Part shown: positions 1-64,000 of the stretch, in pieces
How positions within the stretch are numbered: position 1 is the first letter of the stretch
Layout of the letters: the number at the start of each line of letters is the position of its first letter
Assembly: GCA_900551915.1 (NCBI GenBank)
Contig: URXT01000007.1
Coordinates: 14,746-78,745, forward strand
Reading direction: 5' to 3'
Length of the DNA stretch: 64,000 nucleotides
DNA from: an uncultured bacterium
Lineage (GTDB): Bacteria; Cyanobacteriota; Vampirovibrionia; Gastranaerophilales; Gastranaerophilaceae
Program-made: the position numbers and the translations under genes
The notes under the pieces: model-generated
Seen by the model: only the letters and a program-made list of their open reading frames with translations
Told to the model about the DNA's origin: nothing
The model's database searches: none

Positions 1-2
1 TT

Positions 3-1127
3 CTTCCAAATTCTAAACAGGTTTTGATAGAGGATTTGGTTTCAAAAAAGGCTTTCCTTGTCTGCTATGACAAGCTTATTATTGCTATTGGCGCAAGACC
101 GATTGTCCCGCCAATTAAAAACGTCAATCTGAAAAATGTTTTTACAATCAGAAAAATTGAAGACGGTATTGCAATACGTGAAATGGCTGAAAAGTCACAA
201 AATGCAGTTATAATAGGCGGAGGTTATATCGGTATCGAAATGCTTGAGGCGCTTGTAAAACAGAATGTCTATGTAACTCTTATTGAATATGCACCTACAA
301 TTATGCAAACTTTTGACGATGACATGTCGCATCTTATACTTGAGCAGCTTAAATTCACCTGCGGAAACCGCTTTGAAATTTTAACTTCGGAAATGGCCAC
401 CGAGTTTTCCGGTGATAACGAAGGGGTTAAATCAGTTCGAACAGGTTCAGGGAAAGAAATCCCCGTTGATTTTGTAGTGCTTTGTGCAGGAGTCGTTCCT
501 AACACCGAAATAGCAAGAGATGCAGAAATTGCAATAGGAGAAACCGGTGCTATAAAAGTTAATGAACGAATGGAAACGAACATTCCCGATATATTTGCCT
601 GCGGAGACTGTGTAGAAGAAAATCTTTTAATCACAAATACTAAAATTTGGCTTCCGCTTGGAACTAACGCAAATAAAGAAGGCCGGGTTGCTGCAATAAA
701 TGCTTGCGGAGGCGACGAAAAGTTTTATGGAGTTTTAGGCTCAGCTGTCACAAGATGTCTTTCACTGACAATGTCAATGACCGGATTAACCGTAAAAAAA
801 GCCGAACAACTCGGAATAGAGACTATTTCCGCCACCGTAACCAAAAATGATAAAGTCGGTTATATGCCTGATGTTAACAACATTACACTAAAGCTTATTG
901 CAAATAAATCAACAGGAAAACTTTTAGGCTGTCAGGGAATCGGCGCAGGAGACGCTGACAAAAGGGTAAACACCGTCACAAGCTCACTTTTAGCCGGACT
1001 TACGGTTGATGAGTTTTATAGAAACGACTTAACTTATGCTCCTCCATTCTCACCAACAATTGACCCCTTATTAAATGCGGCACAAATTCTTCTTGAAAAA
1101 TTAAACAAAAATAATAAGGAAGTTTAA
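3..1127 (+). CDS. FAD/NAD-dependent disulfide oxidoreductase family protein, 5' truncated
   Basis: The reading frame is open from the first bases of the window, so the N-terminal FAD-binding GxGxxG and the catalytic cysteine region lie outside. The remaining 374 residues show YDKLIIAIGARP, which ends the first FAD segment, the NAD-binding Rossmann motif VIIGGGYIGIEMLEAL, the second FAD motif IFACGDCVEE, and a C-terminal dimerisation domain ending in LTYAPPFSPTIDPLLNAA. That tail is typical of the CoA-disulfide reductase / NADH oxidase / NADH peroxidase class. The electron acceptor cannot be decided without the missing N-terminus. Its stop codon overlaps the stop of the convergent oxidoreductase in the four bases TTAA. 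Confidence 0.85.
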   Translation, partial: LPNSKQVLIEDLVSKKAFLVCYDKLIIAIGARPIVPPIKNVNLKNVFTIRKIEDGIAIREMAEKSQNAVIIGGGYIGIEMLEALVKQNVYVTLIEYAPTIMQTFDDDMSHLILEQLKFTCGNRFEILTSEMATEFSGDNEGVKSVRTGSGKEIPVDFVVLCAGVVPNTEIARDAEIAIGETGAIKVNERMETNIPDIFACGDCVEENLLITNTKIWLPLGTNANKEGRVAAINACGGDEKFYGVLGSAVTRCLSLTMSMTGLTVKKAEQLGIETISATVTKNDKVGYMPDVNNITLKLIANKSTGKLLGCQGIGAGDADKRVNTVTSSLLAGLTVDEFYRNDLTYAPPFSPTIDPLLNAAQILLEKLNKNNKEV

Positions 1128-2422
1128 CTTACTGATTCCGCTAAGTATTTAGCTAAGCCGACACCCATAGAGAAGCAACTTGCCTGAACGCGCAGGGCGC
1201 CTTGCGCCATAAAGTCAGCAGAAATACATCTTCCTGCAACAAAGAGGTTGTCATAATCCGCTGACATAAGGCTCTCCAGCGGAAGCTGATAATCTTGTAC
1301 AATATGCAATGTTGATTTATCTTTGTCTTTGCTGTGAACATCGACCGGATAATTTGATACTAACACAGGATGTTCAAAAGTTTTACCTGATTTTACGTCC
1401 TCAATTGTGTAGATATATTTCCCTTTAATTCGTCTTGAAACACGTACTCCAAGCATATCTGCAATGTTTGATATATATGAATTTTCAAATCCGGGTAGAT
1501 AAATTTTACAGAAATTAGCGAGCCTAAAAATGTTTTGACGCGCGAGCTGCAAGGCTTTTGACATGCTTCTAACCTGCAAAGTGTCTGTGTAATCAATAAT
1601 TCGAGGGCAGTTAAATGCAATAGTGGAAGGCATTCCGGCAACTGTAAATATCTGAAAATAGTTGCGGTCGTGGTCTTTAAGGATTTTTTTAGCTACAGCA
1701 TCTTCAAAAAGCGGCGCTAAAGCCCATTTTGAGCCTTTATCCCATGTGTAGGCCGTAGATAGATGTATAAATCCGTCTATATCCTCAACTGTTGTGACAT
1801 TTCTGTCTTTGTCAAACTCTTTAAGCCAGTTTGCAAAATGCGGAACATCAACGCCGCCCATCAAAAAGCGCAAACTTACCGGCTGATGTTCATTTTTTTC
1901 TTCTAAAAATCTGCAATTACAAAGTTTTCCAAATTCACAATTTCCTGTAGCGTCTACAAAATACTTCGCGCCGATACATTCCGATAAAACATCTTCATCT
2001 TCTTGTAACGACTCGTTATATACTGATAAAATCTCTTTAGAAATTTTTATAGACTTAATCTCTTTATTCTCAATGCATACATCCTGTATATGGGTATCAA
2101 AAAACACTTCTACAGCGGCTTTTCTCATTAAGTTGTCCAAAGCAATTTTTGTAAGTTCAGGATTAAACCAGCCCTGGTTGTCTAAATACGTTGCCTGGCC
2201 GCCAATTGCGTTTAATTCCGCGACAAGAGCTTCGTAAAATTCAGTATTTATTTGGTGTTCACCACATTTCATAGCAGGAACAACCAGTGCCGAAGTTATT
2301 GTTCCGCCAAGGTGTATATTTTTTTCTATCAGAAGAACTTTTAATCCAGAAATACCCGCAATATAGGCTGCTGCACATCCGGCTGTACCTCCGCCTATAA
2401 TTATTACATCATATTTTTTCAT
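1124..2422 (-). CDS. FAD-dependent oxidoreductase (FAD_oxidored family)
   Basis: A 432-aa flavoprotein. The N-terminus YDVIIIGGGTAGCAAAYIAG is a dinucleotide-binding Rossmann motif, followed by an acidic residue in LLIEKN and then HLGGTITSALVVPAMKCG, as in the FAD-dependent oxidoreductase family that also resembles HdrA-like and ThiO-like proteins. YFVDATGNCEFGKLC and the C-terminal FVAGRCISADFMAQGALRVQ are the later FAD contacts. The substrate is unknown. There is no Shine-Dalgarno sequence before the ATG. Instead TATAAT lies exactly 6 nt upstream, suggesting a leaderless mRNA. It is convergent with the disulfide oxidoreductase. Confidence 0.85.
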   Translation of the reverse strand: MKKYDVIIIGGGTAGCAAAYIAGISGLKVLLIEKNIHLGGTITSALVVPAMKCGEHQINTEFYEALVAELNAIGGQATYLDNQGWFNPELTKIALDNLMRKAAVEVFFDTHIQDVCIENKEIKSIKISKEILSVYNESLQEDEDVLSECIGAKYFVDATGNCEFGKLCNCRFLEEKNEHQPVSLRFLMGGVDVPHFANWLKEFDKDRNVTTVEDIDGFIHLSTAYTWDKGSKWALAPLFEDAVAKKILKDHDRNYFQIFTVAGMPSTIAFNCPRIIDYTDTLQVRSMSKALQLARQNIFRLANFCKIYLPGFENSYISNIADMLGVRVSRRIKGKYIYTIEDVKSGKTFEHPVLVSNYPVDVHSKDKDKSTLHIVQDYQLPLESLMSADYDNLFVAGRCISADFMAQGALRVQASCFSMGVGLAKYLAESVS

Positions 2423-2428
2423 AGCTTA

Positions 2429-2434
2429 ATTATA
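2429..2434 (-). promoter_or_regulatory. -10 box placed for a leaderless transcript
   Basis: On the minus strand TATAAT is followed by six bases and then the ATG at 2422. A sigma-70 start would fall on or next to the A of the start codon. No ribosome-binding site is present. It belongs to a repeated pattern in this window. Confidence 0.6.
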
Positions 2435-2483
2435 CAAAAATGCAATTCAGGTAAGCAAATAATTTAATATTTGTTAAACTAGC

Positions 2484-3188
2484 TTATTTTAACAAATATT
2501 CAGCAGAACACTCAGCGCCGTTTAAATCAGTCCCTGAAGCGTCAAATCCATAATTAAGCTTGTTGCCGGCCATTTTACTACCATTTGGGCAAGTTCCTAT
2601 TAAACCTGTTCCATCTGCACCCCAAGGAAGCATTTTATTTTGAGAAATTATTATAGTAACGCCAAACAAGTCTTTTCCTAAAATATTCGGTTTCTTGTTA
2701 AAACCATTTACATCAATAAGTATTTGCTTATAATCAGGAGTATAAGCACGAGCATATAAATTTGCACCAGTATTCAATACAGCCTGGTAATCTTTTAATG
2801 CATAACCTGACATAGGTTGTCCCGTAGTTGATTTATAAAAATCTTTCACTGCTGCATTAGCTGCGGCTCCAGTGTTAAAAGAAGTTCCATTACCACAGAT
2901 TTTACTAATATTTGTACCACAATCCAATGTGACATTCATTTTTTTTACAATATCTATTATTAGGTCTCTATTATTATGATTCACATTGTCATAAACCCCC
3001 AGCGAATAGTCATTATCTGCAAGCACCATGCTAAAAGCATTTTGCAGTGATGCGTAATGCTTTTTCCACATATTAATTAACACCATTTGCTGATATTTTG
3101 CAATCAAGGCCGGTAATGTCATTGCTGCAATTATACCGATAACACCTAGTGTTATTAATACTTCCGCAAGTGTAAAAGATTTTTTCAT
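2484..3188 (-). CDS. Type IV prepilin-like / pseudopilin protein
   Basis: A 234-aa protein with the class III signal KKSFTLAEVLITLGVIGIIAAMTLPALI: a short basic leader, then F-T-L-A-E with Glu at +5, and a hydrophobic N-terminal helix. The residue before the expected cleavage is Ser rather than Gly. The rest is a cysteine-containing globular region (Cys in the segments LDCGTN, KICGNG, GTCPNG and AECSAE). It is probably processed by a prepilin peptidase and assembled into, or primes, a pilus or secretion pseudopilus. There are two relatives at 26014 and 56606, so it belongs to a dispersed multigene family. The region upstream shares a divergent intergenic space with a small HTH gene. Confidence 0.85.
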   Translation of the reverse strand: MKKSFTLAEVLITLGVIGIIAAMTLPALIAKYQQMVLINMWKKHYASLQNAFSMVLADNDYSLGVYDNVNHNNRDLIIDIVKKMNVTLDCGTNISKICGNGTSFNTGAAANAAVKDFYKSTTGQPMSGYALKDYQAVLNTGANLYARAYTPDYKQILIDVNGFNKKPNILGKDLFGVTIIISQNKMLPWGADGTGLIGTCPNGSKMAGNKLNYGFDASGTDLNGAECSAEYLLK

Positions 3189-3239
3189 ACTATAAAATTC
3201 TCCATATATTACAATTTATTGCATTATAATTGAATTATT

Positions 3240-3275
3240 AATCTAATAATAGATTTATATATCTAATATTATAGA
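3240..3275. promoter_or_regulatory. Paired inverted repeats in divergent intergenic region
   Basis: Between the prepilin (minus) and the small HTH gene (plus) lies AATCTA-ATAA-TAGATT (3240-3255). A related imperfect copy, ATCTAATATTATAGA, lies at 3261-3275. The spacing suggests tandem operator sites, possibly for the adjacent HTH protein. This is inference from symmetry only. Confidence 0.35.
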
Positions 3276-3334
3276 CTATACCCTATAAATTGTAAATACG
3301 CTCAATAATTAGTAATATTTAACAAGGAGGAGCT

Positions 3335-3556
3335 ATGTCAGTCCGTGAATTTGTTAAAATATTGCTGGCTAAAGAGTGCATGACAATTAAAGAGCTTGCA
3401 CGTCTGGCAACTGAAAATAGCGACAAGAAGTACACTCTGGACGGATTATCACACAAAATGCGCCTTGGGACTCTTCGATTTGATGATGTTGAATTTTTTG
3501 CAAAATTACTTGGTTATAAAATTGAATTAAAAAAAGTTGATGAAGAAACCTATTAA
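3335..3556 (+). CDS. Small helix-turn-helix-like protein
   Basis: A 73-aa protein preceded by an excellent ribosome-binding site (AAGGAGGAGCT then ATG). The segment MTIKELARLATENSDKKYTL followed by DGLSHKMRLGTLRFDDVEFFAKLLGYKIEL has the helix spacing of a lambda-repressor/XRE-type fold: helix 2-turn-recognition helix, then a helix describing the domain end. It is divergent from the prepilin gene, so it could regulate it, but no operator has been demonstrated. The function is otherwise unknown. Confidence 0.65.
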   Translation: MSVREFVKILLAKECMTIKELARLATENSDKKYTLDGLSHKMRLGTLRFDDVEFFAKLLGYKIELKKVDEETY

Positions 3557-3609
3557 ATATCGCCTCGATATATTCTAATAACATTTAAAGTCTAAAAACT
3601 TTTCGTAAT

Positions 3610-4992
3610 TTACTTTTCTCTAGCCTTAAACTCTTTTATAAACCTCGAACTTGATATTTTATTGCTTTTCTCAACCTCTTTTTCGCGTGCCGTTATAATT
3701 TCCTCATTAAGACCGTTTAAATTTTCGTCACGATAGAAAATACCTGCTTTTGAATTAATCAGCCCTAAATCGTATTCTGAAAGCACATGCTTTATAAGCG
3801 ATTTATTTTTAACAGCAATTGTACCGATAAATTTATTTTTATTTTCGTTTTGGATTTTACCTGCATAAAAGCCTGCATTAATCATGGCATTTCTAACCGC
3901 AGCAGAATTTGTGTAAGTTAAAACTCTTCCATCTTCTTCAAGATGTTCATAAAGCAGCTTAAAAAATTCCAGCGACCACAAAGCCGGACACTTTGCAGGG
4001 GTAAAAGCGTCTAAAAATATCAAATTATATTTTTCATTGTCTTCAAACAGACTTTTTCTTGCATCGCCAACTTTCGGACAGAAATAAAGATTGTCTGTTT
4101 TAAGGCCATTCAGAGCGTTTTTATAACTTGTTGATACATACTTATAATATATATTATGTAAAAACATCAATAAGCGCCTTAAGGGGGTGTATTTACCCCT
4201 TTCGTATTTTAAAAGCTTAAAACAGGCTATTAATTTCGTGTCAAAAAATGATCGGTATTTCTTTGAATTTATAATTTCTTCAAAATCAGTGTTTTTGAAG
4301 ATTTTGGGCATCTTTTCAATTATTTGGTTAAATAATATCAAATTTACTTCATTTTTTAATTTATATTTTTGCTCGAATTTGCAGTTTAACAGTTTTGAAA
4401 TTTTTTCGTAATGAAAATTGAGTTTATTGTGCTTTTTATCGATTTCATTTCCTTGTTTAAAAAACGGCGAAAGATAAAATAAATTTTCATCCATGTCTAA
4501 GGCTTTAATAAAAATTTTAGTTTTTGGGAGATTGTCTGCGGAATTCTTAGCTAAAATATTATCAGAATATATCGTTTCGTTACTTATTTCATAATCATGA
4601 TAATTTTCTAATTCTAAATTACTGTTTTCATTTGATTTAAGATTATCGGTATCTATCGTGCCGATATTTACTGCTTGTAAAATGTTATTTGTATGTATCG
4701 GCGCGATATTTTGTTTTCCTTTTGATAATTTTTTTTGAAAATTTATTTTTAAAATATTTTTTTCTAATAAAAAATTTAAAAAACTTTTCGTATTATATCC
4801 AATTCCATAACAAATATCTAAAACTTTTATTTCATTATGCGTTTCAAAATATTTTTCTATCTCAGCTGGAAAAATAAATTTTTCGTATGCTTCAGTAAGA
4901 GCACCGTAAGTTGAATGGTAAATATCATCGGCCTCAGGGCTGAACAGGCCTACTGAACCGTCGTTTGTAAAATATGGGTATAATTCGTACAT
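3610..4992 (-). CDS. mnmD: MnmD-type tRNA 5-methylaminomethyl-2-thiouridine methyltransferase with large insertion
   Basis: The 460-aa protein contains the MnmC N-terminal (MnmD) methyltransferase fold. It begins with DIYHSTYGALTEAYEKFI and the SAM-binding VLDICYGIGYNTKSFL. The catalytic-side motif NLIFLDAFTPAKCPALWSLE and the closing segment DGRVLTYTNSAAVRNAM also match. The enzyme finishes the mnm5s2U34 wobble modification. The FAD oxidase half of bifunctional MnmC is absent. Between the SAM motif (about residue 60) and the active-site motif (about residue 325) is a long Asn/Lys-rich stretch with little family similarity, making the protein well over the usual ~250 aa. There is no ribosome-binding site; TATAAT lies 6 nt before the ATG. 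Confidence 0.8.
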   Translation of the reverse strand: MYELYPYFTNDGSVGLFSPEADDIYHSTYGALTEAYEKFIFPAEIEKYFETHNEIKVLDICYGIGYNTKSFLNFLLEKNILKINFQKKLSKGKQNIAPIHTNNILQAVNIGTIDTDNLKSNENSNLELENYHDYEISNETIYSDNILAKNSADNLPKTKIFIKALDMDENLFYLSPFFKQGNEIDKKHNKLNFHYEKISKLLNCKFEQKYKLKNEVNLILFNQIIEKMPKIFKNTDFEEIINSKKYRSFFDTKLIACFKLLKYERGKYTPLRRLLMFLHNIYYKYVSTSYKNALNGLKTDNLYFCPKVGDARKSLFEDNEKYNLIFLDAFTPAKCPALWSLEFFKLLYEHLEEDGRVLTYTNSAAVRNAMINAGFYAGKIQNENKNKFIGTIAVKNKSLIKHVLSEYDLGLINSKAGIFYRDENLNGLNEEIITAREKEVEKSNKISSSRFIKEFKAREK

Positions 4993-4998
4993 ATATCA

Positions 4999-5004
4999 AT
5001 TATA
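4999..5004 (-). promoter_or_regulatory. -10 box placed for a leaderless transcript
   Basis: TATAAT on the minus strand, six bases (TGATAT), then the ATG of the MnmD gene at 4992. No Shine-Dalgarno sequence is present. Confidence 0.6.
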
Positions 5005-5142
5005 GCGCTTATTTAGCACTGTTCAAATTCTTTAAATAATGCAATATTTCACTCTAAAATTGTTGAAATTTTGTCTTTGTGGTAATATGTTTTCAGGTGA
5101 TTTAAATATACTCACTTTGAAAAGTATAGAAAAAGAGGAAAT

Positions 5143-6087
5143 ATGAAAGTAAGTGTAAAAGTGCCTGCTACAACAGCTAACTTAGGCCCCGGATTTGATT
5201 GCATGGGGATGGCACTTCCTATATATAATACTGTAACAATTGAAGAAACAGTTTTACCGGGAACAGGTATTGAAATTAATGTAATAGCAGAAGATGACAC
5301 CAGTGACGAGTTATCTCTTGAACATATTCCTATGGATGAAAACAGCATTATTTATAAAGCAGTTGAACTATTGTATAATTCAATCGGTCAAACTCCGAGT
5401 GAATTAAAAATTACAGTTCATACGCAAATTCCGGTTGCGCGCGGTCTTGGAAGCAGCGCCTCCGTTATTGTCGGCGGACTTATTGCTGCAAATGAACTTC
5501 TTGGACGACCTGCAGATGAAGCAGCTCTTTTATCAATTGCAACAGAGGTTGAAGGACATCCGGATAATATAACTCCTGCAATTGTCGGCGGTTTGGTATT
5601 AACCTCGAGCGAAGAAGACGGGAGTATTGTTTACAGAAAACTTGACTGGCCGCAGGAATGGAATTTAACTCTTTGCGTTCCTGAATATGAACTTGCTACC
5701 GATATTTCACGTTCCGTTCTGCCTAAAGAAGTTCCTATCCAGGACGCCGTTTTTAACGCAAAAAGACTTGCCATGTTCATACAGGCAATTCATACAAAAG
5801 ATTCAGCGCTAATGAAACTTGCGCTAAAAGATAAGCTTCATCAGCCTTACAGAATGAAGCTTGTTCCGGGATTAGAAAAAATTATCGAAAACCTTAAGCA
5901 TGAAGAAAATGTTTTAGGCTGTGTATTGAGCGGCGCCGGCCCGTCTATTCTTATAATCAGCGAAAGAAATAATCTTGATAAAATCCGCTCAATTGTTCGT
6001 GAAACCTGGGCTGATTTGAATGTTAAAGCTGAAATTTACACACTTCCTGTTGAAAATAACGGCGCACAAATCATCAGCCTTGATTAA
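5143..6087 (+). CDS. thrB: Homoserine kinase
   Basis: A GHMP-family kinase of 314 aa, the usual ThrB length. It starts MKVSVKVPATTANLGPGFDC, the diagnostic ThrB N-terminus. It has the ATP-binding glycine/serine loop PVARGLGSSASVIVGGLIAA near residue 100 and the C-terminal GHMP motif CVLSGAGPSILII near residue 265. It phosphorylates L-homoserine to O-phosphohomoserine for threonine synthesis. The ribosome-binding site AGAGGAAAT precedes the ATG. The neighbours are not threonine genes, so the pathway is scattered. Downstream lies a dispersed repeat and then a ferredoxin gene. Confidence 0.95.
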   Translation: MKVSVKVPATTANLGPGFDCMGMALPIYNTVTIEETVLPGTGIEINVIAEDDTSDELSLEHIPMDENSIIYKAVELLYNSIGQTPSELKITVHTQIPVARGLGSSASVIVGGLIAANELLGRPADEAALLSIATEVEGHPDNITPAIVGGLVLTSSEEDGSIVYRKLDWPQEWNLTLCVPEYELATDISRSVLPKEVPIQDAVFNAKRLAMFIQAIHTKDSALMKLALKDKLHQPYRMKLVPGLEKIIENLKHEENVLGCVLSGAGPSILIISERNNLDKIRSIVRETWADLNVKAEIYTLPVENNGAQIISLD

Positions 6088-6138
6088 TTATTATTGGTAA
6101 TGAAACAGCTTCAAAATTAGTAAATACTTGAATTATGG

Positions 6139-6167
6139 TGAAAAGTGAGAAGTAAAAGGTGAAAAGG
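6139..6167 (+). repeat. Dispersed GTGAAAAGTGAGAAGT-type repeat
   Basis: The 29-bp segment beginning GTGAAAAGTGAGAAGT and ending GTGAAAAG matches, at 26 of 29 positions, the complement of the right arm of the large inverted repeat near 62.8 kb. It lies between thrB and the ferredoxin gene. It may be part of a REP-like intergenic family. Confidence 0.55.
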
Positions 6168-6198
6168 CCTTTACTTTTCGAAAATACAGGTAATTACT

Positions 6199-6381
6199 AT
6201 GTGGGTAAGTGTTTCAAATAAATGCATCGGCTGCGGAGCTTGTTCAACAATAAGCCCTGAAGTTTTTGAAATTTACAGAAACTCTGCAATTCCTGACTTG
6301 AACAAAGTTTGCGGGAATGAAGAAAGTTGTATTGATGCAGCAATTAATTGTCCGGTCGGCGCGATTTTTATTGATTACTAA
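6199..6381 (+). CDS. Small [4Fe-4S] ferredoxin
   Basis: A 60-aa single-cluster ferredoxin. CIGCGAC near the N-terminus supplies three cluster cysteines and NCPVGAI near the C-terminus supplies the fourth. Two more cysteines (VCGNEESC) are present, and clostridial/Thermotoga-type monocluster ferredoxins often have an extra disulfide. It is a cytoplasmic electron carrier with unknown partner. The region upstream contains the repeat at 6139. A strong terminator follows directly. Confidence 0.9.
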   Translation: MWVSVSNKCIGCGACSTISPEVFEIYRNSAIPDLNKVCGNEESCIDAAINCPVGAIFIDY

Positions 6382-6389
6382 ATAAAATA

Positions 6390-6414
6390 TCGCCCCTTGC
6401 TAATGCAAGGGGCG
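6390..6414. terminator. Rho-independent terminator between convergent genes
   Basis: An 11-bp perfect stem, TCGCCCCTTGC / GCAAGGGGCGA, with a 4-base loop lies between the ferredoxin (plus) and the gene ending at 6427 (minus). T-rich sequence follows on the plus strand and A-rich sequence precedes it, so it may act in both directions. Confidence 0.85.
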
Positions 6415-6426
6415 ATTGGTTTATTA

Positions 6427-6975
6427 TTATCCCTGTCCGGTGTAATCCGGAACAAAGTCTTTCTGGCTAGATTTTTCCATTTGTTGTGCAGCTTGTTCTT
6501 GACCTTCGATAAGTTTGATTCGGGATTCTATGTTTGCTTTTCTAACTGCAAGAGATTCTTCTAAATCTTTGAGCGGCTGTAATTGAGCTTCACGCATCAT
6601 TTCAAATTGGTCAGCCCAGATTGATTGAGCCTGAGCAAATTGCATTTGCATTTGCTGTTGTGTATTTTGATATGCCTGCATATATTGAAGCCTTTCAGCC
6701 TTTTGGGCATCAGACAATCCTGCAGCATCCCATACACTTGCGCCATTTAAGAAGTTAAAGCCCTGCCTATTTGCAAGATCCATCATACCAAATCTATACT
6801 GGTTCTGCATTGCCATATTCATCTGGCGTTGTTGAGAAGACATCATGCGTTCCATCTGACCAACCTGCTTGGTCACCCGGTTCATCTGCGACATAATAGA
6901 GGTCAACTCGTGTTGGAGTTGAAGCCGCATTCGTGCAGTTTGCATTTTTAGATATGCGCCGGTTAGGAAACCCAT
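6427..6975 (-). CDS. Met/Gln-rich coiled-coil protein, unknown function
   Basis: A 182-aa protein rich in Met and Gln. It has a long predicted helix from the start (MGFLTGAYLKMQTARMRLQL) through MSQMNRVTKQVGQMERMM, and a second helix-rich half with a Gln-rich run (NTQQQMQMQFAQAQSIW) and SLAVRKANIESRIKLIEGQ. There is no signal peptide or membrane segment. I do not recognise the family. It shares an AT-rich motif upstream of the start codon with two other MG-starting genes at 51155 and 59988, suggesting common regulation and perhaps a common secretion or surface role. That role is inference. Confidence 0.7.
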   Translation of the reverse strand: MGFLTGAYLKMQTARMRLQLQHELTSIMSQMNRVTKQVGQMERMMSSQQRQMNMAMQNQYRFGMMDLANRQGFNFLNGASVWDAAGLSDAQKAERLQYMQAYQNTQQQMQMQFAQAQSIWADQFEMMREAQLQPLKDLEESLAVRKANIESRIKLIEGQEQAAQQMEKSSQKDFVPDYTGQG

Positions 6976-7003
6976 CTTAAACCTCTGTTTCTTTTAGTCC
7001 TCG

Positions 7004-7025
7004 TTAAATATATAAAGTATATATT
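7004..7025 (-). promoter_or_regulatory. Shared ACTTTATATAT promoter motif, copy 1
   Basis: On the minus strand this 22-bp AT-rich stretch has the core TATATACTTTATATAT followed by TTAA, and ends 28 nt before the ATG at 6975. Near-identical stretches end 25 and 26 nt before the starts at 51155 and 59988. Confidence 0.55.
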
Positions 7026-7154
7026 TGCTTGATAATTGCCATATAAAATATACATCTTTACATAAGTTTACAAAAATATTTCTTTTTTGTTACATTTGAA
7101 AAAAATCTGTTTTACTGTTACAATTCAAAAGTAAAAAATTTTGAAAGGTTGCAT

Positions 7155-8189
7155 ATGATTCCAAGATTTCTTTCTGTTAAAAATATAGCTTTTATTGCAG
7201 GAATTGTAATTCTGTTATTTATTATTCCCAAAATTGTTGGTATTGTACTTTTGTTTTTCGCGGCATATGTACTTGCTTGCGCAATGGATCCGTTTGTCGA
7301 AAAATTTCAAGCCAAAATAAATAATAACAGAACTCTGGCTTCGGTAATTGTTGTATTCGGCGGAATTATGGCAGTATTTGCACTTTTTGCTCCGATAATA
7401 GCAATCGCATATAAAGAAATAAAAACTTTTGTCAAAGTATTTCCAGACAAAATAATGGATGCTTCTCACTATATTACAACAATGAAAATTTATGGACATA
7501 ATATTGCTGATTACATAAATTTGAGCTCGATTATGGATACAAATCCAGATTTTGCACAAAACCTTTTCAGCCAATCCTGGAATATCACAATCGGAATTTT
7601 TCAGTTTTTTGTAGTCAGCGTCGCAATTGGTATGATAATTTTCTACCTGCTCGTTGACAAAAAATACTTTGTTGAAAAGTTTACCCAGCTATTTCCGGCA
7701 AATCTTAAGGAGCGTGCAGTATTTATCCTCACCTCAATAAGTAATAAAGTCGGTGGATATGTTCGTGCTCAAGTCCTATCAATGGCTGCAATAGGGATTA
7801 TGCAGATGGTAGTTTTGATGATACTTGGCGTAGAATACCCGTTACTTTTAGGGTTAATAACCGGTATTTTAGATATTGTTCCGGTATTAGGACCCACAAT
7901 TGCATTAATTGTAATTCTGCTGGTAGCTTATCCGGTAGGTGTTCTTAAATTAACATTAATCATTTTAACATTTTTCTTGGTTCAGCAAGCTTCAAACATC
8001 CTTGTCAGACCCCTTGTTTTTGGCAAATTCATGTCACTTCACCCGCTTACAATATTTCTGGCATTGTTTATTGCCGAACAGTTTCTTGGCTTCTGGGGTG
8101 TAATCCTCTCACCAGCAATCGCCGCAACTGTATGCGTTCTTATTGATGAACTTTACATTAAACCTATTAATGAGAAAACTGAGACTTAA
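7155..8189 (+). CDS. AI-2E family transporter (PF01594-type permease)
   Basis: A 344-aa integral membrane protein with the arrangement of the AI-2E/TqsA/PerM family. Two N-terminal helices (VKNIAFIAGIVILLFIIPKI and ILLFFAAYVLACAMDP) lead into the conserved ALDPFVEKF-like loop. Further helices follow around residues 65-85 and 145-170, then a C-terminal block containing PLLLGLITGILDIVPVLGPTIALI. Substrates of the family vary and none can be assigned here. The ATG at 7155 is preferred over a TTG 6 nt upstream because GAAAGG lies 6 nt before it. It is followed one base later by the radical SAM gene. Confidence 0.9.
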   Translation: MIPRFLSVKNIAFIAGIVILLFIIPKIVGIVLLFFAAYVLACAMDPFVEKFQAKINNNRTLASVIVVFGGIMAVFALFAPIIAIAYKEIKTFVKVFPDKIMDASHYITTMKIYGHNIADYINLSSIMDTNPDFAQNLFSQSWNITIGIFQFFVVSVAIGMIIFYLLVDKKYFVEKFTQLFPANLKERAVFILTSISNKVGGYVRAQVLSMAAIGIMQMVVLMILGVEYPLLLGLITGILDIVPVLGPTIALIVILLVAYPVGVLKLTLIILTFFLVQQASNILVRPLVFGKFMSLHPLTIFLALFIAEQFLGFWGVILSPAIAATVCVLIDELYIKPINEKTET

Positions 8190-8190
8190 T

Positions 8191-9747
8191 ATGTCGAATT
8201 TGACAAATAAAAATGATATTTATTTATATGAAAAACCAATTTCAAAAAATGCCGGATACAAAATGTGGATGGCATTTCCAGGTGTTGCTAGCTTTGCACT
8301 TTCATCACTCGGATATTTGTGGATGTACAAAACCATTGACGAAGAGCCGGAAATTGACATTGAAATGCTCTGTGCCGATACAAAAACAACAAAATTTATG
8401 AAGGAAGACATAAACTTAATCGGGTTTTCCTTCACATTTGATATGGATTTTTTAACAATTTTGTCAATGCTTGAGAGATTTTCAATACCGCTAAAAGCTA
8501 ATGAGCGCAGTGAAAATTCACCCCTGATTTTTGCAGGCGGGCCTGTTGTTAGCGCAAACCCGATGCCTTATAAAGATTTTTTTGATTTTATAATAATCGG
8601 CGACGGCGAAGATACGAATTTGGAAGTTGTAAAAATCTGCAAGAACAGCAAAAACAAGCCAAAACTCGAAATTTTAAAATTTCTTTCAGAGGTTGAAGGT
8701 GTTTACGTGCCGCTGCTTAACAACCGGCCGGTCACAAAAATCACCAAGAAATTAAACGAATGCGTTTATACTCCGATTATAAGCGAAAATGCCTTTTTTA
8801 AGAACACCTTTATTCTTGAAATGTCGCGCGGTTGTGCAAATCGCTGCGGATTTTGTCTTGCCTCTTATATGAATCTGCCTTTAAGATGCGTTCCGTATGA
8901 GGAGATAATTTCAACAATTGAACTTGGGCTTGAGCATACAAATAAAATCGCGCTCTTAGGTGCCCAGATTAGCGCTCATCCAAAGTTTAACGAAATTTTT
9001 GAATATATAGACTCCAAAATTAAAAGCGGCTGTAAAATTGAAATGAGCGTTTCTTCCTTGCGAGTTGATGCAATAACTCCTAATATAGTCAAAACACTTG
9101 TTAAAACAGGACAAAAGAATGTCACTCTCGCAATTGAGGCCGGCAGCGACAGACTTAGACGGGTTATAAATAAAAACCTTACAGAAGAACAAATTTTTAA
9201 TGCTGTTAAAATTGCAGTTGAAAACGGTTTAAAAGGTTTAAAATTTTATGGAATGATTGGACTTCCGACAGAAACGCAGAGCGATATTGATGCTTTGATA
9301 GAACTTGCCGGTAAAATCAAAAAACTTTATAAGGGATTTGATATATCGTTCGGTTTTTCAAGCTTTGTGCCAAAGCCAAATACGCCTTTTCAATGGCTTG
9401 GAAGAGAAGCAACAAAATCTTTAGAAGGCAAGGCAGAATATTTAAAAAAAGAAATGCATAAGATTGGGGTAAGCGTAAATGTTTCAAGCATTAAATGGGA
9501 TTACTGGCAGGCTGTGCTTTCTCGCGGAGATGAAACCTTTACAGAATTTTTAATTGATGTTTACAGAAGCGGCGGTAAACTCGGAGATTTCAAAAAATTA
9601 GCGCGGAAACATAATATTAATGCAGATTATTATGCTCTGCAAAATTTAGATATTAATACCGAACTTCCTTGGGACTTTATCAGCGTTAAACCAGGAAAAG
9701 AATTTCTCATCTCAGAGTTCAGCAGGCTCTTACAGATTTCAGATTAG
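8191..9747 (+). CDS. Radical SAM protein with N-terminal B12-binding-like region
   Basis: A 518-aa protein with the radical SAM cluster motif EMSRGCANRCGFCLAS (CX3CX2C) near residue 215. GAQISAHPKF, the VSSLRVDAIT strand and LAIEAGSDRLRRVINKNLTEE follow, which are the usual TIM-barrel SAM contacts. The N-terminal ~200 residues (MWMAFPGVASFALSSLGY, LIFAGGPVVSANPMPY, FIIIGDGEDTNLEVVK) resemble the cobalamin-binding-like domain of the BchE/TIGR03960-type group. The substrate is unknown. The start at 8191 is chosen because it follows the AI-2E stop by one base and precedes the conserved region. The stop overlaps that of the convergent phosphatase. Confidence 0.85.
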   Translation: MSNLTNKNDIYLYEKPISKNAGYKMWMAFPGVASFALSSLGYLWMYKTIDEEPEIDIEMLCADTKTTKFMKEDINLIGFSFTFDMDFLTILSMLERFSIPLKANERSENSPLIFAGGPVVSANPMPYKDFFDFIIIGDGEDTNLEVVKICKNSKNKPKLEILKFLSEVEGVYVPLLNNRPVTKITKKLNECVYTPIISENAFFKNTFILEMSRGCANRCGFCLASYMNLPLRCVPYEEIISTIELGLEHTNKIALLGAQISAHPKFNEIFEYIDSKIKSGCKIEMSVSSLRVDAITPNIVKTLVKTGQKNVTLAIEAGSDRLRRVINKNLTEEQIFNAVKIAVENGLKGLKFYGMIGLPTETQSDIDALIELAGKIKKLYKGFDISFGFSSFVPKPNTPFQWLGREATKSLEGKAEYLKKEMHKIGVSVNVSSIKWDYWQAVLSRGDETFTEFLIDVYRSGGKLGDFKKLARKHNINADYYALQNLDINTELPWDFISVKPGKEFLISEFSRLLQISD

Positions 9748-10367
9748 ACAGGTGTATAATCCGAGTAAATTAGACTTTTCCAGCTTTCGAAATATGAAAT
9801 CTGTGTAGCACTTCCTGTTTTAATATAAATTTTTGGAAGTGAACTTGCCGGAATATCAAGAGCATCGCAAATTGCGGCCTTAATTACATCTGGATGAGTT
9901 ACAATTATAACTCTGTTTGAGATATTCTCTTCAACAATTTTATCAATAATCAATTTAATACGGTTAACAAAATCAGCCAGAGCCTCTGCATCCTTCGGGG
10001 TCGGGATATCCGGATTATTAATAAGCTGTTCAAAATCTTTCGGGTATTTTTGTTCAATCTGCTCGTATGTTAAACCGTTGAAAGTACCGCATTTTCTCGG
10101 AGTCAACCCTTCAACTATTTCATAATTCTTTTTGTATAGTTTTGCAATAGTCTGTGCGCTTTGGATAGTACGTGTGGCGGGAGAAGTATAAATTTTATCG
10201 TTCTTAATACCCCTCATTCGTAAAAATTCCGTAATTTTCTCGATTTCGTATTGTCCGGCCTCATTTAGCGGCGGATAATTTTCCGCATCTGAAAAACGAC
10301 CTTCTTCTGAATATATTGTTGCACCGTGGCTTATAAAAGTAATTTTACATTTTCTGCTGAAATACAT
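9744..10367 (-). CDS. Histidine phosphatase family protein (phosphoglycerate mutase-like)
   Basis: A 207-aa cytoplasmic protein of the histidine phosphatase superfamily. ITFISHGATIYSEEGRFSD replaces the usual LxRHGET: the phosphoacceptor His is present but the preceding Arg is Ser. TSPATRTIQSAQTI supplies the second conserved Arg, and VIIVTHPDVIKAAI supplies the second His. CGTFNGLTYEQIEQKYP matches the family's WxG-like region. Related proteins include phosphoglycerate mutase, alpha-ribazole phosphatase and broad phosphatases, so the substrate is open. A good ribosome-binding site (GAGGAATAACT-ATG) is present. The gene is divergent from leuD. Confidence 0.8.
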   Translation of the reverse strand: MYFSRKCKITFISHGATIYSEEGRFSDAENYPPLNEAGQYEIEKITEFLRMRGIKNDKIYTSPATRTIQSAQTIAKLYKKNYEIVEGLTPRKCGTFNGLTYEQIEQKYPKDFEQLINNPDIPTPKDAEALADFVNRIKLIIDKIVEENISNRVIIVTHPDVIKAAICDALDIPASSLPKIYIKTGSATQISYFESWKSLIYSDYTPV

Positions 10368-10452
10368 AGTTATTCCTCTTTATCAATCTTTTATTATTAT
10401 AACATACTATTATTTATTTTTGTAGTATTATGGAAAAAACAAGGAGAAACAC

Positions 10453-10950
10453 ATGAGAGGAAAAGCTTTTAAATTCGGGGATAACATATCAACTGACCAC
10501 ATTGCACCTGGCAGATTGTTTCATTTGCGCTCAAATTTACCGGAATTTGCAAAACACGTTCTTGAAGATGCGGATGAGACATTTGCAAGCAGAATGAAAA
10601 AAGGCGATTTTGTGGTTGCAGGTGAAAATTTTGGCTTAGGCTCTTCAAGAGAACATGCTCCGCAAATTATTAAAATTGCCGGAGTCGGCGCTGTTATTGC
10701 AAAATCATTTGCCAGAATTTTCTATAGAAATGCAATAAATATAGGACTCTTGGCAATTGAATGCGACACTGACGCAATTGATGCAGGAGATGAACTTGAG
10801 GTTGACATTCAAAAAGGAATAATTAAAAATCTTACTAATGGTGCCGTTATTCAGATTGAACCAATTCCGCCCGTAATGATTAGAATGCTTAACGATGGCG
10901 GACTTGTTGAACATATTAAAAAATACGGCGAATTTAAACTTGCCGATTAA
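10453..10950 (+). CDS. leuD: 3-isopropylmalate dehydratase small subunit
   Basis: A 165-aa swivel-domain protein of the aconitase superfamily. It begins GKAFKFGDNISTDHIAPGR and carries the signature ENFGLGSSREHAPQIIKIAG and the IAKSFARIFYRNAINIGL motif. With LeuC it isomerises 2- to 3-isopropylmalate in leucine synthesis. The short LeuD type is also used in homoaconitase-like and dimethylmalate dehydratase complexes, so leucine synthesis is the most likely role but not the only one. leuC is not adjacent. The ribosome-binding site is AAGGAGAAACAC before the ATG. Confidence 0.88.
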   Translation: MRGKAFKFGDNISTDHIAPGRLFHLRSNLPEFAKHVLEDADETFASRMKKGDFVVAGENFGLGSSREHAPQIIKIAGVGAVIAKSFARIFYRNAINIGLLAIECDTDAIDAGDELEVDIQKGIIKNLTNGAVIQIEPIPPVMIRMLNDGGLVEHIKKYGEFKLAD

Positions 10951-11595
10951 TTACCAGCGTTTGTAATCTTCCAGTGCCTTTTTAGCAACATCTACATTAC
11001 GCTTGTCAATTACAACATATTCGTGTGTTTTATTGTTAATTATGCACATGGTTTTTGCACACTCTTTGTAAAAGTTTTTAACTGCCTCAATACGGGCATT
11101 AGCATCTTCCATTTGTTTAATTAGAGCTTTAGAATCGCCTTCACCTGGTACGTAATTGGCCGTTTTATTGAATTGCAAAATCCGGCGTTCATAAATTTTT
11201 GCGCCTTTGTCAGTAACCCAATAATTTTTATAGTTTCCGTCAATCAAAACTTTGCCAAGGTAATTTTCAATATCTTTGTGGAAAGTTTCACTGTCCTCAG
11301 GACTTTTGGAACCAGTTTTATATTGATAAAAAATAGTTTTTCGGTTAGGATTCAAAAATAGGTAGTAATAAAAATCATTTTCTTCTGAACCCTTCAGAAC
11401 ATCTTCTGGAATAGGTTTTGGAAGAAAATCCGGAGTATATGTTTTGATATTTGTGTCACCAATTGTAACTTGTTTAACGGCAACTGTCGGCGGCAGTGTT
11501 TCATCTGTTATATAATCACTTTTCATAAAAAACACTGCATATATTAAAAAACAAGTTAATATCGCGATTATTCCAAAATAAATTTTTAATTTCAT
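10951..11595 (-). CDS. Membrane-anchored protein of unknown function
   Basis: A 214-aa protein with one N-terminal hydrophobic helix (IYFGIIAILTCFLIYAVFFM) just after a short basic start, then a hydrophilic extracytoplasmic region. That region includes VKQVTIGDTNIKTYTPDFLP, FYYYLFLNPNRKTIFYQYKT and two Cys near the end (ECAKTMCI). I do not recognise the family. The ATG at 11595 is preferred because AGGAG lies 6 nt upstream. The gene is convergent with leuD, with no spacer between the stops. Confidence 0.65.
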   Translation of the reverse strand: MKLKIYFGIIAILTCFLIYAVFFMKSDYITDETLPPTVAVKQVTIGDTNIKTYTPDFLPKPIPEDVLKGSEENDFYYYLFLNPNRKTIFYQYKTGSKSPEDSETFHKDIENYLGKVLIDGNYKNYWVTDKGAKIYERRILQFNKTANYVPGEGDSKALIKQMEDANARIEAVKNFYKECAKTMCIINNKTHEYVVIDKRNVDVAKKALEDYKRW

Positions 11596-11674
11596 TTTAC
11601 TCTCCTGATTATTATACAATTATAACTTATTATAAGAAATTTTTCAACAATTTAAACAAAAATATGATGTTTGC

Positions 11675-11704
11675 TTGACACAATAATGTTTTTGAAGTTA
11701 TATA
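11675..11704 (+). promoter_or_regulatory. Promoter of rpsL-rpsG with a ~175-nt leader
   Basis: TTGACA at 11675-11680 and a TATATA -10 at 11699-11704 are separated by 18 bp. The resulting leader up to the rpsL ATG at 11885 is unusually long. It contains CTTCAGC...GCTGAAG and other short complementary segments, so it may carry an autoregulatory structure. That role is inferred. Confidence 0.6.
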
Positions 11705-11884
11705 GAAATACACTTCAGCCCTAATTTTCGTGCTGGAAAATAAAGCTGAAGGATAAAGGCAAAAATAGGACGTAGGAACTTAAAAGAATTTTTAAACAGT
11801 TCGGCAGTCCCGTCATACCGGAATGCGTAAGGGTTTCAGGATATGGTTTTGCCAGCAATGTAAGAAAAACTAAAGGAGAAACAA

Positions 11885-12271
11885 ATGCCTACAATTAACC
11901 AGCTTGTACGTAATGAACGTAAAAAGCTTATCGACAAAACAAAATCTCCTGCTTTGATGAATTGTCCTCAAAGACGTGGAGTTTGCACAAGGGTTTACAC
12001 AACAACCCCTAAAAAACCGAATTCAGCACTTAGAAAAGTTGCCAGAGTACGCTTAACAAACGGATTTGAAGTTACTTCATATATTCCGGGTATCGGCCAC
12101 AACCTTCAGGAACATAGTGTTGTTCTTATTAGAGGCGGCAGGGTTAAAGACCTTCCGGGTGTTCGTTACCACATAGTAAGAGGTACCTTGGATACTGCCG
12201 GTGTTGCTAACCGCGCACAAAGCAGATCTAAATACGGTGCTAAGAAAAATGCTAAAGGAGGTAAGAAGTAA
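11885..12271 (+). CDS. rpsL: 30S ribosomal protein S12
   Basis: A 128-aa S12 with the decoding-centre signatures [20 protein letters not shown] and [14 protein letters not shown], then [28 protein letters not shown]. The lysine in PKKPN is the site where streptomycin-resistance changes usually occur, and it is wild type. The ribosome-binding site is AAAGGAGAAACAA. It overlaps the rpsG start by one base (TAATG), as expected for translational coupling. Confidence 0.98.
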
Positions 12272-12741
12272 TGTCAAGACGTTCTAAACCAGCAAAACGT
12301 ATTCCGTTAGCAGATCCGGTATATAACAGCGTTGATATTTCAAAATTTATTAACAGAATTATGAGACGCGGTAAAAAGTCATTAGCTGAAAAAATCTTCT
12401 ACATGACTCTTGAAAGAATCAAAGAAAGAACAAACGCTGACCCGATGGAAACTTTCCAGAAGGCTATGACGAATGCTACTCCTTTATTGGAAGTTAAAGC
12501 AAGACGTATCGGCGGTTCTACTTATCAGGTTCCGATTGAAGTTAAAGCAGACAGAGGTTTTGCTCTTGCCTCATCTTGGCTGATTGAGGCTGCTAAAAAA
12601 CGCGGCGGAAAATCTTTCATCGACAAGTTGACAAACGAATTGATGGATGCCGCAAACGGCACAGGTGCAGCTTGCAAAAAACGTGAAGATACCCACAAAA
12701 TGGCTGAAGCTAACAAAGCTTTTGCTCACTACAGATACTAA
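12271..12741 (+). CDS. rpsG: 30S ribosomal protein S7
   Basis: A 156-aa S7, full length, starting [20 protein letters not shown] and containing KFINRIMRRGKKSLAEKIFY and ARRIGGSTYQVPIEVKADRG. It binds the 3' major domain of 16S rRNA and nucleates the small-subunit head. AGGAGG in the end of rpsL provides the ribosome-binding site. In most bacteria fusA and tuf follow, but here a strong terminator comes directly after rpsG. Confidence 0.98.
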   Translation: MSRRSKPAKRIPLADPVYNSVDISKFINRIMRRGKKSLAEKIFYMTLERIKERTNADPMETFQKAMTNATPLLEVKARRIGGSTYQVPIEVKADRGFALASSWLIEAAKKRGGKSFIDKLTNELMDAANGTGAACKKREDTHKMAEANKAFAHYRY

Positions 12742-12755
12742 TTATTTGTATAATA

Positions 12756-12791
12756 AAAACTCCCGCCTAAACATTGGGCGGGAGTTTTTTT
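12756..12791. terminator. Strong Rho-independent terminator after rpsG
   Basis: The stem AACTCCCGCC / GGCGGGAGTT, with a loop of about 10 bases, is followed by a run of seven T on the plus strand and preceded by an A run. It ends the rpsL-rpsG unit and probably also the convergent gene ending at 12790. Confidence 0.92.
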
Positions 12792-14394
12792 ATTCAGCAA
12801 GTATTTTTTCTATATCTTTAGACGGAACAGTTGTCGGCATTATATGGTAAAGTGATTTAAGCGTGCTCAGAAGATTAGGATTAATCACATAAGGCGGACA
12901 CTGAGTAAGGTAAATATGTTTTGCACCGAGATTGCTTAAATTAATTATATTTGAAATAGAATTTGCATCACATTTAGTGAAAAAGAAAGAAATATTTTCA
13001 GAATTAACAGGAACAAGCGCAAAAATTTCCTTTAGAAGATTATAAGCTTCAGGCAGATTATTCACAAGATTTACATAAAGCTCATTTTCTGTTCTATAGT
13101 GGTAAGAAAAAGTGATTACAAATGATTTTTCGGGAAGAAGAGCGTAAAGCTTTCTAAAATATTCCTCCTGTGTGTCTGAATTATCAGACAAACCTATTAT
13201 CAAAAGATGTTCAATTTCTCCGGAATTAATTTTTTCTGAAATCGAATGTATTTTAGCCAGAGTTTCTTCCTTATCATAACCGACCTCTACAGGCTCAACT
13301 TCCCGTCCGTGTGTGAAGCCTTTTGCTTCCATTGCAGCTTCAAAAAGCGGAGAATAATCATCTTCTTTTATCTGAATAACACCTTTAGGCGGAATCTCCT
13401 CTGCTGAAAATAGTTTTCCCCTATAAAGATATTCAATATTTGGATATGTATTTTTAGTCAAAAGAATTGCTCCAGGAAATGTTGCAAAGTCAAGAACACA
13501 ATTGCTGAAACAGCTTCCATAATGCCCCTTAAGATTTTTGAACTCTTCCATTACCGAAAATGCATGCCCAATCAGCAAATCCGAGTGAGTATAAATGTCA
13601 AGCTTCATATCTTTTGATTTTTGTAGAATTTCATACAAATTTTGAAGGTTAGTTCCGGAGACGAGGACAGCTTTACCGGGTTTTGTTGTTTGAGGAACCA
13701 GTTTTTTTGTAATTTCGCCGAATCTCTCTTTTTGCGACTGCTCTAGCATATCAATAAGATTGATATCGATGCGTGCAAGATTATCAATATTTTCTTTGAT
13801 TTTATCCGCGCTTGTGCGGGGGTAATTGAGGCTGTTCAGGCAATTCAGCATATTTTTATAAGCAACATCATCAAATTTATCATATTCCTTTAGTCTGATT
13901 AAATTTGCTGAAACACTTTTTATTACCATAACAAGAATTTCATTTAAATTTTTCTGCTGCGGTGAAATCTTTTTATATCTCAAAAGAAAAGCTTTTTCTC
14001 CGGACTGTATTATATCAGGCAGCGTCATTTTAGGATTTAGCTTAAGTGTAAATTTTAAATCTTCGCATTTCAGATTATGCTCACTACAAAAATTAAGATA
14101 TTCTTTTCTTGCATAAAGCATTTTAGAATAAATCTTACTTACAATTTCCAGCATTTGCTCATGAGAATATTCACCGGTTGCAATAAGTGTTACAACCCCT
14201 TCAATAATTGTATCTTTATTCTCAAAATATGAAGCATTAAGTTCATCAAGCTTTAATTCATAAAACGCAAGCTGTCGTAGAAAAATAAGGATAACTTCCT
14301 GCAAAGACCTTATTTCAGGCGAAGTTGAACAAGACCCCCTTGCTACGCATTCGTTATAATCATTACCCGCTGCTCTATATCTGTTAAAGAACAT
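12790..14394 (-). CDS. Divergent hybrid-cluster protein (Hcp)-like protein lacking several cluster ligands
   Basis: A 534-aa protein, the length of Hcp (prismane, hydroxylamine/NO reductase). The start GNDYNECVARGSCSTSPEI aligns with the Hcp N-terminus but keeps only the last two of its four cysteines. DIYTHSDLLIGHAF keeps the hybrid-cluster His position. By my alignment the Glu ligand falls in a non-acidic segment (NCVLDF), and TSNC-like sequence reads TKNT, so a Cys ligand is missing. Later Cys/Glu/Lys positions also look altered, although LTQCPPYVINPNLLSTL retains the fold signature. It may bind a simpler cluster or be a non-catalytic paralogue. A glutaredoxin gene lies 7 nt upstream, in the same operon. 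Confidence 0.65.
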   Translation of the reverse strand: MFFNRYRAAGNDYNECVARGSCSTSPEIRSLQEVILIFLRQLAFYELKLDELNASYFENKDTIIEGVVTLIATGEYSHEQMLEIVSKIYSKMLYARKEYLNFCSEHNLKCEDLKFTLKLNPKMTLPDIIQSGEKAFLLRYKKISPQQKNLNEILVMVIKSVSANLIRLKEYDKFDDVAYKNMLNCLNSLNYPRTSADKIKENIDNLARIDINLIDMLEQSQKERFGEITKKLVPQTTKPGKAVLVSGTNLQNLYEILQKSKDMKLDIYTHSDLLIGHAFSVMEEFKNLKGHYGSCFSNCVLDFATFPGAILLTKNTYPNIEYLYRGKLFSAEEIPPKGVIQIKEDDYSPLFEAAMEAKGFTHGREVEPVEVGYDKEETLAKIHSISEKINSGEIEHLLIIGLSDNSDTQEEYFRKLYALLPEKSFVITFSYHYRTENELYVNLVNNLPEAYNLLKEIFALVPVNSENISFFFTKCDANSISNIINLSNLGAKHIYLTQCPPYVINPNLLSTLKSLYHIMPTTVPSKDIEKILAE

Positions 14395-14401
14395 AATTCA
14401 C

Positions 14402-14632
14402 CTACATTTTATTTTTCAAATACTCTATTATATCATCAGATTCATACATTTTGACGCCATTCTCCTCATCAATCATAAAAGGTACCTGCGACTTTCCGCC
14501 AAGTTCCTGCAGCGCCTCATAATTTTCAGGTTCAGATACATCATGTTTGTTGAATTTAATATCGTTTTCTTTAAGAAATTCCATTACTTTTTTACAATAC
14601 GGACATGTTTCAAGAATATACAAATCTAGCAC
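14402..14632 (-). CDS. Glutaredoxin
   Basis: A 76-aa glutaredoxin/NrdH-type thioredoxin fold. The CPYC active site lies at residues 10-13, with the cis-Pro motif KSQVPFMI around residue 50 and a C-terminal YESDDIIEYL helix. It reduces disulfides or glutathione mixed disulfides in the cytoplasm. It is the first gene of an operon with the Hcp-like protein, which suggests a redox partner role. Good ribosome-binding site (AGGAGGTAACAG). Confidence 0.9.
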   Translation of the reverse strand: MLDLYILETCPYCKKVMEFLKENDIKFNKHDVSEPENYEALQELGGKSQVPFMIDEENGVKMYESDDIIEYLKNKM

Positions 14633-14739
14633 TGTTACCTCCTATCAATTACTCTTAATTATATTACTTTATGACATTTATATATTCCCCTTAAGTTTAT
14701 CAGTTTGCATATATATAATTTTGTTATAAAATTTAAGTT

Positions 14740-15864
14740 ATGAATAAGAAGAATATACTTGTAGTTTTCGGAACGCGCCCTGAAGTTATTAAGCTGGCGC
14801 CGGTGATTTTAGAACTCAAGAAACACACCGATAAATATAATGTTATAGTATGCAATACAGAACAGCAAAAAGAACTTTCAAATCAAACGCTTTCATATTT
14901 TAATCTTGAAGCTGATATTAATTTAGATTGCATGAAGCCAAATCAGTCGCTTCTGGAGGTTCAGACAAGAATTTTAACAGGTTTGAACTCTGTTTTTGCC
15001 AATAATAAAATTGATGCTGTAATTGTTCAAGGCGACACAATGACAGTTCTTTGCGGAGCATTAGCCGGTTTTTATAATAAAATTCCGGTGTTTCATGTAG
15101 AAGCCGGACTACGTTCTTATGATATTTACGAGCCGTTTCCGGAAGAAGTAATGCGCCAAATGACTTCACGCGTTGCTGAATTGAACTTTGCACCTACAGA
15201 AAAGAACAGGCAGGCACTATTAAAAGAAAATATTTCGGAAGAAAAAATTCATGTTGTCGGAAATACTGTTATAGACGCGCTTTTCTGTCTTTCAGAAGAT
15301 ACCATGAAATCGGCATCTGAATTTTTCAAATCACACAAAATTGAAGTTAATGACAAAATAGTTTTGATAACAGCACACAGACGCGAAAATCATGGTGAAA
15401 GAATTGACAGAATTCTTGATGCTATTGAGTATCTGGCAAAACAATACTCCAAGCATACCTTTGTAATTCCTGTCCATCCAAACCCTAATGTAAAGGAGAA
15501 AATTTATTCAAGATTGGAAAATTATCAGAACATAAGGCTTTTGGCGCCGCTGGATTATCCAAATCTTGTATATTTAATGAAGAATGCAAAATTAATCTTG
15601 ACTGATTCAGGCGGAATTCAGGAGGAAGCTCCCTCTTTCGGCTGCCCGACACTGGTTATGCGTTATGAAACCGAACGTCAGGAAGGAATTGATGCAGGCG
15701 TTTCAATTCTCGTTGGCGCAGATTATGACAAAATTGTTTCTGAAAGCGAAAAAGTGCTTTCAAACAGCCGCGAGTCCAGTCGTCTAAAAGCTGTTAACCC
15801 ATACGGCGACGGAACTTCTGCAAAACAAATCGAAGAGATTATAAATAAATATTTTAACAATTAA
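14740..15864 (+). CDS. wecB: UDP-N-acetylglucosamine 2-epimerase (non-hydrolysing)
   Basis: The 374-aa protein starts with VVFGTRPEVIKLAPVILEL and carries VQGDTMTVLCGALAGFY, VFHVEAGLRSYDIYEPFPEE, ITAHRRENHGERI and LTDSGGIQEEAPSFGCPTLVMR, all diagnostic of WecB/MnaA. It interconverts UDP-GlcNAc and UDP-ManNAc for surface polysaccharide or teichoic-like glycans. The length is normal. No ribosome-binding site is clear. TAAAAT lies 7 nt before the ATG, so it may be leaderless. A bidirectional terminator follows. Confidence 0.95.
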   Translation: MNKKNILVVFGTRPEVIKLAPVILELKKHTDKYNVIVCNTEQQKELSNQTLSYFNLEADINLDCMKPNQSLLEVQTRILTGLNSVFANNKIDAVIVQGDTMTVLCGALAGFYNKIPVFHVEAGLRSYDIYEPFPEEVMRQMTSRVAELNFAPTEKNRQALLKENISEEKIHVVGNTVIDALFCLSEDTMKSASEFFKSHKIEVNDKIVLITAHRRENHGERIDRILDAIEYLAKQYSKHTFVIPVHPNPNVKEKIYSRLENYQNIRLLAPLDYPNLVYLMKNAKLILTDSGGIQEEAPSFGCPTLVMRYETERQEGIDAGVSILVGADYDKIVSESEKVLSNSRESSRLKAVNPYGDGTSAKQIEEIINKYFNN

Positions 15865-15868
15865 TTAT

Positions 15869-15907
15869 AAAAAACACCTTAGCAAAAAATGATAAGGTGT
15901 TTTTTTT
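15869..15907. terminator. Bidirectional terminator between wecB and the AMIN-domain gene
   Basis: AAAAACACCTTA pairs with TAAGGTGTTTTTT around a short A-rich loop. A and T runs on both sides allow termination of both convergent genes. Confidence 0.85.
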
Positions 15908-15913
15908 AATAAC

Positions 15914-16561
15914 TTAATGCAGTTTTTGTAAAGTTCTTATTGTAGCTGCACGGTTTTCAGCATTTGCCATATTCCGCATTGCCCGCTGTTCTTTTAAACG
16001 GCTGTCAATCTTGGCTGAAACCAGTATATCTGACTTTAATTCTCTATACATGCGGATTTCACGTTCTGTTAAATCATTTTTCAAAGTTAACTTTTCATCT
16101 TTTTCAACTGATTTTTTGAAACTTCCTGCCATAAGACAGGTCAAAAGAAATGCTGCTCCAATCCATCCAATCTGTTTTTTAGATAAACCATCGCTCACAA
16201 TTACAGGAGCTGAAGCAGGTGTATCAAAGATTATATCGGCCTTTTCTATATTTTGAGCCTGAATATATATCTTAACTTCATTATTGCCGGCATTTTCAAC
16301 TACCATGTTATTAACGTTTCTGGTATTAATATATTTTGTATCAAGATTAATTGCGGTTGAAATATTCTTCAAATCCAACAATAAGGCGCCATCCGGCTGA
16401 ATTGATTTTTTGACTGCTGTAACTTTATCGGTTCTGAGAATTACATTGTAACCACCTGGAGTGCCTTCAAGTATAACTGCGCTTAGACTGTTGTCCGAAG
16501 CAAAAGCTGTAGAAGTCAGCAAAGTCACGGTAAGTATTAAGTTTAAAAGTATTTTTTTCAT
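15914..16561 (-). CDS. Exported AMIN-domain-like protein with internal membrane segment
   Basis: A 215-aa protein with a signal peptide (MKKILLNLILTVTLLTSTAFA). It is followed by a ~95-residue beta-rich region (LSAVILEGTPGGYNVILRTD through KADIIFDTP) that resembles the AMIN domain, which anchors PilQ and amidases to peptidoglycan or the envelope. A hydrophobic helix (IGWIGAAFLLTCLMAG) follows near residue 140, then a basic, Arg-rich cytoplasmic-like tail. The start at 16561 is chosen because GAGGAATT precedes it and the signal peptide starts there. The family link is moderate. Confidence 0.6.
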   Translation of the reverse strand: MKKILLNLILTVTLLTSTAFASDNSLSAVILEGTPGGYNVILRTDKVTAVKKSIQPDGALLLDLKNISTAINLDTKYINTRNVNNMVVENAGNNEVKIYIQAQNIEKADIIFDTPASAPVIVSDGLSKKQIGWIGAAFLLTCLMAGSFKKSVEKDEKLTLKNDLTEREIRMYRELKSDILVSAKIDSRLKEQRAMRNMANAENRAATIRTLQKLH

Positions 16562-16774
16562 AATTCCTCGATAATTACCCAATCTGTTTTCACACTTTAA
16601 GATTAACGTTTTTAAAGTCAATAATCATCCACCATCAGACCTGATTCTATCAATCAATGGATTTAGATTTACATTGCAAATTTATTAAGAAATATTACAA
16701 AAAGAAAGGCATGCTGAAATTCGAAACATTTTATTTTTTTTATATAAGTACCACGAGGCTAAAAGGAGTATAAA

Positions 16775-17143
16775 ATGACAACAAACATTTTTGCACGCAC
16801 TTCACAACAACAAGCAGCAACATCTACAATTAAAAGCAAAAAAAGCGGAACAGCTGAAACTGCAGGTTCGTTGGCCAGCAAATCCGAAAAAAGCTATTTG
16901 GCAATGAATTCATACGATACAATTCAAATCAACAGCCCCTATTCGTTAAATATAGATTTTTCAAATTATTCAAACGTTGAAGACGGAAGTTCTGCGAACA
17001 GCGGATTTCTCGGCGGATTTGCAAACGCTGTAGCCTTGATTGGGACTGATTGTTCAGGTTTAGCAGGTGCAGGAGTTTGCGCAGGCGCATCTGCCGGAAG
17101 CACTTCTTGCGGAGGTGGCGGAGGCTTTACCTCATTTGTATAG
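16775..17143 (+). CDS. Small protein with Gly/Cys-rich C-terminus, unknown
   Basis: A 122-aa protein with strong ribosome-binding site (AAAAGGAGTATAAA-ATG) and its own terminator. The first 75 residues are Ser/Thr/Ala/Lys-rich with no signal peptide. The last 45 contain a hydrophobic Gly/Ala stretch (GFLGGFANAVALIG) and a tail CSGLAGAGVCAGASAGSTSC followed by five Gly and FTSFV. The shape is reminiscent of a secreted small substrate or a peptide precursor, but no modification enzyme lies next to it. No family recognised. Confidence 0.6.
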   Translation: MTTNIFARTSQQQAATSTIKSKKSGTAETAGSLASKSEKSYLAMNSYDTIQINSPYSLNIDFSNYSNVEDGSSANSGFLGGFANAVALIGTDCSGLAGAGVCAGASAGSTSCGGGGGFTSFV

Positions 17144-17175
17144 GATTAAAGATAAGAAAATAAAGAAAATAATTT

Positions 17176-17205
17176 AAGACGACGATTTCAAGTCGTCTTT
17201 TTTAT
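17176..17205 (+). terminator. Rho-independent terminator
   Basis: AAGACGAC / GTCGTCTT, an 8-bp stem with an 8-base loop, followed by TTTTTTATT. It isolates the small Gly/Cys-rich gene from the GIY-YIG gene 15 nt later. Confidence 0.88.
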
Positions 17206-17219
17206 TGTATTTTAATAAA

Positions 17220-17468
17220 ATGGAGAAAAAGTATTTTGTATATATATTGCTGACAGAGGATGACAAACTTTATTGCGGATACACAGATGATGTAGAAAGA
17301 CGATTTCTCGCACATGTTAGCGGAACAGGTGCAAAATACACACGCGCGCATAAACCTCTGAAAATAGTTTACAAACAGGAATTTGCGACAAAATCTGAAG
17401 CAATGAAAGAAGAGTACAGAATTAAACATTTGCCGCGGTCTGAAAAGTTCAAACTTATTAATTTGTAA
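17220..17468 (+). CDS. GIY-YIG nuclease domain protein (UPF0213/YhbQ-like)
   Basis: An 82-aa single-domain protein. FVYILLTEDDKLYCGYTDDVERR is the GIY-YIG motif (here VYI...YCG) with the conserved Arg. HVSGTGAKYTRAHKPLKIVY and the Glu-containing helix ATKSEAMKEEYRIKHLPRSEK complete the family signature. It probably acts in DNA processing or repair, as suggested for YhbQ-type proteins. The ATG at 17220 is preferred to a TTG at 17205 because it matches the family start. There is no clear ribosome-binding site. Confidence 0.85.
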   Translation: MEKKYFVYILLTEDDKLYCGYTDDVERRFLAHVSGTGAKYTRAHKPLKIVYKQEFATKSEAMKEEYRIKHLPRSEKFKLINL

Positions 17469-17496
17469 CAAAAAATTAACAAATACTCTTTAATAT

Positions 17497-17524
17497 TAAA
17501 TATTTTTACATATTATGCCGATAC
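17497..17524 (+). promoter_or_regulatory. Sigma-28 (FliA/SigD)-type promoter
   Basis: TAAA at 17497-17500, a 16-bp spacer and GCCGATAC at 17517-17524, 33 nt before the ATG of the MGMSASQARLL gene. The known SigD consensus is TAAA-N14-16-GCCGATAT. The same arrangement with the same spacer lies before the paralogue at 47141. Confidence 0.7.
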
Positions 17525-17557
17525 CCAAAACAGTAACAAAGGTAAAGGGAAACTGTC

Positions 17558-19591
17558 ATGGGAATGTCAGCATCACAAGCAAGATTGTTGTATATTACAA
17601 CACAATTAAATCACCTCTCACTACAGGGGCAGAATGTTTCTGATGCAAAAATCAGATTGTCCATGGATTCTGAAGCAATTCAGGAGAAATATACCCGTGC
17701 CCTTAACAATCGCAGTCTATTTGTTAATAATAATATATTTACAGCAGACGGTTCTACAACAAAGAGAGAACCAATAAGTCTTGCAGCTTTAGCCGCACAA
17801 GACTTACTTGTTTATAATGGTTCAACTGTTTTGGGATACAAATATGAAGAAGTTGATACGGGCCGCACAGAAAAAAAACTGGTTGGATATGAAAAGGATT
17901 TAACAAAACCTATTTACGGTACAAAAGAAGAAACTGAAACCTTTAGAAGTCCTTCAGCATCTTCTGACAAATTGGGCAGTGAAGACTTGAAGACAATGGA
18001 TGGTATTGTAGAAAGTATCAAAACAGATTACGCACAATACGGAATTACAGATGATGATATCCGCACAGTATCATACACTACAAATGTAGGCGGAGAAGAA
18101 AAAACTGTAAATGCTATTGCAATCAGCTCGCAAAATGCTTTAGTCGGGGTTTTAAATGAATTATTTTCAAACCCTGATGCTAGAAAACAAAACTATGTTC
18201 TTGATTTTCCTGAAGGGACTGTAATTGATTTTAGCCAAATTAATCCTACAAATGATTGGCCCGGAATATCTCAGTTCCAAGGGTTGTTTGACGGAAACGG
18301 AGTTACATTCTCTAATCTGAATGGTAACCAAGGTTTATTCGCTGATTTATACGGAACTGTCAAAAACCTTAATATTGATGGAGCAAATATTTCAGCAGAA
18401 ACAGATATCGTAGGCGGTCTAGCCGGATATTTAGCTGATTCTGGTTCAATTGAAAACTGCAATGTTTCAAACGTTAATATTACTTGCGATTTAAAAGGCG
18501 GAGTTGATTATACAGAAGGATTTTCGCCGGAAAGAGCCGGAGTCGGCGGACTTGTCGGATTAAGCAACGGTGATATCAAAAACTCATCAGCACAAGGAAG
18601 AATTAATGTTCCGAACGCAGATGACAGTTTTGGTTACATTGGCGGTTTTGCCGGTGCAAATATTAACCCGCAGAAAGGTGAATCCGTTATTGAAAACTGC
18701 TATTCTGATGTTGATATTATTCTTTCAGGTAACACAGATTATTCAAATTCAATCAACGGATTTATCGGAGATGATTCATTTGAAGCAACAATTAAAAACT
18801 GTATTTCATTGGGTAAAATTACAACCTCAAGCGGAGCACCTATTAACGGTTCAGATTTGGCAAACTGGGGCCCTGTTCTTGAATCCGATGCCGAAAATCT
18901 TATTGCACTTGACACAAGAAACAATAACAACGTACTCTACTGGGGCAATACAACTTCACCAAACTGGGCTTCTGGCTCAACAACAATTCCTTCAAACCTT
19001 GGCGGAGATTGGTTAATGCCTGGTGATGAAGGTTATGCAGACCAAACACAGGCAACAGCTCAGGGTAATAATTTGCCAGTCCTAAACTTGAAAGAACTTC
19101 AAGAAGAAGCCCTGGCAAAAGAAGAAACTAAAGAGGTTGAAGATCCGAACAATATTATTGGCTATGAAGATGATTTAACAAAACCAATTTATGAAGAAGT
19201 TCCGATAAAGGAAATGCAGCTTGTTAAGGACCCTGATTTTGCAGGACTATCTTCTGCAGAACTTGAAAAAGGCCTGCGTGAAGGCACATACACACTTGTT
19301 CAAAAAGCTGCTGAAAACTCTACACAGTCAATAACAATTAACGGCACCGACTATGAGCTTGTAAGCTGGCAAACCTGCACTGACATTGTTGATAAGCAGG
19401 ATGAAGCTAAACTTGCTCTTGCCGAAGCCGAATATGAAAAAGGCATGGCAGAAATTCAGGCAAAAGACAAAGAATACGAAATAGACCAGAAGAAAATTGA
19501 TACACAATATAAAGCACTACAAACAGAAGAAGAAAGTATAAAAACAATTCTTTCTAAAAATGTAGAAAGGTCTTTTAAAACATTCGGATAA
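17558..19591 (+). CDS. MGMxASQARLL family protein with GLUG-type beta-helix repeats
   Basis: A 677-aa protein with three parts. The N-terminus MGMSASQARLLYITTQLNHL runs into a helical stretch, and the C-terminus is a coiled coil (ALAEAEYEKGMAEIQAKDKEY ending NVERSFKTFG). Both are shared with the protein at 47141. The middle differs: it holds four GLUG-like repeats (GGLAGYLADSGSIENCNV, GGLVGLSNGDIKNSS, GGFAGANINPQ, GFIGDDSFEATIKNC), which form surface beta-helices in other proteins. A duplicated GYE.DLTKPIY segment flanks the insert. There is no signal peptide. Conserved ends with a swapped middle recall flagellar axial proteins. It is under a sigma-28-type promoter and forms an operon with the protease gene 12 nt downstream. 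Confidence 0.75.
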   Translation: MGMSASQARLLYITTQLNHLSLQGQNVSDAKIRLSMDSEAIQEKYTRALNNRSLFVNNNIFTADGSTTKREPISLAALAAQDLLVYNGSTVLGYKYEEVDTGRTEKKLVGYEKDLTKPIYGTKEETETFRSPSASSDKLGSEDLKTMDGIVESIKTDYAQYGITDDDIRTVSYTTNVGGEEKTVNAIAISSQNALVGVLNELFSNPDARKQNYVLDFPEGTVIDFSQINPTNDWPGISQFQGLFDGNGVTFSNLNGNQGLFADLYGTVKNLNIDGANISAETDIVGGLAGYLADSGSIENCNVSNVNITCDLKGGVDYTEGFSPERAGVGGLVGLSNGDIKNSSAQGRINVPNADDSFGYIGGFAGANINPQKGESVIENCYSDVDIILSGNTDYSNSINGFIGDDSFEATIKNCISLGKITTSSGAPINGSDLANWGPVLESDAENLIALDTRNNNNVLYWGNTTSPNWASGSTTIPSNLGGDWLMPGDEGYADQTQATAQGNNLPVLNLKELQEEALAKEETKEVEDPNNIIGYEDDLTKPIYEEVPIKEMQLVKDPDFAGLSSAELEKGLREGTYTLVQKAAENSTQSITINGTDYELVSWQTCTDIVDKQDEAKLALAEAEYEKGMAEIQAKDKEYEIDQKKIDTQYKALQTEEESIKTILSKNVERSFKTFG

Positions 19592-19603
19592 CGAAAGGTT
19601 TCT

Positions 19604-20917
19604 ATGACATCAATAAGCAGCATAAAACTAAATAACACTGCAATGCTTGAAGAAAAAATTCAGCAATCAGACGAAGAACAAAATACAGGTTCCGATACTG
19701 AAATTAGTTCAAGCAGCCGAGGAACTGCAATTGCGTTTCCAAATCTTACAAGATTTGGCGGCTCCTCTAATATTCCGACTTTGGTAATGACAGTTGAGGA
19801 TGATGTCAATGCTATAGCTGATGAAATAGATAAAGCTGTGAATGAAGAAGAACAAATAAATTCGATTTTGAAAGCAAATACCTTTGCAACGACTTTTGAT
19901 TTGCAGGAAACAAATCTATTCAGCAACAGCTCAAATTCTACTGCTAAAACAATAGGATTTGTAGAATATACAGGCAGTTCACACACAATAAATGAGAAAA
20001 CAGATACAACCGCTCTTATGAATTGCTTCACCCCTGATACAAGTGCAGGAAACGTTGATGTTCAGACAAAAGTTTTTGAGAGCGCTGTCACAATAATGAC
20101 AAATTGGCTTGATGATTACATAAATAACTATGAACAAAGAGTTGCTGAAGGAACCGCAAACGGAGAAATAGAAGCAAAACTATCATTTTTATTAAGAATT
20201 AGAAAAGCTATTGAAAACTGTGATTTTCCTGTTGGCTTTGCCCCTCAAAGTGGAACTGCAATGGGAAGTTACAACTGGTCTTACTATGTCGGAGAATTTT
20301 TAAACCCTGAAGAGGAAGCATTTACCAATAGAGGAGCAGAACATGATTTAAATCCTAAAATGCTTTTAAGAACAGATATGTTTGCCTCTGATAGAAAATT
20401 CAAAACAGAAGCTGAGGCAATGGCTGCTATAGATAATGCATCTGCTGGCGGAGCAATAGATTTTAGTGTAGAAGATTTGATTTTTGCCAATGAAGATGCC
20501 TATTACCAATTTAAAGGTGTGCAGCTTGCAACTGTATTGATTCATGAATTTGTACACTCCACGCATATAAGTAATGAAGCCGTAACATACTTTACCTGCG
20601 AACTTATGGAAAGCGATTATTATGATGAGTCGGTTTATACAAATTTCAGCAGCGCATACTTAGCAAAAGCACAACAATTATCAATTGGCGGTTCAACACT
20701 TGATTTGACAAGTATCAAATACGCTGATATGACTACTCAAGTTGACACAGGAGAGGAAATTATAGCTGCCGCATTCGGACATTCACTTGGAAGCATTGAT
20801 GAAATTGCTCAACACGGGCATGAAATGAATGAAGGAGACTTATATACAGAGATGTCTAAAGGCAATACTACTCAAGCATGTAAAAAAGAACTTTTAAACT
20901 TTGTGTATAATGCTTAA
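19604..20917 (+). CDS. Putative HExxH metalloprotease without signal peptide
   Basis: The 437-aa protein carries LATVLIHEFVHSTHISNEAVTYF at about residues 308-330, a zincin HExxH motif with a Glu 11 residues after the second His as a possible third ligand. The N-terminus is hydrophilic and Ser/Glu-rich (MTSISSIKLNNTAMLEEKIQ), so it is not a Sec substrate. Cysteines are few. It lies 12 nt after the MGMSASQARLL gene with a ribosome-binding site (CGAAAGG), so both are made together from the sigma-28-type promoter. A secreted or surface protease acting beside its partner is an inference. The family is not recognised beyond the motif. Confidence 0.65.
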   Translation: MTSISSIKLNNTAMLEEKIQQSDEEQNTGSDTEISSSSRGTAIAFPNLTRFGGSSNIPTLVMTVEDDVNAIADEIDKAVNEEEQINSILKANTFATTFDLQETNLFSNSSNSTAKTIGFVEYTGSSHTINEKTDTTALMNCFTPDTSAGNVDVQTKVFESAVTIMTNWLDDYINNYEQRVAEGTANGEIEAKLSFLLRIRKAIENCDFPVGFAPQSGTAMGSYNWSYYVGEFLNPEEEAFTNRGAEHDLNPKMLLRTDMFASDRKFKTEAEAMAAIDNASAGGAIDFSVEDLIFANEDAYYQFKGVQLATVLIHEFVHSTHISNEAVTYFTCELMESDYYDESVYTNFSSAYLAKAQQLSIGGSTLDLTSIKYADMTTQVDTGEEIIAAAFGHSLGSIDEIAQHGHEMNEGDLYTEMSKGNTTQACKKELLNFVYNA

Positions 20918-22294
20918 TTATTTGACAGATTGCCCCTTTTGCTGCTTGCGTTTTTCCTTTTCTAAACGCTTTTGCTCTTTTGCAGCCTCACGCGCCTTTT
21001 TCTTGGCTTCTTTAGCTTCTGTATCAGCTTTATGCTTCAGCAAGGCCTGCTCAATATCTTCAACCGAATCATTAGTTGAGGTTGAGCCTTCAATTTTATT
21101 CTTAAGTTTGTAATCTTGCATTAAGTAACTATGTTCTTTTTCGATTTTCTGGAGTTTGTTTTTGTATTCCTCTTTAAGTTTTTTTAATTCAGCCTTTTCT
21201 TTTTCTTTAGCAGCTTTGGCATCAAGCTTATCTTCATACTTGGCCTGTTTTTCTTCTACTTCCAGTATCATAGGCGGGACAACGCCGGATTGCACCATTT
21301 TAACTCCGTTCATGCTCACCTGAACATCCTTCGGCTTTAAAGAAAGCATTCTTACCTGCTCTCCTTTGGTATCAACACTCCAATTTCCCAAAAATACCGG
21401 AACTTCACCAGTATAAGCATACCCGGAAACAACAATTCTGTCGGGTTCATTCGCATCAAATCCTAAAGGATAAATATCCCATCTGACATCTTTCAAATTC
21501 AAATTTTTATACTCAAACCAGTAATACTCAATTGCATCACGAACTTCATTCAATTTATAAGAAGATTTGGTATTAAAATCATACACAATTGCATTTGTCT
21601 GCCAAATTCCGTCTTCGCTGCTTCCAATTTTTTCTTTGACAAGAAGCTTTTGTCCGTCAGTAGAAAAGTCAACAGGCGTCAATGTCATAAAAGCAGCATA
21701 ATTCTCAATTGATTTTTCTGTCGAAAGTATTGGATTAGGGTCTCTGTGCATTACATTTGCTTTTTTGATTTTAGCAAGAGCATTTCCATGGGGTTCAAGC
21801 GGAATAACAAACAAATCACATGCAACGGTATTCCCTCTCGGATAATAATAAACAGCAGGATATACAAGAATTCTGTAATCAGGAGATACAATTCCCTGTG
21901 CATTTTGTTGGTGAGTTTTCTTGAAATTTCTGCCCAATGAAATTTCCGGACTGCCCGGAGGATTGTTATAACGGACGATTTCATAATCCGGATGCGGAAT
22001 ATATTTCATATCAGCGGCTTTTTGAGGTTTTGGAATAGGAATTTCTGCTTGTGTTTTGTCTATCGGGGCAGACAACATTTCATATTCTTCAACTGTCATA
22101 TATCCGGAGGGAGTTCTATTGTTCTTTTTACGGCCGTATTCCTCCTTTGCATCTTCTTTTTGAATTTTATAAAGATACTTCGCTTCTTTTTCCGTATAAC
22201 TTTTTGCGCAAACAGGAGAACTGCTTTGTATCAAAAATAAGCAAGGCAGAGACAAACACAAAACAGAAAACGAAATTGCCAATCGCCTTAACAT
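20918..22294 (-). CDS. Exported protein with Lys/Glu-rich C-terminal coiled coil
   Basis: A 458-aa protein with a signal peptide (MLRRLAISFSVLCLSLPCLFLIQSSSPVCA). A ~300-residue beta-rich middle region (ISPDYRILVYPAVYYYPRGN; SGYAYTGEVPVFLGNW) looks like propeller-type blades. A very basic/acidic helical tail from about residue 330 is dominated by KEKAELKKLKEEYKNKLQK-type sequence. The function is unknown. It is the last gene of an operon with the kinase and regulator: its ATG follows the regulator stop by one base, and its ribosome-binding site (GAAGGA) lies inside that gene. Confidence 0.7.
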   Translation of the reverse strand: MLRRLAISFSVLCLSLPCLFLIQSSSPVCAKSYTEKEAKYLYKIQKEDAKEEYGRKKNNRTPSGYMTVEEYEMLSAPIDKTQAEIPIPKPQKAADMKYIPHPDYEIVRYNNPPGSPEISLGRNFKKTHQQNAQGIVSPDYRILVYPAVYYYPRGNTVACDLFVIPLEPHGNALAKIKKANVMHRDPNPILSTEKSIENYAAFMTLTPVDFSTDGQKLLVKEKIGSSEDGIWQTNAIVYDFNTKSSYKLNEVRDAIEYYWFEYKNLNLKDVRWDIYPLGFDANEPDRIVVSGYAYTGEVPVFLGNWSVDTKGEQVRMLSLKPKDVQVSMNGVKMVQSGVVPPMILEVEEKQAKYEDKLDAKAAKEKEKAELKKLKEEYKNKLQKIEKEHSYLMQDYKLKNKIEGSTSTNDSVEDIEQALLKHKADTEAKEAKKKAREAAKEQKRLEKEKRKQQKGQSVK

Positions 22295-22295
22295 T

Positions 22296-22961
22296 TTAAA
22301 CAAGTCCTTCTTTCATTGCCATCGCAATAGCTTTTGAACGCGAGCCTACATAGAGTTTTTGCAAAATACTGTGAACATGAGTTTTAGTTGTTGAAATCGT
22401 TATAACAAGTTTTTCTGCAATCTGAGGATTTGTAAGCCCGTCCACAATAAGCGCCAAGACTTCCATTTCACGCTCGGTAAGTCCGTAAAGATTTTTACCC
22501 AGCTGATAATTTATTTCACCTTTTCTCTGCTGTGTATTTGTGCTGCGTCTGACATTTGTCAAAACCACCTTTGCAATAGCAGGGTCAAGCCAGGCTGCAC
22601 CTTCGCTTACGGCTTTTACGGCAGAAATTGTCTGCTCGGAGGTTGCGCCTTTTGTAATATACCCGTCCGCGCCGGCCTGAAAAGAATCAAAAATATCATC
22701 TTCATCTTCACGTGATGTGTACATTAAAACTTTTATTTTAGGATTTGCTGCTTTAATTTTTTTTGTAGCTTCAATCCCGTCAATGGTTGGAAGCCCGATG
22801 TCCATAATTACCACATCAGGTTTAATAGAAAGAGCTTTATCAACGCCTTCCTGACCGTCAGCAGACATGTCGGCAATTTCAATATTCGGATTTTTGCCCA
22901 AAATTACAGACAAACCCATTCTTGCCATGTCATGATCTTCAACTATCAGAACTCTAACCAT
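22296..22961 (-). CDS. NarL/LuxR-family response regulator
   Basis: A 221-aa two-domain regulator. The receiver has EDHD near the start, the phosphoacceptor in VVIMDIGLPTIDG and Lys in the LMYTSREDE/KGAT segments. The C-terminal LuxR helix-turn-helix is LTEREMEVLALIVDGLTNPQIAEKLVI followed by STTKTHVHSILQKLYVGSRS. The ATG at 22961 is preferred since it starts the receiver (MVRVLIVEDHD). It overlaps the kinase stop by 8 bp, indicating coupled synthesis and that the upstream kinase is its partner. Confidence 0.92.
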   Translation of the reverse strand: MVRVLIVEDHDMARMGLSVILGKNPNIEIADMSADGQEGVDKALSIKPDVVIMDIGLPTIDGIEATKKIKAANPKIKVLMYTSREDEDDIFDSFQAGADGYITKGATSEQTISAVKAVSEGAAWLDPAIAKVVLTNVRRSTNTQQRKGEINYQLGKNLYGLTEREMEVLALIVDGLTNPQIAEKLVITISTTKTHVHSILQKLYVGSRSKAIAMAMKEGLV

Positions 22962-24540
22962 TAACAACCCGTCTTTCTTCATTTTCTTTAACTACGTTTG
23001 TCAAAAGGAAAGTAAACTCACTTCCTTTGTTTAACTTGCTTTCAACCCAGATTTTTCCGCCGTGTGCTTCGATAATCTGCCTTGAAAGGTACAATCCCAA
23101 ACCTGTTCCGGTAGAACGTTTTCTGCTTGTTCCCTGCGAAAATCTCATAAACAAATGCGGTATATCAGCCTGCGGAATTCCGTTTCCGTTATCTTCCACT
23201 GAGAAAATCAAATCCCCTGACTGTGCTTTGAGAATAACTTTTATATTACCATCTTTATTAGTATAGTTTACCGCATTCCCGCACAGATTTGTAATTACAC
23301 GTTTTAATTCGCCTTTATCAGCATTAATTTCAAGTTTTTCATCAAAATCGCATTCGAATTCAAGGCGAATGTTTTTCTTTTCTGCAAGCGGAAGCAGCTC
23401 TTCCACGCACTGTTCAACAAGAGATTTTGGAGAAAAAACTGTTTTGCAAAGTTCTAATTTGCCGCTGTCAAAACGGTAAACCTCCAGAAGCGCATTAACA
23501 AGCCCTAACAAATCCTCATTACTTTGAAGCATTGTTGATAAAAGAACTTTCTGCTTGTCCTCAAGCTCGCCCAATGAGCCGTCAAGGAAGAATTTCAGAG
23601 TTTGAATTGCCGCTAAAAGCGGAGTTCTTAAATCATGTGTCAAGGTTGCAATGAAATCATCGCGAAGCCGCTCGGTTTCTTTTTGCGCACTTACATTTCT
23701 GATAACACCAACGTATTTTTCCGGCAAAACATTGTCGTCACTGCTGATTGCCGCAAAATTAATTTCAACCGGAGTATGCGCGCCGCTGAGAGAATTTAGA
23801 ACATAACAATCTTTCAAAAGAATATCTGAATTATCAGAATTAAGCCCGAAAAGGCCGCCATCATCAGAAATCATATCAACTTTACAGCCTTTTACGATAT
23901 GGTTAAATGGTTTAGCGCACAAAGCAGCTTCCGTCAATCCTGTCATATTTTCACAGGCCGGATTAATCTGTTCAATTTTGCCGTCATTATTTAGAATTAT
24001 AATTCCGTCAGCGCAGTGGCTGATAATGCCGCTTAGTTTTTGGTTTGCCTGTGACAAATCGTGTGTGCGTTCTGCAACAAGTTTTTCTAAATCAGTTGAG
24101 TATATCTCCAGCTGAAGCTTTGCTTCTTCAAGCTCTTTAATTTTTTCACGCAAATCAGACAAAAGGTGGCTTCTTTCAATGCCGTTTCGGATATTCATTA
24201 TCAAATCATCATTATCCCAGGGTTTTTCGATGTATTTATAAAGTCCGATTTCATTGATAGCTTTAATTGCATTTTCTTTATCAGCGTATCCGGTAAGCAA
24301 AATCATACTGGTTTCAGGATAAAGTTTTTTTGCTTCGCGCAAGAACTCTAGCCCGTTCATCTCAGGCATCAAAAAGTCTGAAATTATTAAATCAGGAGCT
24401 TCATTTTTAATATATTCAAGCGCCTCAATAGGCGAATTAAAGAATTCACCCCCTTTTATACCTTCCACTGCAAAAAGTGTTTTAAATGCGGAGGTAACCA
24501 TCTTTTCATCATCAACTACTACAATTTTCCCTTTTATCAT
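22954..24540 (-). CDS. Receiver-PAS-histidine kinase
   Basis: A 528-aa cytoplasmic sensor. Residues 1-120 are a receiver (VVVDDEK; LIISDFLMPEMNG with Asp; LLTGYADKENA; KPW). A coiled coil runs to about residue 165. A PAS domain follows (SGIISHCADGIIILNNDGKI). The HisKA motif is FIATLTHDLRTPLLAAIQTL, with the phospho-His near residue 296. The HATPase domain has N-box NLCGNAVNYT, DNGNGIP and GTGLGLYLSRQIIEAHGG. There are no membrane helices. The N-terminal receiver suggests it is driven by another kinase and relays to the downstream NarL-type regulator. Confidence 0.92.
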   Translation of the reverse strand: MIKGKIVVVDDEKMVTSAFKTLFAVEGIKGGEFFNSPIEALEYIKNEAPDLIISDFLMPEMNGLEFLREAKKLYPETSMILLTGYADKENAIKAINEIGLYKYIEKPWDNDDLIMNIRNGIERSHLLSDLREKIKELEEAKLQLEIYSTDLEKLVAERTHDLSQANQKLSGIISHCADGIIILNNDGKIEQINPACENMTGLTEAALCAKPFNHIVKGCKVDMISDDGGLFGLNSDNSDILLKDCYVLNSLSGAHTPVEINFAAISSDDNVLPEKYVGVIRNVSAQKETERLRDDFIATLTHDLRTPLLAAIQTLKFFLDGSLGELEDKQKVLLSTMLQSNEDLLGLVNALLEVYRFDSGKLELCKTVFSPKSLVEQCVEELLPLAEKKNIRLEFECDFDEKLEINADKGELKRVITNLCGNAVNYTNKDGNIKVILKAQSGDLIFSVEDNGNGIPQADIPHLFMRFSQGTSRKRSTGTGLGLYLSRQIIEAHGGKIWVESKLNKGSEFTFLLTNVVKENEERRVVNG

Positions 24541-24650
24541 AATACTTATATAATAAAATATTTTTGCTTGTTATACAAATTGGTTACAAATTCGCAATAA
24601 TTTAAAACAAAGGAACTTTTGTAGATGCAAAATTGTAAAAATTCAACACA

Positions 24651-24683
24651 AAAAAAGCGAGTTATTGAGACTCGCTTTTTTCA
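24651..24683 (-). terminator. Rho-independent terminator downstream of ferritin
   Basis: AGCGAGT / ACTCGCT stem with a 7-base loop. A runs on the plus-strand left side give a T run on the minus strand, so it ends the desulfoferrodoxin-ferritin operon. Confidence 0.88.
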
Positions 24684-24691
24684 TTATGTAA

Positions 24692-25204
24692 TTATGCATT
24701 GTAGGTATGCTGCTTATAAGTCCTGGCAAGCAACTCTTTATCAAGATGATAAAGCGCGGCTTTTTCATCGCCAAACATCTCAAGTTTTTTAATAACATCA
24801 TCGACATTGGCTTCTTCCTCAACCTGTTCTGATATATACCAGTTAATAAAGTATCTTGTCGCTAAATCGCATTCTTCATCGGTCATATTTGCAACACAAT
24901 TAATGCTGTCGGTCACGTATCTTTCATGCTCAAAAATTTTCTTAAAAATTTCAAGCGTGTTTCCAAACTGTGTATCAGGTGTATCGATTTGCCGCAAATT
25001 CACATTTCCTTGACGCTCGATTATATAGTCGAATAATATCATCCCGTGGTCGACCTCTTCCCGTGCCTGAACGCGGGTCCAGTTTGAAAAACCTTTAAGG
25101 CCAATTTCATCAAAATGTGCAGAAATAGCAAGATATAAATAAGCGGAATAAAATTCTTTGTTAATTTGCTCATTAAGAATGTTTTCAATTTTTTCACTAA
25201 TCAC
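24692..25204 (-). CDS. ftnA: Bacterial ferritin (FtnA type)
   Basis: A 170-aa non-haem ferritin. INKEFYSAYLYLAISAHFDEIGLKG holds helix A with the first Glu of the di-iron centre. NWTRVQAREEVDHGMILFDYI holds the E-x2-H ligand pair. INWYISEQVEEEANVDDVIKKLE supplies the later Glu ligands. It oxidises Fe(II) and stores it as a 24-mer. The GTG start at 25204 is chosen because GGGAGG lies 6 nt upstream and the length then matches ferritins. It overlaps the desulfoferrodoxin stop, so the two are coupled. Confidence 0.93.
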   Translation of the reverse strand: MISEKIENILNEQINKEFYSAYLYLAISAHFDEIGLKGFSNWTRVQAREEVDHGMILFDYIIERQGNVNLRQIDTPDTQFGNTLEIFKKIFEHERYVTDSINCVANMTDEECDLATRYFINWYISEQVEEEANVDDVIKKLEMFGDEKAALYHLDKELLARTYKQHTYNA

Positions 25205-25586
25205 TTTCGCCCTCCCATAGTCCGTGCAAGTTACAAAATTCAATTGCTTTCATTTTTCCGATTTTCTTTTCAAGAAGCATTTTGGCTTCCTGGCCCGGAT
25301 GAAGATATTGCAAATGCACACAATTTTTATCTTCAGAAATTGTTTCAATAAACATTATGTAGTGGTCATCATTCATAGGATGAAGAACTGTTCCGACCTG
25401 AACAATATCCGTCCCGTTTTCCGAGATGAAAACAGGTATATGTTTTTCTTGCATTTCTTCCTGCGTTTTACCTTTAACAAGCTCCATAGGCTGGCCGCAG
25501 CATACAAGTTCTCCGCCGCCGGCAAGAATTACCTGAACAAGATTCCCGCAGATTTCGCACCTGTAAAGGTCAAGTCTTTCTGTCAT
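25197..25586 (-). CDS. dfx: Desulfoferrodoxin (superoxide reductase, two-iron type)
   Basis: The 129-aa protein has centre I (YRCEICGN ... VCCGQPM, four Cys for the FeS4 site) and centre II ligands in EKHIPV, HPMNDDHYI and FCNLHGLW (four His and one Cys). It reduces superoxide to peroxide without releasing oxygen, typical of anaerobes. It is followed by an overlapping ferritin gene that could sequester the iron. A ribosome-binding site (AAAGGAG) precedes the ATG. The operon therefore handles oxygen and iron stress. Confidence 0.96.
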   Translation of the reverse strand: MTERLDLYRCEICGNLVQVILAGGGELVCCGQPMELVKGKTQEEMQEKHIPVFISENGTDIVQVGTVLHPMNDDHYIMFIETISEDKNCVHLQYLHPGQEAKMLLEKKIGKMKAIEFCNLHGLWEGESD

Positions 25587-25659
25587 ACAAATCTCCTTTC
25601 AAAAGTAAAATAGACTTAAAAGAGATTAAAAACATTAGACAGACGGGCAGATTTTTAAT

Positions 25660-25932
25660 TCAGAGTTCAGAATTTTTTATATTATCGGGAATATTATTTT
25701 CAATTTCACGAATCAAGTCGCAAATACTCCAATTTAAACCTGACGAAATTTTTTTAAGTGTAATGATATTTGGAATACGGGTGCCATGTTCAAGTCTGCT
25801 TAAAGTTGCACAAGGAATATCCGCTTCGTAGGCAAACATCCGAAGACTTTTTTTCGCAGACTCAATTCTAATCTTTTTAAGACTTTCTCCAAAAGCTTTT
25901 AAGTATTCTTCCTTAAAATCTGATTCTGACAT
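25660..25932 (-). CDS. XRE-family helix-turn-helix regulator
   Basis: A 90-aa lambda-repressor-type protein. FGESLKKIRIESAKKSLRMF, AYEADIPCATLSRLEHGTRIPN and ITLKKISSGLNW form the five-helix HTH. It has no sensory domain. The ATG at 25932 is preferred (CGGAG 5 nt upstream). It is divergent from the prepilin at 26014, with a near-perfect palindrome between them that may be its operator. Confidence 0.85.
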   Translation of the reverse strand: MSESDFKEEYLKAFGESLKKIRIESAKKSLRMFAYEADIPCATLSRLEHGTRIPNIITLKKISSGLNWSICDLIREIENNIPDNIKNSEL

Positions 25933-25983
25933 AATACTCCGCACTTGACTTATTTGAATTATAACTTTATAATTTGGTTAATC

Positions 25984-25999
25984 GTTTCCATTTGGAAAC
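25984..25999. promoter_or_regulatory. Palindromic operator GTTTCCA-TT-TGGAAAC
   Basis: A perfect 7-bp inverted repeat with a 2-bp spacer lies in the 81-bp region between the XRE regulator and the prepilin gene, just before the prepilin ribosome-binding site. Size and symmetry fit an XRE dimer site. Confidence 0.6.
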
Positions 26000-26013
26000 A
26001 AAAGGAGAAAAAT

Positions 26014-26790
26014 ATGACTAAAGTAAAAAATATAAATTCTTTCACATTTGCTGAAGTTTTGATAACATTGGGGGTAATAGGAATTGTGGCAGCAATGACG
26101 CTTCCGCAGCTCATCAGAAATTATCAGCACAAGGTGCTTGAAACTCAGTTTAAAAAGTCTGTTTCCGTAATTTCTCAAGTTGTTCTACATACTAAAAATG
26201 AACTTGGCATTGATAAATTAGCTGAATATTGTACACAATTAAAAAATAGCACTTATCCAAACGCAAGTGGCTGCTATTTATCATTTTTCAATAACTTATC
26301 TGCATTAAGTAAAAAGACTTCTAGCTATACTTATTATGTCATTAAGCGCTATAATGACAAGATTTTAACATACAATGGCAAACAACAAATTACAAAGAGC
26401 GCACTTGCAGGAATTGGTGAAGGAGTATTTCAAACAAAACTCATGCCGGATGGAAGTTTTATAAATATGTACATAATAGAAGGACAAATGTATATTGCCA
26501 CTGACACAAACGGCAAAAAAGGCCCGAACAGACTTGGACATGATATTTTTATTTTTACCCTTGACAAAAATAATGATACTTTATCATATTTTACAAAACC
26601 GCAAAATTTTTCAGATGAAGAAATTGCAGACAAGGATTTTAATACTGAATACGATAAAGAACGGTATGGAAATCCATGCAATACATCTTCAACGCAAAAG
26701 GCAAACGGAGTCGGCTGTGCATATTACGCAGTTCGCGGCGAATGTCCTGAAGGCAGTGGACGCGGATATTTTGAGTGTCTGCCAAAATAA
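26014..26790 (+). CDS. Type IV prepilin-like / pseudopilin protein
   Basis: The 258-aa protein has a prepilin signal around NSFTFAEVLITLGVIGIVAAMTL (Ser before the cleaved Phe, Glu at +5), then a helix and a globular domain. The C-terminus has several Cys (NPCNTS, VGCAYYAVRGECPEG and YFECLPK) and is Gly/Pro-rich, as in minor pilins. The start at 26014 is chosen because AAAGGAGAAAAAT precedes it. It is possibly controlled by the divergent XRE regulator. It is the last backbone gene before the island. Confidence 0.85.
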   Translation: MTKVKNINSFTFAEVLITLGVIGIVAAMTLPQLIRNYQHKVLETQFKKSVSVISQVVLHTKNELGIDKLAEYCTQLKNSTYPNASGCYLSFFNNLSALSKKTSSYTYYVIKRYNDKILTYNGKQQITKSALAGIGEGVFQTKLMPDGSFINMYIIEGQMYIATDTNGKKGPNRLGHDIFIFTLDKNNDTLSYFTKPQNFSDEEIADKDFNTEYDKERYGNPCNTSSTQKANGVGCAYYAVRGECPEGSGRGYFECLPK

Positions 26791-26821
26791 AATTATAAAA
26801 AATTTTGCACTAAAAATTTTC

Positions 26822-26862
26822 ATGCTATAATAAAATCAGCCGTGCTCCACGGGGAATTGCAA
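26822..26862 (+). repeat. attL-like direct repeat (left island end)
   Basis: A 41-bp copy of 41206-41246 with one mismatch (A/T at 26835 versus 41219). It contains an extended -10 (TGCTATAAT) and the first ~24 nt of the SRP RNA, including hairpin CCGTG-CTC-CACGG. Confidence 0.9.
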
Positions 26863-26910
26863 AACTTCGGGGATTGATAATCTGTAACAAATTCTAATCA
26901 CAGATAGTGA

Positions 26911-26960
26911 GAAAATACTTAATTTTACTTATCTTTAGTAAAATTAAATATTTTCATTTT
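26911..26960 (+). terminator. Strong hairpin with T run just inside the left end
   Basis: GAAAATA and TAATTTTAC on the left pair with GTAAAATTA and TATTTTC on the right, followed by ATTTTTTCTG. It lies 50 bp after the attL copy of the SRP promoter and would stop transcripts started there. Confidence 0.65.
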
Positions 26961-26991
26961 TTCTGTTTTGTCATAAATTTTTAAACATTTC

Positions 26992-27009
26992 ACCAACATT
27001 TTACCAACA
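26992..27009 (+). repeat. Integrase arm-type repeats, left
   Basis: Two ACCAACA units starting 11 bp apart (26992 and 27003). The same pair (ACCAACA and GCCAACA, also 11 bp apart) lies at 41135-41152 near the right end, as expected for integrase arm-binding sites. Confidence 0.55.
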
Positions 27010-27099
27010 ATTTTTGTGGTTGAAAGTGAATTATATAGCCTAATATAGCTCTAATATCATAATAAATATTACAGACTTTTCAAAATTATTTAAACCTGA

Positions 27100-27105
27100 T
27101 ATCAT
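27100..27105 (+). promoter_or_regulatory. -10 box placed for a leaderless transcript
   Basis: TATCAT, six bases, then the ATG at 27112. No Shine-Dalgarno sequence. Confidence 0.45.
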
Positions 27106-27111
27106 TGCTTT

Positions 27112-28338
27112 ATGTCAAAAGCAAGATTGAATAATCAACAATATAACTATGTAAAATTTTGTTCATACTTATTAAAACATTACGAAGAATTTAAACTGAA
27201 TGAAATTTTTAATATTATAGAGGAGCGTAAAAATAATTTAAAGGCGTATAAACAAACTATTAACCATAACAAACCTATTGATTTTATGGATTTAGTTTCT
27301 ATAAATTTATTAGGGCAATTTATAAAATCTGAGTATATATTACATTTTGATTTGATTAACAAAATTATTTATTATATTTCTAATTTATTTTTTTATTTAA
27401 ATGGGTTTTCTTCCAAATATCTACAGAATATAATTTTAGATAGCTTAATCTATGTTGAACAACATGAAATGATTAAGTCAATTTGTGATTTTGTAATAAG
27501 TAACAAATATATTGTAATTTATGATAGAAATTATCAAAGCAAAAATATTTTGTTTAAAATTTTATTCATAGGTGACCTGAAAAAGTATAATAAAGAAATA
27601 AAAGAAACAAGAGCATACGCAAATGAAATAACAGGACAGATATTGTTATGTAATACAAATAAAACTGTTGTAGATAAAAAGCCTAAGCGAGGTAGACCAC
27701 CGCAAGATGATCTTGCTCAAGTTATGTTGATGATTGATAATAATTATATAAATAGTAAAATTCATAACGTTTCAAGGGACTTAAACACAATTAAAGCTGT
27801 AGTTTATGGCAGAGTTTATAAACTTGAAAAAGTTGATAAAGATATAAATAATAATGAACCAGAACAAAACGACTTAAATACGGAAAAGGAACAAAACAAC
27901 TCCAAAAAAAAATTTAAAAAAGTACTTGATTTACCCAAACAACAATATACTACGGATTTTGCTAATTATAAAATTATTGCAACAGAGATTTTCCGTGTCG
28001 CAAATGAAATATCATTAGAAACAACTAATGCAACGTGTGAACTATGCAATCCTAGAAACAAAGAGATTAGAAAATGTGAAAATTGTAGAAGAATATTTAA
28101 ATTGCTTTCAATGTTAACATACAAAAGTAGTGGTAAAAAGCCAGTGAAAAAACGTGAAGCTAAAAATATAGAAGCCTCAGTCCGTGACAAGAATAAAAAA
28201 ATTACAGATCCTGATGAACTACTATCTAAAAGAAGAGATTATTTATTGAAAATGTTGCAAAATGTAACAAATATAAATAACGAAGTTACAGATATTATCA
28301 AGACAGCTAGTTTCCTTATAAATCAACAGTATTACTAA
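27112..28338 (+). CDS. Island protein with AT-hook-like motif and double CxxC, unknown
   Basis: A 408-aa protein, Asn/Lys/Ile-rich, first gene inside the island. The first ~190 residues are helical. KPKRGRPPQDDLAQVML near residue 186 resembles an AT-hook (RGRP). CELCNPRNKEIRKCENCRR near residue 310 has two CxxC pairs 9 residues apart, as in a zinc ribbon. The tail is basic. This pattern suggests nucleic-acid binding. No family recognised; it could be a regulator of the island or a defence component. No ribosome-binding site; it may be leaderless. Confidence 0.6.
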   Translation: MSKARLNNQQYNYVKFCSYLLKHYEEFKLNEIFNIIEERKNNLKAYKQTINHNKPIDFMDLVSINLLGQFIKSEYILHFDLINKIIYYISNLFFYLNGFSSKYLQNIILDSLIYVEQHEMIKSICDFVISNKYIVIYDRNYQSKNILFKILFIGDLKKYNKEIKETRAYANEITGQILLCNTNKTVVDKKPKRGRPPQDDLAQVMLMIDNNYINSKIHNVSRDLNTIKAVVYGRVYKLEKVDKDINNNEPEQNDLNTEKEQNNSKKKFKKVLDLPKQQYTTDFANYKIIATEIFRVANEISLETTNATCELCNPRNKEIRKCENCRRIFKLLSMLTYKSSGKKPVKKREAKNIEASVRDKNKKITDPDELLSKRRDYLLKMLQNVTNINNEVTDIIKTASFLINQQYY

Positions 28339-28506
28339 GAATAAGTCGAATAATTCAGAAATAAATGTTTTTATTAAATCAGCTTATGTTTTTAAAACGC
28401 TTTATTTACTGGATTTACTTCTAACAAACATACTAAAATCTCAAAACTAATAATTATTTTTTTCGTATTTACCCGCAAAAATCAGAAATAATGTTATTTT
28501 TGTCAA

Positions 28507-28554
28507 TTTACCTTAAGTTGACTATTTCATTTTGGTATGTAAAATTAGGGTAAA
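28507..28554 (+). promoter_or_regulatory. Promoter flanked by TTTACC / GGTAAA half-sites
   Basis: TTGACT (28518-28523), 16-bp spacer, TAAAAT (28540-28545) preceded by TATG, an extended -10. TTTACC at 28507 and GGTAAA at 28549 flank it symmetrically and match the halves of the palindrome at 31763. Drives the AlpA-like gene. Confidence 0.6.
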
Positions 28555-28575
28555 ACTGAAAGGAAAATATACAAA

Positions 28576-28827
28576 ATGACAAACAATAAAGAAGAACATA
28601 AAAAAATACCCCAACTAATTTTACTCGTTGACTTCCCTAAAAAGTATAATTTTATAACTTTAGGGAAATTAAGACAATTAGTATTCTGCAAAAAAATTAA
28701 CGGTTTTGATAAAGTTGTAGTCAAAATCGGACGTAGAATTTTACTAGATGAAGATTTATTTTTCGAGTGGCTGCGAGAACAAAATCCTCATTGGAATTCA
28801 GAGGAGGTGAACATCAAAGCTAGTTAG
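28576..28827 (+). CDS. AlpA/excisionase-like DNA-binding protein
   Basis: An 83-aa protein. ITLGKLRQLVFCKKINGFDKVVVKIGRRILLDEDLFFEWL is the MerR/AlpA-like winged-helix layout seen in Xis-type and prophage helper proteins. It probably helps excision or controls the integrase. The ribosome-binding site (AAAGGAAAATATACAAA) is weak. The promoter at 28518 is clear. It is far (11 kb) from the integrase. Confidence 0.7.
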   Translation: MTNNKEEHKKIPQLILLVDFPKKYNFITLGKLRQLVFCKKINGFDKVVVKIGRRILLDEDLFFEWLREQNPHWNSEEVNIKAS

Positions 28828-28926
28828 GAATTTTTTGAACAATTTAATAATAGTTTTTCGAGCTGATTTCTGTCAAACTCTGACATTTAAACTTTAAAAT
28901 CGGTTCAAATCAGGTAATCACAATTA

Positions 28927-28959
28927 TCGTGCAGGTTGTGGTTCAGTTGCAATGCACGA
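28927..28959. other. Hairpin before the primase-like remnant
   Basis: TCGTGCA ... TGCACGA, a 7-bp perfect stem with a 19-base loop in the gap after the AlpA-like gene. No function is evident. Confidence 0.35.
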
Positions 28960-28981
28960 AAAAATGGAAAGGAAAAAGATC

Positions 28982-29140
28982 ATGAATCTTAATGAAAAAC
29001 ACAGGCATGAGTTTCATTCTAGCGGTATCAGTGATGATACAACTAACAAGTATGTTACTCAAGGTTATTTTCAAAGTATTGAAGATATTCAGCATTTTGA
29101 TAGTGGTTTAGTTAAAATGCCCCCAAAAACTGTAAAGTAA
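28982..29140 (+). pseudogene. Remnant of a primase-like (DUF3854-type) replication protein
   Basis: A 52-aa frame with a good ribosome-binding site (GGAAAGGAAAAAGATC-ATG). HRHEFHSSGISDDTTNKYVTQGY is the typical N-terminus of large mobile-element primase/helicase proteins (EH..EL..SGIS...A..RGY). These normally continue for hundreds of residues, but here a stop follows after KMPPKTVK and no downstream frame resumes. It is probably the decayed 5' end of a replication gene, although a free-standing small protein is possible. Confidence 0.45.
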
Positions 29141-29214
29141 AAAAATTATAAAATTTATCAAACCTAGTACGGGGTAAGATACAGTAAAAATACGTACAAG
29201 AAAGGGAAATTGTT

Positions 29215-29418
29215 ATGAAAATAACAGAAAAATTAGACTTACTCGATGAAAAAATTGTTCAACTGAACAAACTTGTTGATGAAATCAACAAAATGGAATT
29301 AATGCCTACAATTAAGGCAAGGTGTTACATTGCACAAATTTTTGGCGAAGATGAAGAAAATATGTGCGTAACAGAACCTCATACTGAAAAAACTGAAAGG
29401 AGAAAAGAAAATGAGTAA
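29215..29418 (+). CDS. Small helical island protein
   Basis: A 67-aa acidic protein with heptad-like helix (LDLLDEKIVQLNKLVDEINKM) and two Cys. The ribosome-binding site AAAGGGAAATTGTT precedes the ATG. Its end overlaps the next start by 8 bp (ATGAGTAA), so both are coupled. No family recognised. Confidence 0.55.
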   Translation: MKITEKLDLLDEKIVQLNKLVDEINKMELMPTIKARCYIAQIFGEDEENMCVTEPHTEKTERRKENE

Positions 29419-29848
29419 AAAGGAAAAAACGGCACTAATCATTTTAGGAAATCAAAACCCAAACAAGGAGACAACAATGACAAAAGAAGAAAACAAGAAA
29501 GACATTTACAGCATGAATACGGAAGACAAAGAACGGACTAAAGCTAAAATTAAATTTTTAACGGATTTAAGAACCACTGTAACCAAAGAAGCTGTAACTA
29601 TGATTGAAGATGATAGTTTTAACGGTAAAGAATTTGCTGTTTATAAAGCATTATATCAACATTATTACAGAAATATAGAAGCTTCAAATTGGTGTTCAAT
29701 TGAAAATTTAAGTAAACATTTATTCATGAACATAGGTGAAGTACGTTACATTATCAAAAAGCTTTTTGCAAAAGGATATTTTAAGCTGCCAGACTATAAC
29801 ATGTATGAAATATCGGATGATAACTACGTTATAGAATGTAACAAATAA
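29411..29848 (+). CDS. Winged-helix protein upstream of the reverse transcriptase
   Basis: A 145-aa protein. The C-terminal ~85 residues (FAVYKALYQHYYRNIEASNWCSIENLSKHL, then GEVRYIIKKLFAKGYFKL) have the winged-helix arrangement of replication initiator or regulator proteins. An internal ATG at 29477 with a better ribosome-binding site (CAAGGAGACAACA) may be the main start, giving 123 aa. It lies immediately before the structured leader and RT and might be part of the same unit. Confidence 0.6.
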   Translation: MSKKEKTALIILGNQNPNKETTMTKEENKKDIYSMNTEDKERTKAKIKFLTDLRTTVTKEAVTMIEDDSFNGKEFAVYKALYQHYYRNIEASNWCSIENLSKHLFMNIGEVRYIIKKLFAKGYFKLPDYNMYEISDDNYVIECNK

Positions 29849-29959
29849 TAAAAAAGTGGGAAAAATGGTGCTATTACAGAAATATTTTTGTAATTTAAAA
29901 AGGCAAGAACTTACAAAGATTATTAACCTATATATAGGAATAATTAAAAAGTTACTTTT

Positions 29960-30075
29960 ACTTTGATTGGTACTTTTGTGTACCAATGCAAGACAGGGGC
30001 TAGGATTAACCTGCACAGTCGTCATTGCACCAAGGCTGATACAATCCGTTATGCCCCCTTACCTTGGAAAAAGAA
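29960..30075 (+). ncRNA. Candidate structured RNA (retron msr-msd-like) before the reverse transcriptase
   Basis: In the 252-bp gap before the RT, the last ~110 bp are about 50% GC against about 27% around. Hairpins visible: ATTGGTAC-N6-GTACCAAT (29966-29987); nested CAATG...CATTG with inner GAC...GTC and AGG...CCT; CCAAGG...CCTTGG ending at about 30067. Position directly upstream of a retron-like RT fits an msr-msd, but I could not define a branching G or the a1/a2 pair. Confidence 0.45.
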
Positions 30076-30100
30076 GGATACGAAACGAAAAGGATTAAAA

Positions 30101-30904
30101 ATGAAAAATTTAGCATATTTATTAGAAGAAATTACTAAAGGATATAAAAACCTGGCTGCTGACATTTCTACAAGTTATAAACAAGTAAAAAAACGAAAAA
30201 ACAATAAAGTCAGAATTATGTATATACCAGATGAAAAGATTAAAACAGTACAGAAGCATATTAACAAAATATTACAGATAAGACTGCCCAAACCAGTCTA
30301 CCTTCATACAGGTTATAAAAAGTGTAAAATTCTGAATGTCGTAAAAGAACATAAAATGTCAAGTTTAATAATTGTATTAGATATAAAAAATTTTTATGGA
30401 AGTGTTCCGACAGAAAGAGTTTTTAATTTTTTAACTCAAATTTGTCAGCTAAATATTGATGTTGCGAAGTCAATATTTAAATTTATTACATATAGAAATA
30501 CAATACCGATTGGAATTTCTACAAGCAGTCTTGTAAGTTTTTGGGCTTGTAAAGACGTATTTGATGAAATTTATGATTATTGTGTAAATTCAGAGTATAA
30601 CATGACATTATATGCTGATGATATTATTATTTCAGGCGATATAAAAAATCCTAATAAATTGATTTCATTGGTACAAAAAACAATATCAAAGGCAGGGTTA
30701 AGCTTAAACCACCGTAAGATTAGAATTTATGGCAAGAATAAGCGTATTATGAATATTCATGTTAATTCTAAAGGAAAACTTAGCATTAATTATAATCTCC
30801 GTCGTTCAATTAGTGAACTGAAGGCTAAACAAAAATTATCTGAACAAGAAAAAATGATACTACAAGGTAAATTAAACTACGTCAGACAGGTTATGAATAC
30901 ATAA
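30101..30904 (+). CDS. Reverse transcriptase, retron-like
   Basis: A 267-aa RT. Motifs are in order: KVRIMYIPDEKIKTVQKHIN (RT1), ILNVVKEHKMSSLIIVLDIKNFYGSV (motif A with catalytic Asp; NxxxxH close to the retron NAxxH), PIGISTSSLVSFWACKD (motif B), MTLYADDIIIS (YxDD), SKAGLSLNHRKIRIYG, IMNIHVNSKGKLSINYNLR (position of the retron VTGL) and LQGKLNYVRQV. It lacks a maturase, endonuclease and the DGR-type motif B. The ATG at 30101 is preferred to an upstream TTG at 29963, because the latter would translate through the structured leader. A terminator follows, so it is a self-contained unit. Confidence 0.8.
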   Translation: MKNLAYLLEEITKGYKNLAADISTSYKQVKKRKNNKVRIMYIPDEKIKTVQKHINKILQIRLPKPVYLHTGYKKCKILNVVKEHKMSSLIIVLDIKNFYGSVPTERVFNFLTQICQLNIDVAKSIFKFITYRNTIPIGISTSSLVSFWACKDVFDEIYDYCVNSEYNMTLYADDIIISGDIKNPNKLISLVQKTISKAGLSLNHRKIRIYGKNKRIMNIHVNSKGKLSINYNLRRSISELKAKQKLSEQEKMILQGKLNYVRQVMNT

Positions 30905-30936
30905 TTTGTTTATCTTACATTATGAGAGAGCATTAG

Positions 30937-30960
30937 ACGGCATTTTAATGCCGTTTCTTT
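30937..30960 (+). terminator. Terminator after the reverse transcriptase
   Basis: ACGGCAT-TTTA-ATGCCGT stem-loop followed by TTCTTTTGT. Confidence 0.8.
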
Positions 30961-31080
30961 TGTACTTTAGGGGCTATAAAAAATTACAGACAAACATACA
31001 TGCATAAAGAAATAAGTTCTACAAGAAAAAAAACGACTAAAAAACAGATTTTCCAGTGAGTAAAGACACTAATAACACTG

Positions 31081-31674
31081 CTATGCAACATTTTTCAGAA
31101 ATTTATACAGATTAACAGTAGAAGTTTTAAATTGTTTTGCAACTACTGTTTTGGGTACACCGCAATCAAGAAGTTTTAAAATAACTTCTTGGTGTTCATC
31201 AAGTTTAGATTTTCCCTTGCCTTTAGGTCTGCCAAGTTTTAAGCCTGTTGCCTGTTTTGCGTGTAGAGCTTCTTTAGTTCTAAGGCTGATTAATTCCCTT
31301 TCAATTTGAGCAACAAGAGCAAAAACTGTAGAGGTTACAATTGCTGTAATTGTTTTATCAGCAGTACAAAAATTTTCTTTTAAAGAATAGAGTGTAAAAC
31401 CTTTTTGTTGCGATAAATCAATTATTTCAAAAATTTGTACAACAGAACGTGCAAGACGTGAAAGCTCCGGAACAATCAAAATATCACCTTGTTTAATTTC
31501 ATTGAGGATTTTTCCGATAAGCCTTTGTTTGTAATGTTTTTTGCTAGTAATATGTTCTTCGACAAACTCAACATTACCAAGTTTGTGAGAGTTTGCAAAC
31601 TTTAAAATTTCAAGTTTGTTTTTATCTGTATCTTGCAAAACTGTACTAACTCTTAAATATGCATAAACAGTCAT
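31081..31674 (-). CDS. Serine recombinase (resolvase/invertase family)
   Basis: A 197-aa small serine recombinase. YAYLRVSTVLQDTDKN holds the catalytic Ser; PELSRLARSVVQIFEII holds the conserved Arg residues; TAIVTSTVFALVAQIERELISLRTKEAL is the dimer helix E. The C-terminal HTH follows GRPKGKGKSKLDEH. Resolvase or invertase activity cannot be separated by sequence. It may resolve element dimers or flip a local segment. The palindrome at 31763 upstream could be an operator or crossover site. Confidence 0.9.
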   Translation of the reverse strand: MTVYAYLRVSTVLQDTDKNKLEILKFANSHKLGNVEFVEEHITSKKHYKQRLIGKILNEIKQGDILIVPELSRLARSVVQIFEIIDLSQQKGFTLYSLKENFCTADKTITAIVTSTVFALVAQIERELISLRTKEALHAKQATGLKLGRPKGKGKSKLDEHQEVILKLLDCGVPKTVVAKQFKTSTVNLYKFLKNVA

Positions 31675-31762
31675 AAAATGTCTCCTGTAAACTAAAAACG
31701 CATAATCCGTATTTATATTTTACACATTTATCAATCAAAACTTGACCCTTTTCTATTGATAG

Positions 31763-31779
31763 ATTTACCAACGGTAAAT
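31763..31779. promoter_or_regulatory. Palindrome ATTTACC-AAC-GGTAAAT
   Basis: Perfect 7-bp inverted repeat between the serine recombinase (minus) and hicA (plus). Its halves recur around the promoter at 28518-28545, pointing to a common island regulator or recombinase site. Confidence 0.5.
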
Positions 31780-31808
31780 GACCGTTTTAAATTGAGACTA
31801 AAAACTCT

Positions 31809-31853
31809 TGCAACTAAAAAACAGTTGCATTTTTATAACATTTGATTTATAAT
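31809..31853 (+). promoter_or_regulatory. hicAB promoter and operator
   Basis: TTGCAT (31825-31830), 17-bp spacer, TATAAT (31848-31853), six bases, ATG at 31860. An inverted repeat TGCAACT-N7-AGTTGCA (31809-31829) overlaps the -35, the classic place for HicB autorepression. Confidence 0.75.
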
Positions 31854-31859
31854 AAGAAT

Positions 31860-32114
31860 ATGACCAAGGAAGAAAAACTATTAAAACGTTTTTTAAGTAA
31901 ACCAAAAGATTTGAATTATGATGAACTTGTTCAAGTTTTGAAATATTTTGGATATTATGAGTTCACAACAGGAAAAACAACTGGTTCTGCAAAAAAATTC
32001 AAAAATGATAATAATGACTTGATAAACTTTCATAAGCCACACCCTAGCAATATAGTTAAAAGTTATATAATCAATCAGATAATAGAAAAACTTGAAAGGA
32101 ACGGGTTAATATAA
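31860..32114 (+). CDS. hicA: HicA-like toxin
   Basis: An 84-aa small mRNA-interferase-type protein. KDLNYDELVQVLKYFGYYEF, TGKTTGSAKKFKND and LINFHKPHPSNIVKSYIINQIIEKL match the HicA dsRBD-like fold, including the catalytic-His region. The partner HicB gene starts on the last base of its stop (TAATG). There is no ribosome-binding site; the promoter is placed for a leaderless mRNA. Confidence 0.88.
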   Translation: MTKEEKLLKRFLSKPKDLNYDELVQVLKYFGYYEFTTGKTTGSAKKFKNDNNDLINFHKPHPSNIVKSYIINQIIEKLERNGLI

Positions 32115-32518
32115 TGTTTGATATGAAAAAAGACAACTTTTTAAAATATAAAAATTATATAGGTTCTGTTGAATATGATTTAACCGATAAATGCCTTTAT
32201 GGAAGAATTTTATTTATTGATGATTTAATAACTTATGAAGGTGAGACCATTGAAGAATTAGAAAATTCATTTCATGAAATGGTTGATGACTATCTTGCGA
32301 CATGTAAAGAACTTGGAAAAACTCCTCAAAAAGCTTATAGTGGAAGTTTTAATGTAAGAACTGGCCCGCAAATTCATCAAGCATTAGCTGAAATAGCAGA
32401 ACTTGAAAATATTAGTTTAAATAAATTAATAGTTAATATTGTTAGTGATTTTGTAAATGATACAACCAATAAAAATAAGACTTTAAAGACTTTTAATAAA
32501 AAATTGTCTAATGCATAA
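32114..32518 (+). CDS. hicB: HicB-like antitoxin with ribbon-helix-helix tail
   Basis: A 134-aa HicB. The partially degraded RNase H-like N-domain is YIGSVEYDLTDKCLYGRILFI, DLITYEGETIEELENSFHEMVDDYLATCKELGKTP. The C-terminal Arc/MetJ-type DNA-binding segment is SGSFNVRTGPQIHQALAEIA ... SLNKLIVNIVSDFV. It neutralises HicA and probably represses the promoter through the inverted repeat at 31809. The start at 32114 overlaps hicA; an ATG at 32123 is possible. Confidence 0.9.
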   Translation: MFDMKKDNFLKYKNYIGSVEYDLTDKCLYGRILFIDDLITYEGETIEELENSFHEMVDDYLATCKELGKTPQKAYSGSFNVRTGPQIHQALAEIAELENISLNKLIVNIVSDFVNDTTNKNKTLKTFNKKLSNA

Positions 32519-32572
32519 AACAAATAATAAGAATGTATCTGTTATATATTGGCGGTATTGCGTTACAAGATA

Positions 32573-34825
32573 TTATAATTCCATAATTTCATTATAATGT
32601 GGTTCATCAATTAATTTTATAAAATTAAATAACTGTTCAATTTCGTTTTTAGTTACAAATAATTTAAATTCTTCTAATGTTTCTAGGTCTTCACATTCTT
32701 CAGTATGGCTTGATGCATTAGCAATATCTTGCAAATATTTGAATTTACATTTTTCATCATCTGGAATTTTTTTTGTTACTACTTCATACCTTGTAAATAT
32801 TGTATTCTTTCTTGGGCATCTAAAAGCTAAAAAAATTTCAAGAATTTTTCTGATAGAATTTCCTAAAGGAATTTCTTTAATTTTACCTTCCTCCATTGCT
32901 GCGACTTGTTTAAGATATTTAATAGTATGAGTATATTCTGATGTATACGTTTTCAAATAGTCATCTGCATTTTCAATAATAGAGGTATTACTTTTTGTTA
33001 AAGAAAATAATTCATATATTTCACCAATTTTTCCTTTATTTCGTAAAAAAGCTCTAAATTTTTTATAAAAATAAAAATTATGTGTAAGTATAAATAACTG
33101 CTCAAAATCACGTGGCTTATTAAATCTGGTTGTTAATAGGTTTATTAAGTTAAATAAATATTGTTGATCTAAACTACTTACAGGGTCATCAATTACAATA
33201 ATAGCATCCTTCATGTTAAAATGTATAGTTTTAAGAGTTGCAAGAAAGTACGCAAATGCAATGACTGTTTTTTCACCTTCACTTAAATTTTTAGCTATGT
33301 CACCATTTTCACGACATATTGAATATGATTTTGTTTCATCATCATATGTTAATGTAAATTTTTTATAGCCAAAAACAATATAAATATACCTTTCAATTTC
33401 AGCCATTGGTGCTTTTTGATTTGTTAATTCGGCATTTAATTTATTAATTTCTAACCTAATAACATCTATTTCTTTTTGAGCTTTTTCTATCTCAGCATTC
33501 AGAATTTCAAGTTTACTTTTTTTATCAGTAATCTCATTTTTGTTTTCTTGTACATAATATCCAACAACAATACTCTTTGCATTATTTTTGACATCTTGAA
33601 TATTTGCTGTATTTGTATTATGTATGTTAATTAAACTATTAAGAATGTTTCTAATTTTAATGTAATGTTCTATAACAGTCTTGTTAGTTAAACTAAATAT
33701 TTTATCAGGAGTTTGTTTCTTTTGATTTAGTATTTTGACTAAATTTTCCATAAAATTTTTATAATTTTCAAAGGCTGTTTTATAATCATCTAATACAGAC
33801 TGTGGTATATTATTACAGAAATCATCTACTCTCAATGTAAAGCTAGTATTTTTTATAACATTAAATGAATCTTTTACGAGTGAATATAAGACCTGCAAAG
33901 ATTTTTCAAAACTCAAAAAACTATCATCTTTTTTTATGATATTTTTTATTTCATTAAAGCGTTGTTCCCAATTTTCAATAGATTTATTACAGAAAGGACA
34001 AAAAGTTGTATTCTCTGCCTTAAATTCAAGCCCTTTTTCTAACCATTGTGCTAATTCTTCTTTAATATCTGCTCGTTTATATTCTTTTGTAATAATATCT
34101 TCAATTTGTCTTAAAGTGTCATTAGTAATAATTTCAAAATTGATACTATCTATTGTGCTTTTAACCGGTTGAATGTACTGCTTGGCATATTCATTTTTTT
34201 CATCTTCTGTAATAGTAGATTCATTTTCAGAATATCTGGCATAATCTTGTTTAAATTGCCTAATATTATATTCAGGAGCATTTTTAATATTTAGATCTAA
34301 TCTTACCAATTCTGCAGCATTTTTATAAACTTTTTCTAAATCTTCTAACCCTGTATCATATTTATGTTGTAAAATTAGCTTATTTTTTCCTTGTACTTCA
34401 GTGTAATAACCTGCCAACTCGTTATTCAATTCGTTAAGTTTATCTTTAATCTCTTTTGCTGTTTCACCTATTGTATAAGTAAGTGCATTGCTTTGAGCGT
34501 TATTGTTATCTAAAGTTAAATTATTATATACAAAATCACGATTAAATATTTTTATTTTATTACAATACAAATTTTCTTTAAATTCTTTGATATGTTGGTC
34601 ATTACTCAACAAAATATCAAAATCTTCTTTGAATGAATCTTTATCAAAAAAAATATTATCTATTTTACCATTGTTCAAACAAACAAATAAATTAGACAAA
34701 GTAGTCTTACCTGTACCATTTAAGCCCCATATAAGATTATATTTTTGAAATTCTGCAAGATTTTCATCGGCACTAAAATCTTTAAAACTTCCAAAATCTT
34801 TTATTTTTAATATTTTTTTAAGCAT
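32573..34825 (-). CDS. RloC-like ABC ATPase / anticodon nuclease
   Basis: A 750-aa protein of the PrrC/RloC (AAA_13) family. Walker A is WGLNGTGKTTLSNLF near residue 37. Coiled coil surrounds a zinc-hook-like CPFC near residue 277. The ABC signature is NLSEGEKTVIAFAYFLATL, and Walker B is AIIVIDDPVSSLDQQYLFNL. The C-terminal region has SIRKILEIFL and IANASSHTEE, which fit the Arg-Glu...His triad of PrrC anticodon nucleases (R and E spaced by 4, His about 48 later). RloC proteins cleave tRNA after DNA damage or phage attack. No restriction-modification genes flank it, as usual for RloC. AGGAG precedes the ATG. Confidence 0.75.
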   Translation of the reverse strand: MLKKILKIKDFGSFKDFSADENLAEFQKYNLIWGLNGTGKTTLSNLFVCLNNGKIDNIFFDKDSFKEDFDILLSNDQHIKEFKENLYCNKIKIFNRDFVYNNLTLDNNNAQSNALTYTIGETAKEIKDKLNELNNELAGYYTEVQGKNKLILQHKYDTGLEDLEKVYKNAAELVRLDLNIKNAPEYNIRQFKQDYARYSENESTITEDEKNEYAKQYIQPVKSTIDSINFEIITNDTLRQIEDIITKEYKRADIKEELAQWLEKGLEFKAENTTFCPFCNKSIENWEQRFNEIKNIIKKDDSFLSFEKSLQVLYSLVKDSFNVIKNTSFTLRVDDFCNNIPQSVLDDYKTAFENYKNFMENLVKILNQKKQTPDKIFSLTNKTVIEHYIKIRNILNSLINIHNTNTANIQDVKNNAKSIVVGYYVQENKNEITDKKSKLEILNAEIEKAQKEIDVIRLEINKLNAELTNQKAPMAEIERYIYIVFGYKKFTLTYDDETKSYSICRENGDIAKNLSEGEKTVIAFAYFLATLKTIHFNMKDAIIVIDDPVSSLDQQYLFNLINLLTTRFNKPRDFEQLFILTHNFYFYKKFRAFLRNKGKIGEIYELFSLTKSNTSIIENADDYLKTYTSEYTHTIKYLKQVAAMEEGKIKEIPLGNSIRKILEIFLAFRCPRKNTIFTRYEVVTKKIPDDEKCKFKYLQDIANASSHTEECEDLETLEEFKLFVTKNEIEQLFNFIKLIDEPHYNEIMEL

Positions 34826-34980
34826 TAACACTAACTCCTACATTAAAAAACAGTACAGCAAATAAGTACAGACTTTTATTTACAATAATATCAAAAATAT
34901 TCTTTTTTAAGAAGTTATGTTAAGTTTTATAGTGTTTCTTTTTAATTAACACCGTTGTATATTAAATAAAGGGAGCAAAC

Positions 34981-35175
34981 ATGCAAAATTCAGAGTTAGA
35001 AGCAATTGACCGCCAGATATCAAGTGAAAACGACAGACACAGAAATCGTGTTGAACAGTTACGCAGACAAAAACAAAGAATTAAAGACGCACAGGCTAAA
35101 AGACGAGAGCAAGAAAAGTTAAGAAAAACCTACAAAGAATGTATCACTGAACTTATAGCCATACTTGTAAACTGA
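34981..35175 (+). CDS. Small basic coiled-coil protein
   Basis: A 64-aa protein, almost entirely one charged helix (IDRQISSENDRHRNRVEQLR, then KRREQEKLRKTYKE) with a hydrophobic end. The ribosome-binding site is AAAGGGAGCAAAC. It is followed by the small tyrosine recombinase. No family recognised. Confidence 0.5.
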   Translation: MQNSELEAIDRQISSENDRHRNRVEQLRRQKQRIKDAQAKRREQEKLRKTYKECITELIAILVN

Positions 35176-35241
35176 TACATTCTGCCTTTTTTATTAAACA
35201 GACACTCAAATAAAGTGAATGTTGTAAGAAAGGCAGGAACA

Positions 35242-35787
35242 ATGAAGCAAACAGTAGAGCCGATAAGGAAAAAACAGCAAATAAAGCAGGTAGAAGAATA
35301 TTTAACAAAGAAAAGTCCGCGTAACAGACTGCTTTTTGTATTAGGCACAAACAGCGGTTTACGGGTTTCGGACATTTTAAACTTAAACATTTCAGATGTA
35401 CGTAACAAAACTCACATTGAAATAAAAGAACAAAAAACAGGCAAATTCAAAAAGTTTCCGATAAACAATAAACTTAAGATTTTAATTAAAGAGTTTATAC
35501 AGGGCAAAGACGACACAGAACCACTATTTTTAAGCCAAAAACGGAAACGACTTGACCGTTCACAGGCTTACAGAATGTTAAATGAAGCCTGTAAAGCCGT
35601 CGGAATAACGGTAAATGTCGGAACACACACAATGCGTAAGAGTTTCGGGTACCACCATTACAAACAATTTAAAGATGTTGCAATGTTGCAGATGATTTTT
35701 AACCACTCAAATCCTAAAATTACGTTGCGTTATATAGGTATTGAACAAGATGAAATTGACAACAGTTACAGGCAATTTGAGTTATAA
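35242..35787 (+). CDS. Small tyrosine recombinase, FimB/FimE-sized
   Basis: A 181-aa protein consisting of the catalytic domain only, like the FimB/FimE DNA invertases. It lacks most of the core-binding domain of XerC/D. Catalytic residues: Arg in NSGLRVSDILNLNISDV, HxxR in TVNVGTHTMRKSFGYHHYKQ, His in FNHSNPKITLRYIGI with the nucleophile Tyr. It lies 15 bp before a 13-bp inverted repeat that encloses a promoter facing it, and 230 bp before an autotransporter gene. This arrangement fits an invertase controlling a surface protein. The start at 35242 is preferred for its ribosome-binding site (AAAGGCAGGAACA). Confidence 0.82.
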   Translation: MKQTVEPIRKKQQIKQVEEYLTKKSPRNRLLFVLGTNSGLRVSDILNLNISDVRNKTHIEIKEQKTGKFKKFPINNKLKILIKEFIQGKDDTEPLFLSQKRKRLDRSQAYRMLNEACKAVGITVNVGTHTMRKSFGYHHYKQFKDVAMLQMIFNHSNPKITLRYIGIEQDEIDNSYRQFEL

Positions 35788-35801
35788 ATACACTAAAAAA
35801 T

Positions 35802-35907
35802 AAATCCAACAAAATAAATATTCTGATGTAATTTTTATATTATTTACTACTTATAGCATATTTTTACGGATATGGCAATAAAAATCTTTAATACTTTTGT
35901 TGGATTT
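35802..35907. repeat. Candidate invertible promoter segment
   Basis: AAATCCAACAAAA (35802-35814) and its exact complement TTTTGTTGGATTT (35895-35907) enclose 80 bp. On the minus strand inside is TTGCCA-N17-TATAAG (35878-35873 and 35855-35850) with extended -10 TGC. As drawn it points to the recombinase and away from the autotransporter; flipping the segment would turn it toward the autotransporter. Confidence 0.6.
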
Positions 35908-35930
35908 TTGAGAAATGTAAATAATAATTT

Positions 35931-35956
35931 GCACGTTAAATCCTTGTATAACGTGC
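35931..35956. other. Hairpin in the autotransporter leader
   Basis: GCACGTT-N12-AACGTGC, a 7-bp stem between the inverted-repeat segment and the autotransporter gene. No T run; it might shape the leader or be a recombinase-accessory site. Confidence 0.35.
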
Positions 35957-36017
35957 CCTTTCACAATAATACACTGTTTTATTTATTTTGATGTGTTTTG
36001 AAAGGATTAGTGAAGAG

Positions 36018-39000
36018 ATGAGAAGTGGTAAAAGATTTTTAACTGGATTAATGATTGCGGTGGTACTGTCGTCGGTTAATATTGTTTCTGCTACAGAGAG
36101 GACTACTGTTAATGAAAATGAAACTCTTAACATACATGAATTGTTATTTGAAAATATAAACTACGACGGCGACGGCGGAGTAATAGAAAATAAAGGTACA
36201 ATTTCAGTTGAAGAGAGTAACTTTTATAATAACTCTGCTAACGACGGTGGTGCTATATGGAATGACGGAATTGTTACGGAATTTGAAGGCAATACTTTCA
36301 ACAATAACACTGCCAGTCAGTTGCATGTAGAAAATATTGAAAATGCAAATACTACAATTACTCAATATAGTGGACTTGGTGGTGCTATTTATACAAATAA
36401 AGATTTAACTGTTGATAACAGCGAATTTACAGAAAATAATGCTGCAACCGGCGGCGGAGCAATCTACAATAATTACAATATTGTAGATTCAAATTTAACA
36501 GTGAAAAATTCTAAATTTACCAATAATACAGCAAAGTCAGTTATTGAAACCACAACACAAACAACAGACCGTAACGGTCAACCTGTAACTAACACGAGAA
36601 CGGAAATTCTGGGTGTTGGCGGTGCGATTGACACAAATGGAAACTTATTTGTTGAAAACAGTCAATTTGACGGTAATTTAGCGGGAAGTAGCGGTGGAGC
36701 TATAAGTAGCACAGGGCGGAATGTAAATATAAAAAATAGCAGCTTCAACGGTAATATTGCAGAAGATAAATATATCGGCGGCGGTGCTATTTATTCAATA
36801 AATAATGGTACTGTAAATATTGAAAATTCCACATTTACCTCAAATGAAGCAAAAGCAAACGGTGGTGCTTTATATGTTGAGGGTGGCACAACGCAAATTA
36901 CAGATACAAATTTCATAAATAACAAGGCAGGTAAAAAAGGCGGTGCTATTGCTGTTGGTAATGTATATGCAGCAGAGGATGAATATTCTCCAACAACAAC
37001 CCTGAATATTACTGCAAAAGATAAAGATGTTACTTTTAAGGGTAATGAAGCAGCAGTAGGGAAAGATATAAATTTAACAAAAAGCATTTTAAATTTGAAT
37101 GCAAATGAAGGCAAAAATATTATTTTTAACGGAGGCATTTCAGGTAAGGCAGCTGTTATTAATATCAACGATAAGGCGGTTAATCCTGATATAGCTTCAA
37201 CCGGAACTATCAATATAAATAACTATGTCACCCCCGACGAAAACTCGAGCCTTTCAGTCAACCTGAAAGCCGGCACTCTCGCTTTAACTAAAGATAATTA
37301 CCTGAACGGCACGGACTTAACCCTTGAAGAAGGTTCTCTGCTTGACTTAGCAAACAATAATGTTGGCGAAATGAACTTAAACAGCCTGACTTCCAACAAC
37401 GCAAACCTAAAAATAGACATGAACCTTGCAAGTTCCAACCAAATCTTCGACACAATCAAAGCAAACACAGCAACAGGTATTTTAAACCTCCAAAACGTAA
37501 ATATTACCTCAGACTTCGCAGATACAACCAAAAACGAATACACAGCCTCAATCACTCCGGACGGTATGGAATTAAAAACTCCTGAAAACGGAATTAACGT
37601 GCTGACAAACGATTACGTTTATACAATAACAGCCAAAGACAACAATCTAACCGTAAACCGCCATGCAGATGAAAACGGCGAAGCTCTCAAAACCGACGGC
37701 TTCACAGTTGCCGTAAACCAGACAGATAAAGTCGGCGGTGTAGATGTAACTTTGTCCGATGACAGAATTTATTCAGCCAACAGCGATATTAAAATAACCG
37801 CAACAAATTCGGAAACCGGCTGGACAGGAAACCTCGGCGGAAAATCCTTAACCGTAAACGGCAATGGTTACACCCTCGACGGTGAAGATAACATCGGATT
37901 TGCAATAAATAACAACCAAACCATAACCTTTAACGACACAAACATTAAAGGTTTTGCCCCAACTCCGGAAAGAAAAGCTGCCCTGACAATCAATGACGGC
38001 GGAGCTGTAAACATTAACGCCTCAAACAACGATGTTTCAATCGGCAGCAATTCAAGTACAGACGTAATCTATCTTGACGGAACTTCTTCAAAAGCATTCC
38101 TGACAACAGAAAATAACAAATCAATTACGCTTAATGACAAAATAAGTTCCGCAAACTCTTCAAACGAACTTAATCTAAACGGCAACGGCACAATAACCTT
38201 TGCAGGCATTGCCCAAAAACTTACCCTTAATAACAATAACTCAAACACAGTCCATAACGCACACGTTGACGGCGTAAACTACAATCTCAACAGTGGAATG
38301 GTAACTTTCACAAAAGATGAATACTTAAACGGTCAGGGAAATAAAAATACTCTGAACTTTAACGGCGGAACCCTGAACCTCATCAACAATTCAGTCGGAA
38401 CAATCGACCTTGCCGCTATAAACATTAACTCAAATTCAAATATTATGCTTGATGCAGATTTGGCACAAGAAACAATGGATAAAATTACTGCCGGCAGTGC
38501 AACCGCCAACAAAGACGCAATCCTAAACGTAAGCGAAATAAATCTTTTGAGCGACGCAACCAAAGACAAAGTAGAAATTAACGCAGTTGACCCAACAGTT
38601 ACTCTTAATGAAAATGATACCCTTGCAAATCATATTGCAACGACCGTAACGGAAGTCGCCTACTCCCCAATCTACAAATACGGCGTCGGCTACGACCCTG
38701 CAACCGGCAATTTCTCCTTCACACGCGGCTCAAGTCAAAACTACAACAACGTAAACCCGTCCGTAATGGTTGGTCCCGTTGCAGCACAACTTGGCGGATA
38801 CATGGGAATGCTCGACACTTACAACAACGCTTTCAACAACATGGACATGCGTATGTTAAACCCTGCAAGTGTCAGAATGGCTCAAAAACAAGCTAACAGA
38901 TATGCCATAACCGAAGAAGCCGATGGAGTAACCTACAAAGTTAACGAAACAAATTCAGGCGGAACCTGGGTAAGGCCTTTCGCCGCATACGATAGCGTAG

Positions 39001-39752
39001 GACTAAGTAACGGCCCCAAAGTAAGCAACATGTCTTACGGAACCTTTATTGGCGGCGATAGTGCAATTCACCAGTTCAAAAATGGCGGCGAAGGCGTTCT
39101 AAGTGCTCACGTATCCTATCTTGGAAGCCACCAATCCTTCAACGGCAACAGCATTTACCAGAACGGCGGCAACTTAGGCTTAACAGGAACTTATTACAAA
39201 GGCAACTTCTTCAGCGGTTTAACTGTAAACGCAGGTGCAAGTATAGCCGACGCAAGTACACGTTATGGCAACGAAGATTTCCCGATGTTAACAGCCGGTA
39301 TTGCAAACAAAACAGGCTACAACTTTGAATTCAAAGACGGTAGATTCATAATCCAGCCAAGCCTGCTCTTAAGCTACACATTCGTAAACACCTTTGACTA
39401 CACAAACGCAGCCGGTGTAAGCATAAACGGCGACCCGCTTCACGCATTCCAAATTTCACCGAATGTAAGATTTGCCCTGAACACCAAAAACAACTGGCAG
39501 CCATATTTTACAGTCGGAATGAACTGGAACATTATGAACGATTCGGAATTTACGGCAAACATGGCGACATTGCCTGATTTAAGTATGAAACCATATGTTC
39601 AGTACGGCTTAGGCATTCAAAAAACGATAAACGATAACTTCACAGCTTACGGTCAAGTCCTGTTACGCCACGGGGGCAGAAACGGTATAGCCGCGAATGC
39701 GGGCTTGAGGTATATCTTCGGGCATGAGAGTAAGACGAATGAAAATATTTAA
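36018..39752 (+). CDS. Autotransporter with Pmp-type repeats (type Va)
   Basis: The 1244-aa protein has a signal peptide (KRFLTGLMIAVVLSSVNIVSA). The first ~390 residues contain GGAI/FxxN repeats of the chlamydial polymorphic-membrane-protein type (for example NDGGAIWND, GGGAIYNNYN, GGALYVEGG, KGGAIAVG). A long Asn-rich beta-helical region follows. The C-terminal ~290 residues form an autotransporter beta-barrel starting near TWVRPFAAYDSVGL and ending GLRYIFGHESKTNENI, a slightly extended end. It is a surface adhesin-like protein. Base use changes near 37215: the first third is AT-rich, the rest richer in C and in CC/AC-ending codons, suggesting a recombined passenger. A ribosome-binding site is GAAGAG; the nearby invertible segment may switch it. 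Confidence 0.9.
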   Translation: MRSGKRFLTGLMIAVVLSSVNIVSATERTTVNENETLNIHELLFENINYDGDGGVIENKGTISVEESNFYNNSANDGGAIWNDGIVTEFEGNTFNNNTASQLHVENIENANTTITQYSGLGGAIYTNKDLTVDNSEFTENNAATGGGAIYNNYNIVDSNLTVKNSKFTNNTAKSVIETTTQTTDRNGQPVTNTRTEILGVGGAIDTNGNLFVENSQFDGNLAGSSGGAISSTGRNVNIKNSSFNGNIAEDKYIGGGAIYSINNGTVNIENSTFTSNEAKANGGALYVEGGTTQITDTNFINNKAGKKGGAIAVGNVYAAEDEYSPTTTLNITAKDKDVTFKGNEAAVGKDINLTKSILNLNANEGKNIIFNGGISGKAAVININDKAVNPDIASTGTININNYVTPDENSSLSVNLKAGTLALTKDNYLNGTDLTLEEGSLLDLANNNVGEMNLNSLTSNNANLKIDMNLASSNQIFDTIKANTATGILNLQNVNITSDFADTTKNEYTASITPDGMELKTPENGINVLTNDYVYTITAKDNNLTVNRHADENGEALKTDGFTVAVNQTDKVGGVDVTLSDDRIYSANSDIKITATNSETGWTGNLGGKSLTVNGNGYTLDGEDNIGFAINNNQTITFNDTNIKGFAPTPERKAALTINDGGAVNINASNNDVSIGSNSSTDVIYLDGTSSKAFLTTENNKSITLNDKISSANSSNELNLNGNGTITFAGIAQKLTLNNNNSNTVHNAHVDGVNYNLNSGMVTFTKDEYLNGQGNKNTLNFNGGTLNLINNSVGTIDLAAININSNSNIMLDADLAQETMDKITAGSATANKDAILNVSEINLLSDATKDKVEINAVDPTVTLNENDTLANHIATTVTEVAYSPIYKYGVGYDPATGNFSFTRGSSQNYNNVNPSVMVGPVAAQLGGYMGMLDTYNNAFNNMDMRMLNPASVRMAQKQANRYAITEEADGVTYKVNETNSGGTWVRPFAAYDSVGLSNGPKVSNMSYGTFIGGDSAIHQFKNGGEGVLSAHVSYLGSHQSFNGNSIYQNGGNLGLTGTYYKGNFFSGLTVNAGASIADASTRYGNEDFPMLTAGIANKTGYNFEFKDGRFIIQPSLLLSYTFVNTFDYTNAAGVSINGDPLHAFQISPNVRFALNTKNNWQPYFTVGMNWNIMNDSEFTANMATLPDLSMKPYVQYGLGIQKTINDNFTAYGQVLLRHGGRNGIAANAGLRYIFGHESKTNENI

Positions 39753-39772
39753 ACGCATAAATTAGTTTTAAG

Positions 39773-39830
39773 CCGCAGGAAAATGTAAACCCGATAATTT
39801 ATATGGAAATTTACATTACCTGCGGTTTTT
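39773..39830 (+). terminator. Terminator after the autotransporter
   Basis: CCGCAGG ... CCTGCGG with inner ATGTAAA ... TTTACAT pairing and a following TTTTTAC. Confidence 0.82.
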
Positions 39831-39860
39831 ACATGGTTTAATCGGCTTAGGTTGGATTTT

Positions 39861-40937
39861 TTAATAGTTCATATACTTAGCTGTCATATTAGCAAGCACC
39901 TTTGCAGTGCTTTTTGTAGTTAAATGAGTATATCGTTTTACCATTGCTAAGGTTTTATGTCCTAATACTTCGGCTATTTGTAATAAAGAACAACCATCTA
40001 TAGCCAAGTAACTTGCACAAGTATGACGTAAATCATGAAATCTAAAATCCTTTAATTTTGCTTCTTTACAAACTTTTTTCCAATACCAAGTAAAATCTTT
40101 AGGAGTTTTGCCGTCTACACTTGGAAATACATATTTTGTTAAAATGTTTTGAGATTTATAATGTTGTTTAAGCAAATCTATAATTTCTGGCGTAATTGCA
40201 ACACCTCTATCTTCACCATTTTTTGTATTTTTAAATACCAAAAATGGCTGTTCTACGTCTAAATAAACATTTTGCCACATTAACTTTCTAAGTTCACCAT
40301 ATCTTGCACCAGTAGAAAGAGCCATTTTAATTAGAAGATAAATATCACTTTGTTCTTGATATTTCTTGCTGGTAATTAGCAAAGATTTAAGTTCACTTTC
40401 TGACAAAAAACGAGTGCGTCCCTTGCCTTCTGAAAACTTTTTAACCTTTGAAACTGGATTTTTGTTAATCCACTCAAGTTCATTAATCGCATACGTAAAT
40501 ACAATTGACAAGCAAGCTAAATATCTGTTTGCAGTTATTGTTGAACGGTGTTTACTTTTTCCGCTTGGATTAGGTTCTAAAAGCAATTCGTCTCTACATT
40601 TAGCTATCAAACTTGAAGATACATCACCTATTGCATAATTACCTATTTTATTTTTCCACCATGTTAGATATGTTTTGTATTTTACCTTGTCTGAATGCCT
40701 GTTAGGCAAAACTAAAAAAATATATCTATTAATAAGTTCAGTCATAGTACGCTTTTTATACTCGTACAAAAACTTTGCACCGTCATTCATTTTAGCTTGT
40801 TCAATTGCCATAATCCAATGTTCAGCATCAATTTTACGGTCAAATGTTTTAGAGATTGTCTTTCTGCCGATAGTTCTCACATTTGCTAAATATCTTTTTT
40901 GTCCTTTTTTAGTATAGCGTAACCTTATTTCAGCCAT
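39861..40937 (-). CDS. int: Tyrosine site-specific integrase of the island
   Basis: A 358-aa phage-type integrase: N-terminal arm-binding and SAM-like core domain (MTELINRYIFLVLP; LACLSIVFTYAINELEWINKNP), then the catalytic domain with Arg in STGARYGELRKLMWQNV, Lys in VFKNTKNGEDRGVAI, HDLRH, LGHKTLAMVKRYTHL (His and Tyr). It lies next to the right attachment site, pointing inwards. The SRP RNA gene start is the target. No clear ribosome-binding site (TAACTT lies 6 nt before the ATG). Confidence 0.95.
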   Translation of the reverse strand: MAEIRLRYTKKGQKRYLANVRTIGRKTISKTFDRKIDAEHWIMAIEQAKMNDGAKFLYEYKKRTMTELINRYIFLVLPNRHSDKVKYKTYLTWWKNKIGNYAIGDVSSSLIAKCRDELLLEPNPSGKSKHRSTITANRYLACLSIVFTYAINELEWINKNPVSKVKKFSEGKGRTRFLSESELKSLLITSKKYQEQSDIYLLIKMALSTGARYGELRKLMWQNVYLDVEQPFLVFKNTKNGEDRGVAITPEIIDLLKQHYKSQNILTKYVFPSVDGKTPKDFTWYWKKVCKEAKLKDFRFHDLRHTCASYLAIDGCSLLQIAEVLGHKTLAMVKRYTHLTTKSTAKVLANMTAKYMNY

Positions 40938-41134
40938 AAATTTAAGTTACTGAAAAGAGAAAATAAGGTCAAATCAAGATTTGATACAGTTTTCAGCGTT
41001 ATATATTGTTATAAGTTACTATTGCAAACTATTAAATATATTTTTTTAAACGGTAATAATTGGTGATATTTAATAATAACATTAAATTTATTTTATTTTT
41101 TTGCTACTGATTAGTACAATTAACTTTCTAAATT

Positions 41135-41152
41135 ACCAACATTTTGCCAACA
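41135..41152 (+). repeat. Integrase arm-type repeats, right
   Basis: ACCAACA (41135) and GCCAACA (41146), 11 bp apart, matching the pair at 26992-27009 in sequence, orientation and spacing. Confidence 0.55.
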
Positions 41153-41205
41153 TTTTTTGATTTTTAAACTTTTTTAAAAACGGATAATGCAATTATATTG
41201 TGTTT

Positions 41206-41246
41206 ATGCTATAATAAATTCAGCCGTGCTCCACGGGGAATTGCAA
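41206..41246 (+). repeat. attR-like direct repeat (right island end)
   Basis: A 41-bp repeat matching 26822-26862. It contains TGCTATAAT (-10 at 41210-41215) and the first bases of the SRP RNA. The promoter therefore survives insertion because its extended -10 lies in the repeat. Confidence 0.9.
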
Positions 41247-41482
41247 TCCCTTGACCGGAAGTTAACGCCGGGTGCAGAGCCTGTTGTGAGGGTTTGGCGG
41301 GCAGGGTAAAAGTTAATATTTTTGTTGAGGCTTAAGGTTGAAGCGGCGTAAAACTCCGAACCGTGTCAGGATGGAAACATAGCAGCACTAAGGTGACCTT
41401 TGCGGGTGTTTTAATCTTAAGAAGAGAAAATATTTTCCGATACTTTTGTCAGGCAAATTCGATAGACAGAGGCACGGCTTTT
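41222..41482 (+). ncRNA. ffs: Signal recognition particle RNA, large (Alu-containing) type
   Basis: The 5' GCCGTGC (41223-41229) pairs with 3' GCACGGC (41472-41478), as in the Bacillus scRNA. The two Alu-type hairpins CCGTG-CTC-CACGG and GGGG...CCC follow. The universally conserved domain IV is near 41363: TGTCAGGATGGAAACATAGCAGCA with GGAA tetraloop. A 3' T run (TTTTATATTT) ends it. The RNA scaffolds Ffh for co-translational targeting. The total is about 260 nt. The 5' end is the island attachment site. Confidence 0.88.
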
Positions 41483-41498
41483 ATATTTAAATTTAAAG

Positions 41499-42452
41499 TT
41501 ATTTCAATTCTTTATCAACAATATATCTTGGTCTGCCCTTTACTTCCAAGAAGATTTGTCCTATATATTCGCCGATTGTACCAAGACAGAAAAGTTCAAT
41601 ACCGCCAAAAAAGCAGCTCATTATTAAATCAATTACCCAGTCATGCTGAAAATGTGCAAAGAAAATTTTGTTGCAAACTGCAATTGAGCCCATAATTATG
41701 CTCACAATAGTCATACAAATGCCAAATACAGAAACTATACGGAGAGGAATTACACTGTAAGAAGTAATTCCGTTTAGTGCCAAGGTTGATAGATTAAATA
41801 AATTAAACTTTGACTTCCCTGCAATACGCGGTTTTACATCAAACTTCACATATGCCGTTTTAAAACCGACATCATTAAAAAATCCACGCAAGAATAAGTA
41901 TCTTTCGTTAAATTGAGCCATAACATCAAGTGCATGGCAGCTTACAAGCCTGAAATCCGAATGATTTGGCGGAATATTCGCGCCAAGCAGATTCATAACT
42001 TTATAAAAAAGTATAGCAGTGAATTTTTTAAAGAAGGAATCAGTTTTTCTATCATTTCTAATCCCTGAAACTACATCATAGCCCTGCATGTATTTGTCTA
42101 TAAACTTTTCAATAGCCCACTCATCCTGCTGCAAATCCGCATCAATTGAAACAACACAATCACATCCGATTTTTTTTACAGCTTCAAGACCAGCAATTAT
42201 TGCTTTTTGATTACCGAAATTTTTTATGAATTTTTGACCTTTTATTGCTCTGTTTCTTTTATGAAGTTCTTCAATTATCTCCCATGTTCTGTCTTTTGAG
42301 CCGTCATCAACAAAGTATAAATAACTGTCACGCCTTATTTTATTGGCTTTAATCAGATGTTCCAAAACCTGAAGAAGCCTGGCAGCAGTAGCATTTATAC
42401 ATAATTCCTCATTATAACACGGGATAATAACAGCAAGTGTCGGGATATTCAT
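41499..42452 (-). CDS. Family 2 glycosyltransferase, DPM/GtrB-like, membrane-bound
   Basis: A 317-aa protein. LAVIIPCYNEELCINATA, YFVDDGSKDRTWEIIEEL and VVSIDADLQQDEWAIEKFI give the nucleotide and metal site of dolichyl/undecaprenyl-phosphate sugar transferases. The C-terminus has two membrane helices (VFGICMTIVSIIMGSIAV and IMSCFFGGIELFCLGTIGEYIG) and the typical end FLEVKGRPRYIVDKE. It probably moves a sugar onto a polyprenyl phosphate carrier for envelope glycans. It is divergent from the YdjC-type deacetylase. Confidence 0.9.
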   Translation of the reverse strand: MNIPTLAVIIPCYNEELCINATAARLLQVLEHLIKANKIRRDSYLYFVDDGSKDRTWEIIEELHKRNRAIKGQKFIKNFGNQKAIIAGLEAVKKIGCDCVVSIDADLQQDEWAIEKFIDKYMQGYDVVSGIRNDRKTDSFFKKFTAILFYKVMNLLGANIPPNHSDFRLVSCHALDVMAQFNERYLFLRGFFNDVGFKTAYVKFDVKPRIAGKSKFNLFNLSTLALNGITSYSVIPLRIVSVFGICMTIVSIIMGSIAVCNKIFFAHFQHDWVIDLIMSCFFGGIELFCLGTIGEYIGQIFLEVKGRPRYIVDKELK

Positions 42453-42519
42453 TCTTTCTCTTCCTTAATTTCCTTTTTTATAATATAATACTTTAGTAAT
42501 AAGCGCAAGGATTTTTAAG

Positions 42520-43362
42520 ATGGCTGTTAAAAAATTTATACTAAATGCAGATGATTTTGGCATGACAAAGGATTATAACAGAGCAGTAATGTACGCCTAC
42601 AGCAGAGGCTTTCTAAAAAGCGCCAGTTTGTGCGCAAACGGTGAGGCTTTTGATAATGCGGTCAATGAGGTTTTGCCTGAATGCCCCAGGTTGGGTGTTG
42701 GCGTACATCTTAATATCATTGAAGGTAAAGCGCTTACTAAATGTAACCTTTTAACAAATGATAAAAATGAATTTAATAACGGATATCTTGCTTTAATTCT
42801 GAAATCCGGAAACAAAGATTTCAAAAATCAGGTTGAAAAAGAATTTCGTGCACAAATAGAAAAGGTGCTTCAATACACAAAACCAGACCATATTGATTCC
42901 CATGTTCATACGCACGCCATTCCTGAAATATTCAAAATTACAGTAAAACTTACAAAAGAATACAACATTCCATATATCAGAACACAGTATGAAGAATTTT
43001 ATAATGTGCCGGAACTCTCAAGACATCTGAATTTCAAATATCCGGTTAATATTTTAAAAATAATCTTGCTGAACTTTTTTACCGCGCAGAATAAACAATA
43101 TTTATCTGGCAAAAATATAAAAACCAATGATTATCTACTGGGCGTCGGCTACACCGGAATGATGGACAACAAAACAATTGAATACGGTCTTTCTGCGCTT
43201 CCTGATGAAGATTGTATTGCAGAAGCGCTAATTCATCCTTGCAAATACTCATCTGATATAAAAAATCAGCATATGAAAGAATTTCTGATTACTCAAGACA
43301 GAGATTTGGAAACAAAAATTTACGGGTTAGGGTTTGAAATAACAAATTACAAACAGATTTAA
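42520..43362 (+). CDS. ChbG/HpnK/YdjC-family carbohydrate deacetylase
   Basis: A 280-aa protein. KFILNADDFGMTKDYN has the metal-binding Asp pair; GVGVHLNIIEG and DHIDSHVHTHAIPEIF supply the histidines; EALIHPCKY is the closing motif. The family removes acetyl groups from N-acetylated sugars such as chitobiose or hopanoid/sugar intermediates. With the divergent glycosyltransferase it fits glycan modification, as for the HpnK relative. Its stop overlaps the start of the PLD gene (TAATG). Confidence 0.9.
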   Translation: MAVKKFILNADDFGMTKDYNRAVMYAYSRGFLKSASLCANGEAFDNAVNEVLPECPRLGVGVHLNIIEGKALTKCNLLTNDKNEFNNGYLALILKSGNKDFKNQVEKEFRAQIEKVLQYTKPDHIDSHVHTHAIPEIFKITVKLTKEYNIPYIRTQYEEFYNVPELSRHLNFKYPVNILKIILLNFFTAQNKQYLSGKNIKTNDYLLGVGYTGMMDNKTIEYGLSALPDEDCIAEALIHPCKYSSDIKNQHMKEFLITQDRDLETKIYGLGFEITNYKQI

Positions 43363-45167
43363 TGAAAAAATTTTTACAGATATTTTATCTAATTATATTA
43401 TTTGCACTGTTTTGCATTTATGAAGTTTACGAAAACAGCGGCACGAAAGTCATTGAAGTTTTAACGCCGGTAAAATTTGCAATTGATATGAATAACAACG
43501 GCATTGCAGATGAAGGCGAAACAATATGCATTCCTGAAATTGACGCTTTGACATCAGATTTGCACATTATGCAGGAGGATTTAATCAAAGCGCTGAAAAT
43601 TTCAAATACAGACGCAATAAATGCCGGGTTTGCAGGTGATAATTTTGCAAAACAAACACTTTTAAATAAAAAAGTTAAATTGCAGTATACAGGAAAAGCC
43701 AACTCCGAATGCAAATTTGCAAACATAATTTTTGATGAAGACAAGAATTACTCCGAGGAATTTTTAAAATCAGGCTTTGCAATAAAAGACAACAAACTTG
43801 TAAATCCTGAACTTTTCAATGTAAAACTCAGTGAAACAAAGAAATTAGACCTTGTAATTGTAAACCGAAAAAGCAGAAAATTTCACCGGCTTAACTGTAA
43901 GTTTGGCCTGAATTCCGGCGACTATGAAATACTTCCGATGAAAGAGGCGCTTTCAAAATACGAAAAATGCAAATATTGCATAGTTAGGCCGGCTGCGCAA
44001 AAGAAATTACAAACACATGACGCAAAAATTATAGACAAATCAGCATATCCGGAGGTTTTTCAAACTGATGGAATAAAATTTATTGTTTCGGATTACACAA
44101 ATAATCTCAAACCGGACAATAAATGCGCCCATCAGCTTTGCAAAGAGGTAGTTTCACTGATAAATTCTACAAACTCAACACTTGATATGGCAATTTATGA
44201 CTGGAATAATATTCCCGAAATCATAAATGCTTTAAACAATGCAAAAGCAAGAGGTGTTACTCTACGCGTAATTTATGACAAGCGCACAGGCGACAACTTC
44301 TATCCGGAAACCGAGGAATTTGTGAAAACGCTTGAAAATGTCCGCTCTGATGAAATCGAAGGGAGCAAAACCCTGACTTCAATGCTTATGCATAACAAGT
44401 TCATAATATCTGACAGAAAAAAGCTTTTGACAGGCTCCATGAACTTTTCGACAACCGGCCTTTCGGGGTTTAACGCTAATAACATAGCAATCATCAATTC
44501 TCCGGAAATGGCCGGGTATTATACAAAAGAATTCAACCAGATGTTTGAAGGAAAATTCCACAAACTTAAAGAAAAACTGAATTCCAACAATGTTTTTAAA
44601 GCCGGTAATTCAACATTAACAGTTTATTTTTCTCCGCAGGACAAAACCGTTGAAAATGCGCTTGTGCCTTTAATTAACAGCGCCCAAAATTATATTTATC
44701 TTCCGGTTTTTGTAATTACGCACAACAGCATGACCGACGCTTTAATAAAAGCTCATAACCGCGGAGTTGAGGTAAAAATAATTCTTGATGCTACAGCGAC
44801 GCGAACTACACACTCAACGCACTCAGTTCTTAGAAATGCCGGAATTCCTCTAAAAACAGAGAATTACGCCGGCAAAATTCATAACAAATCAATGATTATT
44901 GATGATAAATATATCGTAACGGGTTCAATGAACTTTTCAAACAGCGGCGAAAACAAAAACGATGAAAACTGTGTAATAATTGAAAATCCGGAACTTGCAA
45001 AATTCTACAAGGGCTGGTTTATATTTATCTGGAATAAAATCCCAGACAAATTCCTTAACTTCACAGCCCGTCCTGAAAGCAGAGAATCAATCGGTTCCTG
45101 CTACGACGGCATTGACAATGATTATGATGGAAAAATCGATTTTGTAGATGAAGGCTGCAGGCAATAA
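43362..45167 (+). CDS. Membrane-anchored phospholipase D-family protein
   Basis: A 601-aa protein. The N-terminal anchor is FLQIFYLIILFALFCIYEVY. The N-terminal ~220 residues contain DMNNNGIADEGE (calcium-loop-like) and a nuclease-like module with C-x3-H/C pairs (FHRLNCKFG; YEKCKYC). Two HKD motifs follow: MHNKFIISDRKKLLTGSMNFS (~345) and IHNKSMIIDDKYIVTGSMNFS (~507). The C-terminus SCYDGIDNDYDGKIDFVDEGC is a calcium-type DxDNDxDG loop, probably stabilised by a disulfide. It may be a phosphodiesterase, nuclease or phospholipase outside the cell. It is translationally coupled to the deacetylase. Confidence 0.85.
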   Translation: MKKFLQIFYLIILFALFCIYEVYENSGTKVIEVLTPVKFAIDMNNNGIADEGETICIPEIDALTSDLHIMQEDLIKALKISNTDAINAGFAGDNFAKQTLLNKKVKLQYTGKANSECKFANIIFDEDKNYSEEFLKSGFAIKDNKLVNPELFNVKLSETKKLDLVIVNRKSRKFHRLNCKFGLNSGDYEILPMKEALSKYEKCKYCIVRPAAQKKLQTHDAKIIDKSAYPEVFQTDGIKFIVSDYTNNLKPDNKCAHQLCKEVVSLINSTNSTLDMAIYDWNNIPEIINALNNAKARGVTLRVIYDKRTGDNFYPETEEFVKTLENVRSDEIEGSKTLTSMLMHNKFIISDRKKLLTGSMNFSTTGLSGFNANNIAIINSPEMAGYYTKEFNQMFEGKFHKLKEKLNSNNVFKAGNSTLTVYFSPQDKTVENALVPLINSAQNYIYLPVFVITHNSMTDALIKAHNRGVEVKIILDATATRTTHSTHSVLRNAGIPLKTENYAGKIHNKSMIIDDKYIVTGSMNFSNSGENKNDENCVIIENPELAKFYKGWFIFIWNKIPDKFLNFTARPESRESIGSCYDGIDNDYDGKIDFVDEGCRQ

Positions 45168-45301
45168 GCTGTTTTTCAAAAATTAGGCGAAAGTATTATT
45201 CAAAAAGTGTCTGCGGGTTAACATTTAGTAGAATGTTTTGTGCTGCAAAAAAAGCTAACATATAAATGTAAATCCTCAACTCTTCTGATTGCTCAGTTTA
45301 T

Positions 45302-45329
45302 GCCCCGCAAAGTGCGGGGCTTTTCTTTT
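45302..45329 (+). terminator. Rho-independent terminator
   Basis: GCCCCGCA-AAG-TGCGGGGC then TTTTCTTTT. It lies 135 bp after the PLD stop; the region in between could also give a small RNA, but no promoter is certain. Confidence 0.88.
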
Positions 45330-45409
45330 GTCACAATTTGTAAATAATTTTGCACAAAAAAACTTAATATAGTATTATTAATCTATATAATACTTTGAAA
45401 GGGCTTGAA

Positions 45410-45997
45410 ATGAGAGAATTACTAGAAAAAAATCAACGTATAACAATGGTTCCGTTTGACTTCAAAAATGCCAATAAAGGAGTTATTACAGAAGTTAATC
45501 CCGATAGTTTCATACTTGAACTGGATTACGACCCGGTAGGTGTTTTAAAAAGCAATTACTGCGAATTTTATACAACAACTTCTAACGGAATGCTTTATTT
45601 TGACTCGTACGCAAAAGAAATCAACGGCAAATCTCTTAAAATTGCAAGTCCTGCAAAACATAAATTTCTGCAAAGACGCCGTTTTACGCGTGTAAAATAT
45701 ATGCATGAGCTTAAAATGACCTCTAGTGATATTTCTCACGAGATTTTAACTCTTGATATTTCTGCCGGCGGTATGAAGTTTAAAACAAAAGAAAACTTTG
45801 ACATTGAACTTGATTATAATGTAACGCTTCCGCTTTCTGATGAAATCAGCGTGGATTGTATTTTTGTGCCGATTAGAATTGAAAAAAATAAAGACGGATA
45901 CACACTTTCCGGTGAATTCAAATATACCGACAACATGAAGAAAATGACCTTAATTCAATATTGTTCAAAACGCAGTATTGAAATTGCAAATAAATAG
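45410..45997 (+). CDS. PilZ-domain protein (c-di-GMP receptor candidate)
   Basis: A 195-aa protein. The N-terminal YcgR-like/PilZN region (MVPFDFKNANKGVITEVNPD) is followed by the PilZ domain. RRRFTRVKYMHELKM gives RxxxR, and LDISAGGMKFKTKEN gives the D-x-S-x-x-G motif, so both c-di-GMP-binding motifs are intact. It probably links second messenger level to surface behaviour such as pili or flagella. The ATG at 45410 is chosen (GAAAGGG 6 nt upstream). Confidence 0.88.
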   Translation: MRELLEKNQRITMVPFDFKNANKGVITEVNPDSFILELDYDPVGVLKSNYCEFYTTTSNGMLYFDSYAKEINGKSLKIASPAKHKFLQRRRFTRVKYMHELKMTSSDISHEILTLDISAGGMKFKTKENFDIELDYNVTLPLSDEISVDCIFVPIRIEKNKDGYTLSGEFKYTDNMKKMTLIQYCSKRSIEIANK

Positions 45998-46007
45998 AGG
46001 CGGCAAG

Positions 46008-47042
46008 TTGAGTCTAATAAATTTATTCCGAAAAAAAACAACAAACACCTTGTTTACAACGCCTTCACATGGTCAAAAATTCTTCATTTTCAATAAATTC
46101 CGCCAATTCTATAAATTTGACATATCAGAAACAGATACGCACGACCCGTTGAGCGAGCTTTTAAAAGCTCAAAAACATGCAGCTGAAATATATGGAACAA
46201 AACATACATATTTTCTTACAAACGGTTCTACAAGCGGAATTATCGCATCAGTTCTTGCCTGCACAAAGCCCGGAGACAAAATTCTCCTTCATGATGACGC
46301 GCACCCGTCTCACACTAATGCAGTAAGGCTTGCCGGCTGTGAACCTGTTTATTATCAGCTGCCGGTTGATGACAAATGGGGAGTATATCAGAAAAATACC
46401 CCCGAAAATTTAGAACCGTATCTTAAAAGCAGCAATATTAAAGCCGTAATAATTACATCTCCGACTTATGAAGGCTTTGTTTCTGATATATCTGCAATTA
46501 AATCTATTTGCCAGAAATATGGTGCATATTTGATTACTGATGAGGCACACGGAGCGCTTTACCCGTTTTCAAACGAATTGCCGCAAAGTGCTGTGAAAAT
46601 CTCTGATTTTACAATTCAATCGCTTCATAAAACAGCAGGCGGGCTTAATCCGACAGCCCTTCTTCATTCAAATTGTAATATTGACCCTTCAAAGGCTTTA
46701 GCTTTAATTAACACAACCTCTCCCTCATATCCTTTGCTTGCCACAATTGAAGCAAACATAAACTATTTAAACAGTCAAAAAGGCCGTAAAAAGCTCGAAA
46801 ATCTGATAAGCGCTATAAAAACTTTAAAAGCCAGATTTCCAAACCTTGAATTTGGCGGCCACGACATGACAAAACTTCTCATTAAGTCCAAAACCCTTTC
46901 AGGTGAAGAGCTTTCACAAAAGCTTTATGAATACGGCATTGAGGATGAAAGGGCAAACGAAAAATCAGTAATGCTTCTGTGCGGGATTGGAACTGACGAG
47001 AAAAAACTCGAAAGATTAAAGAAAGTTCTGAGAAAATTGTAA
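46008..47042 (+). CDS. Orn/Lys/Arg decarboxylase-family PLP enzyme, short form
   Basis: A 344-aa fold-type I enzyme. FTTPSHGQKF, YFLTNGSTSGIIASVLAC, LLHDDAHPSHTNAVRLAG, VIITSPTYEGFVSDI, LITDEAHGALYPF and the PLP lysine in IQSLHKTAGGLNPTALLH match the SpeA/YaaO class. It lacks the large C-terminal domain of full-length decarboxylases in part. It probably acts on a basic amino acid or a derivative for polyamine synthesis. The TTG start at 46008 is preferred for the ribosome-binding site (AGAGG) overlapping the PilZ stop. Confidence 0.82.
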   Translation: MSLINLFRKKTTNTLFTTPSHGQKFFIFNKFRQFYKFDISETDTHDPLSELLKAQKHAAEIYGTKHTYFLTNGSTSGIIASVLACTKPGDKILLHDDAHPSHTNAVRLAGCEPVYYQLPVDDKWGVYQKNTPENLEPYLKSSNIKAVIITSPTYEGFVSDISAIKSICQKYGAYLITDEAHGALYPFSNELPQSAVKISDFTIQSLHKTAGGLNPTALLHSNCNIDPSKALALINTTSPSYPLLATIEANINYLNSQKGRKKLENLISAIKTLKARFPNLEFGGHDMTKLLIKSKTLSGEELSQKLYEYGIEDERANEKSVMLLCGIGTDEKKLERLKKVLRKL

Positions 47043-47070
47043 CAAATTGTAATATTTTACCGCAAATTAT

Positions 47071-47098
47071 TAAAGAAACCCGTAAACAAAGCCGATAC
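47071..47098 (+). promoter_or_regulatory. Sigma-28 (FliA/SigD)-type promoter
   Basis: TAAA at 47071-47074, 16-bp spacer, GCCGATAC at 47091-47098, 42 nt before the ATG at 47141. Same elements and spacing as at 17497-17524. Confidence 0.7.
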
Positions 47099-47140
47099 CA
47101 TAGGTAAGAATAGGTACTAACGAAAGGAATTTCATCAACT

Positions 47141-49096
47141 ATGGGAATGGCAGCATCACAAGCCAGATTATTATCAATAACTTCTCGTATGTCTGATAAC
47201 GAGCTGCGCGCTCAGCTTATCAACAACGCTAAGATGCGCCTTACCGAGGATTCCTCAAAAGCAAGCGAAAAGTATATTAACGCGCTTAACAAAACCGAAT
47301 TGATGATGTCAAACAAGGATACATTAGGAAACGAAATGTATCAGCAGTTAACTTTCCAAAACCTGACAGCTTACAGCGCATACAACAACCAGTACGGATT
47401 GATTAACAAATCCGGTGAACTTGTTGTAAGCGAACTTGATGCAGCAAAATATGAACAGGCGATTGCTGCAGCAGAAAAAGACCCGGAGACTGATGCATTA
47501 ACAGAATTTTTAAAATCTTATGGCCTTGAAAAAGACACAACTTCATACTGGGAAAGCAATAAAATTAGTGATGATTTAAAAACCAGATATGAAGGTGATG
47601 TTAAATATGATGATAATGGAAATAGAATTTCCGGTTTGCATTACGGTTATGAAATGTCAAAAACCTCAACTGAAAAAGGTGTTTATGACAGGCTTTTGGA
47701 TGACTATCTAAATGCTGACAAAGAATACACTAATGCTGTCATCAAAGAAATGAAAGAATATTTGCTTGGCTATACTCCGAATGGAGAATCTAAGACTTAT
47801 GAAGAAAAATATGATGAGGTAATTAAATATAATACAGATAATGGTACAGTCCCGTCATTTACTGATGCCAAAAATTCACTTAATTACCTTGACAAAATGC
47901 TCAATGAACTTGTTAGTAAAGGAATAATTGACAAAGATTCTGAATCCGGTTTCTATGATATTATGCAGTACTACTTACATGACATGATTCAATTTCAAGG
48001 TAATACTGCGGTTGTAACCGATGAAGTAGATATAACCCAAGATGGAGATGGATACAGCATTAATGGCGGAGCCTTTAAAATAACAAAAGACCAAAACGGA
48101 AACTTTGTAGTAGAAGGTTCCGGCGAGTATGCAGCAACTTCTGGTATTACATACGCAAATGGAGAATACAGCTTCACATATACCAGAACAGAAAAAGAAG
48201 AAGACGGCACAACTTCAACCGAAGAGGGAACTTGTACCTTTAGTCTTTCAGACCCTCTTGCTGCTACTTTCACAACTGTAGCAGACGAAGAAGAAATTGC
48301 AGAAGTTGTTAAACAAGCATATAAATATTTCCAACAAGGCGCTCTCAATGAAATGGATCGTGATAAATTCGCAAATTCTGCTCCTACCGAAAAAGCAGCC
48401 TACGAAGAAGCAGCAAAACAATTGTCCATATTCATATTTGGTACAGATATAGGTTCTGCTGATTACGACAAACTAGATGATATGGATTGGATTATCAATA
48501 AAAGCGGTTTGCCAACAACAAATCTAGATGGAAATACCACAGTTACTATTGGACAAATAGAAAATGGAACTCTTGTTAACAATACGTACAAAGCAAACTT
48601 TGAAGCAATAAAAGATATTTATCTTATAGAACAAATGATAGATAAATACGGTGCTCCAAAATACACCTGGATAGATAAAAACAATCCAAATGAAAATGCT
48701 GATGCTAAAGCTCAATGGTATACAAACCTTTTTGAAAAAATGCAAGAAAGCGGTTATCAAAAAATAAGTAAAGAGCTTACACAAAGCGCAGAATGGATTC
48801 AATTCGCTCTTGAAAGCGGTTTGTTGTCAATGGTTCAGGTAGATGATGAGTTTCAATGGATTTCAACAATGTATTCAAACTGCAGTGATATCACTGAAGA
48901 CACAATCGATCTTGAGATAACAAGAGCTGAAGCTGAATATAAGAGAGAAACAAATAAAATTCAAGCAAAAGATAAACGCTACGACCTTGAACTTAAAAAC
49001 ATTGATACTGAACACGAATCTCTACAAACAGAATATGATTCCATAAAATCAGTAATTGACAAAAATGTAGAAAGAAACTTTAAAATGTTCAGCTAG
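47141..49096 (+). CDS. MGMxASQARLL family protein, variable-middle paralogue
   Basis: A 651-aa protein. The N-terminus MGMAASQARLLSITSRMSDN and the C-terminal coiled coil (ITRAEAEYKRETNKIQAKDKRYDLELKNIDTEHESLQTE ending NVERNFKMFS) match the protein at 17558. The middle is different: helical stretches, plus a beta-rich insert around residues 300-380 (GDGYSINGGAFKITKD; NGEYSFTYTRTEKEEDG). It has no signal peptide and no cysteine-rich region. The conserved ends, swapped centre and sigma-28-type promoter suggest an exported or surface-assembled structural protein. The function is not known. Confidence 0.75.
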   Translation: MGMAASQARLLSITSRMSDNELRAQLINNAKMRLTEDSSKASEKYINALNKTELMMSNKDTLGNEMYQQLTFQNLTAYSAYNNQYGLINKSGELVVSELDAAKYEQAIAAAEKDPETDALTEFLKSYGLEKDTTSYWESNKISDDLKTRYEGDVKYDDNGNRISGLHYGYEMSKTSTEKGVYDRLLDDYLNADKEYTNAVIKEMKEYLLGYTPNGESKTYEEKYDEVIKYNTDNGTVPSFTDAKNSLNYLDKMLNELVSKGIIDKDSESGFYDIMQYYLHDMIQFQGNTAVVTDEVDITQDGDGYSINGGAFKITKDQNGNFVVEGSGEYAATSGITYANGEYSFTYTRTEKEEDGTTSTEEGTCTFSLSDPLAATFTTVADEEEIAEVVKQAYKYFQQGALNEMDRDKFANSAPTEKAAYEEAAKQLSIFIFGTDIGSADYDKLDDMDWIINKSGLPTTNLDGNTTVTIGQIENGTLVNNTYKANFEAIKDIYLIEQMIDKYGAPKYTWIDKNNPNENADAKAQWYTNLFEKMQESGYQKISKELTQSAEWIQFALESGLLSMVQVDDEFQWISTMYSNCSDITEDTIDLEITRAEAEYKRETNKIQAKDKRYDLELKNIDTEHESLQTEYDSIKSVIDKNVERNFKMFS

Positions 49097-49229
49097 CTTT
49101 TGATTATAAAGATTTCATGATTTATCTTTACATGATTTTAAAACATATAAAGATTATGTAAGGAAATTCTGATAATATCAATTTTCGATTATAATAAGAA
49201 TATAAGTTGAGAAAAAATTGGAGATAATC

Positions 49230-49514
49230 ATGAAATCAGTAAAAGACATTCTTACAAAGTTGGAAAATGCAGATAATTCAATAAAAAATGAAGTTGAAAA
49301 CATGCTTGTTGAATGTGGAACCTCTGCACTTCCGCAGTTAGTAGATCAATTACAGGTTGTACGAGGTATCAAAAGAGGTGTCGTTGCAATGACTCTTATT
49401 AGACTTGGAGACGCTTCTATCAAATATCTTGAAAACGCTGCAAAACAAAACAAAGACTTCGAATGGGTGGCTGAATACCTGATTCGTGAAATTAAAGGCG
49501 AAATCGCAGCATAA
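49230..49514 (+). CDS. Small HEAT-repeat-like protein
   Basis: A 94-aa helical protein. NEVENMLVECGTSALPQLVDQL and GVVAMTLIRLGDASIKYLENA are HEAT-like helix pairs. The ribosome-binding site is TTGGAGATAATC before the ATG at 49230. It is a single-gene unit followed by a terminator. Function unknown, probably protein interaction. Confidence 0.65.
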   Translation: MKSVKDILTKLENADNSIKNEVENMLVECGTSALPQLVDQLQVVRGIKRGVVAMTLIRLGDASIKYLENAAKQNKDFEWVAEYLIREIKGEIAA

Positions 49515-49530
49515 TAAAAATTATTAATAA

Positions 49531-49566
49531 AAAAGACAGTTGAATGATACTCAACTGCCTTTTTTT
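49531..49566 (+). terminator. Rho-independent terminator
   Basis: CAGTTGA-N7-TCAACTG, then CCTTTTTTT; an A run lies upstream. Confidence 0.85.
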
Positions 49567-49569
49567 GTG

Positions 49570-49575
49570 TATAAT
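49570..49575 (+). promoter_or_regulatory. -10 box placed for a leaderless transcript
   Basis: TATAAT preceded by TG, seven bases, then the ATG at 49583 of the patatin gene. It starts right after the terminator of the previous gene. No Shine-Dalgarno sequence. Confidence 0.6.
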
Positions 49576-49582
49576 TAAAACA

Positions 49583-50821
49583 ATGGAAAATAATAATTCG
49601 TTAAAATATACTTGTCTTTTTGGTGGCGGAGCAATTCGAGGCGCAGCATATGTAGGCACAATGCGGGCTATGGAGGAATTAGGAATAAATCCGACAACTC
49701 TTGCCGGTTCTTCTGTCGGTTCCGTTATTGCCGGCTTAATGGCAGTGGGTTATTCAGCCGAAGAAGCTTATGATGTATTTATTCAATTTAATTTTGAAAT
49801 ATTTCGGGATGTTCAACTTTCACTTGGTCCAAAGTTTGCACTAAGCAAAGGCGAATTGTTTCTTGAATGGATTAGGGATTTAATTGAAAAAAAATACTAC
49901 GGTGACAAATACAAAAAAGGTACTCACAAAGCCGTAACTTTTAAAGACATTGAAAATGATTTAGTTATAATTACAACCGACTTATCAAGCTTTGAATGCA
50001 AAGAATTTTCAAAATATGAAACCCCTGATTATGAAATAGCTTCAGCCATAAGAATTTCTTGTGGTATGCCCGGGTTAATGCGGCCTGTAGAATATAATAA
50101 CAGAATTCTTGTTGATGGGGATTTGCAGAAAAGCTGGCCAATGTGGAAACTTTCAAAACATCTTCTTCCACAAGACGAACGCGTGCTTGAATTCAGGTTG
50201 GAAGGCGACTTTGAAGGAAACGACAAAAATACAATCGAATATGTCAATTCACTTTATGCATTTACAACCTCAATGGCAACAACATTTATTATAGATATTT
50301 ATGGAAAAAATGATAAATTTGATTATATAGTTATAAATACAGGTGATATAAATATAGTTGACTTTAATATGCCTGAAGAAAAACGCCGTGATTTAATGGA
50401 AAAAGGATACGCGCAAACAATTGAATACTTCAAAAAAGTTTTACCTGACAAAAAGCAGAAACTTCATTGTATGTATTCAAATCTTTACGAAAAACTAAAA
50501 AAAGTTTCAAAAAACATAAAAAAACAAAACATAACAAATGCCAAAAATCAAATATGCGAGGTTTTTGTAGATTTATGTGAATATAAAGATTTTATCGATA
50601 ATCAATATTACGAATACATAAGAGGCTTTAAAAACATATTATTAGATAATATCAGCTATCCGGCGCTATTCGGCAAAACAACCTTGAGAAAGACTGATGA
50701 AGTTGAAAAGTATCTTGATAAAATATTAGCCGCATTAGAAAATAAAATTAAAGAAATTGAAACTTTTTTATCCTGTAAAAAAACAAAAGACGATATTGAC
50801 AACGAAAAGCTTTTAACATAA
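49583..50821 (+). CDS. Patatin-like phospholipase
   Basis: A 412-aa protein. The oxyanion loop is FGGGAIRGAAYVGTMRAMEE; the nucleophile elbow LAGSSVGSVIAGLMAVGYS holds G-x-S-x-G; the catalytic Asp is in ILVDGDLQKSWPM. It has no signal peptide. The C-terminal ~150 residues are Lys-rich and helical. It is a Ser-Asp dyad acyl hydrolase acting on lipids, with unknown target; family members include bacterial effectors. The start is at 49583. Probably leaderless. Confidence 0.9.
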   Translation: MENNNSLKYTCLFGGGAIRGAAYVGTMRAMEELGINPTTLAGSSVGSVIAGLMAVGYSAEEAYDVFIQFNFEIFRDVQLSLGPKFALSKGELFLEWIRDLIEKKYYGDKYKKGTHKAVTFKDIENDLVIITTDLSSFECKEFSKYETPDYEIASAIRISCGMPGLMRPVEYNNRILVDGDLQKSWPMWKLSKHLLPQDERVLEFRLEGDFEGNDKNTIEYVNSLYAFTTSMATTFIIDIYGKNDKFDYIVINTGDINIVDFNMPEEKRRDLMEKGYAQTIEYFKKVLPDKKQKLHCMYSNLYEKLKKVSKNIKKQNITNAKNQICEVFVDLCEYKDFIDNQYYEYIRGFKNILLDNISYPALFGKTTLRKTDEVEKYLDKILAALENKIKEIETFLSCKKTKDDIDNEKLLT

Positions 50822-50923
50822 GATATAAAGGTAGCAAATCGGCTAAATCAAAAGAATTCAGACCGAATTGAAACAATGCCTGACAGAATTCATTAAACTT
50901 TAATAAAAATTTAATAATAGCGT

Positions 50924-51010
50924 GCCCTGGTGGCGGAATCGGTAGACGCGTTGGACTTAAAATCCAATTGGGTGAATAACTCAGTGCCAGTTCAAGTCTG
51001 GCCCAGGGCA
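50924..51010 (+). tRNA. tRNA-Leu (anticodon UAA)
   Basis: An 87-nt type II tRNA. Acceptor GCCCTGG / CCAGGGC, anticodon stem TTGGA...TCCAA with TAA in the loop (CTTAAAA), a long variable arm (TTGGGTGAATAACTCAGT) and the T arm with GTTCAAGTC. No encoded CCA. Unlike many photosynthetic cyanobacteria, there is no group I intron in this tRNA. Confidence 0.96.
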
Positions 51011-51018
51011 AGTAAAAA

Positions 51019-51043
51019 ACTCACATTTCTGTGTGTTTTTTTT
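51019..51043 (+). terminator. Short terminator after tRNA-Leu
   Basis: ACTCACA-TTTC-TGTGTGT (one mismatch) followed by seven T. Confidence 0.55.
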
Positions 51044-51107
51044 GTTATAAAATAACAGTTTGTTAAGATTTCTTAATCTATTTTAAATCTAAGGCAATTT
51101 AACCGGG

Positions 51108-51129
51108 TATATAAACTTTATATATATAA
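51108..51129 (+). promoter_or_regulatory. Shared ACTTTATATAT promoter motif, copy 2
   Basis: TATATAAACTTTATATATAT followed by AA; ends 25 nt before the ATG at 51155. It matches the stretches before 6975 (minus) and 59988. Confidence 0.55.
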
Positions 51130-51154
51130 TAAATTATTTATTAAGAGAGGATAC

Positions 51155-52030
51155 ATGGGTATAGAATTTAACCTGGGTAAATTTGCTAACAACATGCAGA
51201 AACTTGGTGAAAGTTTTCTTGGCAATACGCTGTTTCTGGCAAGCACAAGAAGTATAACCCGAGGCGGAATGTACGGACCAAGCGTATGGGGCTGCATGGG
51301 CGGCTTAAGCGGTGGCATGCCATACACAGGCTCAATATTTCCTATGGGCGGCGGATTTTATACCGGCTCAATGTATGGCGGTGGTATGATGGACCCCGGG
51401 CTTTATAATATGGGAATGCAGCAGGCAGCAGATGCAGCTAAAATGTGTTTTGAACAAAACCTTGCACAGATAAAAGCCAGTCAACAAGCAGTAACTCAAT
51501 CAACCCAGGATACAAAGTTCGGTGAAGAACTTTCAAAAAGCATGGATGCCCAAAAAGAATACAAATTTGTAACTGACAAATGGGAAGAACTTAACAATAA
51601 GGAAAACCCGACAGAACAAGAACAGACAGCAGTGGAAGAAAGCTACGTTAAAAGCGTGAAAGCTTTAGGAAAATCCTACCTTTCATATGTTGATAAGCAG
51701 CATGGAAATGCTGATGGAGAAATGACAAAAGACGAATTTACAACATATTTCTTAGAAAAAATCGTCGGAAACACCGCTACAGAAGAAGAAAAAGCACAAA
51801 TACGCACTGAGGCAGAAAAAGCTTTTGAAAATCTTGATATTAACGGAGATAAGAAAATAACAAGTTCTGAAATGACTTCCTTAATAGCTTACATGGATGC
51901 ACTTGGCGGAAAAGGCGACGGAAAAATTTCAGCCGGAGAATTTGGGCAGGCACACATAGAGCTTACAAGAGATGACAACAATATAAAAGATGTATTAACA
52001 AATATTCGCAAAAACTATTTAAAGGAATAG
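51155..52030 (+). CDS. EF-hand protein with Gly/Met/Tyr-rich N-terminus
   Basis: A 291-aa protein. The helical N-terminus MGIEFNLGKFANNMQKLGES is followed by a Gly/Met/Tyr-rich stretch (residues ~38-85, GGMPYTGSIFPMGGGFYTGS). A helical region follows, then EF-hand loops: DKQHGNADGEMTKDE (partial), DINGDKKITSSE and GKGDGKISAGE, with two good Ca-binding patterns. No signal peptide or membrane segment. The Gly-rich part resembles the proteins at 59988 and 60919, and it shares their promoter motif. A calcium-responsive surface or appendage protein is plausible but unproven. The end overlaps the convergent csaB-like gene by 12 bp. Confidence 0.7.
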   Translation: MGIEFNLGKFANNMQKLGESFLGNTLFLASTRSITRGGMYGPSVWGCMGGLSGGMPYTGSIFPMGGGFYTGSMYGGGMMDPGLYNMGMQQAADAAKMCFEQNLAQIKASQQAVTQSTQDTKFGEELSKSMDAQKEYKFVTDKWEELNNKENPTEQEQTAVEESYVKSVKALGKSYLSYVDKQHGNADGEMTKDEFTTYFLEKIVGNTATEEEKAQIRTEAEKAFENLDINGDKKITSSEMTSLIAYMDALGGKGDGKISAGEFGQAHIELTRDDNNIKDVLTNIRKNYLKE

Positions 52031-53038
52031 AGTTTCAATCTGCGACCAGTCAAACTGTTTGGAACTGGCAAAATCGCTTAATCTGGCAGGGCTAAGCGAT
52101 TTTATGCTGTCAAATACAGCGTCAAAATTGTTTTCTTCTGCTTTAAGCGAAATCAGAGGGATAGAAGCTTCCTCAGCAAGCCTTTGAACTTTTACATCAT
52201 AATCAATAGCAACAGTCTTAACACCTGCTTTGATGGCCGCAATAACTGCATGGAAACGCATTGCAAACATATAGTCAAGCTGTGCAATTCGTTTAAATAT
52301 TTCAGCTCTGTTTTCGTAATAAATCAGTTCGACATCCACTTTAGGATTTTTTGATTTAATAATCTCTGAAAATCTTTTGCAAACTCTTTCATCAAGCGCT
52401 TTTTGAAAAACAAACAGTTCAATTTTTCTATTTGGAAAATCTTTTAGCAGAAATTCCGCTAATGAAACAAGAAAAGCCTCGTTCATTGTGGAAAATTCGC
52501 GCAATTGAACCCCAAGCGCAAAATTTTTCGGGATTTCCTGAATGGAGATTGAGAAAACAGGGTCATTTACAAGTTTTGCATTAATCCTCCAATCTGCTAA
52601 AAGCGCCTGGCTTTTTTCGTCCCTGACGGACACAAATTTTGCATGTTTTAAAAGAGATTTTACAATGAGTTTTGAAATTACGCGATTTAGCGGGCCGATA
52701 CCCTGTGCAAAAATGACAACTTCTTTGCGCATAACAAGCGCAGAGAAAAGAACAAAAGAATAATATAATAAACTTTTTAAACTTGTCACATCCTGCAAAA
52801 GGCTTCCGCCGCCTGAGATTAAAATTTCCGAATTTAAGATGGTTTTCAAAAGCTTTGGTAAATCAAAATTTCTAACCGAATTTACCGAAAAATCTTTTGC
52901 TGTTTTTTGAGGATTTGCAGAGATTACGGTTGTGTCAGCGCCTAAAGAATTAAGTTTTTCGCACAAAACCGATAAAATCGCGTCATCGCCAAAGTTGTCA
53001 AATCCATAATAACCGGAAATCACAACCTTTTTACTCAT
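52019..53038 (-). CDS. csaB: Polysaccharide pyruvyl transferase family protein (CsaB-like)
   Basis: The 339-aa protein starts KKVVISGYYGFDNFGDDAIL, the hallmark of the family, and continues with LISGGGSLLQDVTSLKSLLYY, KEVVIFAQGIGPLNRVISK and LDYMFAMRFHAVIAAIKAGV. CsaB adds pyruvate ketals to a cell-wall glycan and creates the anchor for SLH-domain surface proteins. The bacterial SLH/pyruvyl link would suit the surface theme, but no SLH domain is seen in this window. The start at 53038 overlaps kdgK by 8 bp, so the two are coupled. Confidence 0.88.
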   Translation of the reverse strand: MSKKVVISGYYGFDNFGDDAILSVLCEKLNSLGADTTVISANPQKTAKDFSVNSVRNFDLPKLLKTILNSEILISGGGSLLQDVTSLKSLLYYSFVLFSALVMRKEVVIFAQGIGPLNRVISKLIVKSLLKHAKFVSVRDEKSQALLADWRINAKLVNDPVFSISIQEIPKNFALGVQLREFSTMNEAFLVSLAEFLLKDFPNRKIELFVFQKALDERVCKRFSEIIKSKNPKVDVELIYYENRAEIFKRIAQLDYMFAMRFHAVIAAIKAGVKTVAIDYDVKVQRLAEEASIPLISLKAEENNFDAVFDSIKSLSPARLSDFASSKQFDWSQIETLFL

Positions 53039-53981
53039 TTGAACCGCCCTTTTCAAAAATTTCATAAACTTTATCCCGGAAAGGAATTGATTTAATAGCT
53101 CCAATGCCTTTTGCCTGAAGCCCTGCAACAACAGAAGCAAAACGCGTTGCTTCAAAAGGTGTAAGTCCATGTGTTAACGCATGTAAAAATCCGCCGTTAA
53201 ACGCATCACCTGAACAAGTTGTATCAACAGGATTTTTTGTATAGAATTCCTCGAAAGCAATATTTCCGTTGTAAGCCGTAAAATAACCGCCGTCGCAGGT
53301 TGATTTTATAACAATAATACCAACTCCCATATCAGAAATACGTTTTACAATATTTTCAACAGAATCAATTTCAAGTATATTTACTGTGTCGTATTTGGAA
53401 TTCATAAAAAGAACATCCACTTCCGAAATAACATTGTTAAAGTCTTCTCTGGCAGTTTCAGGAGTTGTAATCTGAGAGGAATAATTCGGATCATAACCTG
53501 TTATAACATCATTTTTTCTGGCAAGTTTGAAGGCTTCGGCAACCATTTCCTTGGCCGAAAGTGACAAAGATTGCGTAACACCGGAAGCATAAACAACTTT
53601 AGAATTTGCAATATACTCTTCAGAAATATCTTCAACGGAGAGTTTTGACGGCGCAATTCTCTTTCTGTAACAAGAAACCTCCTTAGAAGAACCTGCCGGA
53701 CGTGCAATAAAATATAATCCGTTATGCTCTTGTGAAATTTTCACTTGTGAAATATCAAGCCCCTCATTTTTCCAGCTTTCAAGAAGGTAATCTTTAAAAA
53801 CATCATCACCAACTCTTGTAATCAAGCCAACACTTGAACCCATTCTGGAAGCAGCAACAGCAGCTGTTAAAGTATCTCCTCCATAATACTTTTCAAGAGT
53901 TAATGCAGAACTCAAATGTTCGTCACTCGAAAGTTCAATAAGACTTTCACCAATTGTAATAATATCAAGATTTTTATTCAT
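53031..53981 (-). CDS. kdgK: PfkB-family sugar kinase, probably 2-keto-3-deoxygluconate kinase
   Basis: A 316-aa ribokinase-fold enzyme. IITIGESLIELSS, KYYGGDTLTAAVAASRMGSSV (N-terminal PfkB signature region) and the catalytic motif VDTTCSGDAFNGGFLHAL (anion hole and Asp base) are present. The adjacent gene is a KDPG/KHG aldolase, which supports the KDG kinase assignment of the Entner-Doudoroff-type route. Other PfkB sugars cannot be excluded. It overlaps eda by 8 bp. Confidence 0.85.
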   Translation of the reverse strand: MNKNLDIITIGESLIELSSDEHLSSALTLEKYYGGDTLTAAVAASRMGSSVGLITRVGDDVFKDYLLESWKNEGLDISQVKISQEHNGLYFIARPAGSSKEVSCYRKRIAPSKLSVEDISEEYIANSKVVYASGVTQSLSLSAKEMVAEAFKLARKNDVITGYDPNYSSQITTPETAREDFNNVISEVDVLFMNSKYDTVNILEIDSVENIVKRISDMGVGIIVIKSTCDGGYFTAYNGNIAFEEFYTKNPVDTTCSGDAFNGGFLHALTHGLTPFEATRFASVVAGLQAKGIGAIKSIPFRDKVYEIFEKGGSNE

Positions 53982-54591
53982 GACAATCCTTTAAATGTTC
54001 AAGCGCACCTCTTACACGCTTTGTAATTTCAGAATATGAAGAACCTTCCGTTAAATCTCTGCCGACACCGACGGCAACCGCTCCGGCATCAATATAATTT
54101 TGAACATCAGCAAGTTTTACATTTCCGGTCGGCATGATTTTCAAAAACGACATGGGTCTTAAAAGGTTTTTAAGATAGGAAACTCCGCCCATGGCTTCTA
54201 TAGGATAAATTTTAATAAGCTGAACTCTTGATTTCCATGCAGAATAAGCTTCATTGGCAGTCGAAGTACCGGCAATAAAGGGAATTCTTCTGTCTTTTGA
54301 GAACTTAACAAGATTCATTTGAAAAATCGGTGAGGATAAAAATTCCGCACCAGCCTGAACAGCGGCATGAGCCTGCATGGAAGTAATAATTCCGCCGGCA
54401 CACACAGACGCATGTTTTGAAATTTCGTCAATCGCAAAATATATTTCCGGACTTTCAACGTTAATTTCCAGAAACTTTACACCACCTTCAATTAAAGCAA
54501 ATGCAGTGTTTTTCACGACTTCAGCATCATTACTTCTAATAATCGGAAAAAGTTTTTCTTTTGAGAGTATATTTACTAAATTTTCGTTCAT
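53974..54591 (-). CDS. eda: KDPG/KHG aldolase
   Basis: A 205-aa class I aldolase. LFPIIRSNDAEVVKNTAFAL, KFLEINVESPEIYFAID, VCAGGIITSMQAHAAVQAGAEFLSSPIF and LIKIYPIEAMGGVSYLKNLLRP contain the TIM-barrel and the Schiff-base Lys in IKIYP. It splits 2-keto-3-deoxy-6-phosphogluconate to pyruvate and glyceraldehyde 3-phosphate. First gene of the eda-kdgK-csaB operon. Ribosome-binding site AAAGGATAGATT. Confidence 0.92.
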   Translation of the reverse strand: MNENLVNILSKEKLFPIIRSNDAEVVKNTAFALIEGGVKFLEINVESPEIYFAIDEISKHASVCAGGIITSMQAHAAVQAGAEFLSSPIFQMNLVKFSKDRRIPFIAGTSTANEAYSAWKSRVQLIKIYPIEAMGGVSYLKNLLRPMSFLKIMPTGNVKLADVQNYIDAGAVAVGVGRDLTEGSSYSEITKRVRGALEHLKDCHE

Positions 54592-54639
54592 AATCTATCC
54601 TTTTTTCAAAATTTATTATATCATAAAATAAGGAGGTGT

Positions 54640-56589
54640 ATGAAAAAGTTAAAATCAAAAGCATTTTTTATATATTCAGTGCTGTTTCACATAATTTTGT
54701 CAATTGTTGTGATACTTTTTTCATGGCAGATATTTGAACCGAATGCATATAATCTCATGGTCAACTATTTTTCTGCGCGCAAACCTGCGCCCGATGACGT
54801 TGTCGTGGTTGTTATTGATGACAAATCGGTTTCAAAATACAGATGGCCTTGGAAACGAGAACTTTACGGGAAAGTCTTTGAATACCTGCATGAATACGCA
54901 AATCCGAAACTTATCGGGTATGATGCTCTGGTAAACAGCCTTGACAAAGACAATCCGGAATCTGATGCAAAATTTTTCAATATTCTTTCCAAAATAGATA
55001 ATCTTGTTGTAGGTTTCAGTCTTTCTGACGGAGAAAATCCTGAAGAAGGCGAAAACGGAGAATATTCGCAGAAGTTTTTTGAAAAATTCGGCGTAAATAT
55101 AAAAGACAAACGTAAAAACATATATCCTTCAAAGTATAAAAGCTATATTAAATTTCCACAAGCCTATTTTGATGCAGTTAAGTACGCGGGTTCTGTGAAT
55201 TCAACCAGATTCAGCGCAAACGGATATTTGATTTATGCTGACCAGATTGTTTCGGTTGATAAAAAGTTTTATCCGTCATTATCGCTTAGAATGTACATGC
55301 TTCTTAACGATACAAAAGATGCTTCAATTTATGATAATTCAATAGTTGTTGATAAAACAGGCCTGACCATCCCGTCTTTTTCTAGCTACAACGGGATTCA
55401 AAGCTATCTGAAATACTACAAAATTCGCCCAAACAGCTCTTTTTCACACAAAATTTATTCAGCCTCAGACCTTATTGATTCTCTTGATAACATAAGAAGC
55501 GGCAAAAAACCGGTAATTGACCCGGCAGAATTTGAAGGAAAAATTGTTTTTGTCGGTGCAAACGCAAAAGCATCTGCAATTAAAGTTATTGACGAACTTC
55601 CAACGCCAATGCTTTCAGAACACCCCGGGGTTGACGTTCAGGCAACAAATCTGAACAATCTTTTGAATAATGAATTAATGCGCATGTCCACATTAGGGCA
55701 AGACGTCTTAATTATAGTATTTTTAAGTATTTTGACTTTCATAATCATTAGCAGAATGTCCTTTTTTAAATCAATAGGCATCCTTGCAGCAGTTGCATTT
55801 TGTTATCTGGGAGCAGCAATTTTATGTTACAGAAATAATTTTGCGGTTAATGTTGTTACACCGCTTGCAATTCAGCTTGTTACAATGGTTTTTGCATATT
55901 CCTACAGCTTCATAATGGAAGGCCGGAACAAAGAAAAAATTAAACAGGCAATGGGTAAATATCTTTCTCAAGATGTCATGAAAAACGTTGTTAAAAATAT
56001 TGACGATATAAAACTTGGCGGGAAACGTGCGAACGTAACTGTTTTATTTGCTGATATCAGAGGATTTACAAGCATGAGCGAAAAGATGTCAGCAGAAGAT
56101 GTTTCCGTGATTTTGAACGAATATTTTTCAGAAATTGAACCAATAATTACAAAATACAATGGTACAATTAACAAATTTATAGGAGACGCTGTCATGGCAG
56201 TATTCGGCGATCCTATTCAGGATCTGGAACACCCTGTGAAGGCAGTAAAATGCGCTTATGAAATGCTTAAAAAAGTTGAAGAGCTTCAGGATAAATGGCT
56301 TTTTGAGGGCAAGCCAAAAATCGAAATCGGAGTTGGAATAAACACCGGAGACGCATTTGTCGGAAATATCGGGTCTGAAAAACGTCTTGAATACACAGTC
56401 ATCGGCGACACAGTAAACCTTGCCAGCCGTATTGAAAGCTACAACAAAGTTTATAAAACAAACTTTTTAATAAGCAGTTCAACATACTCATATGTAAGCA
56501 CAATTGCAGACGTAATCAAAATCAGTGAAGTTCAAATCCGCGGCAAAGCAAAGAAAATGGATATTTATGAAGTTTTAAGAATAAATTAG
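54640..56589 (+). CDS. CHASE2-domain adenylate/guanylate cyclase
   Basis: A 649-aa membrane enzyme. It has an N-terminal helix (FIYSVLFHIILSIVVILFSW) and an extracytoplasmic CHASE2 sensor (VVVVIDDKSVSKYRWPWKRELYG onwards, to ~345). Three closely spaced helices (VLIIVFLSILTFIIISRM; SIGILAAVAFCYLGAAIL; NVVTPLAIQLVTMVFAY) follow. The class III cyclase domain has VTVLFADIRGFTSMSEKMSAEDV (metal Asp), KFIGDAVMAVFGDP and EYTVIGDTVNLASRIES. It converts ATP (or GTP) to a cyclic nucleotide in response to a signal outside. Strong ribosome-binding site (AAGGAGGTGT). Confidence 0.95.
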   Translation: MKKLKSKAFFIYSVLFHIILSIVVILFSWQIFEPNAYNLMVNYFSARKPAPDDVVVVVIDDKSVSKYRWPWKRELYGKVFEYLHEYANPKLIGYDALVNSLDKDNPESDAKFFNILSKIDNLVVGFSLSDGENPEEGENGEYSQKFFEKFGVNIKDKRKNIYPSKYKSYIKFPQAYFDAVKYAGSVNSTRFSANGYLIYADQIVSVDKKFYPSLSLRMYMLLNDTKDASIYDNSIVVDKTGLTIPSFSSYNGIQSYLKYYKIRPNSSFSHKIYSASDLIDSLDNIRSGKKPVIDPAEFEGKIVFVGANAKASAIKVIDELPTPMLSEHPGVDVQATNLNNLLNNELMRMSTLGQDVLIIVFLSILTFIIISRMSFFKSIGILAAVAFCYLGAAILCYRNNFAVNVVTPLAIQLVTMVFAYSYSFIMEGRNKEKIKQAMGKYLSQDVMKNVVKNIDDIKLGGKRANVTVLFADIRGFTSMSEKMSAEDVSVILNEYFSEIEPIITKYNGTINKFIGDAVMAVFGDPIQDLEHPVKAVKCAYEMLKKVEELQDKWLFEGKPKIEIGVGINTGDAFVGNIGSEKRLEYTVIGDTVNLASRIESYNKVYKTNFLISSSTYSYVSTIADVIKISEVQIRGKAKKMDIYEVLRIN

Positions 56590-56605
56590 AAAGGAGATTA
56601 CAAAA

Positions 56606-57412
56606 ATGGCTAAAACACAGACCACACCTAAAAGAAGCCCCAGGGGGGGGGGATTACGCTCACTGAGCAGCTTTAACCCCAGACTATTAGACTTTGACCA
56701 AAATAATGATACAAGTATCAATCGTGAGAGCAATATTAAAATATCGCAAAGAGCAATTTTGGCATTTACATTAGCAGAGGTTCTTATAACACTTGGAATT
56801 ATCGGCATAATTGCTTCAATGACATTACCTCAACTGATTAAAAATTATCAAAAAAAGGTTACGGCAGAACGTCTTAAATCAACTTACTCAATTATCAAAC
56901 AAGCAGTATTAATGTCTGAAGCAGCCAATGGTGAAATGAATTCTTGGGTTCCTATAAGTGATAATCAAGCAGACACCTTAAAAAAATTTATTCAACTGTA
57001 TTATGAACCATACTTAAAAGTTATACAACAAAATGAGTTCTCAAGTTCAGACACACCATACGACTACGAATATTTCACAAACGATGGGAAATTGATTAAG
57101 TCAGCAGGGCATACTAAGTACAGTATTGCTCTAATAAATGGTACCTATTTACATTTCAATTCAAACTTCAATGCAAACAATAATATAGAGTTAAGGATTG
57201 ATATCAATGGGAAACAAAAACCAAATATTGTAGGCATAGATACATTTTACATGACCGTTTACCCGAAAGTCGAAATGTTTAATGAAGGCAAGAACAGGAC
57301 TCAACTGCTTAATTGGTGCAAAATACCTGGTCAGTTAGAAAAACAGCGCTCATGCGGGGCTGTAATACTCAATGACGGCTGGCAGATAAAAAGCGACTAT
57401 CCTTGGCACTAA
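56606..57412 (+). CDS. Prepilin-like protein with long leader and G10 tract
   Basis: A 268-aa protein. The prepilin signal AFTLAEVLITLGIIGIIASMTLPQL begins only at about residue 54; the leader before it is unusually long. The residue before the cleaved Phe is Ala. The strong ribosome-binding site (AAAGGAGATTACAAA) points to the ATG at 56606, so the leader is real in this frame. A ten-G run lies at codons 13-16. With 9 G the frame stops after a few codons (TGA), and with 11 G it also stops (TAA). Hence the gene is on only with 10 G, or 10 plus or minus 3. It is downstream of the cyclase. Confidence 0.85.
   Translation: MAKTQTTPKRSPRGGGLRSLSSFNPRLLDFDQNNDTSINRESNIKISQRAILAFTLAEVLITLGIIGIIASMTLPQLIKNYQKKVTAERLKSTYSIIKQAVLMSEAANGEMNSWVPISDNQADTLKKFIQLYYEPYLKVIQQNEFSSSDTPYDYEYFTNDGKLIKSAGHTKYSIALINGTYLHFNSNFNANNNIELRIDINGKQKPNIVGIDTFYMTVYPKVEMFNEGKNRTQLLNWCKIPGQLEKQRSCGAVILNDGWQIKSDYPWH
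56643..56652 (+). repeat. G10 homopolymer in coding sequence
   Basis: Ten consecutive G in an otherwise AT-rich gene, within the prepilin leader. Such runs are slippage hot spots. A sequencing or assembly error of the run length is the alternative, but 10 is the number that keeps the reading frame open. Confidence 0.75.
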
Positions 57413-57427
57413 AAATAAATATTATGT

Positions 57428-57433
57428 TACAAT
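57428..57433 (+). promoter_or_regulatory. -10 box placed for a leaderless transcript
   Basis: TACAAT, six bases, ATG of recG at 57440. No Shine-Dalgarno sequence. Confidence 0.5.
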
Positions 57434-57439
57434 TAGTTT

Positions 57440-59821
57440 ATGATTGAGGACTTGGAGAAACTTAAAATCGCGATTGATGTTGAGGTTAAGCACAGATACA
57501 TTGATATCCACGGCAAAACCCAGACTTTTTCACGATTTATCAGAAACGAGGCAAAAAAGTATTACAAACTTTCGAAGAAAAACCCGAAATGGGCTGTCAT
57601 TGCCGAAGCTTTTGAACATTATCCGTTCGCCTCGGTTCAGGAGAGACGCCGCTCAATCGACCATTTGATAAAAGTTATAAAATCAGAAATCAAAACCGAA
57701 AAACCAGAACCACAAACCGGCATTCCGGCAGCTTTAAAGCCGCCCTCAGAAACCGATGTAACTTATGTAAAAGGCGTTGGTCCTAAAGTTGCATACAGCT
57801 TAAATAAGCTCGGGATTTACACTGCTCAGGATTTAATCTTTTATCTGCCGCGAAAACACATTGATTATTCAAGCAGAACGCTCATTAAGAACCTGCAAGA
57901 AGGCCAGACAACAACAATTTTCGGATATGTGAAATCCGTTTCGGCCTTCAATTCAAAAAACAATCTTTCTGTTGTAAAAGTCAAAATTGCAGACGAAACC
58001 GGCTATATTGAACTCGGATTTTTTCAGGCAAAAGGCAACCGTTTCACGCTAGAAAGAACAAAAGCGCAATTCCCGGTCAGCGCAGGCATTATGGTTTCGG
58101 GAACGGTCAAAATGAACAACTTTGACCACCGCTTAACCTTCGACAAACCGACTTACTCGATTATGACCGGCGAATTTCTTGAAAACAGTTCCTCAAACCT
58201 TAATATGGCACGAATTGTTCCGATTTACACGGTTTGCGAAAACCTCAATGTCAAAACGCTTCGCAAAGCCATTCACAACGCAATCCAGCTTTACAAAGAC
58301 AGCATAAAAGATATTTTGCCGCAATATCTTCGCGAAAAATACGATTTGTTAGACAAAAAGACTGCCATTGAACAAATCCACTTTCCTGAAAATCAGGAAT
58401 TACTTGAACGTGCGCGGTTTAGTCTTATTTTTGAAGAATTATTTATTGTTCAGCTTAAAATGGTCAGACTTCGCAACGAAAACAGCAAACACTCAGCACT
58501 CGCCTTAAAAATCAAACAGGATGGCCTTGTCAGAAAATTTATTGACAGCCTTCCGTTTGAATTGACCGGCGGACAGAAAAAAGCTGTCAATGAGATTTTA
58601 AATGACCTGAATTCCGAAAAACCAATGGCAAGACTTCTGCAAGGTGACGTTGGAAGCGGTAAAACAGTTGTTGCCTGTATTATGCTTCTTGCCGGAGTGG
58701 AGAACGGTTATCAGGGCGCACTTATGGCGCCGACAGAAATTCTTGCACAGCAGCATTACAATAATCTTGTAAGCTGGCTGACACCGCTTGGGCTGAGCGT
58801 CGGACTTTTCCTCGGAAGCCAGAAGAAAAAAGAACGCGAAAAGTTTCAAACAGACCTGCGCAACGGACAAACACATATTGCAGTCGGCACGCATGCACTA
58901 ATTCAGGACACAATTGATTTTAACAATCTTGGTGCAATTGTTGTGGATGAACAGCACAGATTTGGCGTAAAACAGCGAAACGTTTTAAAGAAAAAATCTC
59001 AAAATCCTCAAATGCTTACTATGACAGCAACTCCAATTCCCCGAACACTTGCACTGACGGTTCATGGCGATTTGGATTTAACAATTATTGACGAACTTCC
59101 TAAAGGAAGACTGCCCATTAAAACCTCTCTTACATCTTCGCACAAAAGCGTTTACGAACTCATTGAACGCGAGGTTGAAGCAGGACGCCAGGCTTATGTT
59201 GTTTATCCGCTGATTGACGAAAGCGAAACCCTGTCTGCAAAAGCAGCAACGCAGGAGGCAGAAAGACTGCAACAGGAAATTTTTCCTCAATTCAAAATCG
59301 GACTTTTGCACGGAAAACTTAAAAATGATGAAAAAGAACAGGTTATGGCAGACTTTAAAAACAAAAAATACGATATTCTTGTTTCCACAACCGTCGTTGA
59401 AGTCGGTGTTGATGTTCCTAATGCAACAGTCATGGTTATCGAAAATGCCGAACGTTTCGGCTTAAGCCAGCTTCACCAGCTGCGCGGCCGTGTTGGCAGA
59501 AACAGCCTTCAATCATACTGTGTTCTCGTAAGCCCCTCACGTTCACAAGAAACACGCGAACGCCTTGGAATTATGACCCAAACAAATGACGGTTTTGTTA
59601 TTGCGGAAAAAGATTTACAGCTTCGCGGCCCGGGAGAATTTCTAGGAACACGCCAGAGCGGTTTGCCGGATTTGATTATTTCTGATATTGTGCGTGATGC
59701 AGAAATTCTGGAAAAAGCCCGCTATGAAGCGATTAATTTCCTGAAAAACTATAATATAGAAGATTACCCTCAGTTAAACAGTGCATCCAGCCTCCAATTA
59801 TTCTCCAGTCTGGATATTTAA
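57440..59821 (+). CDS. recG: ATP-dependent DNA helicase RecG
   Basis: A 793-aa RecG. An N-terminal extension of ~110 residues (VKHRYIDIHGKTQTFSRFIRNEAKKY) precedes the wedge domain (TYVKGVGPKVAYSLNKLGIYTAQDL; ATIFGYVKSV-type OB fold). The helicase core is LLQGDVGSGKTVVACIMLL (Walker A), MAPTEILAQQHYN, VDEQHRFGVKQR (DEQH), TMTATPIPRTLAL, VVEVGVDVPNATVMV and QLRGRVGRN. It regresses stalled forks and branch-migrates Holliday junctions. Such N-terminal extensions are known in cyanobacterial RecG. Probably leaderless. Confidence 0.97.
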   Translation: MIEDLEKLKIAIDVEVKHRYIDIHGKTQTFSRFIRNEAKKYYKLSKKNPKWAVIAEAFEHYPFASVQERRRSIDHLIKVIKSEIKTEKPEPQTGIPAALKPPSETDVTYVKGVGPKVAYSLNKLGIYTAQDLIFYLPRKHIDYSSRTLIKNLQEGQTTTIFGYVKSVSAFNSKNNLSVVKVKIADETGYIELGFFQAKGNRFTLERTKAQFPVSAGIMVSGTVKMNNFDHRLTFDKPTYSIMTGEFLENSSSNLNMARIVPIYTVCENLNVKTLRKAIHNAIQLYKDSIKDILPQYLREKYDLLDKKTAIEQIHFPENQELLERARFSLIFEELFIVQLKMVRLRNENSKHSALALKIKQDGLVRKFIDSLPFELTGGQKKAVNEILNDLNSEKPMARLLQGDVGSGKTVVACIMLLAGVENGYQGALMAPTEILAQQHYNNLVSWLTPLGLSVGLFLGSQKKKEREKFQTDLRNGQTHIAVGTHALIQDTIDFNNLGAIVVDEQHRFGVKQRNVLKKKSQNPQMLTMTATPIPRTLALTVHGDLDLTIIDELPKGRLPIKTSLTSSHKSVYELIEREVEAGRQAYVVYPLIDESETLSAKAATQEAERLQQEIFPQFKIGLLHGKLKNDEKEQVMADFKNKKYDILVSTTVVEVGVDVPNATVMVIENAERFGLSQLHQLRGRVGRNSLQSYCVLVSPSRSQETRERLGIMTQTNDGFVIAEKDLQLRGPGEFLGTRQSGLPDLIISDIVRDAEILEKARYEAINFLKNYNIEDYPQLNSASSLQLFSSLDI

Positions 59822-59940
59822 TCTTTTTTAAACATTAGCCATGCAAAATTTGACGAAATCCGGGCATATATATAATATATAGCTTCTTTAAATATTAAGT
59901 ATTGTAAATATTTGTCTAAAAAATGAAATTATATACCCAT

Positions 59941-59961
59941 TTATATACTTTATATATATAA
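59941..59961 (+). promoter_or_regulatory. Shared ACTTTATATAT promoter motif, copy 3
   Basis: TTATATACTTTATATATATA followed by A; ends 26 nt before the ATG at 59988. See copies before 6975 (minus) and 51155. Confidence 0.55.
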
Positions 59962-59987
59962 GAAGTTAGACTAAAAAGGAGATTGTC

Positions 59988-60902
59988 ATGGGCGGACACC
60001 CGATAGGATGGCAGCCTAGAAGACCCGGAACACTGAGGGCTTTTCACGGCGGCGGTTCAATAAACATATATCACAAAGAAGTCCATAACAATTATGGTCC
60101 AATGTTCCCTATGCCAAATTACGGTTATGCATACGGTTCCTACGATACCGGATTAACCAAAGGCGAAAAATGGGGAATTGGTCTTGCTGGTGGTTTGATG
60201 GCTCTTGGGGCAGGGCTTGGAATATACAATGCCATTACAGGAAATAAAGAAAATCAAAGCACGGTTGAACAGCCTCAAACCAAAACAGTTGACAATACAG
60301 CACAGCTTGAAGAACAAACTAAACAACTTGAAGAAGAAAACTCAAAACTAAAAAAACAAATACAAGATATGATGACAATAAAAGAACAGTCAGATGCATA
60401 TCAACAGCAACAAAACTACAATGCAGGCGCAAGAGAAGTTAAAGATAAACCTTCTACAACCTCTTACACTGTACGCGGTACTAAAAATTCAGATGGGACA
60501 GTAACAGGAGATACGGGCTACAATATTGTTGCAGGACTATACAAAGGTCCTGGCGGCAAAGCTCTTACCTCCACTCAGATTAGCGCAATTGCAAATAAAA
60601 TCTTTGATGGCAAAGCTCTAAAAGTTGGAGACATAGAACTTCCAAACACAGTTGAGGTAGATGGACAAACCTTCAGCCTTGACGAAACCAAAACAAAAAC
60701 AATTGAAGACATGCATAACAGCATAACTCCGCAAACCTACGGTCTGGCAAACCACGACATATATCAGAGCGGAGCAAAACAACAAGGCTCCCATTGGATT
60801 GCTACATTGAACGGTCAAGATTTGCCAGGACAATATAATACTGAAGCAGAAGCCAAAGCCGCAGCCGAAGAAGAAGGCAAAAAAGCACAAAGCGGAAAAT
60901 AA
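59988..60902 (+). CDS. Gly/Tyr-rich protein with GLTKGEKW motif and one hydrophobic segment (paralogue A)
   Basis: A 304-aa protein. The N-terminus (MGGHPIGWQPRRPGTLRAFH) is followed by NIYHKEVHNNYGPMFPMPNY and a GYAYGSYDTGLTKGEKW block. A 23-residue hydrophobic Gly/Ala helix (GIGLAGGLMALGAGLGIYNAI) lies near residue 65, and a Gln/Glu-rich coiled coil (EEQTKQLEEENSKLKKQIQD) follows. A C-terminal domain around TSYTVRGTKNSDGTVTGDTG is beta-rich. No signal peptide. The GLTKGEKW block and hydrophobic helix are shared with the next gene 16 nt downstream. Function unknown; envelope or appendage association is inferred. Confidence 0.7.
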   Translation: MGGHPIGWQPRRPGTLRAFHGGGSINIYHKEVHNNYGPMFPMPNYGYAYGSYDTGLTKGEKWGIGLAGGLMALGAGLGIYNAITGNKENQSTVEQPQTKTVDNTAQLEEQTKQLEEENSKLKKQIQDMMTIKEQSDAYQQQQNYNAGAREVKDKPSTTSYTVRGTKNSDGTVTGDTGYNIVAGLYKGPGGKALTSTQISAIANKIFDGKALKVGDIELPNTVEVDGQTFSLDETKTKTIEDMHNSITPQTYGLANHDIYQSGAKQQGSHWIATLNGQDLPGQYNTEAEAKAAAEEEGKKAQSGK

Positions 60903-60918
60903 AAACAGGAGAACAAAA

Positions 60919-61701
60919 ATGTCATGGATGGTCGGTAAAAGTGGATATACAGTTCCAAAAGACAGATTGATTTTAGGCAGCAGACCTAATATCAACATCC
61001 ACACCGAAAAATATTATAATAACTACGGAAGCGGCTGTGCAGGCGGTATTTTTCCCATGAATTATAACATGGGGTATTATGGAAACATGTACGGTGCAGG
61101 TTATTATAATCCTGACCCGGGTTTGACTAAAGGTGAAAAATGGATGCTTGGTCTTGGAGCAGTAACCTCTATTGTAGGAGCCGTAACAAGTGCGATTACA
61201 GGTACAAAATCCTCGGATGTTACCGAAACAGACACGCCAGAAACAGTTACAACAAGAACAGCAGAACAACCTGAACAAACAGAGCAGCAAATTAGAGCAC
61301 AAAAGCTTCACCAAAAAGCATTGGAAGATAACCAAAGACTTAAAGAAGAAGCAAAAAAGCTCGAAGAATTAAGACAAGAAGGCATAACTAAAAATACAGA
61401 CGGAAGTTTTAGCGCAAAAATTAAGGATGCTGCCGGCAATCAAGTTACATTGACGAACACATCGCTTGATAAATTAAGAGAAGAAATAAAAGCAAAAAAA
61501 GAAGAACTAAGCCAGGTTACTAGTGAAGAAGATCCGGCAGAACTTGCAAAAGAAGGGATAACAAAAAACGCTGACGGAACTTATGAGGCTGAAATAACAG
61601 ACAAAGACGGCAATAAAAAAACACTTAAAAGCAATGACCTTATCGATCTGCGTGGACAAATACTCTTAGCTTCACAAAGTGATGATAACCTTATAGCATA
61701 A
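60919..61701 (+). CDS. Gly/Tyr-rich protein with GLTKGEKW motif and tandem repeats (paralogue B)
   Basis: A 260-aa protein. NINIHTEKYYNNYGSGCAGG then GYYGNMYGAGYYNPDPGLTKGEKW and a hydrophobic helix (MLGLGAVTSIVGAVTSAITG) mirror paralogue A. The C-terminal part holds two tandem repeats of ~60 residues starting EGITKNTDGSFSAKIKDAAG and EGITKNADGTYEAEITDKDG, each followed by a helix. Ribosome-binding site AGGAGAACAAAA. It is co-transcribed with paralogue A. The function is unknown. Confidence 0.7.
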   Translation: MSWMVGKSGYTVPKDRLILGSRPNINIHTEKYYNNYGSGCAGGIFPMNYNMGYYGNMYGAGYYNPDPGLTKGEKWMLGLGAVTSIVGAVTSAITGTKSSDVTETDTPETVTTRTAEQPEQTEQQIRAQKLHQKALEDNQRLKEEAKKLEELRQEGITKNTDGSFSAKIKDAAGNQVTLTNTSLDKLREEIKAKKEELSQVTSEEDPAELAKEGITKNADGTYEAEITDKDGNKKTLKSNDLIDLRGQILLASQSDDNLIA

Positions 61702-61828
61702 GGTTTTGACGAGTAAAATATTTGTAACATAAATCTCCATATAATTTGCATGATATTCAAAAAAACATTATAATAATAATAGAATTTGAATATCGGACTT
61801 GTGTCCACAGTTATGAAAGGGTGTTTAT

Positions 61829-62263
61829 ATGGAAGATTTAAAAGTTGCAATCGGTTCTGATCACGGCGGTTTTGAATATAAGGAGAAAATTATTGAATAT
61901 TTAAAATCCCGTAATATCCCTTATGTTGATATGGGAACTCATACAAAAGAAGCATGTGATTACCCGGAAATTGCCCGTGCAGTTGCAGAAAGAGTAATTT
62001 CAGGCAAATCAAACCGTGGAATTTTAGTTTGCGGAACAGGTATCGGTATGTCAATTGCAGCCAATAAAGTCCGCGGAATTCGTGCGGCACTATGTGGAGA
62101 TACTTATTCAGCAAGGGTTTCAAGGGCGCATAACAATGCAAACATTCTCTGCCTGGGTGAACGTGTAATCGGAGAACATTTAGCGCTTGATATTGTTGAT
62201 ATTTGGCTGAAAACAGGTTTTGAAGGCGGAAGACATAAACGCCGTGTAGACATTATAGAATAG
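61829..62263 (+). CDS. rpiB: Ribose-5-phosphate isomerase B
   Basis: A 144-aa RpiB/LacAB enzyme. VAIGSDHGGFEYKEKIIEYL has the Asp-His ligand pair; GILVCGTGIGMSIAANKVRGIRAALCGD contains the catalytic Cys and anion hole; SRAHNNANILCLGERVIG follows. It interconverts ribose 5-phosphate and ribulose 5-phosphate. Ribosome-binding site GAAAGGGTGTTTAT. It is followed after 13 nt by rsfS. Confidence 0.95.
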   Translation: MEDLKVAIGSDHGGFEYKEKIIEYLKSRNIPYVDMGTHTKEACDYPEIARAVAERVISGKSNRGILVCGTGIGMSIAANKVRGIRAALCGDTYSARVSRAHNNANILCLGERVIGEHLALDIVDIWLKTGFEGGRHKRRVDIIE

Positions 62264-62276
62264 GACGGATAAAACT

Positions 62277-62669
62277 TTGGAACAAATGACATCTCATAAA
62301 TTTGCATGCGTACTTGCTGCAATGCTTGATGATAAATTAGGAAAAGATATTTCTATTTTAAACATAAGCCATGTTTCGTCAATGGCAGATTACTTTGTAA
62401 TTGTGACAGGCGATTCAACACCGCATGTTAAAGCATTGATGGAAACAGTAAAAGAAAGAACAAAAAAAGAATTGAACAGACCACCTTTAAGAGCAGAAAA
62501 CGATGCAAAAAATCGTTGGAATCTTTTAGATTTCGGTGATGTTGTTGTTCATATACTTCACAAAGATGAACGCGAAACATATGCAATTGAAAAATTCTGG
62601 AGCAATGCATTCAGCATTCCGGAAAGTGAATGGCGGGAAGAAGCTAAAGGATATTCTAAGTATAGCTAG
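62277..62669 (+). CDS. rsfS: Ribosomal silencing factor RsfS
   Basis: A 130-aa protein. AAMLDDKLGKDISILNISHVSSMADYFVIVTG is the RsfS/Iojap signature; RAENDAKNRWNLLDFGDVVVHILHKDERETYAIEKFW completes it. It binds L14 and prevents subunit joining when nutrients are short. A TTG start at 62277 is preferred because GGACGG lies 8 nt upstream; an ATG at 62286 is too far from it. Confidence 0.93.
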   Translation: MEQMTSHKFACVLAAMLDDKLGKDISILNISHVSSMADYFVIVTGDSTPHVKALMETVKERTKKELNRPPLRAENDAKNRWNLLDFGDVVVHILHKDERETYAIEKFWSNAFSIPESEWREEAKGYSKYS

Positions 62670-62671
62670 AC

Positions 62672-62817
62672 GTGAGAAGTGAGACGTGAAAAGTTCATAT
62701 CAGGAATTGATACTTGTAATCTGGGCATTAAGGCCTTAATTTATTAAAATACGAATATCGAAAAAATTTCAAGAGTTTTAAACTTACGATATGAACTTTT
62801 CACGTCTCACTTCTCAC
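62672..62817. repeat. 30-bp perfect inverted repeat with 86-bp spacer
   Basis: Left arm 62672-62701 (GTGAGAAGTGAGACGTG...) and right arm 62788-62817 are exact complements. The right arm's outer sequence matches the repeat at 6139-6167. It lies between rsfS and the TPR gene. The spacer has no recognisable gene. Could be a REP/MITE-like element or a strong terminator-like hairpin. Confidence 0.75.
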
Positions 62818-62871
62818 TTTTCACTTTAAAGATACAATTCTTAACACTTTTACAAAACCTCAAGTTTAGGT

Positions 62872-62877
62872 TAGAAT
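62872..62877 (+). promoter_or_regulatory. -10 box placed for a leaderless transcript
   Basis: TAGAAT, six bases, ATG at 62884. No Shine-Dalgarno sequence. Confidence 0.5.
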
Positions 62878-62883
62878 ATAGAC

Positions 62884-63804
62884 ATGGAAAATATAGAAAA
62901 TAAAGATTTGGACAGACAAATAGAAGATGCCATTCTTGCAATGGCAAAAGACCCGAAAAATACGGCAAATTATCATACTTTATCAAAGTTATACCTTGAA
63001 AAACAGGATTATGATAAAGTTATGTCGGTTTTAGAAAGCCTTTTGACAATAGAGCCAAATGATGTTGAAGCTTTAGTTGGAATGGGTACAATGTGGTTTT
63101 ATGAAAGAGATTTCAGAAAATCGCTTTCATACTACAACAAGGCGCTTGAAATTAATCCGAAAAATTTCTTGATTTATTACAATATAGGAAATGTGTTTGC
63201 TGAATGGAAAAATTTTCCGAAAGCTCTTTTCTATTATAACAGAGCCATTGATTTGTGTTCTTCAAACCCTGAAATCTACAATGCAATCGCGCTTCTTTAT
63301 CAGGATAACGAAGAATATATAGAATCAAGAGCCTATTATGAAAAAGCACTTTCACTCGACCCGGAAAACATTACAGCTCTTGTTGATATGGGCAATGTCT
63401 GTTTTAAACTTTTTGATTACGAAACCGCGCTTGATTTATACAAACGCGTGTTCGCACTCAATCCTGACAACAAAATCGTTGCTATTTGCATTGGAAACAC
63501 TTTAACCTTAATGAAAGAGCGCGAAAAAGCTTACAATTACTTTGAAAAAGCGCTTAAAATGGAAGGCGACAATTACAAAGCATACATTTGTTATTCAATT
63601 GCACTATCAGAATTCAAAGAAAACGAAATGGCGATTGAAATGTACAAACGAGCCATCGAAACCTCTCCGAAGGAAATCAATGCATACTTACTTTTGGCAA
63701 ATCTTTATGCAAACCTTAACAGAATGGATGAAGCAATGGATTTGTACAAGCAGGCTTTGAAAATTTCGCCGAATGATGCGCAGACATATATGCTTTTAGG
63801 AAAT
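62884..63804 (+). CDS. TPR-repeat protein, 3' end lost at a junction
   Basis: The frame is open to the window end, but TPR sequence stops at about residue 307. About eight 34-residue TPR units are visible, for example [46 protein letters not shown] and [23 protein letters not shown]. The last unit begins [11 protein letters not shown] and then turns into unrelated sequence that reads as pstB on the other strand. A protein-interaction scaffold, probably cytoplasmic. The true C-terminus is not in this window. Confidence 0.85.
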
Positions 63805-63998
63805 GGATTAGGCTGCTGGAATACCATTCCAACCTTCTTTCGAAGGATTGTAGTATCAACTGATGGATCATATATATCCTCACCATCAAGAAGCACCTTG
63901 CCATCTATTCTTACACCGTCAACCAAGTCGTTCATACGGTTTAATGTCTTTAAAAATGTTGATTTACCACAGCCAGATGGTCCGATAAATGCTGTCAC
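63786..63998 (-). CDS. pstB: Fragment of phosphate ABC transporter ATPase PstB, probably chimeric
   Basis: On the minus strand: [26 protein letters not shown] (Walker A), [13 protein letters not shown] and [18 protein letters not shown] (Q-loop) match PstB of Firmicutes. After SIY the usual ENVAYG is missing and the frame is antisense to the TPR gene. So the gene is cut inside, and its N-terminus runs out of the window. The overlap with the TPR gene is 19 bp. Most likely a misjoin rather than a resident gene. Confidence 0.7.
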
Positions 63999-64000
63999 TG

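Follow-up and report, generated by a model that had tools for sequence, protein, structure and literature searches.

The stretch of DNA analyzed here (64,000 nucleotides, referred to below as the window) carries, between a small tyrosine recombinase gene and the gene for a large autotransporter, what is probably a tyrosine-recombinase invertible promoter, a known kind of switch that occurs here, in a variant form, in gut Melainabacteria (Gastranaerophilales). In several related gut bacteria the homologous segment lies in either direction before the same gene, and DNA inversion is probably the means by which this uncultured gut bacterium switches expression of its large surface protein. We consider it very likely that the recombinase flips the promoter segment between two sites, A and C, and that the autotransporter is OFF in the orientation read and ON after a flip. 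In the proposed mechanism, the recombinase would bind two inverted 28-bp dif-like sites, and strand exchange inside their identical 6-bp cores would flip the promoter segment. As read, the promoter faces the recombinase gene and would leave the autotransporter OFF; after the flip, the transcription start would lie near position 35957, with about 61 bases left to the ATG, and the autotransporter would be ON. The sites, the covariation of their cores, and the flipped relatives are established by comparison; we infer the action of the adjoining recombinase at the window locus and the control of transcription by the flip. The features of the locus are as follows.

35242 to 35784, plus strand: tyrosine recombinase (putative DNA invertase), catalytic domain only, 181 aa, with a PF00589 match.
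35790 to 35800, minus strand: pre-A accessory half-site, a degenerate copy of a site arm, weak in the window (score 6.6).
35804 to 35831, plus strand: site A, 28 bp, ATCCAACAAAA-TAAATA-TTCTGATGTAA, with its core at 35815 to 35820 identical to the core of site C.
35821 to 35979, no strand: putative invertible segment between the cores, 159 bp; the homologous segment is inverted, with the flanks kept, in relatives.
35850 to 35878, minus strand: putative promoter TTGCCA-N17-TATAAG with an extended −10, pointing away from the autotransporter at present.
35895 to 35905, plus strand: accessory half-site B, an arm-like motif at a fixed interior position.
35969 to 35996, minus strand: site C, the inverted copy, reading ATACACTGTTT-TATTTA-TTTTGATGTGT on the plus strand, with its core at 35980 to 35985.
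36018 to 39752, plus strand: autotransporter with PMP repeats, 1244 aa, the putative switched gene (Chlam_PMP match; fold of a homologue).

The recombinase gene, whose stop codon occupies 35785–35787, had been described in an earlier sequence-only reading of this DNA as encoding a 181-aa catalytic-domain-only tyrosine recombinase, and the protein indeed matches PF00589 with an E value of 1.2e-26 over residues 12–166. It possesses the R, K, H-x-x-R, H/W, and nucleophilic Y that mark membership in the tyrosine recombinases, and residues R41, K65, H129, R132, H155, and Y164, which we take to be the catalytic residues of these enzymes, are unchanged across 17 aligned recombinase sequences. The further description of the protein as FimB-like holds for its size, which is that of FimB/FimE (about 200 aa, without the N-terminal core-binding domain), but not for its score. 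The NCBIfam tyrosine-type DNA invertase models NF007370 and NF007371, presumably those for FimB/FimE, return 48.1 and 52.7 bits against cut-offs of 221 and 222, and the recombinase therefore lies outside the FimB/FimE-type models by score. The FimB/FimE–fimS system of Escherichia coli likewise employs small catalytic-domain-only tyrosine recombinases that flip the fimS promoter before a surface gene, although the fimS segment is about 300 bp, whereas the window has a single recombinase and a segment of about 160 bp. By sequence, the closest solved structures are 4a8e, 5hxy, and 5jjv, from the XerC/XerD/XerA/XerH group. The Xer–dif systems share the 11-6-11 site layout with the window, but the window recombinase lacks the N-terminal DNA-binding domain and scores far below the equivalog cut-offs, and its sites are paired and inverted.

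The downstream gene begins, as had been proposed, with an ATG at 36018. Only Chlam_PMP exceeds the Pfam cut-off in its 1244-aa product, and a model of the barrel of this protein alone reached a pLDDT of 29.6. A homologue (P0065) that is 48% identical over 663 columns is predicted, with a pLDDT of 85.7, to fold into a beta-helix with a 12-strand barrel behind it, the combination of beta-helical passenger and C-terminal 12-strand barrel that characterizes type V autotransporters. The top PDB matches of this model are the barrels of AIDA-I, EspP, and BrkA, and that of NalP is also among the leading hits. By this predicted fold and these autotransporter barrel matches, the original designation of the window gene as an autotransporter is right. 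Among the 120 relatives listed of 3089, the C-terminal 325 residues are conserved at 55–100%, and total length ranges from 685 to 2174 aa.

The sequence-only reading had placed the borders of the invertible segment at a 13-bp perfect inverted repeat (35802–35814/35895–35907) that starts 14 bases past the recombinase stop codon. This repeat is present, and it is rare by chance: when the 233-bp gap between the two genes (35785–36017, stop codon included; 23% GC) was shuffled 1000 times with dinucleotides preserved, 6 of the shuffles gave a perfect inverted repeat of at least 13 bp. Perfect inverted repeats of such size number five in the whole window against 0.75 expected. The two arms also match at 13 of 13 positions in the closest relative (L001) and at 12 in L002 and L003. 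However, the match decays to 10 positions in L013, to 8–9 in L006, L008, L010, L011, and L012, and to 1 in L005, leaving the repeat perfect in the window and L001 only, while the cores of A and C remain identical. Moreover, the inverted stretch in the natural inversions described below spans A to C, and the right arm of the repeat resembles a half-site without a partner arm. On the strength of the clade alignment we rejected the 13-bp repeat as the segment border, and an invertible segment of 35802–35907 is highly improbable. The repeat in effect pairs two site arms: on its left it overlaps the left arm of A, and on its right it coincides with the internal, arm-like half-site B. The question of whether 35802–35907 is conserved in relatives, whose absence had been proposed as a refutation, has a divided answer: the exact repeat is not conserved beyond the closest relatives, whereas the wider switch that contains it is. 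The idea of a promoter inverted by the adjoining recombinase thus finds strong support in the covarying inverted sites, the conserved promoter, and the natural inversions in relatives, but the boundaries and the segment size that came with it were wrong.

Sites A and C form an inverted, dif-like pair with the core TAAATA and an outer span of 193 bp; each has the 11-6-11 layout of dif sites. Site C is nearly palindromic and is conserved in relatives. With the register taken from an alignment of 11 clade loci (the window and 10 relatives), the A core equals the C core in all 11. The core is TAAATA in the window and L001 and takes the forms TAAGTA, TAGTTA, TATTCA, TATTTA, and TAATAA in the others. 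Tyrosine recombinases need an identical crossover region between partner sites, which accounts for a core that matches within each locus and differs between loci. The locus therefore has inverted sites with an identical crossover core, as an inverton should. By itself, the A/C pair of the window is weak, with 18 of 28 positions identical and a score of 13.9, where the 95th percentile of the shuffles is 13.8, and it is the relatives that carry the case. We scored such pairs for 112 recombinases, 12 of which were set aside because too little DNA lay behind them; 43 of the other 100 elements exceeded the best of 100 shuffles, and 68 exceeded the 95th percentile. A span of mostly 170–200 bp recurs in relatives whose site arms differ entirely. 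A score of 16 or less was obtained for 54 of 143 genome elements.

In a C-anchored test, site C was located by its own symmetry alone, with A unused, in 30 distinct loci. In 22 of the 30 loci (13 of 17 in a first version of the test), the A zone contained an inverted copy of the 6-bp core of the same locus, compared with 4.8% for the cores of other loci. Among the controls, the same core occurred in direct orientation in 2 of 30 loci, 8-mers in 8 of 30, and 6-mers lying 2–8 bases off the core in 8–16 of 30. Scoring by the arms only, with the core masked, yielded core identity in 34 of 59 cases, against a mean of 3.3 and a maximum of 11 over 10,000 permutations, but this scoring placed the sites in a shifted register at several loci, that of the window among them, and therefore we relied on the C-anchored test and the clade alignment. 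Note that a core-identity figure of 75 of 89 is biased by the scoring and was set aside.

In G001, the genome of L001 (whose recombinase is 98% identical to that of the window), two sequences fit the site pattern exactly, and they are the inverted pair of the L001 locus; elsewhere in this genome there is one match with three mismatches, and the reversed control gave one match. Some loci carry A and C cores in direct orientation, and one (L297) has a single hybrid site without a segment. Of the five recombinases that are 72–75% identical, four have no switch in the 1.2 kb downstream or the 600 bp upstream of them, and the fifth (L097) has a switch 751 bp downstream. Relatives from viral contigs at 44–47% identity lacked these sites; scores above 16 were reached by 4 of 72 elements, each of which is 64–66% identical.

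The minus-strand promoter TTGCCA-N17-TATAAG with an extended −10 was found where the earlier reading had put it, with the −35 at 35873–35878, the −10 at 35850–35855, and TG preceding the −10, and its direction away from the autotransporter was likewise confirmed. TTGNNN-17-TATNNN is the best minus-strand match in 10 of 12 clade loci, and 8 columns of the −10 block are invariant across 11 aligned loci. A consensus promoter scan found two other sites versus 2.6 expected, a count not above chance, and failed to list TTGCCA-N17-TATAAG because it requires T at −10 position 6; the −35 and −10 words of this putative promoter are conserved in the clade. When a flip between the cores is computed, the −35 moves to 35922–35927 and the −10 to 35945–35950, and the predicted leader of about 61 bases includes site C. 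Borders at the 13-bp repeat would give 152 bases, and the start that had been predicted about 150 bp before the ATG is thus replaced by the nearer one that the conserved sites give. Every clade member with a whole segment, the window included, has its promoter facing the recombinase, with the exception of L336; the orientations of L002 and L003 were taken from similarity, not from promoter score. In the present orientation, the predicted transcript would extend into the recombinase gene in the antisense direction.

The exception, L336 (genome G185), has the same downstream gene as L332 and L300 (genome G296) and the recombinase 3′ end in common with them (92% over 1.9 kb), but its switch is inverted relative to theirs (173 columns, 86%). 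The L336 switch is also 96.5% identical to that of L010, again inverted, and its promoter, TTGATA-N17-TATTAT, reads toward the gene. The L300 recombinase is 77% identical and belongs to the clade of the window, and the L336 recombinase is cut by a contig end. A second case is L267, inverted relative to L238, L259, and L240; against L238 and L259 the similarity is 91% over 2.2 kb, with 176 bp inverted at 98%, and the L267 switch precedes a methyltransferase-like gene, named from its sequence only. Finally, two recombinase-linked switches of genome G290 (C99 and C106; 189 bp, 94%) lie in opposite orientations before paralogous genes that we presume to be prepilin-like from a sequence motif. Relatives therefore present both orientations within the same flanks, as expected of an inverton, and these comparisons show that inversion has occurred in nature, once within the clade of the window (L336 versus L332).

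These observations also bear on the view that the repeats and promoter-like words arose by chance in AT-rich DNA. The gap is only 23% GC, and promoter-like sites in it are no commoner than in shuffles, but the conserved register, the core covariation, and the natural inversions argue against chance, and the flip of L336 relative to L332 already contradicts it. We give this view next to no credence.

Another possibility is that the window locus is a relict locked OFF, in which the left arm of site A has degenerated and the promoter no longer flips. No ON copy of the exact window locus was found; L001 lies the same way round, and L336 is the one flipped copy among those of the clade that were checked. 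That the copies nearest the window share its orientation would suit a relict, as would the match of A and C at just 18 of 28 positions and the in-frame stop in the recombinase of the relative L005. Yet the recombinase frame of the window is intact with its motif residues, the core and the promoter words are intact, and the left arm of site A is similarly poor in L300, whose near relative L336 nevertheless flipped. An OFF bias is, moreover, known for the Tsr19 promoter of Bacteroides fragilis (PMC4747536). We therefore regard a locked relict as unlikely and favor a switch that still flips.

PMC4747536 describes Tsr19/BF2766 of B. fragilis as a tyrosine recombinase adjoining the promoter that is flipped, with surface-related genes, a local promoter that is mostly OFF, and the mpi gene (Mpi serine invertase) nearby. 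On that description, Tsr19-type invertible promoters use the same mechanism as the window switch but belong to another phylum, and the window-type modules differ in having locus-specific 6-bp cores and accessory half-sites. The main text of PMC11892184 presents invertons of gut communities (PhaseFinder type) as segments that are bounded by inverted repeats, carry putative promoters, and lie close to genes for surface features and invertases, all of which the window switch appears to share; Melainabacteria and Cyanobacteria go without mention in that main text. We found no paper on phase variation or inversion in Gastranaerophilales, Melainabacteria, or Cyanobacteria in a search outside of which most subscription journals lie; a paper on flagellin diversity was the sole listing. 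Gut Gastranaerophilales are largely uncultured, and a promoter switch recognizable in the sequence, its site boundaries named, would make surface variation measurable from existing metagenome reads. In addition, the locus-specific cores suggest a natural collection of small invertases that differ in the sites they prefer.

The best relative of the recombinase, that of L001, resides in a metagenome-assembled genome named Candidatus Gastranaerophilales, and most of the 80 kept loci (152 confirmed) come from such genomes with this label or from bacteria labeled only as uncultured or unnamed; a few are labeled otherwise, for example as Fusobacterium sp. CAG:439, Rickettsiales, and Acinetobacter. 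In the family of G001, 286 of 288 genomes contain a recombinase match, many of them weak and others with several strong copies per genome. We took 85 elements to construct an orientation graph, in which 74 (4 from viral contigs) fell into one similarity component with 327 links, 1 of them inconsistent. These 74 comprise 58 elements oriented as in the window and 16 opposite, which outside the clade of the window represent orientation classes rather than proven OFF and ON states, because a hexamer promoter score, built on a frequency table, disagrees with the similarity-based orientation for L026, L029, L038, L040, and L052 (ON) and for L047 and L054 (OFF). On a tree of the 74 recombinases, in which ON stands for the orientation opposed to that of the window, the minimum number of changes is 11, of which 7 are forced by well-supported branches; orientation has thus changed many times. 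Shuffled labels gave a mean of 14.9 changes, and 4 of 500 shuffles were as low, so orientation is somewhat clustered on the tree.

Half-site counts were based on the best match with the arms of each element itself. This match falls at the pre-A position, 3–6 bp away from A, in 40 of 63 elements versus 12.0 with shuffled arms, and at the B position in 41 of 74 versus 10.1, excesses that are indicative only because the position windows were picked after inspection. The pre-A score of the window (6.6) is equaled or exceeded with the arms of 26 of 77 other elements.

To compare the junctions of the switches with their downstream genes, we used 45 pairs, which are not independent, among ten clade modules, with L005 and L094 left out. 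Similarity reaches site C in 21 pairs and fades before C in 24. Of those 21, 17 end within 7 bp of the outer end of C, 3 end within 14–26 bp, and the window–L001 pair alone is similar beyond C. The first reading frames behind C (n = 77; 25 families listed of 39) include 8 of the glycosyltransferase 2 family, 8 with a LuxR-type helix-turn-helix, 4 integrases, 3 nucleotidyltransferases, and 3 with PMP repeats. Because the downstream genes differ, we considered cassette integration and retained it as a rival: C would be mainly an exchange or insertion site at which the recombinase joins the module to different genes, with inversion as a side effect. The junctions at or near C accord with such a role, but inversion is what a second, inverted core, the promoter enclosed by the two cores, and flips that leave the flanks as they were all point to, and we judge this rival very unlikely. 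Exchange at C is a possible cause of the junctions, and functional constraint on the module alone could produce them likewise.

Beyond the inversion of the window promoter, we entertain, tentatively and with more doubt than confidence, the broader proposal that Gastranaerophilales carry a lineage-wide modular system of phase variation, consisting of portable recombinase–switch cassettes of about 800 bp with many 6-bp cores, a regulon worked in trans, and half-sites that bias toward OFF. If it is true, cassettes would attach, by a junction at C, to different genes for surface, glycan, pilin, or methyltransferase functions; switches with many different cores need not cross-react; the accessory half-sites would set the OFF bias; and some genomes would hold at least 20 recombinase-less switches worked in trans, as in G290, where several precede prepilin-like genes. 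The exact site pattern with the core TAAATA occurs in 7 of 383 genomes, with one match in each of six, 38 in G290, and none for the reversed control. In G290, 23 listed places match one such switch at E values of 1e-25 or lower, the query included; many of them touch contig ends, and one (C59) is near a recombinase. Of 12 orphan switches examined in this genome, 8 could be oriented by the neighboring prepilin-like gene, which lies 25 bp past the site. We rejected the notion that these orphans occur in both orientations, since, when oriented by the genes, the promoters of all 8 point away. In C106, which lies beside a recombinase, the promoter points toward its gene; the C106 recombinase has a matching site pair, which makes action in trans plausible.

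Several related loci depart from the window's site layout. In L023, L030, L066, L067 and L071, the nearest two cores lie in direct instead of inverted orientation, and some of these loci have a second promoter-like unit behind the cores; they are possibly multi-site switches. Two other relatives are distinguished by the following features.

L297, 322-355: single hybrid site, resembling the left half of site A fused to the right half of site C (the inverted dif-like sites bounding the window's switch)
L005, 6001-6543: recombinase gene with an in-frame stop, adjoining a well-preserved site pair

The L297 recombinase is 87% identical to that of the window across the matched part and is followed by this one hybrid site, with the intervening segment absent, and the locus is perhaps a deleted switch. 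L005 is perhaps a locked one.

A dispersed arrangement was found in another relative.

Genome G290, L370-L399 and L314-L324: switches with the TAAATA core

These approximately 20 near-identical, scattered switches mostly have no adjoining recombinase match, and several lie immediately 5′ of genes that we take to be prepilin-like from a sequence motif (FTLAEVLITLGVIGVVA).

The window's switch has the following neighbors.

29963-30904, + strand: reverse transcriptase protein (RVT_1)
31081-31674, − strand: Mpi-family serine recombinase (NF009949, 164.5 bits versus a cut-off of 272)
32573-34831, − strand: 752-aa AAA_13 ATPase (domain match)
39861-40937, − strand: full-length phage-type integrase (Int_N plus PF00589)

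The Mpi-like and tyrosine recombinase genes are divergent and 3.5 kb apart; in B. fragilis, too, a tyrosine invertase is found next to mpi (PMC4747536). Within 30801-32700, around the Mpi-like gene, we found no perfect inverted repeats longer than 11 bp with arms less than 1.5 kb apart. Block 29956-32518, which includes this gene, is carried by the related locus L013 at 77% identity. The AAA_13 ATPase gene sits between the two recombinase genes and, because the related locus L001 has no match across 32573-34831, may be a variable neighbor of them. The integrase and autotransporter genes are convergent.

Elsewhere, the window contains another inverted repeat.

62672-62701 / 62788-62817: 30-bp perfect inverted repeat, arms separated by 86 bp

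It is the longest of the window's five perfect inverted repeats with arms of at least 13 bp and is possibly a further invertible element or a hairpin element.
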